Assembly: GCA_036365455.1 (NCBI GenBank) | Contig: JAWQUS010000020.1 | Location: 2,267,001 to 2,331,000, forward strand | DNA from: Macrosoma leucophasiata | Taxonomy: Eukaryota; Arthropoda; Insecta; Lepidoptera; Hedylidae | Direction: 5' to 3' | Length of the DNA: 64,000 nt | In this document: positions 1 to 64,000 of the stretch, one piece after another | Layout: the number at the start of each line of letters is the position of its first letter | How positions within the stretch are numbered: position 1 is the stretch's first letter | The notes under the pieces: generated by a model | Databases searched by the model: none | The model's input: the letters and a program-made list of their open reading frames with translations, nothing else | What the model was told of the DNA's origin: nothing | Program-made: the position numbers and the translations under genes

Positions 1-2950
1 AAACCAAATTTGTGCTACTCTCACAGACACTGCACTAGGTCCATAAACAATCGCAAATTTTTTTCGCGACTTGCGTTGCATTTTTACCTTTTTTGTAGTA
101 AATTTTTAAAATGTATCGAATTTCTTCATTAGATTCACTCATCTTGACAGTACGAAAAACAAATGAAAATCACACATTTGCAATTTTAAATTTGAATTTG
201 GAATTATGTTCTTTAAAATTTTAACTTTCAATGATACCAAAATCAGCCAGGTACAAATACTACAACCAAAGAGATTTTATTACAAGTTCATACATACTAT
301 AATGCGAAAAGACTTTTTCCCCAACCTATTATAGTATATATATATATATATATACTTATGGAGAAATTCATAAAAACTACATATACATAATACAGATACA
401 ATAATATAATTTCTAAACATATATATTATTATATAATAAAATATACTTACACATCAATAAATAAGCAATTTGGATGATGATTTCTGATAAGGATTCCCAC
501 TTAGGAATCACACACATACTCGTATACTTATCTTAAAAGATGTTTCCTCTAATTGTTTTTAAACGTCAGCTTCGAACACGATCTTTGAATGACATCTGGC
601 AGCGCATTCCACAAGCGAACCGCTTGAACAGTAAAAGAGTTAGCAACGAAACCGGATCTACGAGATGAAGGGGTATAGAAAGAGTGAGAGATTCATTAGA
701 GCGAAGATGTAATGAGTGAGAAGAGCAGAGATACTGGAAATTATTTTTTAAATAAGTAGGAGAGGAAACGTTAAAAAGAATTTTAAAAAAGTTGACACAG
801 AATTCTGGATTGCCTTCGTTGGCGGATAGTTAGCCATTTAAGGTCGGTACGGAAAGCGGACACATGGTCAAAATCATCAAATCATTGACATTTACCTAAA
901 TATACCTAAATACAATTTTTTTGTTAGATAAATTGCCTCTCCTTTTCAAATGATAACTAAGTAGGTACAGTAAATGTTGTAATTCGCGAATATTTATAAA
1001 TAAGTTTCACTTCTGCCCAAGATAATGTTACTAATTGGATGAGATATATTTCCACCTCATACGTCATGTTACTATGTGAAAGTGTGGTTAATTGCCTTCT
1101 GGAAAATGGAACCATGCTAAAGAGGAGTGTCCTCTTGTACTTTAGCAGTTACATAAAGGTCAATGCATTAAAATGAGTTTATTTTGATAAAAGGTATGGT
1201 TGGAAGCGTTGAGACAGATCACGCACAATGTGAAAGCCAACAACGTTTGCCCGATGACCTGTCTAAAGAAGCAGTAAGTCCTACACGACGACTTCTTATG
1301 TTGAACCCGCTGACATTTTGAAATGTTACTAAAATGTTGCAATCTTGACTTTTTTCCTTTACATTTAAAATTTGGCGTAGGAACGAGAACTTGCTGCTTT
1401 ATAATTACTTTGAAAAAAGCACCGATTGCGTTTTTTATTTGTTGGATATAATGGAAATGGTGATAATGAAATAGGTACCCAGTGGTTTTTAAGCTAAGTA
1501 TCGTAGTTTTTCAGGAGAGAGAAAAATAACTAATTTTTATGTTTAACAATTGTAGCTCACACACACCATACAATGTTATGTTGTAAAAAATTCTTCTTCG
1601 AAATTACTTGAACGTTTGCTTCAAAATATAACGCGAATGTTACTATGTAGGTACTTTTTTACATATTTTTTTTATATAATGGACGCCGCAAACAAGCTTG
1701 CAGTTCACATTGATGTTAATTGATGACTGCAGCCTATAGACACACACACACACGAAGACCAGGTCAAAACGCAGATGCGTTACCACTCCTGAGGCCTAAG
1801 GTGTTATGCCTCTGCCGGAAATTACAGGCCCGTACATACCACCTGACAGGATCACAATAGTGCTGAACACTTGACAATTTTTTATGATTTTCTAATTTAC
1901 TTGTCGCAAAATTAGGCAATCATAATTTAAATTTTATTAAAATAAAATGTGTTGTGAAAAGGTTTATTTTTAATACGTTATTAATGTTTATAACACAGAA
2001 CAGAAAAAATGTTCAGCAGTTTATAAGTTGTTTAAAATTAATGCAACCTTTCAAAATGTCTTCAGGTTAAAACTAAAGGAAATTTTGCATGATCTAATAA
2101 CTGCATAATGTCCTTGTTATATCCAAACTAAGGACAGTTAAAAACGAAATTTTAATATTAGATATATTAAAATTTCGTTTACAAGAAATATTATACATCG
2201 ACCTTTGAAATAAGACTTCGGCTTATTTCGGGTCTGTAGAGCGCTCTCTCTTTCACACCTTGTTGGTCATTTTGATCTTGTTTCGACCAATACCGGTCTA
2301 TCAGTTCTTTATGCAGTGTGCAATAGAGATAACGCTCTACAAAGTCGAAACTAGCCGATATTCTCTTTCGTAGGCTCGATGTACAAAATTTCTTGCTGGG
2401 TAGACTTTCTGTCTCGTTTGACAATAGGTATAATTCCTAATATATTTTTGGTACATATCACTAGTCGTTGGTTTGGATATACAAAGTTGTCGTAAGGTGG
2501 TATTGGCATGCTGCGCATGGTTGTTCAGTAATATTGGACTGGGATTTTTTTAATATAAGGATTTGCTTAATTTATAATTTATGTTGCGTTCACCATTGTA
2601 CAATTGGATGTTATTTCGATTTAATTAATTTTATGAAAATCTAAGCTAACACTAAGAACTGGATAACTATCGTAAATAGTAAGAGATCGTTGAAAAAAAA
2701 GGATCTTTAAAAAAAAGAAAAACTATCACAGATTAACTGTTAAAAGTTTACGAGTATAGTCTACCTACTTATAAAATGTAGGTACTTACTTGGAAACCGA
2801 AACGTAGTATTTGTATACTCTTTGAACGAAACACTACATTGCACTAGGCCCGACGCGCACTTACCCGGTTTTTAAATATCGAATTGTACAATTGGTGGTT
2901 ATGCACGTTTAACTGCATGATTATTGTTTTTCTGTTTGCTTTTTGCCTAA
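1..2950. other. Left flank, probably norpA intron, with repeat pieces
   Basis: Contains a (TA)n tract at about 337-355, a decayed family A retroposon (minus) at about 1668-1870 with a short (CA)n at 1739-1752, and the family D element at 2181-2405. No PH-domain exon of norpA was found here. Confidence 0.5.
2181..2405. mobile_element. Foldback MITE (family D)
   Basis: Has arms ttatacatcgacctttgaaa and taggctcgatgtacaaaatt, plus the internal inverted pair gtagagcgctctctc and gagataacgctctac. Lies left of the first visible norpA exon. Confidence 0.75.
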
Positions 2951-2951
2951 G

Positions 2952-3031
2952 GTGTGGAAGGAGGGCCTCCGCGAGATTACTCACAACAGCAAACTCAACA
3001 ATGCGTGCCCAAGAACAAACCTTATGAAGCA
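2952..3031 (+). CDS. norpA: norpA exon 1 of those visible (start of EF-hand region)
   Basis: Reads [20 protein letters not shown] and six further residues, then CA|gtacgt. It aligns by eye with the PLCB4 segment joining PH domain and first EF-hand (WTEGLR...HN...NN). Acceptor is tgcctaag. It starts in phase 0 and ends with 2 nt that make a His codon with the first base of the next exon, giving KHWMRL as in the family. Confidence 0.85.
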
Positions 3032-6000
3032 GTACGTAGAGTATATTTTTATTTGGAGCTTACGAACTGGAAAATTAGGGGAAAAATAAAAATGCAGCAT
3101 GACTAAAGTCGAAGTTAATAAGTCGTATAATTTTTTACTATATGAACTAATAGTAGGGGGAGCCCAAGAGGGATTTTTTAAATTTACTCCAGTGCGTCAG
3201 ATTAAATAGGAGATACCTTGCATCCTCTTCAGTAGTTCCACTAAATCTAAGATTTCCATAAAGGGCCGAACCTTTAGGGCTTCCGCCACGAGCTTGCGTC
3301 TTATCCAAATCGTCAGAATTTTGGATCGAAGCTTTGATTGTGTTCACTTTACATCCTCTCTGAGTATCTGACATTCTTGTGTAATTTTTCACCTTCATTT
3401 TTCAAAGAATCAAATGTTTTTAAAAATGGCGCGGCATCAACCTTATGGGTCAAGAGCGAGTCATATATTCTGAGAGGGTGTAAATTGTGCCCAAACAATG
3501 CTCCTATTCAAAATTCAGACGATTCGGAAAATGATTAAGACCTTCGGCCTCGCCTCTATAGGTATATAAACTTTAGATTTAAGAAGCAAGGTATCTCCCA
3601 TATCTTAATCTGACGCGTTCAAGAAAATACAAAAAAAGCATCCTGGGCTCCCCCTACTACAATAAAAAAAAATAAAAAAGTTTTTTTTATTCATTGATTG
3701 TGTTCCTCTAACATAGCTTGTGTAGTCAGAAATGTTTTTCTTAAAATCTCCGGTCTAACATTTTCGAAAAGTATTTAAAAAGTGGGGATATTATTGCTGT
3801 ACTGACTTCTATTCGATTAAAAGGAGGCTCCTTCCCTCACGATTTTTTAAATGTGAATAAAAAACTTTAAAACTCTCCTAATTAATTATTTATTTACTTT
3901 ATAACACTGCATTGTGAGTTATGAGGTTGGCAAAACATTTATTTCAGCATGGCCTGTGTTAACTGATTAATGCAAGAGTGAACTATTTCACGATTAATAT
4001 TAAATGTTCCTATCTTATTCTAGGGCAGTTAATTATTTTAAGTATATTGTTGTATATATGTAGGTACATACCTAATATCAGTTTTAATAGAGAATTTTTT
4101 TTTGTCGTGAAGTAGCAAACAAGCAGCGTACTGTTCACATTGATGGTAAGTTAATACCGCACCCTATGTGTTTATAAACATCAAGATTTGAATGTAGATG
4201 CTAAACACTACCATTTAACGGCAAATAGATAAGTATACAAGGCAATGTGGTTTTACTATTGTTCAATTCATAAAATTTATTTGAAAAAAAAAATACCTAA
4301 CACAATATTCGTACTCTCTCGCTCATACATAATGTGCGAACAAGCCGCAACGACATAATATGACTTAGAAAAACCTAAACACAACTGAAAAATCAGGTTC
4401 ACTCCAATTACCACCCATTTTTAGTTGGATGCGTCTCTGTTTCCTGACGGATCCTCGAGGGAAGGTGCCAGTTAAAGTGGTCGCCAGGACCTTCGCTTCT
4501 GGCAAGACTGAGAAGTTAGTCTACCAGTGCCTGTCAGAACTTGGCCTCCCGGCTGGCAAGAATGAGGCTATGGAAAAAGAAGCTTTTACTTTTGACAAAT
4601 TCTACGCGCTATATCACAAGATCTGCCCGAGGAATGATATTGAAGAATTGTTTAGATCTATGTAAGTATTTAAGTAATAACTGCCTCAGTAGCGTAGTGG
4701 TAGGAGGCCACTACTATTACGCTGGGGGTCCTAGGTTCGATTCCCGGGTCGGGGACTATCAGAGATAACGGTTTGAAATCCGTTATCTCTGATAGTCCCC
4801 GACCCGCCTAATAACTGCCTCAGTAGCGTAGTGGTAGGAGGCCACTACTATTACGCTGGGGGTCCTGGGTTCGATTCCCGGGTCGGGGACTATCAGAGAT
4901 AACGGTTTGAAATCCGTTATCTCTGGTTCTATTGGGATTTTTCTATTTTCTGGAAGTTTCCCAGTACCTCGGACTTTGGCAATGTGCCCGGAGATGACAA
5001 CAGGTTCGCCACCGTTGTTACATGGGCCAAAACGTAACCGGCGAGTCGTGGGTGTTTGCATGTATGCTTGAATGCATGCATTTACGTCTGCCTACTCGGA
5101 GATTACAGGTTTGAAGTACCGTTATGAAAGTATTTGTTTTTAAGAAAGGAAGAAGGCTAATAAGCATGCACCTTAAGTGATGACTGCAGCCTATAGACAT
5201 TTATACAAAAACCAGGGATCAAATGCCATTTTTCGTAGTTGCCATTAGCCGACTATCTATCGAATCGTGTCTGCTAGCATATAAGTTAGAACTTCTCCAT
5301 TAAGAAATAAAGAAAAAATTGACTTCGGGCAGGAATCGAACCTACGACCTCAGGATAATCAACCAGTTCAACCGCTTTACCACTAAGCTACCGAAGCAGA
5401 CGTGGGCTCCGGTATGAATGTAAATTCACTCGCATGTGTTAATAATAATGGCAACCCTTGAGAAGTCCCACTGCTGGGCACGAGTCTCTCCTTTTTCAGG
5501 GGGGAAGAGGTCACCCTTCAATGTAGGTTGGTGGAGATACGGGCCAACCCGCTGTCGGATGTTTTTAAAGCACCCATAAGGCCTCCGACAAGGTTTAACG
5601 ACTGCTATCTATCGATAGCAACCGGGACCGACGGCTTAACGTGCCATCCGAATCACGGAAACGCGCATTTTAATTTGCCACTAGCGGTCACCCATCACAC
5701 ACCCGACCGCGCTCGTATCGCACAACTGAGTAGATCGCTTGTGATCTACACCAGACGCAAGGCCATGCGCGTTTTTGCGAAAAAAAACTGCACGTTCTCA
5801 ACTTCCATCCTCCTTTCAATTGCAGCACCCAGGGCAAATCAGACCGCATCAATCTCGAGCAGTTCGTGAACTTCCTGAACGAGAAGCAGAGGGACCCCCG
5901 CCTCAACGAGATCCTGTACCCCTTGTATGAGGACAAGCGAGCCATTGAAATCATCAACACATACGAACAGAACGACGAGGCGAAGGAAACAAGTGAGTTA

Positions 6001-9000
6001 TTTTAGGGTTGTGTGTGTAAGTGGTCAGATCCATGGTCGACAGCGAGAGATCGTGGCAGGCAATGCTTGCCTTCTGCGAGGTGGTTATGTTGCAGAAGGA
6101 GAAAAGAGAGAGGGAGGACATCGCCGTCTCTACCCCAATAAGACGTAGACGGCCTGGGCGGCGGCGGTTGGCGTACGCCCACCATCTGCCGCCCTAACAG
6201 GGACCTCCGGGCGATGGACTAGGGGACGTCCATCGTCCGAATGGAGATAGGTCCTGGTCTGTTTGGCGGCGGTTAGTTTACCGCGGGTCGCTGCTGCCCA
6301 TCCCGCGTTGTTATATTTACTACCGTCCGATTGGAATGGTTTGAAAGCCATTATTCGGTTGCACTTGTGGAAGAATTATCTTCCAGTAGAAGAAAATTCT
6401 TCCGCTAGAGGCTGGCACTGGGATCCTCACGTTCTGACGCCAGCAAGTCGAGCCATACGTCCAGAAAGCTGTTATTTGGTATGAATATACATATTAGCCA
6501 ACCTCAAACAAAGTGTAGCAAAAATTAAATAAAAATGGTTGTGTGTCAAATCGGTTTGGCTAATATGTATAATAATTTTCATAGCATAGATGCGTTAGCA
6601 GCCTAACGCTTAGGCTGATGGTGCCTCTCTATCGCTTGTTCCGCGCTCTCGCTTGCGCGCTCAGCTCAGGTGAAACGTGATATTTTTCTGTCTGTGCAGC
6701 CAGTGTTCCTCGATTTATTAGAAGTAATCACGTCAATTTTTAGGGCTTTTGGTTTCGTATATAGGTAAGTAGGTGGTATTTGTAGATTTAAAGGAAAAAA
6801 ACTGAATTTACTCCAATTACTCAATTTACTGAATTTAAAAATTGTTAAAATTCACGGGTTTAGCCTTAAATTGTTTTGTGTCTGTAATGTATATCATGGG
6901 CAATACAAATTATTTACAATTCCCATTGATTTAATTCCAGAATGCCTCACAAAAGACGGTCTGATCCGGTACCTGATGTCGGACGAGAATGCCCCGGTGT
7001 TCCTGGACCGATTAGATAACTATATGGACATGGATCAACCGCTGGCGCACTACTACATCAACTCGTCCCACAACACGTACTTGTCCGGGAGACAATTCGG
7101 CGGGAAGAGCTCCGTCGAGATGTATCGTCAAGTTTTGCTGGCTGGGTGCAGGTTTGTTCGATAATTAGAATCTCTTACATTTTGTCTAACTCATACATTA
7201 CACTGGTTCGTCCATGCACGGACAAGCAAATCGTAAGCTACCGCTTAATGCGTTGCCATCCCTGAGACCTAAGTTGTTATGTCTCTGTGATAGTTATTAC
7301 GGGGCCATACATTATCATCTTAACGAACAACGAAAGGAACACGATAATGATGAACATGTACGGCCCTGTAATTTCCGACACAGAGGCATAACACCTTAGG
7401 CCTCAGAAGTGGTAACACATCTGCATTTTTACCTCTGGTCTTTGTGTAAATGTCTATAGGCTGCAGTCATCACTTAACATCAATGTGAACTGCTTGCTTG
7501 TTTGCCACTTTAATTTAATTTAAAAAAAGAACACTATGCTGAACTGTTTGTCATTAATCAAATAATTCATTAAAAAATATTAACTGTAATATGGGAAAGA
7601 ACGAGCCACTGTTCAAGTGACACCATATAATTTGTATGTAAAAATTATTAATCATTAATCTATAAGTATGTACATCAAATTTATCAAAGAATGTCTTAGA
7701 TTTTCGAACCTACAGACCGAAATTGAGCAATCGAAATGGTTTTGTTAAATAGAAAAAGTTGTGCCTACTAACTTAAAATTTGTATGACCATTTCTCTTCC
7801 GACAGATGCGTAGAACTTGACTGCTGGGATGGCAAAGGGGAAGACGAGGAGCCAATAATCACCCACGGCATGGCCATGTGCACCGACATCCTCTTCAAAG
7901 ACGTCATATACGCGCTCAGAGACACCGCCTTCGTGACGTCAGACTACCCCATCATCCTGTCCTTTGAGAACCACTGCTGCAAGGCCCAGCAGTACAAACT
8001 GGCCAAATATTGCGACGAGATTCTCGGAGATCTTCTACTGAAGGAACCTTTAGCTGATTATCCTGTAAGTATATTTTGAATTAACGTAACTTCACGCCTG
8101 TAATCCCCGAAAGGGTAGACAGAGGTAAATGCATACATTCAAGCTTAAATGCAAACACCCACGATTCGCCGGTTACGTTTTTGCCCATGTAACAGGAGGC
8201 GAGCCTGATGACATCTCGGGGCACATTGCCAAACCTCGAGGTACTGGGAAATTTCCAGAAAATGGAAGGACGAAGGTTGTGCCCACCCACGGCCTTCGTC
8301 GTCGTCATCGGTCGTTTGTCGACGTCAGACTACTACAAGTTCTGTCATTAGATAACCAAGGGGTCTATATCGACCCCTGGGAGTCTATGAAAATCTGAAA
8401 GGGGTCTGCGTCAGCGAAAAAAAATTTGGGGGTCCATGAAATGAAAATGGGGGTCCACGATAATGGAACTCAACACATACACTGATAGTAACAATTTACT
8501 TACATCATACCAGTGATTCCCAAAGTGGTCCATGGGAGACCCGATGGGGGTCTAAAAACACACTTAACTTTCCTATCAACCTCACTACAAAGTGTAAACC
8601 ATTGTTACTTTTCCAGTTGGAACCAGGAATGCCGCTTCCACCGCCGTCGGCCCTCAAGAGGAAGATCATGATCAAGAACAAGAGACTGAAGCCTGAAGTA
8701 GAGAAGCAAGAGTTGGAGCTGTTCCGCCAGGGGCAGTTCGTTATTGAGGATGAGGAGAAGGAAGACGCTTCTGCTGTCGCTATACCCGATAAAAAGGTTG
8801 GGAATCAATGCGATGTATGTGTGTATCTATCTTCACGCCAGATCCCTAACGGGGTAGGCAGAGAGTGTAGAGCGCCAGATATCCCGGTCCTGACATACCT
8901 CTCGTGCCTCATCCACCTTCATCATTCTCTTCATATATGCACGCCGATTCCTAAGAATGGTAATATATCAAAGTTATTATATGTCAAACCTATAGGTATA

Positions 9001-12000
9001 AGGTAAGGTTGGATATCGTAGAATTAGTCTGCCCGTGACCACGGTAGCCGGAAAGCGACCGAAACATCGGGCAAGAGAGGTAGTATTGTATACGCGAGCA
9101 AATCTGCAAATATAATTTGTACAATATTAATAACCACCTTCTTTTCTCGTCAGCCGGAGGAGATAGTGGCGGAGGCGGCGGGCGCGGGGGACGACGCGCC
9201 GGCGCCCATCGCCTACACCGGCTCCACCACCAACGTGCACCCCTGGCTCTCCTCCATGGTCAACTACGCGCAGCCCATCAAGTTCCAGGGCTTCGAGGAG
9301 GCCGACAGTGAGTGTTCATGTAGCTTCCACTGGGAACCTCTCTGCCCATAGCTTGCCTGCACCCTGGCTCTCCTCCATGGTCAACTACGCGCAGCCCATC
9401 AAGTTCCAGGGCTTCGAGGAGGCCGACAGTGAGTGTTCATGTAGCTTCCACTGGGAACCTCTCTGCCCATAGCTTGCCTGCACCCTGGCTCTCCTCCATG
9501 GTCAACTACGCGCAGCCCATCAAGTTCCAGGGCTTCGAAGAGGCCGACAGTGAGTGTTCATGTAGCTTCCACTGGGAACCTCTCTGCCCATAGCTTGCCT
9601 GCACCCTGGCTCTCCTCCATGGTCAACTACGCGCAGCCCATCAAGTTCCAGGGCTTCGAGGAGGCCGACAGTGAGTGTTCATGTAGCTTCCACTGGGAAC
9701 CTCTCTGCCCATAGCTTGCCTGCACCCTGGCTCTCCTCCATGGTCAACTACGCGCAGCCCATCAAGTTCCAGGGCTTCGAAGAGGCCGACAGTGAGTGTT
9801 CATGTAGCTTCCACTGGGAACCTCTCTGCCCATAGCTTGCCTGCACCCTGGCTCTCCTCCATGGTCAACTACGCGCAGCCCATCAAGTTCCAGGGCTTCG
9901 AGGAGGCCGACAGTGAATGTTTATGTAGCTTCCACAGGGAACCTCTCTGCCCATTGCTCGCGTGCACCCTGGCTCTCCTCCATGGTCAACTACGCGCAGC
10001 CCATCAAGTTCCAGGGCTTCGAGGAGGCCGACAGTGAGTGTTCATGTAGCTTCCACTGGGAACCTCTCTGCCCATAGCTTGCCTGCACCCTGGCTCTCCT
10101 CCATGGTCAACTACGCGCAGCCCATCAAGTTCCAGGAGGCCGACAGTGAGTGTTCATGTAGCTTCCACTGGGAACCTCTCTGCCCATAGCTTGCCTGCAC
10201 CCTGGCTCTCCTCCATGGTCAACTACGCGCAGCCCATCAAGTTCCAAGGCTTCGAGGAGGCCGACAGTGAGTGTTCATGTAGCTTCCACTGGGAACCTCT
10301 CTGCCCATAGCTTGCCTGCACCCTGGCTCTCCTCCATGGTCAACTACGCGCAGCCCATCAAGTTCCAGGGCTTCGAGGAGGCCGACAGTGAGTGTTCATG
10401 TAGCTTCCACTGGGAACCTCTCTGCCCATAGCTTGCCTGCACCCTGGCTCTCCTCCATGGTCAACTACGCGCAGCCCATCAAGTTCCAGGGCTTCGAGGA
10501 GGCCGACAGTGAATGTTTATGTAGCTTCCACAGGGAACCTCTCTGCCCATTGCTCGCGTGCACCCTGGCTCTCCTCCATGGTCAACTACGCGCAGCCCAT
10601 CAAGTTCCAGGGCTTCGAGGAGGCCGACAGTGAGTGTTCATGTAGCTTCCACTGGGAACCTCTCTGCCCATAGCTTGCCTGCACCCTGGCTCTCCTCCAT
10701 GGTCAACTACGCGCAGCCCATCAAGTTCCAGGAGGCCGACAGTGAGTGTTCATGTAGCTTCCACTGGGAACCTCTCTGCCCCTAGCTTGCCTGCACCCTG
10801 GCTCTCCTCCATGGTCAACTACGCGCAGCCCATCAAGTTCCAAGGCTTCGAGGAGGCCGACAGTGAGTGTTCATGTAGCTTCCACTGGGAACCTCTCTGC
10901 CCATAGCTTGCCTGCACCCTGGCTCTCCTCCATGGTCAACTACGCGCAGCCCATCAAGTTCCAGGGCTTCGAGGAGGCCGACAGTGAATGTTTATGTAGC
11001 TTCCACAGGGAACCTCTCTGTCCATTGCTCGCGTGCACTCTGGCTCTCTCCTCCATGGTCAACTACGCGCAGCCCATCAAGTTCCAGGGCTTCGAGGAGG
11101 CCGACAGTGAGTGTTCATGTAGCTTCTACTGGGAACCTCTCTGCCCATAGCTTGCCTGCACCCTGGCTCTCCTCCATGGTCAACTACGCGCAGCCCATCA
11201 AGTTCCAGGGCTTCGAGGAGGCCGACAGTGAATGTTTATGTAGCTTCCACAGGGAACCTCTCTGCCCATTGCTCGCGTGCACCCTGGCTCTCCTCCATGG
11301 TCAACTACGCGCAGCCCATCAAGTTCCAGGGCTTCGAGGAGGCCGACAGTGAGTGTTTATGTAGCTTCCACAGGGAACCTCTCTGCCCATTGCTCGCGTG
11401 CACCCTGGCTCTCTCCTCCATGGTCAACTACGCGCAGCCCATCAAGTTCCAGGGCTTCGAGGAGGCCGACAGTGAGTGTTCATGTAGCTTCCACTGGGAA
11501 CCTGTCTGCCCATAGAGCAACACCGGATGGGAGGCACCATATGCAGGCTTTCCCCTCTGTCAAAGTACAAGACCAAATGGGTCTATACCTGTCGCCTGGA
11601 TGTTTAAATGTGTGCGTGAAATTGTTTCTGTATTTTGTTAAAGTCGAGGTGTGAGTTTCGTAGTAATAGATGATTTTTGTAGTGTGCATGAGTGTCGCAC
11701 GCATTTCCCTCCGCAAAAAATGACAGAGTGTTTTGCATCGGTAATACACGCTATGGCTACTCCCCTCCAGTCCGCCGCGGCCGGTGGCCCGTGTTGCTCT
11801 ATGTCTCTGCCCACTGCTCGCGTGCACCCTGACTCTCCATCATGGTCAACTAGGTGTAGCCCGCCCTTATCCTAGCGGTAACCCCAAATGAAAAAAGGCG
11901 GAGCTAAACAAATTATTTAATGAGGGTGCTCCTCATCACAGGGCGTGGTTCTAGCTAGACAATCTATCAGACTCCGGTGTAGATTATTCTAGTTTATAAA

Positions 12001-15000
12001 GTACCTACCTTTATCAAAAGTATAAATAAGGGTAGTTAATTTCATTATGTATAACTTTTAACTATTAAAAATAAATATTTTTTATGTATAAAGTTAATAT
12101 TTATTTCATAAATTATTTTTCAACTGAAAGCATAAAGAATTATTTACGGAACGTGATTTAGCAGCACTGTCCATACAGAGATGGCGGTAGCAGTAGCGCT
12201 GGACCGCTACGTAGGCGCAGGTATTATTTACAACACTTACAACAACCTAAATAATTCGGGTATTATGAAAAATGCAACGAGATTAATATGATGACAGTAG
12301 GTAATATACCATGTAGGTACTAAAACTATTTTTTACGGGTTTATTAATATACGCGAGATAAATCCGTAAAAAATAGTTTTATTTCAATGAGTGTAGCTCG
12401 CGAAAACCTAAGAACATATCATGTAGGTACTATATAGTAGCTATATGGTATATTACCTTCTATGACTAGCTGTATAGTAAGAGAACTAGTTAAGTGTACC
12501 AACACCCCCCAAATCCGCTTAATAAGCCCTTTACCCAGTGTAAGAACCGACAGATTACAGGTAATCTGATAAGCTTACTGACGTCACAGGGTAAAGGGCA
12601 AGTAAGCCTTTAGCTTCCTTATAAAGATTGTTTTAATGATAATTAGATGATTCCTATTTTGATTTCTGTACGATACTGTTACTCTCTCCGTTTTAAATAA
12701 ATATTTTTTTATGAAGTTTGGCTGCCGCAAACTTAATTAACTCTCCGCTTATTAAAAAACAATCAAAGATAGTATTTATTACAACTGTATAAGGTGCTCA
12801 TGTAGTCAAGCGGTCAGTTCCCTGATTATAGTGTCATTAAAAGCGGCTGCCGCAAACTTAATTAACTCTCCGCTTATTCAAAAACAATCAAAGATAGTAT
12901 TTATTACAACTGTATAAGGTGCTCATGTAGTCAAGCGGTCAGTTCCCTGATTATAGTGTCATTAAAAGTGGCTGCCGCAAACTTAATTAACTCTCCGCTT
13001 ATTCAAAAACAATCAAAGATAGTATTTATTACAACTGTATAAGGTGCTCATGTAGTCAAGCGGTCAGTTCCCTGATTATAGTGTCAATAAAAGCGTCATT
13101 ATTTTTCCATAACAGAGCGCAACATCTACCACAACATGTCGTCGTTCGCGGAGACGACCGGCATGAACTACCTGAAGACGCAGGCCATTGACTTCGTCAA
13201 CTACAACAAGCGGCAGATGTCCAGGATCTACCCCAAGGGCACCAGAGCTGACTCCTCCAATTACATGCCTCAGGTTGGTCTTAACACGTATTCACTGGGT
13301 AGACAGAGAGCGTGGAGCTTCAAATATCCGTTAACAGTGCCTCCTGCACATTAATCGATCTTTTCATACGTGTACGCCAGTTCCGATAACTCTTGACCCC
13401 ACTATCACATAGTATTCGATCTATCTGAGCAAGGTAGGTAGATTTTAGTATTCCTGGGCCTCCACAACCATAGATATCTTTTTTTATGTAATGGAAGTGG
13501 CAAACAAGCATGCAGTTCATATTGATGTTAAGTGATGACTGCAGCCTATAGACACGACACCCACACAGAGACCAAGGTCAAAATGCAGATGCGTTACTAC
13601 TCCTGAGGCCTAAGGTGTTATGCCTCTGTGCCGGAAATTACAAGGCCATACATTACCACCTGACCGGAACACGATAGTGCTGAACACTAGCAACCGAACT
13701 AGTAACAGAACCATTTAGCGGCAAGTATATTTGGTAATGCGGTGGTGCCTACACCCGCGAGCTCCGTCACTGGAGCTCTCTTCTCGTCTCGTCTGAAGTC
13801 GAATTTTTCTTTCCATATTTCTTTAAAAATAAAATATATTTCACAAGCATGTGTTAATGCGAAATAATATAAAAACAATTATTAAGGGTAAAAGCGACTG
13901 CTTTACGATATTCAATAAACTGAAAAGTCTATTATATCGGTTGCCTAACTAGCATAGTTGGTAATAGATGGCGCTGCTGCTACCATAAAGCAATGCAATA
14001 GATGTGAAGGAAAGATTTGATAAATCGGGCAGGGCTTCAGTAGCTCAATTGGAAGAGCGGCTGGACTAGATTCCCAGTAGGTCGCGAGTTCGAGTTTCGG
14101 CTGAAGTCGAATTTTTCTTTCCATTTTTCTTTAAAAATAAAAAATTATCATCCTGTTATCATTTATTAATTTAGAGTGCCCTCTTCGATTCACATGGCAA
14201 ATATAATTTGGCAGGTGTTCTGGAACGCGGGCTGCCAGATGGTGTCCCTGAACTTCCAGACGTCGGACCTGCCCATGCAGCTGAACCAGGGCAAGTTCGA
14301 GTACAACGGCAACTGCGGCTACCTCCTGAAGCCCGACTTCATGCGGCGCGCCGACCGCAGCTTCGACCCCTTCGCCGACGCGCCGGTGGACGGCGTCATC
14401 GCCGCTCAGTGTTCCGTGCAGGTCAGTTTCGATTTTATGGTGTAAAGCAAAAAAAATGATGAATAATTTTGGGAGAGTTAAAGTCTACCGGTGGTAGAGT
14501 TCCAGTGACGGAGCTGGCGGGCGTAGGCACCACCGCATTACCTAATATACTTGCCGCTAAATGGTAGTGTTCATCACTATCGTGTTCCGGTCAGGTGGTA
14601 ATGTACGGCCCTGTAATTTCAGGCACAGAGGCATATCACCTAATGCCTCAGGAGTGGCAGCGCATCTGCATTTTGAACTCTGGTCATTGTGTGGGTGTCT
14701 ATAGGCTGCAGTCATAACTTAACATCAATGTGAACTGCATGCTTGTTTGCCACTTTTATTACATTAAAAAAAAAAAAAAAAAAAATAAACAAAACACTTT
14801 TCTAGAAATCTGCTTCAACCATTGTCAGTGAGTGGAGCCTGCGTATCGTGGCGCGAAAATATACACCGATTAGGCGCGAGGCAATCGCACCTGATTGGTC
14901 TTGGTTGTCGCGTCACAAAACTTCACAAAAATGGCGTATTATAAGTTTGTAGGTACACGAGTATAAAGACGTACTACAAAATCGTGATGACCGCCGTATT

Positions 15001-18000
15001 CCGTGTAAATGAATTAGCTAGAAATACTCCATGTTTCGACACGATCATATTTGATAAAGAACGGTGTGATATGATATGATGTTTAACTAAAATGATTACT
15101 TACCGGTGCTAATTAATGTTACTGAGTGATTTAGTTTCCTTTATTGTCGGTTTTTACACATCAACACTGAAAATTTAGGCATTTTTAACGATTTTTCTCT
15201 CTAAGTTAACGCTGGACAGGCGAATGCACAATGAGGAAGTTGGCTGGCTGTGTAAACTCAGCGCCAGTGCCCGATAAAGCCGGTGCGGGGCCCGTAGCAA
15301 ATGTGACCATGGGGCCCTAGAGTTACATTGCCTACTGAAATTTAGGATGTAAATAAAACAACATTTACGAAAAGGAATCGAAAACAAATTTAGGGGATTC
15401 CCCCTGTAAGTATTGTGGTATTGCCAACTTGCAACAAAATAATATAGGTACCTATATAATTAGTGGTCAACGCTCCCTTTGAGAATAGCTAAGGTGGATT
15501 ACATATTTGTGTTTTTTTTTTTTGGGCACTGGCGCGGGGCCCGTAGCATTTGCTACTCCTGCTATATGGCTAATCCGGCACTGCTCAGCGCCAGTATCTT
15601 ACGACGATCACACAGGATCGCAGGAGTGGCAACGTATCTGTATTTTGACCTTGGTCCTTGTGTGTGTGTCTATAACATGCAGACATCACTTAACATCAAT
15701 GCGAACTGCACCCTTGTTTGCCACCTTCATTACATAAAGAAAAACGTAAACTTTACTTAAAGAAATCTTCGTCATTCGCCGCTCATCGATTTAATTTTAA
15801 GAACTTTATTTGTTCAGTATAATATGTTTTTAAAATCGTTACAAATGTATTATAAGTTGTGTATTATGATTCATAAATTATGTGGCTCAGGTGATAGCCG
15901 GTCAGTTCTTATCGGACAAGAAGATCGGCACATACGTGGAAGTGGACATGTACGGGCTACCGTCAGACACCATCAGGAAGGAGTTCAGAACCCGAATGGT
16001 GCCAGCCAATGGACTCAATCCTGTTTACAATGAGGAACCATTCTTGTTCCGTAAGGTGCGTAAGAACTCTTAAAATGTAATATACAGTACACAGTAAGAT
16101 ATTATTGCACATCGACCTTAGCAGAGAGTCTTCGGATACTCTCCGCTCTGTTGTATTTGACCTATCACACAAAGCAAATTTTACTATTTCCAAGTGATTA
16201 AATAAATTATTGAGTTGCAGTTTTGAGTTTGAGTAGAGCGTTATCTCTTTTGCACACAATCTGTGTCGTTTGTCGAACATTTTGATCAAGTTTTGACCAA
16301 TATCGAGCTATTAGTACTTACGAAGGTCGCGTGCCGCAGAGATACGAATCGAAATTAGCCGATTGTCTATTTCTTAAGCTCAATATGCATTATGTCTTGA
16401 CGGGTACTGTACCTAGTAGTACCTACTTACGTCTGCGTCCCCCCAGAGCGCTCCTAATCGAAGATGAATAAATAACAAAACTTCTTCTACTGGTGGTAGA
16501 GCTCCAGTGACGGAGCTCGCGGGCGTAGGCACCACCGCATTACCTGATTTACTTGCCGCTAAATGGTAGTGTTCAGCACTATCGTGTTCCGGTCAGGTGG
16601 TAATGTACGGCCCTGTAATTTCCGGCACAGAGGCATAACACCTTAGGCCTCTGGAGTGGTAACGCATTTGCATTTTGACCTTGGTCTTTGTGTGGGTGTC
16701 TATAGGCTGCAGTCATCACTTAACATCAATGTGAACTGTATGCTTGTTTGCCACTTCAATTACATAAAAAAAAAAAAAAAAAAAAGATGAGACCCGTAGA
16801 ACCAATAGGATCCTTTAGGCAGTTGTGTAAATTAATTTAGGCTAAGAGACCTTTCCGCTGGTAGCCCAGTGAAGTAACCTAGTGCCATCTCGAGATGAAC
16901 CGCCTATGTAACTCAATTAAAGAAACATTAAAAAAATCTAGCCACCAAATCGCTTAAACGAAATGTTGATTTTGTAAACAATTTTTACGTGATAATATAC
17001 GGAATAGAAACGTGGTCGCTCACTATGAGCCTCATAAGAAGGCTCAAGATCACGCAGAGAGCAATGCTTGGAGTTTCTCTGCAAGATCGACTCAGAAATG
17101 AGGAGATCCGCATGAGAATTAAAGTTACCGTCATAGCTCACCTAATAGCGAAACTCAAGTGGCAGTGGGCTGGGCACGCAGCTCGAAGAACCGAAAGACT
17201 GCGTACCGAAAAACGAAGCATAGGTAGGCTCCCTACAAGATGGACCGACGACCTGGTGAAGATCGTGGGCGATCGCCGGATGAGAGCCTAGAACCGTTCA
17301 TTGTGACAATCTTTGGGGGAGGCCTTTGTCCAGCAGCAAACGTCTTTTGGCTGAAATTATGATGATGACGTATACGTAACGTTGAGACTATTTTCCATAA
17401 GATTCTGCAATACTGCAGATACAATATATTCATGTTCACCGGACCACCCAGGTGGTGCTGCCCGACCTGGCCGTGCTGAGGTTCGGCGTGTACGACGAGA
17501 ACGGCAAGCTGCTGGGCCAGCGCATCCTGCCGCTGGACGGGCTGCAGGCCGGCTACCGGCACATCTCGCTGCGGACCGAGGCCAACTTCCCCATGTCCCT
17601 GCCCATGCTGTTCTGTAACATCGAGCTCAAGATCTACGTGCCCGATGGGTTTGAAGGTACGTTTGTATGGATAATTATCATTTATCAATATCGTACTTAT
17701 GTTTACCGAGATAACACGGCTTTTGTCTAAAAAGTCGGGCGCGTCCCCACTATATAATAAATGAAAACTCTACCCGTGCGGCCGGGGAGGGTCGCTAGTA
17801 TACAAGGTGTAACGGAAAGGTCCAACAATATTTCAACAGTCCATGCCTATACCGATGTTGACTTCATCCCCCGAGGTCCTTTTCTCCTGAGAATGTAAAA
17901 TCATCAGTTATTACGAGTCAAACTTTGATTCAAATATTATGCGTTTCAACCCTGATAACAACAGCTGACAGCGTATCAGTCGAAGGCGAACGCTACGCGT

Positions 18001-21000
18001 ATGTGCGTAGGTATGAATTGCTAAGATGGTGCATTTTATACACACGCGTACCGTTCGCCTCAACGTCACCACGCACGGTATTTGTGTGTGAAATGCTGAG
18101 CATTTTCATTGACGACTTGTTAGGGTTGTCAAATAAAATAACAAATGATTAACTTTTAAACTTTGTATGAAAAAAAAGTTGTGATTTAATTCTTATTGTT
18201 TCATAAAGTGATTTGAAACTTGATATAGATGAACACCCTTCAAAACTGTTGCACCTTTCGGTGACACCTTGTATAATAATTTCACATTAATTTCGTGATA
18301 AATTAAAAGAACGGATCGTTGCGCAGACTTCATGGCCGCGCTGTCGGACCCGCGCGCCTTCATGGGCGCGGCCAAGGAGCGCACCGACAACATGAAGCAG
18401 ATGGGCATCGAGGAGAGCGGCCCCGAAAAGAAGGTCACCATCGAGGAGAAGAAGGAAGGTCGGTACACCAACGATATTACGAAACGTAACTTCACGCCTG
18501 TGTGCATTCAAGCATATAATAATAATAATGGCAACCCATTATACGCCCCACTGCTGGGCACGAGACTCTCCCCTTTTGGGGGGGGGGGGGGGCTGGAGCT
18601 TACTCCACCACGCTGCTTCAATGAGGCGGATTGGTGGAGATGGGTGGGTTAGTGGCCAAGAACATTTTCCACCGGTTCGTATTAATAATAAACACATATT
18701 ATCATCAATAGGTAAATAATACAGAGGTACACAGAGATACCATAAAACGTCACTGAACAAACTATTATTAATTATGCGAATTATTATTCTGTATTATTTA
18801 CCTATTGATGATATAATAAAATAATAATTATATCATCTGTAGGTAAATAATGCAGAATAATAATTCGCATAATTAATAATAGTTTGTTCAGTGACGTTTC
18901 ATGGTACCATTAATTACTGAATACAATTTAGAACCAAATTGAATGGAATAGATAATACCTATAAACTCTATTTTAAGCATGTTTTCAAATGGTCGAAACG
19001 AATCGCAGACATGAAATACACCATATTTCCATCAATATACTAATCCATACCAAAACTGACCAATAGCAAATAGATTGGAGCATTCCAAATCAAAAACATA
19101 TACACTCTCGACCGTGATTAGCTATTCGAACGGATATCCAAAAATAACAGAGAACGCGGAATGTATGTAATCAAAATCACAGAAGAGGTATCGTCTATAC
19201 CTGTTTACCAAACTGTTTACATGCACTGGCCGCGAATAGCAACTGAAATCATTTATATACGCGAACGAAAACCGGCGTGTGATGCGTATGACAGCAGATA
19301 TTTTAGGATTGCATTTTAGTTGTGAGCTTATAGCGATTTACAATAGAATCATAGTAAAATATAACTACGCGCCTGTATTTTCCAAAAGGGTGGATGTAAA
19401 TGCATTCCTGCATATATACAGGAGCCATAATTCACCAGTCATGCTATTTGAATCCCATGTATGTCTGTGTAAACGATTCACATTGTCATTGCTGGAGGAG
19501 GACTACTAGGATGAGATTAATAGACCGCACTACGACTTTACTTTGAGCAAAGTACGCTTAGAACTGTCAAAACCCATACTGTACTGACTCCCCATCGACA
19601 GAGGCAGTTAGTGAGAGAATGAAATCGAATATAATAACAAGCAATAAAACAGAATAAATCAAAACATTTAACATGCACGTATTTGAACACACAAAAAAAT
19701 AGGCGAGTACAAATTAGCATCGGGATGTGACGACCCTCATCGCCCACTAGCAAAACAGAATTCGTACAGTCAGTCAATCGATCAATGGTGGTCAAACCGT
19801 TGCAATATAATGTAGATAGTAGTAGCACAGTCTAAAGAAAACGAACATGTTAATTACCTACAGTCATGCAACATCCAACGGACGTGTAATGTCAGAGCAA
19901 TCGTGCGGGGAGTGCGACGCGAGGGACGGAGGGGGCGGTACCAAGTAGCCCATACAAAAACTGTCAACTACTTGGTACTGAGCGATAAGGGGTGCGAGAT
20001 TTAAATATTTCTTATTCTAAGTTTTTGGAAAGAATGTTTATTTTAATTTTCATTTATAAATAGTGTCTGTTTTATTTTTTACTTAATGTATTTACATAAT
20101 AGTTATTAGCAGTGTACGTAGTGTTTTTTTTTATAAATCTATACATACTGAATAGATTTCTTCGCCGAGTCTTATTTCTAGTTAATCTCTACTTTAGATA
20201 TTTTATTTCTTTGTTTGTTATTCGAATGGACGTTTGAACTCATGTACGGCAGATAAGAAGATTTGTAGAATGTTAGACTTGTAAACTGGAAAACCGGCAC
20301 ACTACTTCGTAGACTGGGAGAATGGCAGACTGGCAGAATTTTAATATGATAGACTGAGATATGATAGACGTTTCAGAAAATAAATCCGGTTTTTTGATTC
20401 AATGTCATTCAAAAGTCCTCAAGTTTTACGTATGTCAAATTTAAAGCAGCATTTTTTTATGAAGGTGGCAGACAAGCATGCTTTTCACGTTGATGTTAAA
20501 GACATCTACACAAAACCGGTAATCAAAATGCTGATGCGTTGCCAACCTTGAGGCGTCACATCGTGCATTTTTTCTCTGTAATAATTACGGGCTTTTTTCT
20601 TTTATTTTTTTACTTCAGTATTTCAATTACCTTGCAATATAAAATGACGTGAAACACGACCGTAATTGAACTAAAAACTAAATTTGATAACCCTGAAGCA
20701 TTTCGGCATATGTGAAGGTAGGCGGCATTTTGCAAAACTTTAAAGGCGATAAACTACTGTATGTACTTATACTGTGGTAGTAGTGTAGTACGTAAGTGCA
20801 ATAAAGCAGGATGGACAGCAGCGTCCTGCAACAAAAACACTGCGCTCGCCAATCCGCATGCCAAGTGTAGCGATTATGACATAGGTAGCCCTCCATTGTC
20901 TTTGGGGATGCTTTTACCCAGCAATGGACGTCTTTCGGCTGAAATTATTGATATAATGTAAGACAAGCAATGGCTCTAATTTATTTATTATTATTACTTA

Positions 21001-24000
21001 CTATTTACTATTACTTGGTAAAATAATTTGGAAATTAATAGATTTTCGAAGAAGATGTCTCTTTTTTTTCTTTTTTAATGTAATGGAAGTGGCGAACAAG
21101 CATGCAGTTCACATCGATGTTAAGTGATGACTGCAGCCTATAGACTCCCACACAAAGACCAAGGTCAAAATGCAGATGCGTTACCACTCCTGAGGCCTAA
21201 GGTGTTGCCTCTGTGCCGGAAATTACAGGGCCGTAAATTACCACCTGACTGGAACATGATAGTGCTGAACACTACCATTTAACGGCAAGTATCTTAGGTA
21301 ATGCGGTGGTGCCTACGCCCGCGAGCTTTCTTATATCGAAATAAGCAATTGGTGATATTAAGACGAATAATGTAGTGTAGACAAATTTGGCAGCACGAAA
21401 CCGCTATATCTCGTATCTTGGACATCATCACAGTGGTTTTCGGGTACCCGGTCTGACATTAGCCAAACATCACCAGTCGAAGCTAACAGCGCAGTGTGTC
21501 TACGACTCACGTATTTACTGGGTAGTAACTTTACACCCACCGGCATACTACGTTCAACATTTGAATAGGTTAAAAAGTTAAAATGTGTTAAAAGTGAATA
21601 TTTTGGAAAATGCCTCGGGATTCCGACAGTGGTGAGTTATTTTAGAGAAGTGTGTTCAGTATTTGAATAAATCTTCAATCGATATCTTTTAATCTCAATT
21701 ATCTTAACGATAAAGTTTTTTTTTTCATCGCTTGGAAATAATATATGTACGAGTAATTAAATTATAGGCTGTGATTTGGTTTGGCATGTATAAAAAAAGG
21801 GGGAAAAAGGAAAGGAAATGGCCAGCGAGTTTCCCTGCATGCCAGCATCTCCTTCATTCGATCACGCCCCCGACGCTTCAGGGCAGATAGGCCCGGGTAA
21901 CAAGGTACACCTCCACCATCCCCCCCCTCTGTATCGCTTCACGCACGGAGGGAGGGATATTTAGTTAGTCACAGGTAAGGTGCCAAAAGGATAACGCTCT
22001 AAAGACCTGAAATAAGCCGAAGTCTCTTTTTTAAGGTCGAAGTGCAATATTTCTTGTTAGATACTGTATTTACTGTACCTACTATTATTTTCAAGACATT
22101 TCATTTTCATTATTTCCTCTATACACATTTAATCTATACCACACCGCGGACACTCCGCCAAAATTCCATACAAACGCTTAGTTTGGTCTCGATTACACAG
22201 ACATCAATCAGTGATGTGTATTTACACGTGCACCTGTGTGTGTAGCACGTAGAAAATACCAACCGTCGCCCATAAGAGGGGAGGAGGTCGGATGATGCGG
22301 GGAAATCGGGCGGGACGTCGAAGTATCCATTCTATACGTAGTATTATTACATATTCTCCGTCTATACTAATAATATAAAGCTGAAGAGTGTGTTTATTTG
22401 TTTGCTTGAACGCGCAGGCACTACTTGTCCGTTTAGAAAAATATTTCAGTGTTAGATAGCCAACACATCGAGGAAGGCTATAGGCTATATCACACGCCAC
22501 TACGACGAAAAGGAGAGGTATAGATAACATTGCATCCACGCGAAGCCGAGGTGAGCCGCTAGTTACCACATACCATCTTAATTCAATTACAGAACCACTG
22601 GTGTTCGAGCCAATCACAGTGGAGTCGCTGCGCCAAGAGAAAGGCTTCATAAAGACTGGCAGGAAGCAGCAGAAGGATCTGGAGGCGATGAGGAAGCGCC
22701 ACGCCAAGGAGAAGATGACCCTGCAGAAACAACAGTGTTCCGCGTTGGAGAAGATGATTAAGGGGAAAAAGTAAATATATTTCTCTTTAATTTCAAGTGT
22801 TAAGCATATTTTTGGGTTAAATCTTATTAATTTTTGTGTCTGTCTCTCTTTACTGTATGCTTCCTATCTCATTTATTCCCACGTTAAATCTTATGATTTT
22901 GTGTCTCTCTCTTTACTGCATGCTTCCTATCTCATTTATTCCCACGTTAAATCCTATGAATTTTTGTGTCTGTCTCTCTTTACTGTCGCTTTTTCGTTTC
23001 ATCGGCATTTGTTTACTTCAAAAACTTTCGTTCAAACGTCACTCGATGCCCCGTTCCCCAGCAAGGAGCAACTGAGCAACGACGCGGCGTTCCGCGCGCT
23101 GGTGGGCGAGCAGTCGGCGGCGTGGAGCGAGCTGGTGGGGCGGCAGCGGCTGGAGGAGTGGGGGGGGGCGCGCACGCGGCTGCACGAGCAGCGCGACCTG
23201 CTCAAGAAGATGATGGAGCAGACGCAGCTCGCGCAGATGAAGCAGCTCGAGGCGAAGCATGAACGGTGAGGATTACAAAACCGGTCAAGTGCGTGTCGGG
23301 CCACGAGCCGTGTAGGGGTCCGTAGTTTTTAGGTTTGATTTATGTAATGAAAAAAATATATACATATTTTCTATGTTGTTAAAAAATTTCGAGTATTACA
23401 TTTGGTCGACAATTACTCCCAAACTTGTAAAGCCAACTTAGGTGTGATAGTTTTGCTTTTAATTTCATTATATGTAGCTACTATTGCCGTAACGTTTGAA
23501 TTTCTAACAACAACCGATTAGTTGGTAGGGGGGACACTTGACTCTAACGAAAATTGGCTTTTTAAAGCTAAATAAGTCACGAACAGTTAACTAAATCCAA
23601 AAATTATTTTATATTTTATATTACCCCTAACATTTTTTAAAGACCTACCAACGATTACCTTACACTATATGGAAATCGAACATTAAAAAAAATATCCGCG
23701 TGTTACACGTAGGGTTGCCCTAAATATTTTTCTATCATGTTTTTATCCTACCACTTTGTCGGCGTGATTAAGGTGTATACTGTAACAAATTTCAAGGCCA
23801 CTAGTTTACCTTTTTTTGCTAACGAAAATGTAAGAAAAGATTACCTCACGTTGCAATTATAAAATTTCCAGGGAGCTCAAGGAAATGAACGCGCGCCAAG
23901 CCAAGATCAGTATGGAGACGAGCAAGGAGGTCGCTAACGATAAGACCCTCAAAACCAAACAGGAGAAGGACCGTAGGCTGCGCGAGAAGAAACAGAATAA

Positions 24001-27000
24001 CACCAAGAAATTCATGGAGGAAAGAAAGGTGGGTAATTTTTTTACTGTCACCAAAGCTCCGATGATTCCTATATTTTTTTATTTTTAAAGAAAAATGGAA
24101 AGAAAAATTTGACATCAGGCGAGACTCGAACTCGCGGCCTACTGGGAATCTAGTCCAGCCGCTCTTCGTAAAGGTCGCTTTTACCCTTTACGATATTCAA
24201 TAAACTGAAAAGTCTATTATATCGGTTGCCTAACTAGCATAGTTGGCAATAGATGGCGCTGCTGCTACCATAAAGCAATGCAATAGATGTGAAGGAAAGA
24301 TTTGACAAATCGGGCAGGGCTTCAGTAGCTCAATTGGAAGAGCGGCTGGACTAGATTCCCAGTAAGTCGCGAGTTCGAGTCTCGCCTTGAAGTCAAATTT
24401 TTCTTTCCATATTTCTTTAAAAATAAAAATATATTTTCACAAGCATGTGTTAATGCGAAATAATAAAAAACGATACCTATATTGTCACAGTGCCGACGGT
24501 AGGTACAACCATTGACACCCCAGGCAAGAATATTGTGGCATTTGAATATTGTTGAAAAAATAATACTCGATTTTGGTATCCTTAAGTGAAGCGCACATGG
24601 CCCCGCGGCTGGTGTAGATCGTAAGCGATCTACTCGGTTAATCGATACGGGCGCGTTCGGGTGTGTGATGGGTGACCGCTAGTGGCAAATTAAAATGCTC
24701 GTTTTCGTGCCTCGGAGGGCATGTTTAGCCGTCGGTCCCGGTTGCTATCGATAGATAGCAGTCGTATAACTATGTCGGAGGCCTTATGGGCGGTTTGAAA
24801 ACATCCGACAGCGGGTTGGCCACTATCCCACCCACCTCCACCAATCCGCATAGGAGCAGCGGGGTAGAGTAAGCTCCAGGCCTCCCCCCAAAAAGGGGAG
24901 AGATTCGTGCCCAGCAGTGGGACGTATAATGGGTTGCCATTATTATTATTTAAATATCTGGGCGACAGGAATTTGGTCTTGTACTTTGACAGAGGGGTAA
25001 GCCAGCATTATGGCTACTTTCATCCGGTCCGCCGCGGCCGGTGGCCCGTGTTGCTCTATGCCTATGCACGAGTGTATAGAAAATTAAAAATTGGCTATCT
25101 TTTTCAGACGCAAGGAAACAAGCACGGTCGCGAAAAGGAGAAACTGAAAGTAACGCACGACAAACAGATGGAAGAACTGTCGAAAGATGTAGATAATGTG
25201 AGGATTTGTAAACATTTATAACTTTTAAGTAAGGAGTAGGTACGGTACGTGACCGCTCCACCTTTACTAGTGGTGGAGATTTCTACTAGTAAATCATTCA
25301 TCGGAACACCGACATGGCTCACGGAATAGCGAGACTCAAGTGGCAGTGGGCAGGGCACATAGCTCGAAGAACTAACGGCCGTTGGGGCAGAACAGTTCTT
25401 GAGTGACGAGTCCTACAAGATGGACCGACGACCTGGTGAAGTTCGCGGGCAATCGCTGGATGAGGGCGGCCCAGGGCCGTTCGTTGTGGCAATCTTTAGG
25501 GAGGCCTTTGTTCAGCAGTGGATTTTTTTTTAATTTTTTTTTTTATGTAATAAAAGTGGCAAACAAGCATGCAGTTCACATTGATGTTAAGTGATGACTG
25601 CAGCCTATAGACACCCACACAATGACCAGAGGTCAAAATGCAGATGCGCTGCCACTCCTGAGGCCCAAGGTGTTATGGCCTCTGTGCCTGAAATTACAGG
25701 GCCGTACATTACCACCTGACCGGAACACGATAGTGCTGAACACTACCATTTAGCGGCAAGTATATTAGGTAATGCGGTGGTGCCTACGCCCGCGAGCTCC
25801 GTCACTGGAGCTCTACCACCAGTAAAAGGATGCCTTTTGTCTGAAGTGATGATGAAATACAATAACGCATGGTGGGCAGCAACATACGCGACAAAACTAT
25901 CGCCACTGCGAACGCCAACCCGCAAGTCAAAAGTGGAGATTATGACATATATTACTGGTGGTAGAGCTCCAGTGACGGAGCTCGCGGGTGTAGGCACCAC
26001 CGCATTACCTAATATACTTGCCGCTAAATGGTAGTGTTCAGCACTATCGTGTTCCGGTCAGGTGGTAATGTACGGCCCTGTAATTGCCAGCACAGAGGCA
26101 TAACACCTAAGGCCTCAGAAGTGGCAACGCATCTGCATCTTGACCTCTGATCTTTGTGTGATTGTCTATAGGCTGCAGTAATCACTTAACATCAATGTGA
26201 ACTGCAAATTTGGTTGCCACTTTAATTACATAAAAAAAAAGAAAATATTGGGGGAGGCTTTTGTCCAGCTGTAAATGATGATCTTTCGGCTGATATGATG
26301 ATGACAGATGAACAGCTTGTAATTGTATGAAATGAAATATTTCTTACGACTCAAGATCACTTTTTTTTGTTATAAACCACTCCAACCTATGAACATACCG
26401 AAAATTCAAAGTCTCACATACAAAACAAGGTCTCACATCAAAGATGTTTGAAGAGTTAGATTGATAATACACACGCTTTTCTATGAAATCTGCTTCAACC
26501 ATTTTAAGTGGGTAGAGCCTATCGTGGCGCAAAAATATACCCTAATTAGGCGCGAGGCAAACACACCTGATTGGTCTTTGTTGTCGCGTCACAAAAAGAG
26601 TTTGCGTACAGGCATTGCCTGGCGACTTGAGGTTCGTGATGCCACTAGGACGCACCAGAATATCAGCTGCAGCCACTGTTGCAGCAATCAGCTGAGGTGG
26701 ATGCCGATTTTTTTGGCTTCCCACAACAACCAAATATATAATAGTATTTTTACTTGTTTTTAATTTTTTTAACTGCCTCGGTAGCCTAGTGGTAGCAGGC
26801 CACTACTACTACGCTGAGGTCCTGGGTTCGATTCCCGGGTAGGGGGTTATCAGAGATGATGGTGTAAAGTCCATTATCTCTGGTTCTATTGGGATTTTTC
26901 CATTTTCTGGAAATTTTCCAGTACCTTGAAGTTTGGTAATGTGCCCGGAGATGTCAACAGGCTCGCCACCTGTTACATGGGCCAAAAACGTAACCGGCGA

Positions 27001-27805
27001 ATCGTGGGTGTTTGCATGTATGCTTGAATGCATGCATTTACCTCTGCCTACCCCTTCGGGGATTACAGGCGTGAAGTTACGTTTTTTTTTTTATTTTTTT
27101 TTTTATTATTGTTGTTGTGTGTGTGCTAAAAAAATAAATATTTTTCTTCTTTTCTTCTTTTTCTTTACTGTTTGGTTTTTAATGTTTTTACACTACAACA
27201 TTGAACAATTTGGCATTTGTAACGGTTTTTTCTCACTAAGTTTGGCGAATGTACAATGAATGGATGAATCTTGTCGCGTGAACGGGTACGCGTTCAACGG
27301 TCGGTGCAGAATCAGAATCAGAATCAGAAACTCATTTATTCATTTAGGGTGACAGGCACCTCTTATGACACGTCAAAAACAAACAAAATAAATTAAAGCG
27401 AATAACAATTGATATACATGTCAAACAAGATAAAAAATATATGTAAAGTCAAGAATATCACTAAGATAAAACTAAATGTCATAAACTAAAGTAAAAAGTA
27501 TATCAGTAGAATGTCTCTTTTCCCCTTTACAAACTTATAACAAAGAGTAAAAAGAAAAGAAAAAGAGTCATTCTTTGTCATTCTTTGTCAATCTACATTG
27601 TGCGTATTGTCAATCTACATCTTCGTCTCACATTTGGTACCTTATGCAATCGTAATAATAGGATAATTACTCAGGTAACTCTGATTGTATTTTGCATTGA
27701 AACAATTTATTAACGCATTCGCCATCTTATTGACAGTTGATCGAGATGTACAAGATGGAGGAGTCCGAGTTCGACATGGCCAGTAAAACGGAATTCTTTG
27801 CATGA
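2952..27805 (+). CDS. norpA: Phospholipase C beta, NorpA/PLCB4 class (17 exons, 5'-incomplete)
   Basis: Hydrolyses PIP2 to IP3 and diacylglycerol downstream of Gq; in insect photoreceptors this class is the light-activated PLC held in rhabdomeres by the INAD scaffold. Exons join in phase at 2952-3031, 4425-4661, 5826-5992, 6941-7151, 7806-8064, 8617-8796, 9154-9307, 13116-13273, 14215-14421, 15891-16055, 17452-17656, 18327-18458, 22593-22770, 23062-23265, 23872-24028, 25108-25197 and 27737-27805 (2853 nt, 950 residues plus TGA). All introns are GT-AG. EF-hands occupy about residues 1-200, X domain 200-375, linker 375-405, Y 405-530, C2 550-690 and coiled-coil tail 720-930. Catalytic blocks [23 protein letters not shown] and ITHGMAMCT are intact. 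The tail ([23 protein letters not shown]) resembles PLCB4 rather than PLCB1/Plc21C. The PH domain (roughly 120 residues) is missing and lies to the left. Exon calls are manual, without transcript data. Confidence 0.95.
3151..3659. mobile_element. 509-bp MITE with long terminal inverted repeats
   Basis: Left end tagtagggggagcccaagag and right end ctgggctccccctacta are inverted copies. Similarity continues inwards through gcgtcagattaa and gagataccttg on both arms. It lies in the first visible norpA intron and carries no coding potential of note. Confidence 0.85.
4425..4661 (+). CDS. norpA: norpA exon 2 (EF-hand region)
   Basis: Contains [30 protein letters not shown] and [23 protein letters not shown] (given here in shortened blocks: [32 protein letters not shown]), the strongly conserved PLC-beta EF-hand segment. 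Acceptor cccatttttag, donor AT|gtaagt. Confidence 0.93.
4681..4807 (+). mobile_element. Truncated tRNA-derived SINE (family B) ending in a perfect hairpin
   Basis: The head actgcctcagtagcgtagtg and the B-box-like ggttcgattcccgggtc are tRNA-like. A perfect 27-bp inverted repeat follows at 4745-4771 and 4780-4806 with an 8-nt loop. A second, longer copy follows directly. Confidence 0.85.
4810..5110 (+). mobile_element. tRNA-derived SINE, family B
   Basis: Same head as the copy at 4681 (ctgcctcagtagcgtagtgg; B-box ggttcgattcccgggtc), then the family body (tctattgggatttttc, ggaagtttcccagtacct, gtgcccggagatgac, aaaacgtaaccggcgagtcg, tgcatgcattta). Other copies are at 26773, 44300 and 52663. The RNA is SINE-type, not a functional tRNA. 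Confidence 0.85.
5313..5400 (-). mobile_element. tRNA-like SINE head (family C2)
   Basis: On the minus strand it begins cttcggtagcttagtggtaa with a B-box-like ggttcgattcctgcccgaag (one base differs here). It is the same family as at 49505-49640. The continuous sequence aggaatcgaacctacgacc marks the tRNA-like T arm on the plus strand. Confidence 0.7.
5440..5785 (+). mobile_element. Interspersed retroelement fragment ('ctgctgggcacgag' family)
   Basis: Contains cactgctgggcacgag, gccaacccgctgtcggatg and cgactgctatctatcgatag. It recurs in opposite orientation at about 24590-24950 and as a short piece at 18530-18660. Open frames across it are incidental. It ends only about 40 bp before norpA exon 3. 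Confidence 0.75.
5826..5992 (+). CDS. norpA: norpA exon 3 (EF-hand region)
   Basis: Encodes [20 protein letters not shown] and [20 protein letters not shown], the third and fourth EF-hand stretch of PLC-beta. The acceptor (caattgcag) follows a repeat-derived stretch at about 5440-5785 by some 40 bp. Donor ACAA|gtgagt. Confidence 0.93.
6941..7151 (+). CDS. norpA: norpA exon 4 (end of EF-hands, start of catalytic X domain)
   Basis: Encodes [34 protein letters not shown] and [16 protein letters not shown]. The His of SSHNTY is the first catalytic histidine of PI-PLC. Acceptor ttaattccag, donor TGCAG|gtttgt. Confidence 0.95.
7205..7528. mobile_element. Two family A retroposon pieces in inverted orientation
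   Basis: The left part (gcgttgccatccctgagacc) is a diverged minus-strand copy. The right part (acggccctgtaatttccgac, tataggctgcagtcatcact, aacatcaatgtgaactg, ending in A-rich sequence) is a plus-strand copy. Both lie in the intron before norpA exon 5. Confidence 0.7.
7806..8064 (+). CDS. norpA: norpA exon 5 (X domain)
   Basis: Encodes [37 protein letters not shown] and [11 protein letters not shown]. It holds the calcium-ligand Glu/Asp pair (VELDCWDG), the second catalytic His (THG) and the SFENHC strand. Ends ADYP|gtaagt, phase 0. Confidence 0.95.
8088..8270 (-). mobile_element. Family B SINE fragment
   Basis: Minus-strand 3' part of the tRNA SINE: taacttcacgcctgtaatcc, cgattcgccggttacgttt, acattgccaaacctcgag and ctgggaaatttccagaaaat. 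The tRNA-like head is absent. Confidence 0.75.
8352..8557. mobile_element. Rearranged fragment of the hAT-like element seen at 53069
   Basis: Shares blocks ggggtctatatcgacccctg, gggggtccacgataatgga, acacatacactgatagta and gattcccaaagtggtccatg with 53069-53376. The order differs, and no clean ends were seen. Located between norpA exons 5 and 6. Confidence 0.6.
8617..8796 (+). CDS. norpA: norpA exon 6 (end of X domain and acidic X-Y linker)
   Basis: Starts [20 protein letters not shown] and continues [16 protein letters not shown], the conserved end of the X domain. It then enters an acidic, probably disordered autoinhibitory linker ([18 protein letters not shown]). The linker is short compared with PLCB4. 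Donor AAAAAG|gttggg. Confidence 0.93.
9154..9307 (+). CDS. norpA: norpA exon 7 (X-Y linker and start of Y domain); source of the 19-copy array
   Basis: Reads [20 protein letters not shown], then [20 protein letters not shown] and [11 protein letters not shown]. The second half is the start of the Y domain (T.N.HP.LSSM.NYAQP.KF.GF). Donor GACA|gtgagt at 9308. The last ~72 nt of this exon plus about 49 nt of intron are repeated downstream. Only this first donor keeps the frame: reading through meets an in-frame TAG at 9349-9351. Confidence 0.92.
9236..11514 (+). repeat. 121-bp exon/donor minisatellite in norpA, 19 donor-bearing copies
   Basis: Each unit holds the end of exon 7 (from tgcaccctggctctcc to GACA), a 5' splice donor and about 49 nt of intron. 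Donor G positions are 9308, 9429, 9550, 9671, 9792, 9913, 10034, 10146, 10267, 10388, 10509, 10630, 10742, 10863, 10984, 11107, 11228, 11349 and 11472. Spacing is 121 bp, except 112 (loss of 9 bp GFE-coding sequence, twice) and 123 (extra CT, twice). Copies 5-9 and 10-14 form a 596-bp higher-order repeat. Two variants alternate: one with gtgagt and cccatagcttgcctgc, the other with gtgaat and cccattgctcgcgtgc. Later copies also lack one C of the exon's CACCCCTGG. Confidence 0.97.
11512..11800. mobile_element. Foldback insertion in the distal end of the norpA array
   Basis: Starts atagagcaacaccgg and ends ccgtgttgctctat, an inverted pair. Flanks are tctgccca on the left and tctctgccca on the right, and the array unit resumes after it (ctgctcgcgtgcaccctg). 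A related sequence (cgacaggaatttggtcttgtactttgacagagggg, read in parts) lies at about 24950-25070 in the intron before exon 16. Confidence 0.65.
11803..11866 (+). repeat. Degenerate 20th copy of the norpA array unit
   Basis: The sequence tctctgcccactgctcgcg then tgcaccctgactctccatca and tggtcaactaggtgtagccc matches the array unit with several substitutions and a stop. It is the most diverged copy and sits beyond the foldback insertion. Confidence 0.75.
12323..12420. mobile_element. Short foldback element, 12-bp direct repeats (family E)
   Basis: Flanked by a perfect 12-bp direct repeat atgtaggtacta (12311-12322 and 12421-12432). The ends invert on each other (aaactattttttacggg and ccgtaaaaaatagttt). 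It shares gtgtagctcgcgaaaaccta...agaacatatc with the copy at 57032-57340. Confidence 0.75.
12721..13095 (+). repeat. 3 x 125-bp tandem repeat before the exon 8 acceptor
   Basis: Units start gctgccgcaaacttaattaa at 12721, 12846 and 12971 and end gtgtca(t/a)taaaagc. They differ at only a few positions. The last unit ends 20 bp before exon 8, so the array covers the likely branch-point region of the intron that also holds the 19-copy array. Confidence 0.95.
13116..13273 (+). CDS. norpA: norpA exon 8 (Y domain)
   Basis: Joined to exon 7 it reads [14 protein letters not shown], then [20 protein letters not shown] and SSNYMPQ, diagnostic Y-domain blocks. The acceptor ttttccataacag lies 20 bp after the 3 x 125-bp tandem array. 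Donor CCTCAG|gttggt, phase 0. Confidence 0.95.
13482..13775 (-). mobile_element. Family A poly(A)-tailed retroposon
   Basis: On the plus strand it runs from an oligo(T) (tttttttatgtaatggaagt) through agcatgcagttcatattgat, gactgcagcctatagacac and cctgaccggaacacgatag to cgcgagctccgtcactggag. Poly(A) is at the minus-strand 3' end. Good copies also lie at 14488, 16488, 21061, 25532, 25949, 35807, 50339 and 61942. Confidence 0.85.
13898..14150 (+). mobile_element. tRNA-like SINE, family C
   Basis: The body (actgaaaagtctattatatc, agatggcgctgctgctacc) precedes a tRNA-like segment: ttcagtagctcaattggaag (A box) and gtcgcgagttcgag (B box). An A/T-rich tail follows (ttctttaaaaataaa). Copies at 24172-24430 and 36950-37180 share the whole layout. 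Confidence 0.8.
14215..14421 (+). CDS. norpA: norpA exon 9 (end of Y domain, start of C2)
   Basis: Encodes [53 protein letters not shown] and ends [20 protein letters not shown] and GYLLKP are near-invariant in PLC-beta. Acceptor ataatttggcag, donor GTGCAG|gtcagt. Confidence 0.95.
14488..14785 (+). mobile_element. Family A poly(A)-tailed retroposon
   Basis: Begins accggtggtagagttccagt and ends with a poly(A) run after gcatgcttgtttgccac. Full-length by comparison with the other copies. Confidence 0.85.
15891..16055 (+). CDS. norpA: norpA exon 10 (C2 domain)
   Basis: Encodes [36 protein letters not shown] and [16 protein letters not shown], the first half of the C2 domain. It matches PLCB4 almost residue for residue as I recall that family. 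Acceptor tgtggctcag, donor CGTAAG|gtgcgt. Confidence 0.95.
16089..16410. mobile_element. Foldback MITE (family D)
   Basis: Left arm attattgcacatcgacctta and right arm gctcaatatgcattatgtct invert on one another, with agagcgttatctctt inside. Family D copies also lie at 2181-2405, 21985-22075 (half), 50707-50965 and 53423-54437. Confidence 0.7.
16488..16785 (+). mobile_element. Family A poly(A)-tailed retroposon
   Basis: A near-consensus copy from tactggtggtagagctccag to a 20-base A run. Contains catcgcttaac-type variants only at scattered sites; no obvious target duplication was identified. Confidence 0.88.
16985..17360 (+). pseudogene. 3' end of an RTE-type LINE reverse transcriptase
   Basis: The frame from 16989 reads [54 protein letters not shown] and [16 protein letters not shown]. 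This is the C-terminal region of insect endonuclease/reverse-transcriptase LINEs of the RTE group. The element is 5'-truncated, inserted between norpA exons 10 and 11, and followed by the usual ggaggcctttgtccagcag tail with a gatgatga end. Confidence 0.85.
17452..17656 (+). CDS. norpA: norpA exon 11 (C2 domain)
   Basis: Encodes [40 protein letters not shown] and [12 protein letters not shown], the second half of C2. GC-rich coding sequence stands out sharply from the AT-rich introns. Acceptor accacccag, donor GAAG|gtacgt. Confidence 0.95.
18327..18458 (+). CDS. norpA: norpA exon 12 (post-C2 linker)
   Basis: With the split codon it reads [20 protein letters not shown], then [12 protein letters not shown] and a lysine/glutamate-rich end. 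It matches the ALSDP...Q...MGIE block following C2 in PLCB4. Acceptor gttgcgcag, donor GAAG|gtcggt. Confidence 0.93.
18737..18908. repeat. Near-perfect ~80-bp-arm palindrome
   Basis: The left arm (18737-18816; acgtcactgaacaaactatt...ctattgatgatataat) is repeated inverted at 18829-18908 with a ~12-bp spacer and few mismatches. An extra partial direct copy (catcaataggtaaataatac) precedes it at about 18703. Located between norpA exons 12 and 13. Confidence 0.9.
21061..21328 (-). mobile_element. Family A poly(A)-tailed retroposon
   Basis: From atgtaatggaagtggcgaac to tgcggtggtgcctacgcccg. The 5' end is truncated at cgcgagctttc, just before a unique stretch that holds a possible alternative norpA start. 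Confidence 0.82.
21610..21631 (+). CDS. Possible alternative first coding exon of norpA (MPRDSDSG)
   Basis: ATGCCTCGGGATTCCGACAG then TG is followed by a strong donor gtgagt at 21632. It ends with one leftover base, the same phase as exon 12. Splicing to exon 13 would give MPRDSDSEPLVFEP in frame, a protein holding only the coiled-coil tail. The upstream 21330-21600 is not an obvious repeat. A chance ATG-plus-donor is quite possible. Confidence 0.25.
22593..22770 (+). CDS. norpA: norpA exon 13 (start of Gq-responsive coiled-coil tail)
   Basis: Encodes [40 protein letters not shown] and [19 protein letters not shown]. The LRQ.K.F.K..KKQQK.L..L.K.HAKE pattern is the proximal C-terminal domain helix bound by Gq alpha in PLC-beta. 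Acceptor caattacag, donor AAAAA|gtaaat. Confidence 0.93.
23062..23265 (+). CDS. norpA: norpA exon 14 (coiled-coil tail)
   Basis: Encodes [34 protein letters not shown], then [20 protein letters not shown] and KQLEAKHER. It is predicted to be long, charged and helical. The GC- and G-rich stretch (GTGGGGGGGG near 23160) codes EWGGAR and is an ordinary-looking but polymerase-slippage-prone site. Confidence 0.92.
23872..24028 (+). CDS. norpA: norpA exon 15 (coiled-coil tail, PLCB4 signature)
   Basis: Encodes [40 protein letters not shown] and [11 protein letters not shown]. The PLCB4 counterparts are QAKISMENSK and NTKKFLEERK, which is why I place the gene in the NorpA/PLCB4 clade. Acceptor aaatttccag, donor AAG|gtgggt. 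Confidence 0.95.
24090..24430. mobile_element. Two family C SINEs, head-to-head
   Basis: The minus-strand tRNA-like piece (gcgagactcgaactcgcggc, ccagccgctctt) meets a plus-strand full copy (24172-24430; gcttcagtagctcaattgga, gtcgcgagttcgagtctcgc). The ~75-bp tRNA-like parts form a long inverted repeat. Confidence 0.82.
24590..24950 (-). mobile_element. Interspersed retroelement fragment ('ctgctgggcacgag' family)
   Basis: Inverse copy of 5440-5785: atctactcggttaatcgata, ctatcgatagatagcagtcg, ttcgtgcccagcagtgggac. Longer and closer to intact than the 5.4-kb copy. Its end abuts the foldback-like sequence at 24950. Confidence 0.75.
25108..25197 (+). CDS. norpA: norpA exon 16 (distal coiled coil)
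   Basis: Encodes [20 protein letters not shown] and [10 protein letters not shown], 30 codons in phase 0 at both ends. Acceptor tctttttcag, donor GATAAT|gtgagg. A phase-0/phase-0 exon could be skipped without a frame change. Confidence 0.88.
25290..25530 (+). pseudogene. Second 3' fragment of an RTE-type LINE
   Basis: Degraded relative of 16985-17360: agactcaagtggcagtgggc, ctacaagatggaccgacgac ([11 protein letters not shown]), atcgctggatgagggcggcc (NRWMRAAQ), with frame breaks. Truncated at the 5' end and followed directly by a family A copy. Confidence 0.82.
25532..25828 (-). mobile_element. Family A retroposon, left half of an inverted pair
   Basis: Full-length, from ttttatgtaataaaagtggc to agctctaccaccagtaaaag. 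A plus-strand copy starts 120 bp away, so the two could form a ~290-bp stem within the norpA last intron. Confidence 0.85.
25949..26243 (+). mobile_element. Family A retroposon, right half of an inverted pair
   Basis: Full-length, from attactggtggtagagctcc to a short A run after ggttgccactttaattacat. RTE-like tail words (gggaggcttttgtccagct) follow at 26252. Confidence 0.85.
26773..27083 (+). mobile_element. tRNA-derived SINE, family B, full-length
   Basis: Head ctgcctcggtagcctagtgg, B box ggttcgattcccgggtag, body and end ttcggggattacaggcgtga, then a T-rich run. The best plus-strand copy of the family in the window. Located in the last norpA intron. Confidence 0.85.
27737..27805 (+). CDS. 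norpA: norpA exon 17, terminal exon with PDZ ligand
   Basis: Reads [20 protein letters not shown] then FA and TGA (27803-27805). The end SKTEFFA corresponds to the NorpA C-terminal INAD-binding tail, known in Drosophila to end TEFCA. It lies 2.5 kb beyond exon 16 behind RTE and SINE insertions. Acceptor ttattgacag. The 3' UTR was not delimited; AATAAA words occur downstream, for example near 28406. Confidence 0.9.
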   Translation: MIEMYKMEESEFDMASKTEFFA

Positions 27806-30800
27806 AAGTACCCGGACATTGCTCCATTGTTGGAGCAATTGACTTGAAAAGTGAGTGAACAGTGATCTCTTCCCTAGGCTATTTAATTAGAGAATCCGTT
27901 TGACGTTACGTTTTTTTTTTCATATTGTAATGATAATGGCTAAAAGCATTTTGATACTCGGTTCAATGGTTCTAATGTAATATGTGAGTAATTGAAAAAA
28001 GTCGTAACGTCATTCAGTTATTGCATTAAATATTTCCAAAGTTATTTAAATATCTTATTTATTAGAAAATGTATTTCTAGAATCCGTGTTTGTTAACACC
28101 ACAGTCGACGCAGATATTAAAAACATTATACTTAGAAATTTAACTTAATTCCAAATTAAATTATGGATCATCTTTCCATTTAAAATAGTCAATTTTGTTG
28201 TTAACTGTTTATTTTTAGTCGAGATGTTTCGGTTAGGTACTGTTAAATTTTCAGTAAAATAGGTATCCAAATTCAATCTACCACATGACAGTGTTAATCT
28301 CTTCATAACGACCATGACAAATATACCATCATTAGCAATGAAGCAAATGGCGAAATTTGATCTAATTTTTATAAGCTAGCAACATGTTACCTCAAAAGTG
28401 ACAACAATAAATGGGGATATTTGCAAGATGGGTATAGATAGAACAATTTGAGCCCTATATCAACTTGTTACATTACATTTTTCCGTGTAGATGTCTTGTT
28501 TAACATAATTGATGATGTAGACATTTATATCGAATGCCTTTTAATTAATAATGTTATAAAAAATATAATATAACCTTTCTTTATTCTGAATGGATATTTA
28601 ATAAGAAATGTAAATTAAATAAAATATATGTAAATTATATTTAACTATTTGATGAATTAAAATAACATTCGCAAGTAGATAATACATAAAATTGTATTTT
28701 CTAACTTGCATGTAACGTAATTTAAAAGTAAAAAATGAAAAATTGATGGTAATGAATTTGCTTGGTGTTAAAAATATTCACTCTCGGAACTAAAACGGAT
28801 TTTTTCTAGATAGTTAACACTTGATAGGTCTTAAAACTTTATATTATGTAGAAGAATATTAATTATAAATATCCGTGTTTCGTAAATTTAGATAGTTAGG
28901 TACTGGCCAGATATTATTTAAAAAAATACAATAGATAGTAAAAATAATAGTTACACAATACTGTTTTTCGCAATTAATTTACAATATGTGTAGAACCTGT
29001 ACAATTAATTTATTATAATGTACAGAACATAATAATATCAAATAAAATTCATATTCAAAATTACATTTACTTTAATATTGTTATAAACATTATTAATGAC
29101 AGTTACTTTAATTAATTTCTGGCCAGCTAGTAATGTCAAATAAAAAAATAATATAAGTGGTTCCTGTATTTTTTTTTATTTCTATTGATAATGAAAAACA
29201 AATATGGATTTATTGATCGATTTAAATCGTGTTTTTCACTTTCTATGTTATTACAAATATAGATACTTACTTAATTGATATAGTACCTATATTATCATTA
29301 ATAAGTGATATTTGTATGCCTCTGACACAAATAAACATATAAAATATGTACTATTACTTGTGTGAATAATAACTTATATTACTATTTACAATATCTGAAT
29401 ATTAGAGTATAAATTATTGTGAACTGCACAGCAGTGCAAAATGTTCTATTTGAAAAAAAAGAACATGAACTGAGTTTCATGTGTCAGAGGTATTTTGCTA
29501 AAAAAACTGGTAACTATTTATTGGGTGTAGGTAGGTAGTCTATATAGGAATTGAACTTTAATGTAAATTATTCATAAATATGCTCCAATACTATATTATT
29601 TTTAAATTAAATAGTACCTACTAAAATAATTATATTATGTAGATATTTCATACAACTTGGAGTAAAAGTACCTACTTTAGTAAAAAAATATTGAAAATTC
29701 AATTCTGTTTTACTTCTAAACTTAACTTTTAGAAAATATTGTTGATAAATTTTATCATAGACAACATTTATTTATTAACACTTAAACCGACTATAAGCGC
29801 GTAGTACATGCAGAACTAATCAAAGTAATACGAAAAAAAGGAAACACTATCAAAATTGAGATTTAATTGCATAATAAATAAAAAAGTTTTTTCAATTTTT
29901 TTTTTTTTCATTTCCGAGTGAACTTGCTTATAAAGTAAAATTATGTTGTTAAAAATGCCTTTCAGTCGGTTCTACTTAGTGCATTTTAATTAGGCCAAAG
30001 TAGACATTGCCGTTGTCATGATTTAAATAAGCAAGTTAGGACTAATGAGCTACACTTTCCTAGCGTTTAAGATATTATAAAAAATGTTTAACATAATATT
30101 TCAAAATACATTTTGCATTCCATTCATAATAATATTCTCTAAACATAACTAACCATTTTCTAAGTATATTAGTAAATTTTTACTGGTCTATTTGTATGGT
30201 CGTAATAACTATCACAGAGACATAACAACTAAGGTCTCAGGGGTGCAATGCATCTCATTTTGACCTCTGGTTTTTGTGTAATGTATTTAGGCTGCAGTCA
30301 TCACTTAACATTTATGTGAAGTGACGACTGCAGGTTATATAAAATATTGGTAGCAAGTAGATACAGTTGTTTTTACTTTTTGATAATAGCGATCTAAAGT
30401 TCACTCGCATACTGTGTTATTGCGAAAAATGAAATATGTATTACAATAGCTATAGATGTTGGGTGACTTCGGCAATGGGAACTAAGGGCTTGATTAATTA
30501 TAAATAAAAAAAATAAAATTAAAAAATATTGTTGTTTCTAAAATAATAATAGGAAAGGCAATATTCTACAACTAAATTAAAAACATATTACCAACCACTA
30601 TAATTAATAGTTGTGTCGTACTTTATACTTGTTCGTTGTAAATTATAAACCTGATTTCGTATTGTTAATATCATTCAATTAATAATTAAGTATATGTTAC
30701 AAAATGTTACTAAAAATATTATTAAATATAACGAAATATGAAACGAGATTATAAACGAGATCAAATTAAAAAATAATAATGAACTGAAATTTAAAAGTAA

Positions 30801-31248
30801 AAAAATTTCGGCCTTCAAAATTTAAAACTAATTACATTAATAATTCTGTATTTATAAAATTTTTGTATAAAATTCTGTTTTTAATTCGTTGACCGATTTT
30901 GATGATTTTTCTTGTGTACTTAGAGGCTTGGACCCAATAGATGGCGATTTATCTAGAAAATTTTACAATTTAGAGATCATGCGGCAAAGACGCGGTGAAC
31001 AGCTAGTATATTAGTATAGGTACACATAAATTATGTACGTTCTTCTTACGGGTACGTTCGTTAATAATATAACTTTTCATTTATAATAATTCTTAAAATA
31101 ATAATTGCTTTCTGTCAAATAAAATTTATTATAAGTAGTGTAATTGTGTAATGTATTTAAAACTTATTCCTTCTTAATTTTCTTATGGGATCAATACAAT
31201 TCTCATAGTTATTGGATATATTATTATTATCTCTCTTGGAATTACTTG
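27806..31248. other. norpA 3' flank and AT-rich intergenic DNA
   Basis: The first few hundred bases probably include the norpA 3' UTR, but no cleavage site could be fixed. The rest is AT-rich, without convincing exons. A decayed family A piece (gtctcaggggtgcaatgcat, gctgcagtcatcacttaaca) lies at about 30196-30330. Confidence 0.6.
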
Positions 31249-31535
31249 GGGAGCGTTCAGTATGGTTTGGGAGTATTACGTAACACAATTGGGGGGAAGG
31301 GAGTCTTGTAAAACGTTACGATGCGTTACAGGGGTTCGAACAACGTCTTACGTAACATTAAAAAAATAGGGAATTAAAAACTTTTGTAGGTTAAAATGTT
31401 CATTTGGCTGTTACGTAACGTTTTGAGAGGGGGTGGAGGGGTACAACATAACAACGTAACGGCATGTTACACAGGGATGAGGGTGGGACAAAAATCTTCA
31501 AGAATTGCGTTACGTGATACTTGACCGCTCCCATT
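31249..31535. mobile_element. MITE with GGGAGCG ends and TTACGTAAC motifs
   Basis: The left end gggagcgttcagtatgg and the right end cacttgaccgctccc (as ttgaccgctccc) invert on each other. Inside are repeated words attacgtaacac, cttacgtaacat, tgttacgtaacgtt and gcgttacgtgat. Related pieces with ttacgtaatacttgaacggc lie at about 37497-37615. Confidence 0.65.
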
Positions 31536-33715
31536 ATAACACCAATAACAATATTTAGATATCATCATCATTAACTTTGTATTATGTAATATATTTTGGT
31601 ACTGTGGTATAATAAAATCATTCCATTTCGTTCATGTACCACATTCGTCTTTCTAGTGGACCAACTATCTGAAAAAATCAACTGAAAAATAAATCTTATA
31701 TAATTATAGAAAAAAAATCGAATAACTTACTTAATATTAATTATATGTGTAACTATTTTGTAAAAGCCAAAGAATTTTCCCCAGTTTTGAGTTACAATTA
31801 CAATTAAGGTGTTTAGATAAATTCTAAATTACAATTAAATTGTAATTTTATTTCTGACTCTATCAATGTCAATATACAATTGATTGGTAAAGAATCATGG
31901 CAAGTTTCATACATTGATTTGTACAAAAAAAGTTAGAAAAAGGTACAAGGTAAAATGGATTAGAAATATTATCTAGGGAACCTAAAGAACATTTTCTGGT
32001 ATGTAAATTATTTTTAAATCACCGGAATAAAAATCGTCTTTCCTAACAACAGTGGAAGCACTCCATACTAAAGTTCAATTTAAAACTTTTTATTCCGGAG
32101 AGTTAAAAATATTTTAAGTATCAGGAAATGTTGTTTAGGTTCACTGGATAATATTGCCGTGCTGTTTTACCGTGTACCTTTTTTTCATTTTTTCTGTACA
32201 CTTTTTGCCATGATCCTTTAATAATTTATTAAATATAAGTACAATAATGTTCATTTGGATGAATTTTCCGTACAGGGTGAAATGTTGAGTGGTTAATCAA
32301 TCTGTTTAATTACAATAAACAAATAATAAACTGTTTGGCACTACTTAATCTAGGCACTAAGAGAAAACTTAAGCTCGGGAGTGCCTTGAAAACATCTAGT
32401 TATGATGCAGTACTCACATACCATCGATGTTAACGATAATGCTTACTTATCATTTTCGTAATTTCAAATTACGAAAGAAAACTTTTCATACAAAATTTAC
32501 TGTCAGTTCATGAAAGTATAACATTACGATATGGTAGGTACACCGCTGACTTGCTACAGAGAATTGTATGAATAGAGCGTTGGCTTAGCTTCATCCAAAC
32601 GACGAAGCTAGCGAGCTCATCTAGCTATTTCTGATGACTCAAACAAGATGTAAGAAAGAGGCTGTATGTGAATGATTTTGGTTTGATAACATAGATTGAA
32701 TACTGACCGAAGCCAGGCGCAACAGTTATAGGAATCGGTGTGCAAGTGATGACACTGATTAATCTCTCCAGACACGAGAAAAATATGACAAATGGAATTC
32801 AATTGTGTCTCGCCGCCGGTGGCCGTACGATCCTTGAAGGATTAATAAAGAAGAGGTACAGGACTCTGCTACTGTCTGCCTACCGTATAAGCAACTTGGT
32901 CTGAAGATATACACATGCACAACAAAATGATTAAAACCCATTCAGTTTCAGACTGTAAACAAGGAAAACGTATTAACGCATTTGCAAAAATTTCACCCTG
33001 TATATCAGAGTTTTCTTTTAGGTGCCTAAGTACATTAAATTACATTCTAGTCAATTTTTATTACTAGGTTTAGTCTATTGTTTAATATCTACTATATTTA
33101 ATAAAACTGATGTTAAATCAATTCATATTCGAATGTTGATAATTCTGGTTTGAAATATAATACCATTTATGTAACAATACAATTATCTGTAATATATAAG
33201 GTTAAAAAATATAGTGAGAATAATCATTAAGTGTTTTCATAATATGTACAATTAAATTTTTAAGCAAAAAATTGAATGTTTAAGTGTTTAAAATTGGAAT
33301 TGCACATTTTTTGAACTTTGATAACTGTCTTTTTGGAATTCTTAAATTTTGTTTGTTTATTGTTGGTAATAATAAGATATGTTTCATGTATACACATTAA
33401 TTTGGCCTATTGTTGTAATGAATGTTGTATTATTACTAAGTACTTATTAAGATCTTATATTTGCAATTTACTATATTTTTCCATGTTAAGACTCCTTGGC
33501 ACTACAGAGCACTTTTTGACACGATAAGGCACTTTCTGTACTGAATTATAATTGGCACTTGTATTATGTAATCAATAATTGACAACATTTCAAAATTGAC
33601 ACGACCCTAAAAGAAAAATACCGTTTTTACCGTTTTCGTTAAACAAATATATATTTTTTGTATTTTTTTATTTCTTAATTTCTGTGGAAAATAAATAAAA
33701 CGGAAAAACATGTGA
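31536..33715. other. AT-rich intergenic DNA, no feature supported
   Basis: No long frames, no splice-bounded conserved coding, no clear repeat ends. The pair tggcaagtttcatac...tgccatgatcctt near 31900-32210 hints at an old inverted element but is too decayed to delimit. Confidence 0.5.
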
Positions 33716-35046
33716 TGACGTCACATATATGGTGGAATGAAGTAGTTACCATTGCCTATCTTTAGATGAAAACATTATTGTTACATACTCTGTGACAAGA
33801 TGTGCCAAATTGATACGGATACGTCAATGTCAAAGTATAAAACTAGGAAGTAGGGTTGGTGATCCGAGACCTTAGATCGATTAATCGGAAAAGCGATATT
33901 TAGGACCCAAAAAATCGATCCTTGTTTAAATAATTATAATAATTTATATAACTCGATCCACAGTACTGGATTGATCTAGTGAATCGATACTATATCCTGG
34001 AAATTCGAAGATTGATCTTTTTGGTTAATGCACATAGGGACATAGGAAACATACAGATCATAAGATTTAACGTTTAAACGTGAGTATAGGAAGCATTCTA
34101 CCAGGATTGAACACTGCTGAGTTGTTTTTTTTTTTCGGTCGTCTGTTTTCCTAGAAATTTAGTATTACGTAGCCCAAATCAAAAATAGATCGATAATCGA
34201 AGAACGATTTTTTCAATGTCGATTTAATCGTGGATGGATTTTAGACATTTCGAAATTGGAAATGGAATCGCCATCCCTACTACGAAGTATATAAAAAGCT
34301 GCTACGAACTTATTTAAAAAAAAAACATGTTTTAAAGTTTTAAACAACGACTTAGCCCTCAGACTATTGATATAATATTGATATGTTTTCGATATGTCGA
34401 TATTAAAAACTAAACTGGCCAATTTTTAGGTCAAAGAATCAGCATTGCCATCCAACGAGGCAATGCTGCCAGCCTTCTGGGTACCATAACACAGGAAGGC
34501 AGTGATGCGGAATTTTTAGACGCATGTTGTTTTTAGTTTAGGTATAACTTTATTATATGTTAATATTATTTAGCTTTTAAATATATTTTTATGTTTTTTT
34601 TTTATTATGTAGATGAATTAAGGTTTTTTGATAATTGCATCTGATATAATTTGAAATATTTATTGTTTAGTTGGCAACAAAAACAAAAAATATCAAAACG
34701 AATTAAAATGTAGATTTATACATTCGATATTTTTTTAATATTTTGAGAAGCTACGCTGTGTTTTTTTTGCTCGTTCGTCTTTTTATAATTTTGTAGTTGG
34801 ATCAAGGAAGAGGTTAAACGATGACGCAGGGTCAAAGAATTTTTAAAAATTATATTGATATATCGATAATTTTTTCGATATATCGAACACTGGTACTGAT
34901 ATTTTTAAAATAAAAAGATCAACAGCCCTACATCGAGTTTGACAAGCTGACAACGACAAGACATCTACAGTGACATCTACAATTTTTTTTAGGGTCACGG
35001 CACAATGCAATGGTTCTATCGTCATTCCACCCTATGTGTGACGTCA
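33716..35046. mobile_element. 1.33-kb element with 25-bp terminal inverted repeats
   Basis: The ends TGACGTCACATATATGGTGG(aatga) at 33716-33740 and the inverted counterpart at 35022-35046 differ at 2 of 25 positions. Weaker similarity (accattgc) extends inwards. No transposase frame is visible; inside are many atcgat/tatcga words. Probably a non-autonomous DNA transposon. Confidence 0.65.
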
Positions 35047-35806
35047 TATGGCGCATACGTCTTTTTAGAATACACTAATTTTCAAAGTAGAAATTATGAA
35101 TGAAAAGTACGAAATTTCGAAAAATGGTTAAACACGTGTGCCCTACTTTTGGATTAACTTTTAAATAATGTAATAAAAAATGTAGGTTAAAAATATGAAA
35201 TGTTGTCAATTGCAATCGTTGACAGTTTAGCGTAAGAATAAAGTGTAAAGCATATATTCTAAATTACTTGTATTAAACATATTGCATTCTGTGTATCAAA
35301 GTTCGAAGAAAATTATAAATCAGGATTGTTTGTTAGACACATAATTAAATACATTGTATCCCAAAGATCTGTTTATTGTTTTAAAGTACATACAATAACT
35401 ATATTATAATATTTTAAACATATTATTGTTTTATTTTCTATTCTAATCTAAAGGACTTATGTTTAAATAACTCACTTTATGCTTCTAATCTTCTTTCTCT
35501 CCTTGTATAAACTTTCACACTGAACTGAAAATAAAAAGAAAAATATTCACATTACTCTTGGCAGTTGGAGTAAGTACTAAAACTTACAAGTACAATGACA
35601 GTTCCGTTGGTAATTGGCTCTTTATAACAAGAAAAATCCTAACCAGGTCTGAAGAGTGAGAAATACGCGTCATAAAGAGAGGCACAATCTAAGGGTATGT
35701 TATCGTAGACGACGTAGATGCTTGGTGCGATTTTGATTGGTGGAGTAGGTATTTCGTGGAGACTGGATTTATGCATTATATCTGTTTTTTTTTTATTTAC
35801 TAGTTA

Positions 35807-36066
35807 CATTTTTTTTTTATGTAATGGAAGTGGTAAACAAGCATGCAGTTCACATTGATGTTAAGTGATGACTGCAGCCTATAGACACCCACACAAAGAC
35901 CAAGGTCAAAATGCAGATGCGTTACCACTCCTGAGGCCTAAGGTCTTATGCCTCTGTGCCGGAAATTACAGAGCCATACATTACCACCTGACCGGAACAC
36001 GATAGTGTTGAACACTACATTTAGCGGCAAATATATTAGGTAATGCGGTGGTGCCTACCACCAGTT
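35807..36066 (-). mobile_element. Family A poly(A)-tailed retroposon
   Basis: From tttttttttatgtaatggaa to gcggtggtgcctaccaccag. It lacks the cgcgagctccgtcactggag segment present in other copies, an internal deletion near its 5' end. Confidence 0.85.
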
Positions 36067-36949
36067 AAATAATTTGTGGATTTTACCTTATCTCTAAGGT
36101 TAAAGAAACAGAATCCACAGGAACAGAACAACTAGTGGTAATTTTATTATATACATAATAAATTTTATATAAGACTATCACAGTAAAGTAGTGTCAACAA
36201 CTTCACGAGTACTAAGTAGTTGATCAACCTACAAAATGTAGATACTTCAAAAACGGAACCCTACACGCGTTATGCGTGGCCAGTATTTAATTTATCCTCA
36301 AAGAAAATGTTTAGGTCAACAAATAAGTTATGCTCGGTTTCTTAGTAAGTACTTATCTACTTCATTTCTTGATCTAATAAAGTTATTAAGAGTTAAACTG
36401 CCCTGTCATTGTGTTACTGAATACTTTCGATGTTCATGTAGGTACTCGCCACTATACCCTTTATTTTAATTTGATTCCTGAAGTGGAGTTTTGGCGGGAA
36501 GCTTGAAAGATGCGTGTGGTGCTCTTATTTTATTTCATTTTCTTCGTGTATTTTTGAGTTATATTAAATAAAGTTGGTGGCATTTTGTTTGATATAGGCT
36601 TATTACAGTGCTCGTGTACAGTGAAATAGAATAACAGTGCGAAAACACGTTCTTTCGGGTTGCCTCCAAAACTTCATTATAAATGTTCTGGTAAAGTAGC
36701 CATCGCTTTACTCGAATTATTGACTGTGACTCTGACTGACGGACTGATAAATTTACTGACTGACTCTAACTTTTACGTTGTTTATTACGAATACGAAATA
36801 TCGTTTTACTTGACACTGGCAATATGCATTAAAGCGATGCCATAAAAAAAATCGATTCCAGGGTTTGACATTTTCAGTGTTGCAACGTAACGACAACTGC
36901 TAAATAGTGACATTGCGAAATTAATCGATACGAAAATGAAATAATTGTT

Positions 36950-37180
36950 GAAACTGAAAAGTCTATTATATCGGTTGCCTAACTAGCATAGTTGGTAATA
37001 GATGGCGCTGCTGCTACCATAAAGCAATGCAATAGATGTGAAGGAAAGATTTGACAAATCGGGCAGGACTTCAGTAGCTCAATTGGAAGAGCGGCTGGAC
37101 TAGATTCCCAGTAGGCCGCGAGTTCGAATCTCGCCTGTAGTCAAATTTTTCTTTCCATTTTTCTTTAAAAATAGAAAATG
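36950..37180 (+). mobile_element. tRNA-like SINE, family C
   Basis: Contains actgaaaagtctattatatc, agatggcgctgctgctacc, ttcagtagctcaattggaag, gccgcgagttcgaatctcgc and a ttctttaaaaatagaaa tail. About 230 bp, well conserved against 13898 and 24172. Confidence 0.85.
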
Positions 37181-37496
37181 AAATATTTCCGAATCGATTC
37201 AATTCGTTTATAGTATTATCTAAACAACGACTATTTTAGCCCAGTAGTTTCGTTTTTCACGTACTTATAGGCGTTGCGGATCATTACTTATTCAGTAACC
37301 GTCAGAACTTTTTGTAAACGTTTTTTTTTCATTGGAGACAATGTGTTTACGTCTTTTTGTCATGTACTTGGCTGAGGATTCATTTTGATGGCAAACCGAA
37401 ACAAATAAAATTATAATAAATTAAAATTATTATTAAAAATTATAATTATAACATTATAATTATAATATTTAAAAAAAACAATACATTAATTGAAAA

Positions 37497-37615
37497 ATGT
37501 TTACGTAAGCATCGGGGGGAGGGGGTAAGAGGTTTGCTTACTTTTGCTGACAAGGGGGATGGGGGGGGTAAAGAATTGTAATAAATCTGCTTACGTAATA
37601 CTTGAACGGCCCCTA
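37497..37615. mobile_element. Short MITE, TTACGTAA ends
   Basis: Starts tgtttacgtaagcatcgggg and ends ctgcttacgtaatacttgaa then cggccccta. G-rich blocks in the middle. Related by its end motifs to 31249-31535. Confidence 0.55.
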
Positions 37616-37769
37616 TGGACTATTTGTATGGGAAAATAAAATTGTGGTTTTACTATTTCCCTTCAATTACTTCATATTTTCGTATCTTTTAAACCTTCCC
37701 TGAACTTCCAAAAATCATTCAAAACCAAAATTAGCCAAATTAGTCTAGCCATTCTCGAGTTTTGACATC

Positions 37770-37860
37770 TGAGAGCCTGTTGACATCTCCGGGCACATTA
37801 CCAAACTTCGAGGTACTGGGAAATTTTCAGAAAATGGAAAAATTCCAATAGAACCATAAT
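37770..37860 (+). mobile_element. Family B SINE fragment
   Basis: The sequence gttgacatctccgggcacat, taccaaacttcgaggtactg and ggaaattttcagaaaatgga is a short inverted-orientation piece of the SINE body, without head or tail. Confidence 0.7.
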
Positions 37861-38694
37861 AGAAAATAGGTATCAACAGAATGTTCCATACTCTCTTTTA
37901 CACATGGCAAGACAAGACTAAACAAAAAAATACGGGACATTCTTTGTCATTCAATGGCAGAGTTCCAAAGCCCACATGAGAAAAAACCTGCCAAAAGAAA
38001 ACTCAGTAGTATTTTGAATAGACCCCTATTCAAAATATGTTCCTGTTGTAACTAACTTCACAGACGCATTTAACTTTTATGCGAAGTATACATATCTAAA
38101 CCTTACTTACTGTATGGATCAAATCTAATCAATTCTAATTTGTCCCCGAGCCGCTCTCTGATGCTGTTAAACTGGTGTCCCGATACTACACTCTCCATTA
38201 GTACCATTATATGTCTGAAATATTATTAAAATGAAGATAATTCAATGATACACCCTATATTAATAAGAACACTTATAATACTAAACAAACGTACTTGCTC
38301 TTCGCTTTTTTCAGTAATACATTAGTAAGAAACATGGTTGAAGGTATTTAATCTTGGTGATTTATTATGGTGAATGGTAATTCAAATTCTTATTTAATTA
38401 AAATAACAAATATGCAAAAAATAACATAACCTCAAACATCTTAATTAAGTTGACATACAGGTGAGGATGTCAAGTGAACTGTTAAAAAATGTATAATTAC
38501 AAAAAATGGGCGTGTTTAACCGAAGTTAGATCTTACAGCGCCGAACAAGAAATATTGCACAACAAGCCAAAAAAAGAAGCATGCTACACATATACACTGC
38601 ATATTATTATGTAAACACACTGAAATTTCGTCTTTTTTTCGTATTTCGGCCCAATGTGTGTTAGAATACTCTTATGAGGTACTAAGATAAAAGG

Positions 38695-39210
38695 TTATTA
38701 CACGACACGGTATTCAGGGATATCTGGCGCTCTACACTCTCTGCCTACCCCGTTAGGGACCTGGCGTGAATATACATACATACATACGGTGTTCAGGGTC
38801 CGACAGAAAGGGTGAGCGTGGCTTTGCGCTGGGTTGCCGCTTTTTACACTATCCGGTTGAAAGGGCCCTAACTCAGTCACAGTACAAAAATGAACAGCAT
38901 GGAAATTACGTACAAAACGTTAAATCGGCACAATCACACAAACATCAACAAGGCCCCTAAGCGGTGCTGCAGCTCCAAGTCACTCGCTACTCCAGCGTCG
39001 ATGCGCATGTTTGTGTGAGTGTGCCGTTTTGAACGTTTTGCACGTAGTTTCCATACTGTTTATATTTGTGCTGTGTGTAGTTAGGACTTTAGGCTGACGG
39101 GGCCGTTAGCCGCCCCGTTAGCCCGCCCCAATTAGGGCCGTAACTCCCTAAACGTTATTACACTACCCTGACCCTTGCTATCGTACCCTGAATACCGTGC
39201 CGTATAATAA
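38695..39210. mobile_element. 516-bp MITE with 25-bp TIRs and a nested SINE piece
   Basis: Left end ttattacacgacacggtatt(caggg) is the inverted match, with 2-3 differences, of ccctgaataccgtgccgtat(aataa) at 39186-39210. A second inverted pair (cacaatcacacaaacatc and gtttgtgtgagtgtgccg) lies inside. A SINE piece at 38720-38787 is bounded by cggtattcaggg and cggtgttcaggg, probably its target duplication. Confidence 0.8.
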
Positions 39211-40832
39211 TTCCATTAGGTAGGTAGGTAGTGTAGGTACTCTGTAAATCTTGTAAGATCTCACAAGATCTTAATTCAACTAAACACAACCATTGACATG
39301 AATGACATTTGACCAGCTGTTGGCTGTCCTCAGCACAGGTCCTCAGGCCTCAGAGCGGTAGGTACAGTTTAATAGAAAACTGATTAAAGTTGTAATATCG
39401 ATATTAAATTAATATTTTTGAATATAAATCAATTATGTATCTGGGTAATTGATAGTAGATCAAAGTACATCATAAAGTCATAGAGTAGGTATGCCGATGT
39501 TTGAATGTAATTCTCAAAGGACATTAATGTAAAAGCATAAATTACAACTATTTATAAAAGCAACTGAAAAGCTAGAAACAAGTGGAATAATGTAAAAGTA
39601 ATATTTTCAGTTCTGAATAAGCATGATCGACACTGTTCCTAAACGCAGTCGGAGGCATTTTATACATTTAGACAATGATTTCTATTCTGTTATCGAATAC
39701 TGTGAAAGCACACGCATGATGATGGGTTATCGATCAGGAACAAGTAAATAGTTCAAGTTAAAAAAACTAGGACTATTTCAATTTTTAGTTTGCGTAAACG
39801 ATTTGCTCCACTTGATGCCTAACTTCGATGGTTTTCAAACTTAACAGACGAGATTTAAATTATGATATAAAGTCATAGCAGAAATACTTAAATGGTTTAC
39901 TTTCAATAATCTTGCATTGAGTAGTAAAAACCCAATTGTATCCGTTTTACGCTGTCGTACGTCCCGTAGGTAAACAATAAAGAAGGATACATTTATTTAA
40001 ACAGTGATACTATCCAATTTGTTGATGTTGTTAACTTCTTGGGAATAACGGTTATCTCCAAGTGTGAGATTCACAAACTTTGTATTTCAATAAAAAATAC
40101 AAACTGATAGATTATTTACTTAAGATCCTTTTCATCATTTCCTGAAAAAAGTATTCCCAGTTTTGTATCCATATTTATTATCATGATGATTGTTTTGTGG
40201 TCCTGTGAGTATGAAGTTCATGCTGATTTGCTCATACCACACATACAGATTTGCGTCGACTACCACAAGAATCGATTTCATTGGAATCTAATCATAATAT
40301 ATCGCTACTCGAACTATTGGTCTGTGCGACAAACCATAATATCATCACGTCACTGAAGTTTTTCCACAGACTATCACAGAAATATAGACCTTTAATTTAA
40401 TATTAAAAAAAAAAAGATTTTTATTTCATTCATTCAAGGATTGCCACGTTTAATTCTTCAAAAAATAATTTTAATTTGACAATAGCTGCTTCGCAAACAC
40501 GTGTTAGTCGAAAATAACTAAGTGCGAATTTTAGCACTTGTTTATAAATGTGCAGTGAATATGTGTGATGTCGTCTTTCTAAATAAACTGTCCAGATTAC
40601 GAACAAAAGTAGATTAATAACCCGGTAACTGGTAACATTCCAAAAACAAACTCGTTCGTGTCGTGTGATGATGAACTTGTGAACCGGCGTTGCTGTTGGC
40701 GTTTTCGTACTTTAGATTTTTTTGTGTTGGTTCTTTGTTCTTTTCCCATGTCGCAAATGAAATAATTAACATCGAGTGTGAGTTTTATTCATATTTTGTT
40801 TTCCGTAGTGTAGTTCGTTCAGTAAAAGAACA
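39211..40832. other. Upstream region and probable 5' UTR of the ELAV-like gene
   Basis: AT-rich, no repeats recognised. A possible acceptor ttttgttttccgtag at about 40793-40808 sits 24 bp before the ATG, so an untranslated upstream exon is possible although the coding part is intronless. No core promoter could be assigned. Confidence 0.45.
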
Positions 40833-41966
40833 ATGTTAAATAACGACATGAATGTGGAGAATGGCGGCGGCGACGCCAATTCCAATGTGTCACCGACCAA
40901 ACTCATGGTCAACTATATACCGGAGCTGATGACGCGCGACATGATGTACGCGCTGTTCTCCGCCATGGGCAAGATCGAGAGCTGTAAGCTGATCGCGAAC
41001 CGAGGCTACGGCTTCGTGGAGTACGAGAAACACGAGGACGCCGAGAAGGCGCGCGCGGCGTTCAACGGGCTCCTGATGCAGGGCAAGACGCTCAAGGTGT
41101 CATTCGCGCTGCTCAATCCCGAGAACAAGGTCAGCCACAAACCGGACACCGAGTCGAATCTCTACATAAGCAACCTGCCGCCGGACATGACGCTCGAGCG
41201 GCTGAACGGGCTGTTCGGGCCGTTCGGGAACATAACGAACAGCAGAGTGTCGCAGGGCATCGGATTCGTGTGCTACGAGAGCCGGCAGCAGGCGGAGGAC
41301 GCGATAGCGCACATGAACGGACAGGCGCCGATCCCGGGTGCGGGCGCGATCGTCGTCAAGTTCGCCAACAAGCCTAACTCGAACAAGAACCCGCCGCGGC
41401 CCGTGGCGAGGGTAGGCGTGGCGGCGGCGCCGCTGGCTTACAACGGCGCGGCCGTCTTCAACGGCTCAACGCCGGCCTTCAACGGCACCAACCTGAGCGC
41501 GGCGTTCGGCGCGCGTCCGGCCGCCTTCGCTCCCGGCTTCCCGCAGGCCTCACCGCCGCCGCTGCTGCCCTCGCCCGGCAAGGCGCTGCCCTTCATTAAC
41601 AAAGGCCAGCAGCGCTTCAACCCCATGGCAGCCACCAACCACTCGCCCATCCCACTCATTGGCTCGCCCGCCAGCCCCGTGCCGCTGCTCGGCGCGCCCG
41701 CGGCGCCCCACCAGACCACAGTGTACGTATACAACATCGGGGAGGACACCGAGGAGCTTGCACTGTGGCAGCTCTTCGGCCCCTACGGCGCCATCGACTC
41801 CATAAAAGTGATCAAGGATCCTGAGACTAAGAAAAACAAAGGTTTCGCATTCGTGAACATGCGGGAGTACGACGAGGCCGCCATGGCCATCCAGGCGCTC
41901 AACGGGTACACGCTCAATGGACAGGTTCTATCTGTTAGCTTTAAGACTCAGAAGAGAAATAATTAG
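40833..41966 (+). CDS. ELAV/Hu-family RNA-binding protein, intronless, three RRMs
   Basis: A 377-residue protein in one exon. RRM1 is about residues 23-93 (RNP2 LMVNYI, RNP1 GYGFVEY) and RRM2 about 109-180 (LYISNL, GIGFVCY). A Pro/Ala/Phe-rich hinge spans 181-294 and RRM3 about 295-373 (VYVYNI, GFAFVNM; YDEAAMAIQALNGYTLNGQV, VLSVSFKT). The order and the YDEAAMAI...LNGY...VSFKT end are ELAV/Hu signatures. Family members bind U-rich RNA and control neuronal splicing, stability and 3' UTR choice. The beta2-beta3 loops are shortened: CKLI-ANR-GYGF and SRV-SQ-GIGF, where ELAV proteins normally have about nine or ten residues. The GC-rich, uninterrupted frame and lack of introns suggest origin by retrotransposition, with the frame kept by selection. 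Which named insect paralogue it matches is not settled. Start chosen as the first ATG; the context aacaATGt is acceptable. Confidence 0.95.
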   Translation: MLNNDMNVENGGGDANSNVSPTKLMVNYIPELMTRDMMYALFSAMGKIESCKLIANRGYGFVEYEKHEDAEKARAAFNGLLMQGKTLKVSFALLNPENKVSHKPDTESNLYISNLPPDMTLERLNGLFGPFGNITNSRVSQGIGFVCYESRQQAEDAIAHMNGQAPIPGAGAIVVKFANKPNSNKNPPRPVARVGVAAAPLAYNGAAVFNGSTPAFNGTNLSAAFGARPAAFAPGFPQASPPPLLPSPGKALPFINKGQQRFNPMAATNHSPIPLIGSPASPVPLLGAPAAPHQTTVYVYNIGEDTEELALWQLFGPYGAIDSIKVIKDPETKKNKGFAFVNMREYDEAAMAIQALNGYTLNGQVLSVSFKTQKRNN

Positions 41967-42362
41967 GATAAAACGGACGTTGTGAACGCCGTCTCGTATG
42001 TGATCGTCCCGAGGCCGAAAGCTTAAAGATTTCCATTCCAATCTCAGAATATTTTTGTAGTCGAGACGCGAGATCCTCTATGTGCATTTCAGATTAGTCG
42101 CATAAGTATTTTTATAAGGTTTAATCTAGTTTTATACTGGCGAGAGCGCGACATGACTCCCTGTTGAGTTGGCTTGACGGTATCCTATATGTGTACTTGT
42201 ATCGTATGATATGGTATTATATTATTGGACTATGTATAGACCTGTCGCTATGTATGTGCCCGGGCGCGCGGGGCTCCGCCTCCCAAGTCGCCCCTCGCAC
42301 GCCCAAACCCTCCAGGTATTTTATTTTGTGTAAAACAAACCATTGTATGTTTTTTAATCTTT

Positions 42363-42368
42363 AATAAA
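42363..42368 (+). promoter_or_regulatory. Candidate poly(A) signal of the ELAV-like gene
   Basis: AATAAA about 400 bp after the stop, followed by a T/GT-rich stretch (gtttattgtatattttctct). Further signals exist downstream, and ELAV-family transcripts often have long 3' UTRs, so this may be only the proximal site. Confidence 0.45.
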
Positions 42369-42399
42369 TTTCATGTTTAAATAGAGTTTATTGTATATT

Positions 42400-44140
42400 T
42401 TCTCTATTTTTTTTCTATATACCACCCATCCTCTCCTTATTTACATATAATAATATACGTAATCCTTCATAAGTAAAGTATATGTTGTGGCATTAGTGTT
42501 TGATTAACTTTTACGTTATAATATTTACTAGTGTGTACCGTGCGTCCCTGGACAGTTTGCTTGAATATTGCATGTTGTTTAGTGGCACATTAAAATAATT
42601 TTCTTATTTGTTTATGTTTTCTGAATTTATAGCTCCCGTTATTGTATCATAATATATTTGATGTTTCCGTTAGGGTCTGAGTAGATCTCGCTGCAATTTG
42701 CTTTTACTGTGAAAAATATAATTCTGTACTCATTTATGAATTAAATATAAGTTATATGCACATTATATATTATACAAAATTTAACTTAAATTACTGTGCA
42801 AAAAGTGTAATTATGTATAAAAGCGGTATAGAGTTAAATTTTCATTGTAATATTTGCAAATTCCAGTCATATCTGCACTCAACCCTGTCAGGCTTATATT
42901 CGCCGACTGTCGAATGTGACGCCCTCGCCAGGGCCGCGTAATATAGCGTTATTGTCGCGTAGTATAGCGTTGTTGTCGCGTAACAAGCTTTTCTCCGCGG
43001 AATTTCGGTTTGAGCTATAATCTCATACTTTCTATGGCTTCGTTGAAACCGTCAACGTTAATTATGCGACGCTATCGTACAGATAAGATACAGTGGTCCA
43101 AAAGGCCAATTATCTGCAAATTCTAGTGTTATGCTACACTGCCACGTGGTAGGGCCGAGCCATACTTAATGCGAATTCGATTATAGAGATATTCCAAATG
43201 TATTAAAACTTAGGGCAGTTTTACAATAACTAGTCAGGATCGATAATAGCAGGCTCACGTGTATTTGATAAATTCGAGATGTAGAAAAGAAAATGTTCCA
43301 CATAATTTTACATTTTTAATGCGGCATCGAAAGAGACTGCGTCCGGCTATTTTCACTGCCATGTATACAATTTCATACATGACATGGAATCCACTGGTGC
43401 ACGGAGTATGCGACAAACATTACCATAGCCAGTCCCTTCGCCTGAATTTGGGAATATAGTGAGTGAAATTATAGTAAGTATTGTTTATTATGGTGAGTAA
43501 TAAAACAAAATGATGTACACCTATAAAAAATTCTGTGTTATAACACTGCCTTTACAATAATAGCTTGTAACGAATAACATACATTAATTATTATCGTATT
43601 CTAAAACTGTTTTACGGATTTTTTATGCGTTTGTTGTCTGTAATAAGAAAACAATGATACCTAATTAGTCTGCTGATTTTGTGAAGCCTTGCCAGTATTT
43701 ATTAATGTATTTTAAATTCGCTTTATACATTATTTGGTAGGTAGGTACGTGGGAATATTTGCATACTGCCCCATGTTTTGTCAGTTTAATTAATAAAAAT
43801 TACCATACGGATTGAAACAAATGTATAGGTATATTTTGTCACACTGCAATCACATTCTTGATATCTTACATTCAGGTTCATGTTAACAAAAACTGTTTTT
43901 ATGGTCAATTGTAAAAATAAAAAACAGTAAAAAGTTTAAAACTTGAAACAAACTTCCTCGTACGCAATGTAAATACCTATAAACTACGCTACACATACGC
44001 TCTACATTTTTTTATTACTATAGGTACCTACATTAAAACAAATGCCAATGTGAAATCCGTAAAACAGTTTTAAACATTTGAAATTCGAGCCGATTTATAG
44101 GTAGGTATTTTAATTAAAATGTAATCGCGCTATAACAAAA
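42400..44140. other. AT-rich DNA downstream of the ELAV-like gene
   Basis: No coding exons supported. May include an extended 3' UTR. Around 42940-42990 the pair of near-identical words gtaatatagcgttattgtcgc and gtagtatagcgttgttgtcg is a short local duplication. Confidence 0.45.
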
Positions 44141-44710
44141 TAGGGGCCGTCCATAAAAAGGTACGTCACGCTAAAATAAGCCTTCTAAATAATAAGGGGG
44201 AGCCCCCCCTCTTGTCACACTATCTGTGACCCTCCCTAAAAATATTACGTCACAGTAACTTAGACCTCCCTGAAAATATCATTTTTTTATCAGAAATATA
44301 ACGTAACTTCACGCCTGTAATCCCCGAAGGGGTAGGCAGAGGTAAATGCATGCATTCAATCATACATGCTAACACCCACGACTCGCCGGTTACGTTTTGG
44401 CCCATGTAACAGGTGGCGAACCTGTTGCCATCTCCGGGCACATTACCAAACTCCGGGGTACTGGGAAACTTCCAGAAAATGGAAAAATCCCAATAGAAGC
44501 AGAGATAAAGGATTTTAAACCGTTATCTCTGATAGTCCCCGACCCGGGAATCGAACCCAGGACCTCCAGCGTAATAGTAGTGGCCTGCTACCACTACGCT
44601 ACTGATCAGAAATATGAAATATCAATTTAAAAAATTTTAATCTATTGCGTCACGTTGCCTTGGACCCCTTGTCCACCTCGTCACATTTTGTCACGATCAG
44701 CGAGACCCCT
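44141..44710. mobile_element. Older GGGGCCGTCC / CGTCAC-rich element hosting the SINE
   Basis: Begins taggggccgtccataaaaag; repeated words tacgtcacgct, attacgtcacag, gcgtcacgttg, cgtcacattttgtcac and C-rich blocks on both sides of the SINE suggest one element split by it. The right boundary is uncertain. Confidence 0.5.
44300..44604 (-). mobile_element. tRNA-derived SINE, family B, with 11-bp target duplication
   Basis: Full-length minus-strand copy (taacttcacgcctgtaatcc ... ccgggaatcgaacccaggac ... accactacgct). Flanked by a perfect atcagaaatat at 44289-44299 and 44605-44615. The host sequence, 44141-44710, is an older CGTCAC-rich MITE. Confidence 0.93.
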
Positions 44711-45478
44711 CCCCACTTATTGATTTCAATTGAACAACAGACCCACAAAGGGCGTATCTAAAAGATAACATGTTCGTTGTACTGATAATTGAAATCCTGT
44801 CCTAACACGTGTATATCATCGTACAAATGTATCGATTCGGTCAACAATGACAATTTGTGCAATTGACGCGTCAGACGACGCCGGTCAAAGAGTTTAACTC
44901 GTCCTTTCAAGGGCGTCGTCTATAAATATTTTCGCCTGTAGGTACACAATCTTCCGACGACCTTAGTCGTCCTTTAGGGGACACTCGTAACATTCTCTAC
45001 GTAAATCGAAGAGAAAAAACTGCTCGAATTTCATCTTAGTCTGATTTATACTTGTTTTCCTTCGTTCATATTTTTTTATACGAAAAAGTTCAACCCCGTC
45101 GCTCGAATCTAAGCGAATGACCTCGAAGATACAATTTTCGGGTAGCATGAATCCATAGTAGGTACACGAGTAAATAATTGGGATTATTCACTATAACGGG
45201 GAAGGCATAGCATAAGTTATTGTGGCCAACTTGACATTGAATTTAAATAACGTTAATGAGCTAAATAGATTCGCAGAGCCTCCATTTAGATGTAGAGTAA
45301 CCGGTAGAGCGTTGCTCATCCGAAAAAAGGATGCAAATTATACAATTACTCGAATACGTTAAAATTGTTAATGTAGTGAATATAATAAGGCCTCTTAAAA
45401 TTATGAAAAGTTGTGAAATATAATGTGAAAGTCCTACACCGGTTTTGGTATGAATGTTACTGATACAACAGTTAGATA

Positions 45479-45745
45479 CAGTGGTGTAGCTAATATGGGT
45501 GGCACCTAGGGCGGATGACCAAAAAAAAAAGGAAACATCCCATTCTTTTGTATCTTATTACCATTCTCCACCTTTGTGCCCCACTATTTGAGCAAATTCT
45601 GCCTCTGGTGCCCCCTGGTATTAGAAATGCGAAAGTGAGTTTTGTGTTGCGCTTTCACGTCTAAACAGCTCAAATTTGAGTTATTTAAAGAGGGGGTGTC
45701 ACCCCCAAATGGGTGGCACCCGGTACGCCCCCTCCCCAGCCACTG
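45479..45745. mobile_element. Non-autonomous hAT-like element, 267 bp
   Basis: Ends cagtggtgtagcta and ccccagccactg (inverted CAGTGG). Flanked by 8-bp gttagata (45471-45478) and gttagatg (45746-45753). The 8-bp duplication and CAGTGG-type ends fit hAT transposons. The interior reads cacccccaaatgggtggcac. Confidence 0.82.
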
Positions 45746-45753
45746 GTTAGATG

Positions 45754-48700
45754 TTATTGTTGTAGGTTTGTGTTGCGGTTGTTGATAATGTAGGGATGTA
45801 GCGAAAATCAATTGTTCAACAAAAGGCTGTAAGTGCAATAACCGAGCCGTGAACACGGAGTGAATTAACGAGTTAGAATGAAAACGCGTCAAGATCACTC
45901 GACGCAGCCGTTACGATAGGGCGTTCACCGTTTTTATCGTTTTATATGAAGGCATAAACTGTATGATAATTACTCGTCTGAAACAAGTGGAGTAAGCAGG
46001 GGTCGGCTGTTTGCGACGGACCGGCGACATCAGATCTCGTATTGATAAGTCTGTAGAGTCTGTACACATATACATTCGCAAAACCAAATACGTTGCGGTA
46101 TTCAAATGCAAATTGATTGTAGCGTTACTTTCTTTTTCAAATTACCGACGTCGAATGATAACCAATTGGTCAATAAGTTAAATTACATTTTCATTCCATT
46201 TAAACCGCACGCGTGTGTTGTGCGTATTGTGCGTGACTGGGATAGAGTAAGTTCCGATTTTAATCCAACATTTTAACATACATTTTGATAAGGCTGCGCG
46301 TGGAAATTACTAGAAGTATTCGCTAGAATACGCTCAATATACTCGGAAGTTACAAATTTTAAGGCTTCCAAACTGAATAGACTGTATTGAATAGTTTTAT
46401 ATTCTTGCCATTTCCTGAATACGTAGGTTTTAAGGTAGTTAGATGTTTCCAATTTTCTATCACGTCCAAAGGATTTTATAGCCAACACAAAGCAGGATAA
46501 GATCGCTATAATAGACGCCAGAGGCTAACGAGTACAGCAGGGTTTTTGTTTACATTGACGTACTGAATTGACTCAGTTGTAGCAGTATCAGCTTATTTAC
46601 GGCGATGGCACCACGAAAAACATAAATGTAACTTTGTTTTTCGATATAAAATAAAGGATAACGATAGTTTTTCCCTAAGTTAACATTGTTTGTTTCTACA
46701 AAAACGTGTTTTTGGCGACATTGTCGGAGCGATACTACGGGACGATCCGAGCTGTTTGCAGAGCACCGGCTGTAACTACGGGAAACAATAAACTGACGAA
46801 ACTGAACATATACACGAGGAAGACTAATTTTGGACACTTTATAGAGCCACGCAAACAAGTTTACGGCGGAATATATTATAAATAAAACTGGTCCGATGTC
46901 TACAGTCGCTTAATTGTGGCATAATGAACAATAATCTGTTGCCACCCGATAAACTCTTCCCTTTCGCTTTTGCGTCGATACATATGTAATGTTTAATCTA
47001 CTGTCTCTGAGTCATGCATTGTTTGAATAGTTCTATGTGGGATGGTGAAATGCTACACAGATTTAATATTTTGCAGAAATTTGCCGTAGACCCACATCTG
47101 CCAGATGTGTTGGTTGAAGACTGCTTTACCTAGAATTGTTCTAAAAAAGAAAACCTTTGTAGATACAATATAATACATCTATAATGTTAATTTATGCTCC
47201 TGCAAAATTGTAGGTGTTATCGTGATAAGCATATTATCTATATGTACATTAAATGTTTACGTAGTATGTCCAGTTGATTCGAACGATAATGATTGCTTGC
47301 GAGTGATAAATTTCTGAAAGCAAGGTATGGCTAGGATATGATGCACAACTACGCATTCCCTCGACGTTAATTGTGGATAAACAAAAGCAGGATGAGGGAT
47401 TGCGTCTCGGATTGAAGATTAATTTGCTGATGAACCAATATTTCTGGCGCTCTGCCATCTAACGTCGTGATCGTGGTTTCTTTACAAAACTGTTTTCAGC
47501 GGCATAGCCGTTTGTAATATTTGAACGATGCATTTAATGTAATTTATATATTACTGTTTATTACATATTAACTATGTTTAAATCGACACGAGTTATTTAT
47601 TGTGCTGATAAATTGTAGATTACATGAATAGTAGGAGCGATTTCCGTCTCGAAGACGTGTCGAACTTAATGTAGGTACCACAAATCGACAGAATACATAT
47701 TGGATGATTGAACTTGTAAAGGCATTTCCACTAGTCAGATAGACTATAGACTTACTCGACATCCTTAGATTTAGGGAGTATAATTATAGAGATTAGGAGA
47801 TGTATATTTGAAGATTGTGATATTTCTGGTGAATGCCAGTGCATAGATGTAAGCTTTGGTTCTAAACCGAAATTTTTATAAAATTTCTCTTTGGATTTAA
47901 CGCAGGGTTCCATTTCTATTGAACACTGCTTCCGTGTGATCTGTTGCTTGTATCTGACCGCCCTGTGATTTTGATAAAGTTATTGGCCGAGGTTAGAAAT
48001 AAGAAAAATGATTTCTATAGAAATATATTGTGACCACAATAAGTGATAAAATATCCATTAGTGCATCTTTTTATTGGTTTTAAAGCAAACTACAATGTGC
48101 TTATCTCTACTATTCTAATTGTAAATAAATAGTATGTAAGTACACATTTTATGAATTAAGTATATTTTTACATTGCACTGATATACCTATAGTATTTTAG
48201 AGGATACCCAGGATTGAATAAATTGTTCTTTTATATAAAATGAGCGTGTTTCCTTTCATTCCACTATCGCGCTTTATCGGCACCTCAATGTTGTGTAATG
48301 CATTGTTTACGTTATAGCGGTCGCTGGTCGGCGGTGGGCAGTTGTGCTAATCTACAGACTATTAAAATTCGCATAATAATATGTTGCGGACGAGAGAAGC
48401 TGCATTTTAATGATATATTTTCTCAAGCACTACACACATACTACGGTATAATAAATAATACGAGCTTGACCGAATTTCGCATATTTCATGACATTAGCGC
48501 CATCTGTTGGCGATTTAAAATAGCTCTAGCTATTACATAATGAAGATTTTAGGAGTTTCGCAGGTTTCGCTTCTTGTTGAAAGGGTAATTTTATTTCTGA
48601 ACGTATTTTTGGAACCAATTTCTGCAGATCATAGGCTTATTACAAGCTCATTACTTTTTTTTTTAATTAAGTATTTTCTCTTTAAACACCTACCTAAAAC

Positions 48701-49500
48701 GTGAGGTTTCAATGCCGTTGCGTTGGTGCTCCTGAGGACATATAACGACTGTGCCAGAAATTACGGTTCCATACATGACCACCTGACCGGAACGCATACT
48801 AAACATTACCCTTTAACGACAAGTAGATTATTATTAGATGTGGTGGTATATACGCAATCATGTTCCGCCACTGGAGCTCTACCATCGGTACAATTATTTC
48901 ATATACCAGCCCTCAATTTATATTACTTTAATCTCAAGATTAAAAATATGCTTAGATACCAGATAATAGGCTTATGGGGCATAGGTAGGTATATCTATCT
49001 TCTTCACCAACTAAACACAAAAATGAGAAGTACCTAGGTATCTACTTACATATTCGGCTAGGTTGCCAATTATCTAACTTCAAGCAACTAAACAGTAGGT
49101 TTCTTGGAAGAAATCGATTTACGTGGTGAGGAAGTAGGTATCATCTAATGGATTTTAGTGTAGGCATGTACTTATAAATAATTAGGTACCTATATTTCAA
49201 TAGGTACTTACCTAAACTAATCTCGGATACCACTCGGATCTCAATAAAATTGGACATTATTTGCAAAATACTCTTTTAACAATAACAATTTTCACAAGCG
49301 TAGGTCAAGGCCAAACGTAATCTTATCTACCCTCTCTGGTCGCCTAGATATTTTATATGAATGAAACTTGCGATTAAACATGGATTTATCTCATACTAGG
49401 TAGGTAGCTGTACAGCCTGTACAAATACTACACATACAGCTTGATAGTTGTGTTACGCCAATTCGTTCTTTGTTTTTTGGATTCAAACTTATCTATAGAA
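45754..49500. other. Gene-poor DNA with a decayed family A copy
   Basis: Open frames here are short and unlike known proteins. A decayed minus-strand family A retroposon (gttgcgttggtgctcctgag, gaccacctgaccggaacgca, ccgccactggagctctacca) lies at about 48700-48895. No other feature is supported. Confidence 0.5.
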
Positions 49501-49504
49501 ATTA

Positions 49505-49640
49505 ACGGAAAGAAAAATTTGACTTCGGGCAGGAATCGAACCTGCGACCTCAGGATAACCAGTCCAGCCGCTTTACCACTAAGCTACCGAAGTCCCTTTT
49601 GTGGAACGATTCCTGCCCGAAGTCAAATTTTTCTTGTCGT
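49505..49640. mobile_element. Family C2 tRNA-like SINE with inverted 3' duplicate
   Basis: On the minus strand, cttcggtagcttagtggtaa to ggttcgattcctgcccgaag is tRNA-like. Its 3' part recurs inverted: aaatttgacttcgggcagga on one side and cgattcctgcccgaagtcaa on the other, around the head. Confidence 0.8.
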
Positions 49641-50338
49641 ATTTTCTTTAATTTCTTAAGTTCACTCGCATGTGTTATTGCGATAAAATAAATTGTACAA
49701 TTATCTCTATAGCATAGCTCTATAGTTACTAATGGGTCATGGTAAGATTTGTCAAAAAAAGATATAATGAAACATGGTAAAACAGCTTTGAAATAATATT
49801 TTGTTTATCATAGTTCAAAATTAACGTACCATGTGACGCTGGGCTCTGCCGGACTTGATGTTGTGATCCGGCAAGACAACAACAATGCGAGACAGGATAC
49901 ATCCAACGTTTGGTTTCCCTAAGTCAGAAGCAACAGTTGCCAGCTTCAAGCTTCAGTTCGCAGTACATCGCACATCTGCATTCAGTTGCAGGTTTATCGT
50001 ATCTGTCTTACACAATACCGCTCCAACACCACTCTCGTCAAGGTCACGCACCGACAGCGAGCAAGCAACCAGCTGTTCCCACGCTTACAACTAGCAGTCG
50101 ACACTACACTATACTTTTTGGCAGTCGAAGCGGGAAATCGGACCTGGATTCATGACCATATGGGCACCATACAGTAGTAATAATAATAAACTAAAGATTG
50201 ATTTTCGATAAGCGGTGAGTAGGTAGGTACCTACACCGCGTAGGCCAGTCGCTTGAAGGTTCGCGAGGCTTCAGCTATTGAGTGGTACGATGGCGGTAAG
50301 CTCAGTTTAGCGACCCGTTTGGAACCCATGTAAATATT

Positions 50339-50622
50339 CTACTGGTGGTAGAGTTCCGGTGACCGAACCCGCGGGCGTAGACACCACCGCATTACCTAAT
50401 ATACTTGCTGCTAAATGGTAGTGTGCAGCACTATCATGTTCCGGTCAGGTGGTAATTTACTGCCCTGTTATTTCCGGCACAGAGGCATAACACCTTTGGC
50501 CTCAGGAGTGGTAACGCATCTGCATTTTTACCTTGGTCTTTGTGTGGGTGTCTATAGGCTGCAGTCATCACTTAACATCAATGTGAACTGCATGCTTGTT
50601 TGCCACACCATTACATAAAAAA
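50339..50622 (+). mobile_element. Family A poly(A)-tailed retroposon
   Basis: From tactggtggtagagttccgg to tgcttgtttgccacaccatt then acataaaaaa. Full-length. A family D foldback element follows at 50707. Confidence 0.85.
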
Positions 50623-50706
50623 TTGGCAGAGCGGAAAGCCTAAAGGTCAAATTTCTTTTTGCATTTATTTTGCTGCGTGGCTGGTGTAAGTCGCCTACGA
50701 TCTCGG

Positions 50707-50965
50707 TACAGTATCCAACAAGAAATAATGCACATCGACCTCAGGAAGAGACGTCGGCTTATTTCGGATCTGTAGAGCATTATCTCTTTCGAACCTTACC
50801 TATTTCACGTTTGTCGACCATTTTGATCAAGTTTTGACCAATAATTTACCGGACTACGGATGCTTACGTAGGCAGTGTGCAGCAGAGATAACGCTCTATG
50901 AAGCCGAAACTAGCCGATTGTCACTTTCATAGGCTCGATGTGCATTATTTCTCGATGAGCACTGT
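50707..50965. mobile_element. Foldback MITE (family D), most complete copy
   Basis: Left acagtatccaacaagaaata, atgcacatcgacctcagg; right ggctcgatgtgcattatttc. Internal acgtttgtcgaccattttga and ttgaccaataatttaccgg serve as the reference for the interrupted copy at 53423. Confidence 0.82.
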
Positions 50966-52406
50966 AAGTATTTTCTTGTAAACAACAAGACTCGTTATCT
51001 TCACGAAGTAGTAGTATTATCAGGGAACTAGCCGCTTGACCATATGAGTACCTTACACGGTGTTGATGAATGCATTTTTGATTGGTTTTGGATATGCGGA
51101 GATTTTCCTGACTGTACCTAAGTATTTACTGGAATTCGTTGTGATGTAGAAAAAGTTTGTTGGTTGTTATTGAAAGGAGAGGGATAAAAATAATAATACT
51201 TCATAAAAAGCTTAACTAATGTTTTATTTGTCGGTTTAACGTACAGACGTAAGGCATCCTCCCAACACTATTGGCACACAGAACCATCATTTACATTACA
51301 TTCGACTAAAAACGCATAAAATGAGCATAATATCACTTCACATCGGACCACAAACATTGGAATGTTGAGTTTAGGAAACAAATGGAATACCCAAATGTTA
51401 TACACATAAATGTCCATTTAAGATTTATTTCGCCAGTCCATTGTCCATGCGAAAATTTGCCAGATAACAGAATAATTATAAAAAAAATCAAGACTAGAGT
51501 TTTTAAGTAAACGCGCCGTGAAATCAAATATTTACAGTGTACGCTCGTCAAAATGTATTTAAAAAATATATATAAACCAACCTCGATTAACGTTTTGTGA
51601 CAATTGAAATTTATTTTAAAAATAAGAGATTCTTAAAATAATTTGGTTTAGATTTGGTTTGTACTACGTAATTAAACAAAAAAACAATTATTTAAAAAAA
51701 AAATCGGCCATCACTCAAGAATAATTCGACTTTGAAAAGTTTTAACAATAAATAAAGTGCGGTAGTCACAAAAATACATTGACATAAAAAATATGTTTAT
51801 AAGAAAGTAAATGTTATTTATACAGATGTCGCTAATTGTTTTTTTTTTTTTTTGAAAAATCACCACAGTACTGGACAAAACGATTGGCACTGTCCGAAGA
51901 AAACTTAAACAATACTTAAACGTAGACAAAATAGAAAATTTAATTTCAATCGAGTAAATATCCAATACTGCAAGAAATACTGTTGAATTCACGACGATTT
52001 CTCATAAATATAAATAACTGTATTAATTAAAAAAAAAACAAAAAAAAAAAATGGACGCAAATCAATTTCAAATTATTGCACAGTAGAAATAAAAAAATAA
52101 TCATCTATGCTTTACTGGCCAGTCCTTTTGACTAATCGAACTAATCCGTACAAGTTCCATTGGATCGTTCCCGCTAATATTAGGCACTGGATTCCGCTAA
52201 TATCAAAGCTAATTTTAATTTTACTCCTCGTTACACATAATCTTATACTTTTACGCGTGACTTAAGCACTTCAAAGGGTATAATAGGGCCTTCCTTCGAA
52301 AAAAATTGATACTAATGATGGTTAAACACGTGATGGTAAAGTAGTAAAACTATTGACTGAGGGGTATAACTCCATACCTAATACAGTACAGCAAGAAATA
52401 TTGAAT
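50966..52406. other. AT-rich DNA, no feature supported
   Basis: Contains homopolymer A/T runs (for example 51839-51855) and scattered poly(A)-signal words on the minus strand. It could be distal 3' UTR or flank of the 60-kb minus-strand gene, but nothing shows this. Confidence 0.4.
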
Positions 52407-52662
52407 TTTTTAATGTAATGGAAGTGGCAAACAATCATACAGTTCACATTGATGTTCAGTGATGACTGCAGCCTATAGACAATCACACAAAGACCAAGGT
52501 CAAAATGCAAAAGGTTTGCCCGTGACCACGGTAGCTGGAAAGCGACCGAAAAGTCGGGTGTAAGAAGTTTGGGAGTGTTGTATACGCGAGAAAATCCGCA
52601 AGCTTAATTTCTACAATATTAGTTATGTCTTTGAACCTAATACGTTTAAGTAAATAAAATTA

Positions 52663-52975
52663 CTGCCTCAGAAAGTGGTAGCAGTCCACTATTACAACGC
52701 TGAGGTCCTGGGTACGATTCCCGGGTCGGGGAATATTAGAGATAACGGTGTAAAATCCTTTATCTCTACTTCTATTGGGATTTTTCCATTTTCTGGAAGT
52801 TTCCCAGTACCTTAGAGTGTGGTAATGTGCCCGGAGATGTCAACAGGCTCGCCACCTGTTACATGGGCCAAAACGTAACCGGCGAATCGTGGCTGTTTGC
52901 ATGTATGATGCAAAAAATGCATGCATTTACCTCTGGCTACCCCGAAGGGGTAGGGGTAGTAAATACTACTATCAT
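52663..52975 (+). mobile_element. tRNA-derived SINE, family B
   Basis: Head shortened (actgcctcagaaagtggtag, an A-box deletion), then B box ggtacgattcccgggtcggg and the full body to cctctggctaccccgaaggg. Lacks a clear tail duplication. Preceded by a family A fragment (52407-52513) and a piece with gaccacggtagctggaaagc. Confidence 0.82.
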
Positions 52976-53068
52976 AAAAACATCACGTGCCCAACCATCG
53001 GTAATACACGACAAGATACTTCGGATAGTTACAGCATAATATCGAATACAATATCAATAACTCTAGAC

Positions 53069-53376
53069 CAGAGGTTCCCAAACTATTTTTTCTTGTAGAC
53101 ACTTTACAATTTTTTCTGGTTGCTGTGGACCCCCGTCCTTGCTACATTTATATCACATTCCCATATTTTCAATTTTTATTCACGCCTACGTCGACCCCCA
53201 TCGTGTCTCCCATGGACCACTTTGGGAATCTTAAGTAGGGAAGTAAATTGGTACTATCAGTGTATGTGTTGAGATCCATTATCGTGGACCCCCAAATTCT
53301 TTTTTCGCTGACGCAGACCCCTTTCAGCTTGTCATAGACCCCCAGGGGTCGATATAGACCACTTTGGGAATCACTG
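53069..53376. mobile_element. Non-autonomous hAT-like element, 308 bp
   Basis: Left end cagaggttcccaaact and right end ctttgggaatcactg invert on each other. Flanked by 8-bp ctctagac (53061-53068) and ctctagat (53377-53384). The interior has repeated gacccccatcg and catggaccactttgggaatc motifs. A rearranged relative lies at 8352-8557. Confidence 0.9.
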
Positions 53377-53512
53377 CTCTAGATGGATACGCTCCACATG
53401 TCCGACTAGTTAACGTTTACAATACTCAGCAAAGAAAAATTGCACATCGAACCTACGAAAGAGATAATACGCTAGTTTCGAGCTTCGTCTTCGTAGAGCG
53501 TTATCTCTTTCT

Positions 53513-53748
53513 TTTATGTAATGGAAGTGGTAAACAAGCATGCAGTTCACATTTATGTTAAGTGATGACTGCAGCCTATAGACACTCACACAAAGAACAG
53601 GTCAAAATGCAGATGCGTTACCACTCCTGAGGAATAAGGTGTTATGAATCTGTGCCGGAAATTAGAGGGCCGTTCATTACCACCTGACCGCGGAACACGA
53701 TAGTGCTGAACACTACCATTTAGCGGCGAGTATATTAGGTAATGCGGC
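53513..53748 (-). mobile_element. Family A retroposon nested in the family D MITE
   Basis: From cttttatgtaatggaagtgg to cgagtatattaggtaatgcg. Its 5' end is truncated before the ggtggtgcctacg segment, and MITE sequence resumes immediately. Confidence 0.88.
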
Positions 53749-53810
53749 CCACACTGCCTACGCAAGCACTGATAGTCCGGTATTGGTCAAAACTTGATCA
53801 AGACTCCTAA

Positions 53811-54324
53811 TTGTCCTATAATGTTTGTTTCTGTATGATTTTTTTTTTATATTGCACCCCCTACATTAAAATATGGTTCAACTACCACAAAGTCAATTGG
53901 TAGAGGATTCCTTATTGCTTTATTGACTGCCTCGTTGGCTCAGTGGTCGCAATAGCGATGGTGAAGCCTGAGATCCTGGGTTCGAGACCCAGGTCGGGAA
54001 AATCTGATATTGGGTTTTTTCTGTGAGGAAATTCCCAGTAGTAGCCCGGAGTCTGGTCGTGCCTCGGAGTACGTAAAGCCGTCCTGCGCCCGATCTCTCT
54101 CAGGTCGTGTCGGATTGCCGTCCCATGAGCGGGCTATGAGAGTAAAGGAATAGAGAGTGCACCTGTGTTTGCGCATACACTTGTGCACTATATCTCCCGC
54201 GCAGTTGGCTAGTCTCCGTGGAGATTATTCGCCGTGACCGAAATTCGGTCTGTAGGTCATTATTTTTGCATTAAGTCCACCTAATGTAGGCAAGTTAAAC
54301 TTTTAAAGAAATAAATAAATAAAA
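53811..54324 (+). mobile_element. Second tRNA-SINE family nested in the family D MITE
   Basis: The tRNA-like part starts at about 53924: gactgcctcgttggctcagt (A box) and cctgggttcgagacccaggt (B box). A ~330-bp body follows (cgtgcctcggagtacgtaaa, tctctctcaggtcgtgtcgg, ccgtgaccgaaattcggtct) and ends aaagaaataaataaataaaa. About 113 bp before the head also interrupts the MITE and may be a separate piece. Confidence 0.85.
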
Positions 54325-54437
54325 TGGTCGACAAACGTCATATAAGTAAGGTGCGAAAGAGATAACGCTCTACTGACCCGAAATAAGCCGAAGTCTCTTT
54401 CCTGCGGTCCATGTGCAATATTTCTAGTTGGATACTG

Positions 54438-57031
54438 GACCTAATTTTACATTTTCACCGTGTGATACAAAAGCTGCCGTCACTACGTTTCTCAACTACA
54501 ATTATATCGATATTTAGTAAAAAATATCTAATTACCATTTCATTTTGTACAAAATGCATACAGCTTAAATGTACATTAATGTTAGTTCAAATATACATGA
54601 CATGATTACAGACCTATTCGAATGTCTTAAAAAATATATTTGTACTATTTATAATTTAACAAAAAAAAAAAAATAATAAACAAAAACCGCGTCAACAAAA
54701 ATAAATGCCATTTAAATAATAAATAAGCTTCAATATATACCGCGATATTTACATTTATACAGTTATTAATTCGGACTACATAATACCGTTTGAGGTCTGA
54801 TGACGGATATGTTCCGTTCTTGAAACGGTATTTTCCGGTACAGATTGAAGACGGAACAGAATCGCCACCTACCGGGAAAGTCTGCTTTAGTCCTAGTCTA
54901 ATTTGTGCCAAGCCTAACATTGCTTCCGGTAGTTCTATAATCTCCCAACAACAGTTTACTTTTAATATTTCGTGACTAAATATACCCATATATTCATAAA
55001 CGTATTTTAGCTAAAGTGTGTAGCTAATCTCTACTTTGTCTTTTTCTATCCTGCATATTTGACAATGCAACTGACAGAGACAAAGCATTCTATAGCTGAA
55101 ACGTATCTAATGTACGTTTATGAATAAGGGGGTTACATATATGACGTTCTTTAAACGAAATTTTATCAAAAACAACCAAAATATTTTTTTTAATCAAAAG
55201 TGAATAATCTAATATCAATTAATATTTAAACAAAACATGCATATTGTCGAACGTTTCGGACTAAAACAATATCGAAATAAATATTGAATTCGTGTGTAGT
55301 CCTTCGTTTCTGATTGAGTATGTTACATCTAAACAGATATGACAAATATCTATTACAATTTACACTTGCACGAATAAAATTTGCGAAATGAATAAGTTGT
55401 GATTATAATGCAGTCATTCTTTGAAACAATTCATTTGACATTAAATCGTTATTAAAATAGTTTAATTACACTCTATAAAAAATCTCATCTGTTTAATTTC
55501 TTTTCGCATTTTCATCCAAAATTATACTTACTCATCATTCCTATATTTTCCAATACAATATCTTTTAAACATTTTTTTAATTTTAATTTCATTTTTACTT
55601 ATTACAACTAGGAATAATAATTTCGATATAACTACAATTAAAGTGGATTCGACTTCACACGTATAAAAAAAAAGACATTTTTTTTCAAATATCCAAAAAC
55701 ATTGTAATATTAAAAATGAAGTGGGATTCACTTTGCAAATTCGTTGTTACCTATGTACCCAGTGCGATTTAACGAATATACAAACCGAATCCACTCATTG
55801 ATATATCAGTACATTAGATTCAAAATGAAACGAGAACACGAAACTATGTTACATAATATACAATACTACAAGTATATAATAATGAACACAATCACATCTA
55901 CATATAAATTATAGCAGTCAATCTGTTAATATCAACATTATTATTTTAACATTCGAATTGTAATTAAAATATTCATCTCTGAGATTATGCGGCGGCACAG
56001 ATTCGTTTCAAATGACCTTCAGTAGAAATAAAATTTGGCGCAAAATGATCGGTTGTAGCTTCAACCAACGGGCTATAATTATAAATATTGTTTAAAAAAA
56101 AAATTGCACTCGTTTATATTTTGCAAGATAACCCGAGATAAAACTTTAAATTGGTAGGTACTGTAAAAAAGAAGAAGAAGAAGAAAGAAGAAGAAGAAGA
56201 AGAAAAAACATTTATTGGCGCAGCCGATCAAGTACTGCATAAAAAAGCAATAGAAAAAAAATTAAACATTTAAAATATAAGTAGGTTGGTACGACAAAAA
56301 AAAACAACATTTATGAAATCATTGACATTAAAACACAAAAAAAAAAGAAAGAACACTGTTAATATAAAAAGAAATAGGTACCTTGTAACAGTAGAAAAAT
56401 AAAACAAGATCTCACGGCTGCACCAAATAGTAGAAGACGCAAGGCGAGAGTAACATAGACCGCTCTATAACAGCAGTTAGGCTGGGTTTCACCAAGATAT
56501 TTGTTAAAATTATTGTAACATTTATTCCTGACGCTCCGTGCATGGCACGCGACGTTCTGGGTCGGTGACGGAACGGTCTAGTGGGCATGGTCTCATACTT
56601 TTCAATACAAAGAATATTTTTTTGCCTGACACGATCCTAGCACGGTCATAGCATGATACGGTGTAGTGGGCAGAAAACTTTAATCTGACTTTCTGGAACT
56701 TTTATGATAGTTTTTGAGATAAAAGACGTTCCAGCAATACGCGACATTCATTCCTTCTATCAACAAATAATACATTTTCTTAATTATCATTTGGATAATG
56801 CAAATTATTTAGAGAGGCTAATATTACGTTGATGAAACCTTAACCAAATGAACACATGTCATAAGAACGTGCGTTGAATATCAGAGTCGGCGGTTTGTGT
56901 ACAACTGTTTATACAGATAACGTCATGAGCTCGATTTCGATTATAAAAAGAAATGGAACAATCGTTAAAACAAAACCTTTTTTCAGAGTATTATATACGT
57001 AAAATATTTAATTACACACACTATACAATAT
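54438..57031. other. AT-rich DNA with a GAA microsatellite
   Basis: A (GAA)n tract lies at about 56166-56209. No coding frames with recognisable content. The sequence is otherwise plain A/T-rich. Confidence 0.5.
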
Positions 57032-57340
57032 TGAAATAAAACTATTTTTACGGATTTATCTCGCGTATATTAAACTAAATATTGTATTGTTGTGTTATAT
57101 TGTGTTAATCCTGAACGCTAAGCAAGGCGTTTACGAAATCGATGGAGGTAGCTACATATAATTTTTTCAAACTTCTGTCAGACAAATGTCACCTCAGTCT
57201 GCTCGGGACCACGGAAGCTGAAAAGCGACCGAAACGTCGGGTTGATTTTAAAAATCATTTTAGTTTAATATACGCGAAATAAATCCGTAAAAATAGTTTT
57301 ATTTCAATGAGTGTAGCTCGCGAAAACCTAAGAACATATC
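57032..57340. mobile_element. 309-bp foldback element with 12-bp target duplication (family E)
   Basis: Flanked by a perfect actatacaatat (57020-57031 and 57341-57352). The left end tgaaataaaactatttttac is inverted near the right end (gtaaaaatagttttatttca). A 35-bp inner inverted pair (57043-57077 and about 57263-57297) has one mismatch. It ends cctaagaacatatc, like the copy at 12323. Confidence 0.88.
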
Positions 57341-57352
57341 ACTATACAATAT

Positions 57353-60136
57353 GTTAAATTTTACACATTTTATTTTTGATTTATGTTTTCATGCCAATTT
57401 AAAATCTGTCATATAGAAAATTACACTAAACTTGACTATTTGTTCCAAATAATAATAATCAAACTGAGCAAGATGATGTATTTTTAAAAGGACGTGTGAA
57501 ACATCTCATTTAACGTGTTCACCGTGTGTAATACAAATTATTACGAATATTTTACACAATTACCAAACTACGTTTAAGGCAACATGACACAAACCTTTGC
57601 TGCGGGCCTTACTCTGTTTATTTCAATTTAACTCTCAAAAAGTCATTCGAATCTAGGAGTCTTAAAGCAAAACCGATAAACGATGCCCCTGTTCCGAAAT
57701 ACACTGCAAGTACTGCTCCACATTGGAGAATTTCGTTCCGTTATAGATTTGTTTATGTTAAAAATGTTGGCAATTAAACATGCAGTTTACTTTGATGGTA
57801 AGCAAATACTGCATCTACACAAAGACCGGAGATTAAGTTGCTAATACATTGTCACCTCTGAGGCCTAAATTGTTATGCCTCTGTGATAAGTCATTACGGG
57901 GTCAGAATAACGGTATACTGTCGCAGTGTCCTGTATAATGATATGACATCATAATCATCGCCATTTTTGGACTGTGAGCACTAGCGGTTTCCAGGTAAGC
58001 CAACCAGTGACCAACGTACATTATAAGTACCTAATAAATGGTAATCCCATTCAAAGAGACCGGTCGTTAAAAACAAGTAGGAAATTTCATTATTGCATTA
58101 AATATTTTGCATGAAATCAAAGTCATTGAAGAAATTTATAATCGTGCGTCCATCCAGAATACTGGTCTGGGTTCCTTTTAAAACCGAAAAAGCGACCAGT
58201 TAACTTTGAATTGATGTCACATGTGACAGTGCTCGTATTTCGGAACTATGTAATTGAATGTATTTTGGTTACAAAGAACACTGAATTGATGTCACATCTG
58301 ACATTGCTCGCAGTGTATTTCGGAACAATGTAATTTGATTACAACATATTTCTTATGCCGAATTTATTTTCAATATCATTCATTTAACCATTTCTTATTC
58401 ACGGATCCAGGTAAACGATTTAAATGTGTACGTATACATTTTAATTTGAGTCGGTATATATTTGAAACGTTAGATTTTCATTTGGATTTACCTCAAGAAC
58501 GTCTATATTTCATAATACAAACCGATAATTTCAACTGATTCACAACATCGCTAACAACCTGTAACCAGTAATATCGTTCAAATAATTTTCTCTATAATAA
58601 TATTAATTATACAATCGATTAATCGTTATCGATTTGTATATAATCTTATAAGCAAGCCTATTGGTCATGATTATATTTACCCATAATTATGTACAATGAC
58701 TATAACGTCGCGTATACAGCGCGCTAATTAATGTAAGCCCACATACCACTTATATTTAATTTGGGTATATATCAGGAAGTATAAAATTAAAATATTGTCC
58801 TACAGTGCCTACGTTCAAAATTCCTAAAGTGTGTTTCAGGTAAACTCAAAATTACGCTAATGGCCTACGAATATGTAGAAATGTAACTCTCATGCAATAA
58901 TTGCTTCGCTTTTGGTTCCATTTACGCAAACAAACTAACTGCAACCACTACTTGCATTCGATTAGTCGCGACAAGGTAATTTCGCTGAGTGGTAAGGAAA
59001 CGCGCAATAGCCTGACACGCTGCGGTGTGTCCTTTTTATGCTCCGCCCACGGTGTGTCTATTTCCATTGAACCATTATTGGCTTTGTTTAATTTCTTTAC
59101 ATTAATATTCGTAGACAATGAACATTTTGATGAAGTACGTAAAACTGAATTTATAATAATGATGTAAAAATACGAGTGAAATAAAACCCCTAAGGTCGCA
59201 CCCTTCAACCGAACTTTTCGAGGTGTTTATAGCTCCCATTCGGTATATTTAGGGGTGCTCAAAGTTCCGGTTCAGAGTACAAAGTAATACAGTCATTAGG
59301 TATTAATTTATTTTTAGGATTCATGTTTTTTAATGATTTTGAGCATAGGCATAGCAATCGTCGAATATTATAACTTTAGACATTCTAATATATTTTACCG
59401 TTTTATGTCGGAAGACAAGGGGCTGCAATCGGGGCACTCGAATAATACGACCAGACAACCTTATAATCGCAATCGTAAACAGAAAATCAACCTGAATATT
59501 ATTTGTGACCCTGTTATACTGGAACAGACTAGTTTACGTATTTTAACAATTGTAACTTTTTTTAGAAAATCTATGTCTTATGGCATCCACCAGTGTTGTT
59601 TTTCTCTATAGTTTAACGACAGTAGCAGTTACTGCTTTGTCCCCAATTCCGGAATTGAGGACGTCAGAGTTTAATAAATCATATAGTTCACATAATTCTG
59701 ATGAGCACTTTGCAGTACATTGCCGTTGTCCTAAAATGAAGGTAATTTACGTTACGACAAAGCGGCAATCTGCTGCAAAGTGCCTTTCAAATTGGCGGTA
59801 ATCGAGTTACTTAATATGCTTCTGGTCGTAGAGCTATGTTTTCTTTACTTAACAAGGGACAAAAGCAACGGATCTATTTCCAAATAAACGATAACTCTGC
59901 TACAAATACAATACGATTTCTGCAAACCCAAACAGCGCACTCACTGCTGCCATCACAGCTGTAAATTGAAACACCACAATAACATAACGCATATAAACGT
60001 GACATATTCGAGATAATTCCAAGCTTGAGCATCCCGCAAATGGGTTTACACTCGCGACAATAAATAATAAGCAAGCGTTCAACGCACAAGCTTTATACAA
60101 AGTTCAAACGAGATAGTCGTCGAACTTCAGCCTTCG
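57353..60136. other. Flank or 3' UTR of the minus-strand gene
   Basis: A decayed family A piece at about 57773-57900 and a local duplication (aattgatgtcacatgtgaca / aattgatgtcacatctgaca near 58210-58300). No exon is supported. Confidence 0.45.
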
Positions 60137-60997
60137 CTACGTTTGTCTCGAAGGTCTCCGTTCCGGGTTGCCCTCCATTGTCTCCGGGCTGAACCTGACC
60201 CTGGATTGCGAGCCACTGGAAGCGTCCCTGGCGGACACGTACGAACTGTCCGTTTCACTCGTCAAACTGTCCGGCGGGGTGGGATTCGTCGGGGTGCCAC
60301 CGCCCGAACTGCCACCTGATGCACTAGACTTCTTGTACTTCTTCAAGCTCGATCTTAGTTTTGTGGGCGCCAATTCTAGTCCCAAATTAGCTGGACGCTC
60401 CAACTCTTGCGCGTCTTGTCGGTAATAATCTCTCGGTAGGGAGTAATCGTTGTTTTTCCTCGGGTATTCTGTTTTTGGGCTGCGGTAATCCTCTCGCCTC
60501 TCTTTGGGGTATTTCTCTGTTCTGTATTGGCGCGATGGAGAGAACTCTTCAGGGTGTGAGTTTGATGTGGAGGAATTTGAGGGTGTCCGTCTGTGTGTCG
60601 GGAATTGACTCGGTCTGTAATCTGGCGTGGGTTCCCTGTATTCGAACGAGCACTCGTCGTAGCCGTAGTAGGGGTGTTTGACGACGTAGTCAGCCGTTCG
60701 TTCGTAGCTGTACGGTTCTGTGCGATAGTAGTAGTCTTGTAGTCGGTCTTGAGAGGCGGTTTGAAAGTTTTCTCTGTAGTTGTGGTAAAGGTCGGCCAGG
60801 TGGTCGGACGTGGACGATGAGGTTCTTCTGGGCGATGGAGTGGGTTGGGTTGAGGTGTAGTTGGTTCCGAGGCCTGAGGTCCCGGAGAGGGGCTGAGCGG
60901 AATGCCCGTACCCTGATGAAGACGAAGGGTGCGCGTAGTGCGTCGGCGAGTCTGTGAACCGGATTGGTTTTTGCTCTTCTATTTGTAAGCTCGATAT
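60137..60997 (-). CDS. Last coding exon of the minus-strand gene
   Basis: Acceptor tttcttgcag precedes ATATCGAGC (ISSLQIEEQKPIRF). Long open frame with DHLADLYHNYREN, repeated Tyr/Arg clusters (DYYYRTEPYSYERTADY) and KTEYPRKNNDYSLPRDYYRQ. Sequence bias is typical of a disordered tail with many phosphorylatable sites. Confidence 0.88.
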   Translation of the reverse strand: MSSLQIEEQKPIRFTDSPTHYAHPSSSSGYGHSAQPLSGTSGLGTNYTSTQPTPSPRRTSSSTSDHLADLYHNYRENFQTASQDRLQDYYYRTEPYSYERTADYVVKHPYYGYDECSFEYREPTPDYRPSQFPTHRRTPSNSSTSNSHPEEFSPSRQYRTEKYPKERREDYRSPKTEYPRKNNDYSLPRDYYRQDAQELERPANLGLELAPTKLRSSLKKYKKSSASGGSSGGGTPTNPTPPDSLTSETDSSYVSARDASSGSQSRVRFSPETMEGNPERRPSRQT

Positions 60998-63064
60998 CTG
61001 CAAGAAACAAACATTGGAAGGTATAAGTAAATTGGATATTGTTTATAAGAAAGATGATGTCCGGCTACGACACCTGTAATTTTTACATACTTTTAAAAAA
61101 TTACATTTCATTACAAAGCGATGCTCTCAAAAGCTAAAAAATTATTAACTATAAATATTATTTTAGGATGGCTGATGAAGACAGTGATATTCATACTTCA
61201 TTTCACGCGTCTCGTATATCCTGCACACCTCATACATGTGCTAGAGATAATATTAATGACGATTAAGTCCTTTGATGACAATTTGTGAAATTTAGAGTGA
61301 TTCGGAATATACCATTTCTATTGTATGTTCTGCGAAAAAAACAGAAAAAGATATTAAATCTTGTATTATTTAACTCACCGGCGAGCCCGTGATGGCATTG
61401 AGTGGCGCGCGCAGATGCCTCGTGGGCCCGTGGTATGTGTTGTGAGCGTACCCGTAGCCTTCGTATACGGAGCTCAGCGGCTCGGGCTCTATTTCTGACC
61501 TGTAAACGTGCAATTTTTTTTTTTAAATAACAATACAACATGTATATAGAGAGGAACGTTATACTGAAGGTTGAATTTCAGAGTTCATAGACGTAGGACT
61601 ACATCAAATCTACAATCTGTACAACTGTCATAGAGATTATTTTATCAAAATTGCAGGCTTTCAATAAAAATATTTTAAAGTACATAGATGTTTTAAGGTT
61701 GCAATATTCACTTATTTAATTGGAAAAAAAAAAAAGTTTTTTTCCGGCGTCATTTATCGGCATGTAGACATCCTTAGGTTCCACAACTGGAGCTATACAC
61801 CTAACTCCCTAATACCTAGTATATGGGATCATGATCCCCCAAAATCACACATCACAAATGTTAAAATCCATCCATAAAAGTTTCAAAATGACACTTCCAC
61901 TAGTCGTCTCTCCCTCACCCTGATATCAATTTATATTTTACACTGGTGGTAGAGCTCCAGTGACGGAGCTCGCGGACGTAGGCACCACCGCATTACCTAA
62001 TATACTTGCCGCTAAATGGTGGTGTTCAGCACTATAGTGTTCCGGTCAGGTGGTAATGTACGGTCCTGTAATTGCCGGCACGGAGGCATAACACCTAATG
62101 CCTCAGGAGTGGCAGCGCATCTGCATTTTGACCTCTGGTCATTGTGTGGGTGTCTATAGGCTGCAGTGCTTGCTTAACATCAATGTGAACTGCATGCTTG
62201 TTTGCCACTTTAGTTTTACGATATTTTAGTAACAAAAACAATACAATAAAGAGCGTATTTTTTAAATACCGTCAACGTATGAATGTAAACTCATTACGTA
62301 CCTATGCGGCTGCAACGTGGGATGTAGTGGGCTGACGTTAGACACTCTGACGTCATACCCCGCCGCCACCCCGCCCAACAAGGCCGCCATGTTGTACAGA
62401 ACCAGCTCGATTATACTAGGCTTCTTGTATTTGTATCCTGAAATGTAAAAATAAATAATTAAAAAAAGGATCAATAAAATTTAGTTGAAAAAAAAAAAAA
62501 AAAAAAAAAACAATTATGTACGACGGATTTATCTTGCGTATGCTTAAAAAATTATGAAGTTTCGGTCGCTTTTCAGGTGACACTTGTCTGACAGAAATTT
62601 GAAAATATTTTTTTAACGGGAATTGTACTGAAGTTCATTGCTTATATTACTTATTGCCCTCGTATTGAATCTCTACTAATGTGTATCGATACTCTAAAAA
62701 CAAAACTTTAGAACTTATAGAAAAGAATCCATGTTTCACCCAGAGAAAAAAAATTGCGTACCTGCATGCGGCCCTTCTGTCGCTTGTTTCTCTACAGAAT
62801 TATTTTGATATACTCGTAATATATAACTATGTGTAACAAAAATTTTGTTGGGGTTAAAATTCTTTTTTTTTTTTTGCAATTATAAGAAGAAATAGAAATT
62901 ATAAAACATGAAGATTTTGAAAAACTAATCAAGAGAAAAAAATATTTTTTACAATCGATCTGTTAAATGCTTACCTTCAGTGCTGTATAACGTCGGCATG
63001 GGTATCGTGTACCTCGACGACGTGCTCAGTGGGAACTCCGGTCCCCAATCGTCCGGACTGAAGT
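60137..63064 (-). CDS. 3' end of a multi-exon gene, Tyr/Ser/Pro-rich tail; family uncertain
   Basis: Four exons join in phase on the minus strand: 62975-63064, 62302-62437, 61379-61499 and 60137-60997 (stop TAG at 60137-60139). The N-terminal part reads FSPDDWGPEFPLSTSSRYTI. The second exon holds a hydrophobic, probably conserved block: KKPSIIELVLYNMAALLGGV then AAGYDVRVSNVSPLHP. The last exon (287 codons incl. stop) is low complexity, rich in Tyr, Ser, Pro, Arg and acidic residues. It ends with a basic patch (LRSSLKKYKKSS), a Gly/Thr/Ser run and SRVRFSPETMEG. RVRF fits the protein phosphatase 1 docking pattern. I do not recognise the family with confidence; a scaffold or the regulatory tail of a signalling protein is likely. 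All splice sites are GT-AG. The gene continues beyond the right edge. Confidence 0.85.
61379..61499 (-). CDS. Internal exon of the minus-strand gene
   Basis: With the split Arg codon it reads RSEIEPEPLSSVYEGYGYAH, then NTYHGPTRHLRAPLNAITGS and P. Acceptor gtttacag, donor CCG|gtgagt, phase 0 at its 3' end. Confidence 0.85.
61942..62217 (+). mobile_element. Family A poly(A)-tailed retroposon
   Basis: From cactggtggtagagctccag to gcatgcttgtttgccacttt. Located in the intron between 61499 and 62302, antisense to the host gene. Poly(A) tail lost or very short. Confidence 0.85.
62302..62437 (-). CDS. Internal exon with hydrophobic conserved-looking block
   Basis: Reads GYKYKKPSIIELVLYNMAAL, LGGVAAGYDVRVSNVSPLHP and TLQPHR. 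Acceptor acatttcag, donor CATAG|gtacgt. The block IIELVLYNMAALLGGVAAG could be an amphipathic or membrane-associated helix. Confidence 0.87.
62975..63064 (-). CDS. Most upstream visible exon of the minus-strand gene
   Basis: Reads FSPDDWGPEFPLSTSSRYTI and PMPTLYSTE after two bases of a split codon. Acceptor gttttccttacacag, donor GAAG|gtaagc. The next exon upstream is not visible in 63065-64000. Confidence 0.82.
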
Positions 63065-64000
63065 CTGTGTAAGGAAAACAACCTATATGAATGGAAAAAC
63101 GGCGTGTTAGTGTACTAAGAGTGCGTGCTGACTGCTCGTTTACGTGTTCAGTTCAGTTATTTACAACATACTCCATGTTAACACTAAACTGGCAGTCTTG
63201 ATGAATTCATAAACGCCTTTAGGTCCATGATTAGTTGAAACAATCGTAATTATACGTTTATAAATCCAATGTTAAATATAAAATGAATGAGTTATAGAAA
63301 AAAAATGTTTTATACACTGTTGAGAAAAAGATACGAGAACAAAATTAAAACAATTTTGCATGATTTTTTTTTACATTACAAATGATGTTATAATATGCCA
63401 TCTGTACAACAGAATATCAATTGTGTGGTCAAAAAACACCAGGTTATACTTTATTATACACAATTTAATTATTTTACAAATAACAGTGTATAACGGCTAG
63501 GAAGTTGTATCTGATATAGACACAACAAAAATGAGGAATAAAGACAGACATTTTCCTCCATTTTCGAGGGAACCATGCATAAAAATATGAACTACGCATG
63601 CCAAACAGTTCATTCTAATACATATAAAGCAACATAAAAAGCGTAACAAAGTGAATATAATAATCTATCATACTTACATGTGCAAAATAACTTGTCATAG
63701 CACTTATCTTGGGCACATTTTCATTGTTAATTTTATTTGTGGTAAGTTTTTTCTTATCTCCCGCCATATCCCGATTATTAGCCGGAGTGAGATAAGCGGA
63801 AGCTTTATTTTCACTTGTCTTTTTCACCCTTCACCGTTTTTTATCTGTAGTCTATGGTGATTAACTTCATTATGGTTTGTTTCTTTCTTTGTTTCAATGT
63901 TAAGGGGATTGTTAGTAGCTATTTGATTAGTAGACCCATGTTAAAAAAATACACCAGCTTCGATTTTATGGAAAAGGTTTATTTGATATATAAAAAAAAT
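63065..64000. other. Intron of the minus-strand gene, no feature supported
   Basis: AT-rich. No splice-bounded coding sequence in phase with the next exon was found. No recognisable repeat. Confidence 0.5.

Follow-up and report, generated by a model that had tools for sequence, protein, structure and literature searches.

The closest described systems each resemble, in part, a tandem array that we analyzed in a PLC-beta gene of Macrosoma leucophasiata (Lepidoptera, Hedylidae). We call this gene norpA, a provisional name taken from the Drosophila sequences. Intragenic minisatellites, or VNTRs, have tandem variant units, higher-order repeats, and decayed edges, as does the norpA array. Unlike these, the norpA unit spans the end of a coding exon together with a working donor, so that every copy brings in a splice site of full strength, and unit 1 itself belongs to the coding sequence of the protein. 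In the Rogers model of intron gain, tandem duplication likewise copies coding sequence along with splice signals, as in reports on potato RdRp (PMC4974935) and Drosophila (PMC2891723). Here, the duplicated signal is instead an existing donor, not an exonic AGGT, and the intron is old. Because this intron is common to a paralogous gene, with the same position and phase, we rejected intron gain of this kind. Genes with dual-specific splice sites, such as UBC and VCX3A, likewise carry many equivalent splice sites in repeats; there (PMC10809524), a single repeat site acts both as donor and as acceptor, and intron length is a multiple of the unit. We do not place norpA among them because its acceptor (13114-13115) lies outside the array, and its intron of 3808 nt is no multiple of 121. 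Finally, minigenes with two donors offer equal 5' splice sites to one acceptor (PMC9225289, and Reed and Maniatis as cited therein), with the donors 52 nt apart on a plasmid, whereas norpA is a natural gene in which 15 identical donors and four weaker ones are found together. Among the titles and opening lines of abstracts in the literature searched, we found no natural splice-donor array of this kind.

The window, that is, the whole stretch of DNA analyzed, comprises 64,000 nucleotides of a 21.0-Mb contig (C20) in a 616-Mb assembly of 61 contigs, and its interspersed repeats have a lepidopteran appearance. We joined the exons of the plus strand gene by eye from open frames. Pfam matches over cut-off to PF00388, PF00387, and PF00168 (PI-PLC X, Y, and C2) were obtained, and the best solved relatives of the joined query are PLC-beta proteins, with 3qr0 as the top chain (E 5.3e-146). 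By these matches the gene is a PLC-beta, which agrees with an earlier call of a phototransduction-type PLC. The exon at issue (9154-9307, plus strand, 154 nt) encodes the end of the X-Y linker and the start of the Y domain, as placed by domain match and joined frame, and it is the 3' end of this exon that has been amplified. The Y match starts at residue 169 of the joined query and the exon ends at residue 188, so the repeated coding part takes in about 20 residues at the beginning of the Y domain; the donor is repeated with it. The upstream intron measures 357 nt (8797-9153, with the preceding exon end placed by eye). Donor 1 (9308-9309, plus strand) reads ACA/GTGAGT, the slash marking the exon end. 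Across the downstream intron, the acceptor AG at 13114-13115 forms the end of AACAG, and the next coding exon (13116-13273, plus strand) is joined in an open frame, as the preliminary description had it.

The array runs from 9236 to 11515 on the plus strand. TRF reports a period of 121 bp, 19.0 copies, 95% matches, and a score of 4123, and a cut at a fixed anchor gives 19 units with one donor each, separated by 18 spacings (15 of 121, two of 112, and one of 123 bp). The 19-fold array of 121 bp claimed at the outset is confirmed. Each unit consists of the last ~64 coding bases of the exon (9244-9307 in unit 1) and ~57 bp of intron, arranged head-to-tail; the coordinates agree with the proposed make-up of exon end, 5' splice site, and intron start. 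As a head-to-tail run of similar units, the array is a minisatellite. Units share a mean pairwise identity of 97.3% (ungapped; minimum 92.0%), six of the 19 are identical to the letter, and there are ten distinct unit sequences. We distinguish two types: type A with 14 units, and type B with units 6, 11, 15, 17, and 18. Units 6-9 reappear as units 11-14 with a common 9-bp deletion and a common CAG-to-CAA change, unit 13 having one additional change. Unit comparison thus defines a higher-order repeat with copies at 9849-10323 and 10445-10919 (both plus strand), and because units 6-9 recur in this way, blocks of units must have been duplicated. Together with the near-identity of the units, the higher-order repeat supports the recent expansion suggested before. 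Variation in copy number among individuals is plausible a priori.

No array with a TRF score of at least 1000 occurs in a 200-kb background sample from 20 contigs, each of which contributed 10 kb from an identical position. A search of the 616-Mb genome, which scores best candidates only, found no second site of the array sequence. A dispersed satellite or transposable element was considered as the source and rejected, as the best candidates in the genome are confined to one place; therefore, no dispersed repeat seeded the array. In 9000-13400, no Rfam family matched at the gathering score. Bacterial-type promoter and terminator patterns were also absent, a pattern type that is irrelevant for an insect. 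The same intron contains a second tandem repeat by TRF (125 bp x 3; 12720-13095, plus strand) just before the acceptor, with diverged matches (74-79%) at 51015-51105 and 50153-50220. Another, of 134 bp x 1.9 (4675-4925), begins about 12 nt past the donor of an upstream exon and contains what we take to be a tRNA-like stretch.

Beyond its reported end at 11514, the array continues. A 293-bp element with 16-bp inverted ends (11511-11803) is inserted inside unit 19. Its ends match at 94%, and the flanking 8 bp form an imperfect duplication (7/8), the single mismatch being a change private to unit 19. Terminal inverted repeats and an 8-bp target duplication are the hallmark of hAT-type elements. 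Parts of the insert also match 24948-25067 of the window. On its far side lie a decayed junction and the start of a 20th copy (11804-11862, plus strand), identical to a type B unit at 52 of 59 positions. When the insert and one duplicate are removed, the empty site aligns to unit 18, a type B unit, at 142 of 151 positions and gapless, and therefore the array once reached at least 11862. The count of 19 units given in the preliminary description holds, but its end coordinate does not, as unit 19 is split by the element and a decayed 20th copy extends to 11862. Units 1-5 belong without exception to type A, and downstream of them come every type B unit and the decayed copy; fresh copies therefore adjoin the working exon.

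Not all donors are equivalent. What had been called 19 nearly identical donors are 15 that read GTGAGT and four (units 6, 11, 15, and 17) that read GTGAAT and are weaker, with a predicted pairing to the U1 5' end of -1.9 kcal/mol, as opposed to -7.6 kcal/mol for GTGAGT. Only donor 1 keeps the frame, as originally claimed. When donors 2-19 are spliced to 13116, all 18 products stop at an in-frame TAG (9349-9351, plus strand), and we rejected a longer protein through the array on this basis. In type A units, this trinucleotide also supplies an acceptor-like AG.

In human genes, exons under exon definition that have donors of similar strength and long flanking introns prefer the upstream donor, and minigenes with strong donors and 365-nt introns use it exclusively, according to PMC9225289. 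The same paper describes a downstream majority in every class when donor strengths are unmatched, and for recognition across introns it gives the converse rule, with reference to Reed and Maniatis. We predict that donor 1 wins in norpA because introns of 357 nt and 3808 nt flank the exon and because of the rule in PMC9225289. With long introns on both sides, the 154-nt exon would be recognized across the exon and donor 1 would be chosen. Dominance of donor 1 is thus expected, by a rule taken from human genes, and donors 2-19 would be mostly silent or would yield premature-stop transcripts. Tuning of splicing by the extra donors, as initially suggested, is unproven and would not be expected on present evidence.

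We regard duplication of the same junction in a paralogous gene as the new and most interesting result. Of 27 genomic matches in a protein search, 14 are array units, five are the norpA-type exons, and four lie on contig C5. The paralogous PLC-beta gene is on the minus strand of C5, where the exons examined span about 2717120 to 2733836. Both genes have the intron at a common position in phase 1 (FEEAD/K versus FENAE/K). At this junction, TRF identifies a repeat of 160 bp x 2.9 at 6686-7148 of the reverse complement of locus L041 (C5:2728300-2738299), to which the following paralog coordinates refer. Copies 1 and 2 are identical across 160 bp, and copy 3 has four differences at aligned sites and a 4-bp gap. 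The three donors, at 6805, 6965, and 7125, each read AGA/GTGAGT. The paralog exon lies at 6604-6805 and a later one at 8242. Gene homology accounts for the likeness between norpA and the paralog in the exonic halves of their units, but the intronic halves are unrelated (score 12); therefore, the two duplications are independent. Further along, 7184-7418 aligns to the whole exon with 166 identities, 46 mismatches, and 77 gap positions, for a score of 94 as compared with a maximum of 50 among 300 shuffles. From this alignment, the stretch is probably an older, decayed copy of the whole paralog exon. The same intron holds a perfect tandem duplication of 255 bp x 2 (7501-8010). TRF found only one repeat (35 bp x 2.1) at the other PLC loci analyzed (L031, L034, L036, L038, and L039). 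The reverse complement of neighbouring L042 has a long open frame at 4584-5243, which presumably resembles a mariner-type transposase.

Beside the arrays, the order and decay of their units, the frames, the element insertion, and the paralog parallel, all of which are observed directly, we propose with a probability of roughly 0.6 that norpA carries a minisatellite grown at a duplication-prone junction, in which donor 1 is chosen by exon definition and the other donors are mostly silent. The array would have started with a tandem duplication from inside the coding exon, across the donor, and into the start of the intron. Growth would have followed by unequal exchange or replication slippage, with fresh copies placed beside the working exon, old ones at the far end, and all after the first within the long intron. 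In the paralog, the homologous junction underwent a recent duplication of its own and probably an earlier one in the distant past. We give somewhat less than an even chance to the tentative suggestion that duplication recurs at the exon-intron junction where the Y domain of PLC-beta begins, as in both paralogs of this insect, perhaps because the G-rich stretch encoding the X-Y linker stalls replication. The coding strand of norpA has a G-rich tract (peak window 9161-9191, plus strand; G4Hunter 1.43) ~45 bases upstream of the array, weaker than that of the paralog, in which a canonical quadruplex-type motif (6667-6685; G4Hunter 1.97) abuts the repeat start at 6686. In the 200-kb sample, 0.006% of windows score at least 1.97 and 0.055% at least 1.43, but coding DNA is GC-richer than this sample. 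Seven separate G-rich peaks in the window exceed that of norpA and have no listed array. Because of the GC-richness of coding DNA and these seven peaks, we offer a G-rich tract as duplication trigger only as conjecture. Special DNA folding was rejected (z +0.82 for the norpA unit, -0.68 for the upstream part of the exon, and -1.89 for the paralog stretch). No common short homology was shown at the duplication breakpoints. As the paralog intron continues after copy 3 unlike the unit junction, and the original norpA intron beyond the breakpoint is hidden, we dropped an origin by short homology.

The two junction repeats could also be coincidental: norpA would hold a minisatellite of the usual kind, the paralog a short repeat of unrelated origin, and nothing would be special about the junction. 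The two units are indeed unrelated in their intronic halves, and both introns are rich in repeats (125 bp x 3 in norpA and 255 bp x 2 in the paralog). The repeat-rich paralog neighbourhood and the second array in the norpA intron speak against reading the parallel as meaningful, and local repeat density could explain it. However, tandem repeats with a period of at least 80 are scarce. The 200-kb sample contains three, each of about two copies, covering 942 bases (0.47%), and in the window outside the array they cover 627 of 61,720 bases (1.0%). In L041, the other such repeat, the 255-bp duplication, covers 510 of 10,000 bases (5.1%), and L042 has none. For the homologous junction, the chance of falling within a repeat like these ranges from about 0.5 to 5%, according to which background is taken. 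Among the norpA exon ends, modeled by eye, one of 12 (9307) is inside a repeat of this class. A listing of 137 kinase-domain matches, inspected by eye, contains no pair of the same part within 600 bp on one strand, although short copies would escape such a listing. Since these repeats cover 0.47% of the sample, but about 5% of the paralog neighbourhood, and since the paralog probably also carries an older copy of this exon, we consider coincidence unlikely. Far less credible still is an assembly artefact in which the assembler multiplied the copies. The copy number of long arrays can be wrong, but the ten distinct units in irregular order, the 9-bp and 2-bp indels, and the decayed copy beyond the inserted element are unlike a looped assembly, and the contig that holds the window is 21 Mb long and one of only 61 in the assembly.

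Two further explanations give the copies a function. The array might be a selected splice modulator, with the output of the gene governed by copy number through 18 extra donors that rival donor 1 or hold U1. Fourteen of these 18 donors are GTGAGT like donor 1, and variation among all units is concentrated in the intronic half, with 2/64 exonic and 11/57 intronic sites varying (Fisher p = 0.006). The type A and B consensus sequences likewise differ at 0/64 exonic and 6/57 intronic sites (Fisher p = 0.009), which weakly suggests that A and B diverged under constraint on the exon half, for example as alleles of the working junction that were later united. However, the contrast between exonic and intronic sites drops to p = 0.15 when the linked A/B differences are treated as one event. 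Neither exonic substitution (GAG to GAA, CAG to CAA) alters the amino acid, and the 9-bp deletion preserves the frame. The chance that two random G-to-A changes are both synonymous is ~(6/17) squared, or 0.12; therefore, we claim no selection on the exonic variants. The remaining four extra donors have a weakened sequence, exon definition (PMC9225289) predicts use of donor 1, and a minisatellite accounts for the array without selection, leaving a modulator improbable. We are hardly more inclined to the idea that the copies serve as alternative exons. Copies 2 and 3 of the paralog are preceded by an acceptor-like TTTCTTTCATAAG, and each would form a 117-nt cassette that repeats the end of the X-Y linker and is open in frame; read-through to donors 2 and 3 meets a stop at once. 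From these frames, both copies could be in-frame cassettes. The X-Y linker is an autoinhibitory region, according to PMC12195575. In norpA, an acceptor-like AG is found at 13 of 18 unit junctions, with 13/20 pyrimidines compared with 14/20 at the true acceptor, and together with the donor of the following full-length copy it would define a 77-nt, frame-shifting pseudo-exon. Against such a role, introns between adjacent copies would be only 43-44 nt, below the size expected for splicing, which has a minimum intron length above this, and the second paralog copy does not differ from the first and may simply be new. We consider an exon supply quite unlikely.

A minisatellite at a duplication-prone junction therefore remains our preferred reading. 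Choice among equal donors, whether the one nearest the upstream acceptor or that nearest the downstream acceptor, is tested on two-site constructs (PMC9225289). In norpA, a vision-type gene, only the donor farthest from the acceptor can make the enzyme, which poses the question of donor choice in a native setting. With the paralog parallel, it becomes testable whether some exon-intron junctions are hot spots of duplication, which would be a route to splice-site turnover and new exons. If duplication does recur at this junction, these PLC-beta genes would offer donors that compete in nature, 19 of them in norpA and three in the paralog, along with selectable in-frame linker cassettes in the paralog.
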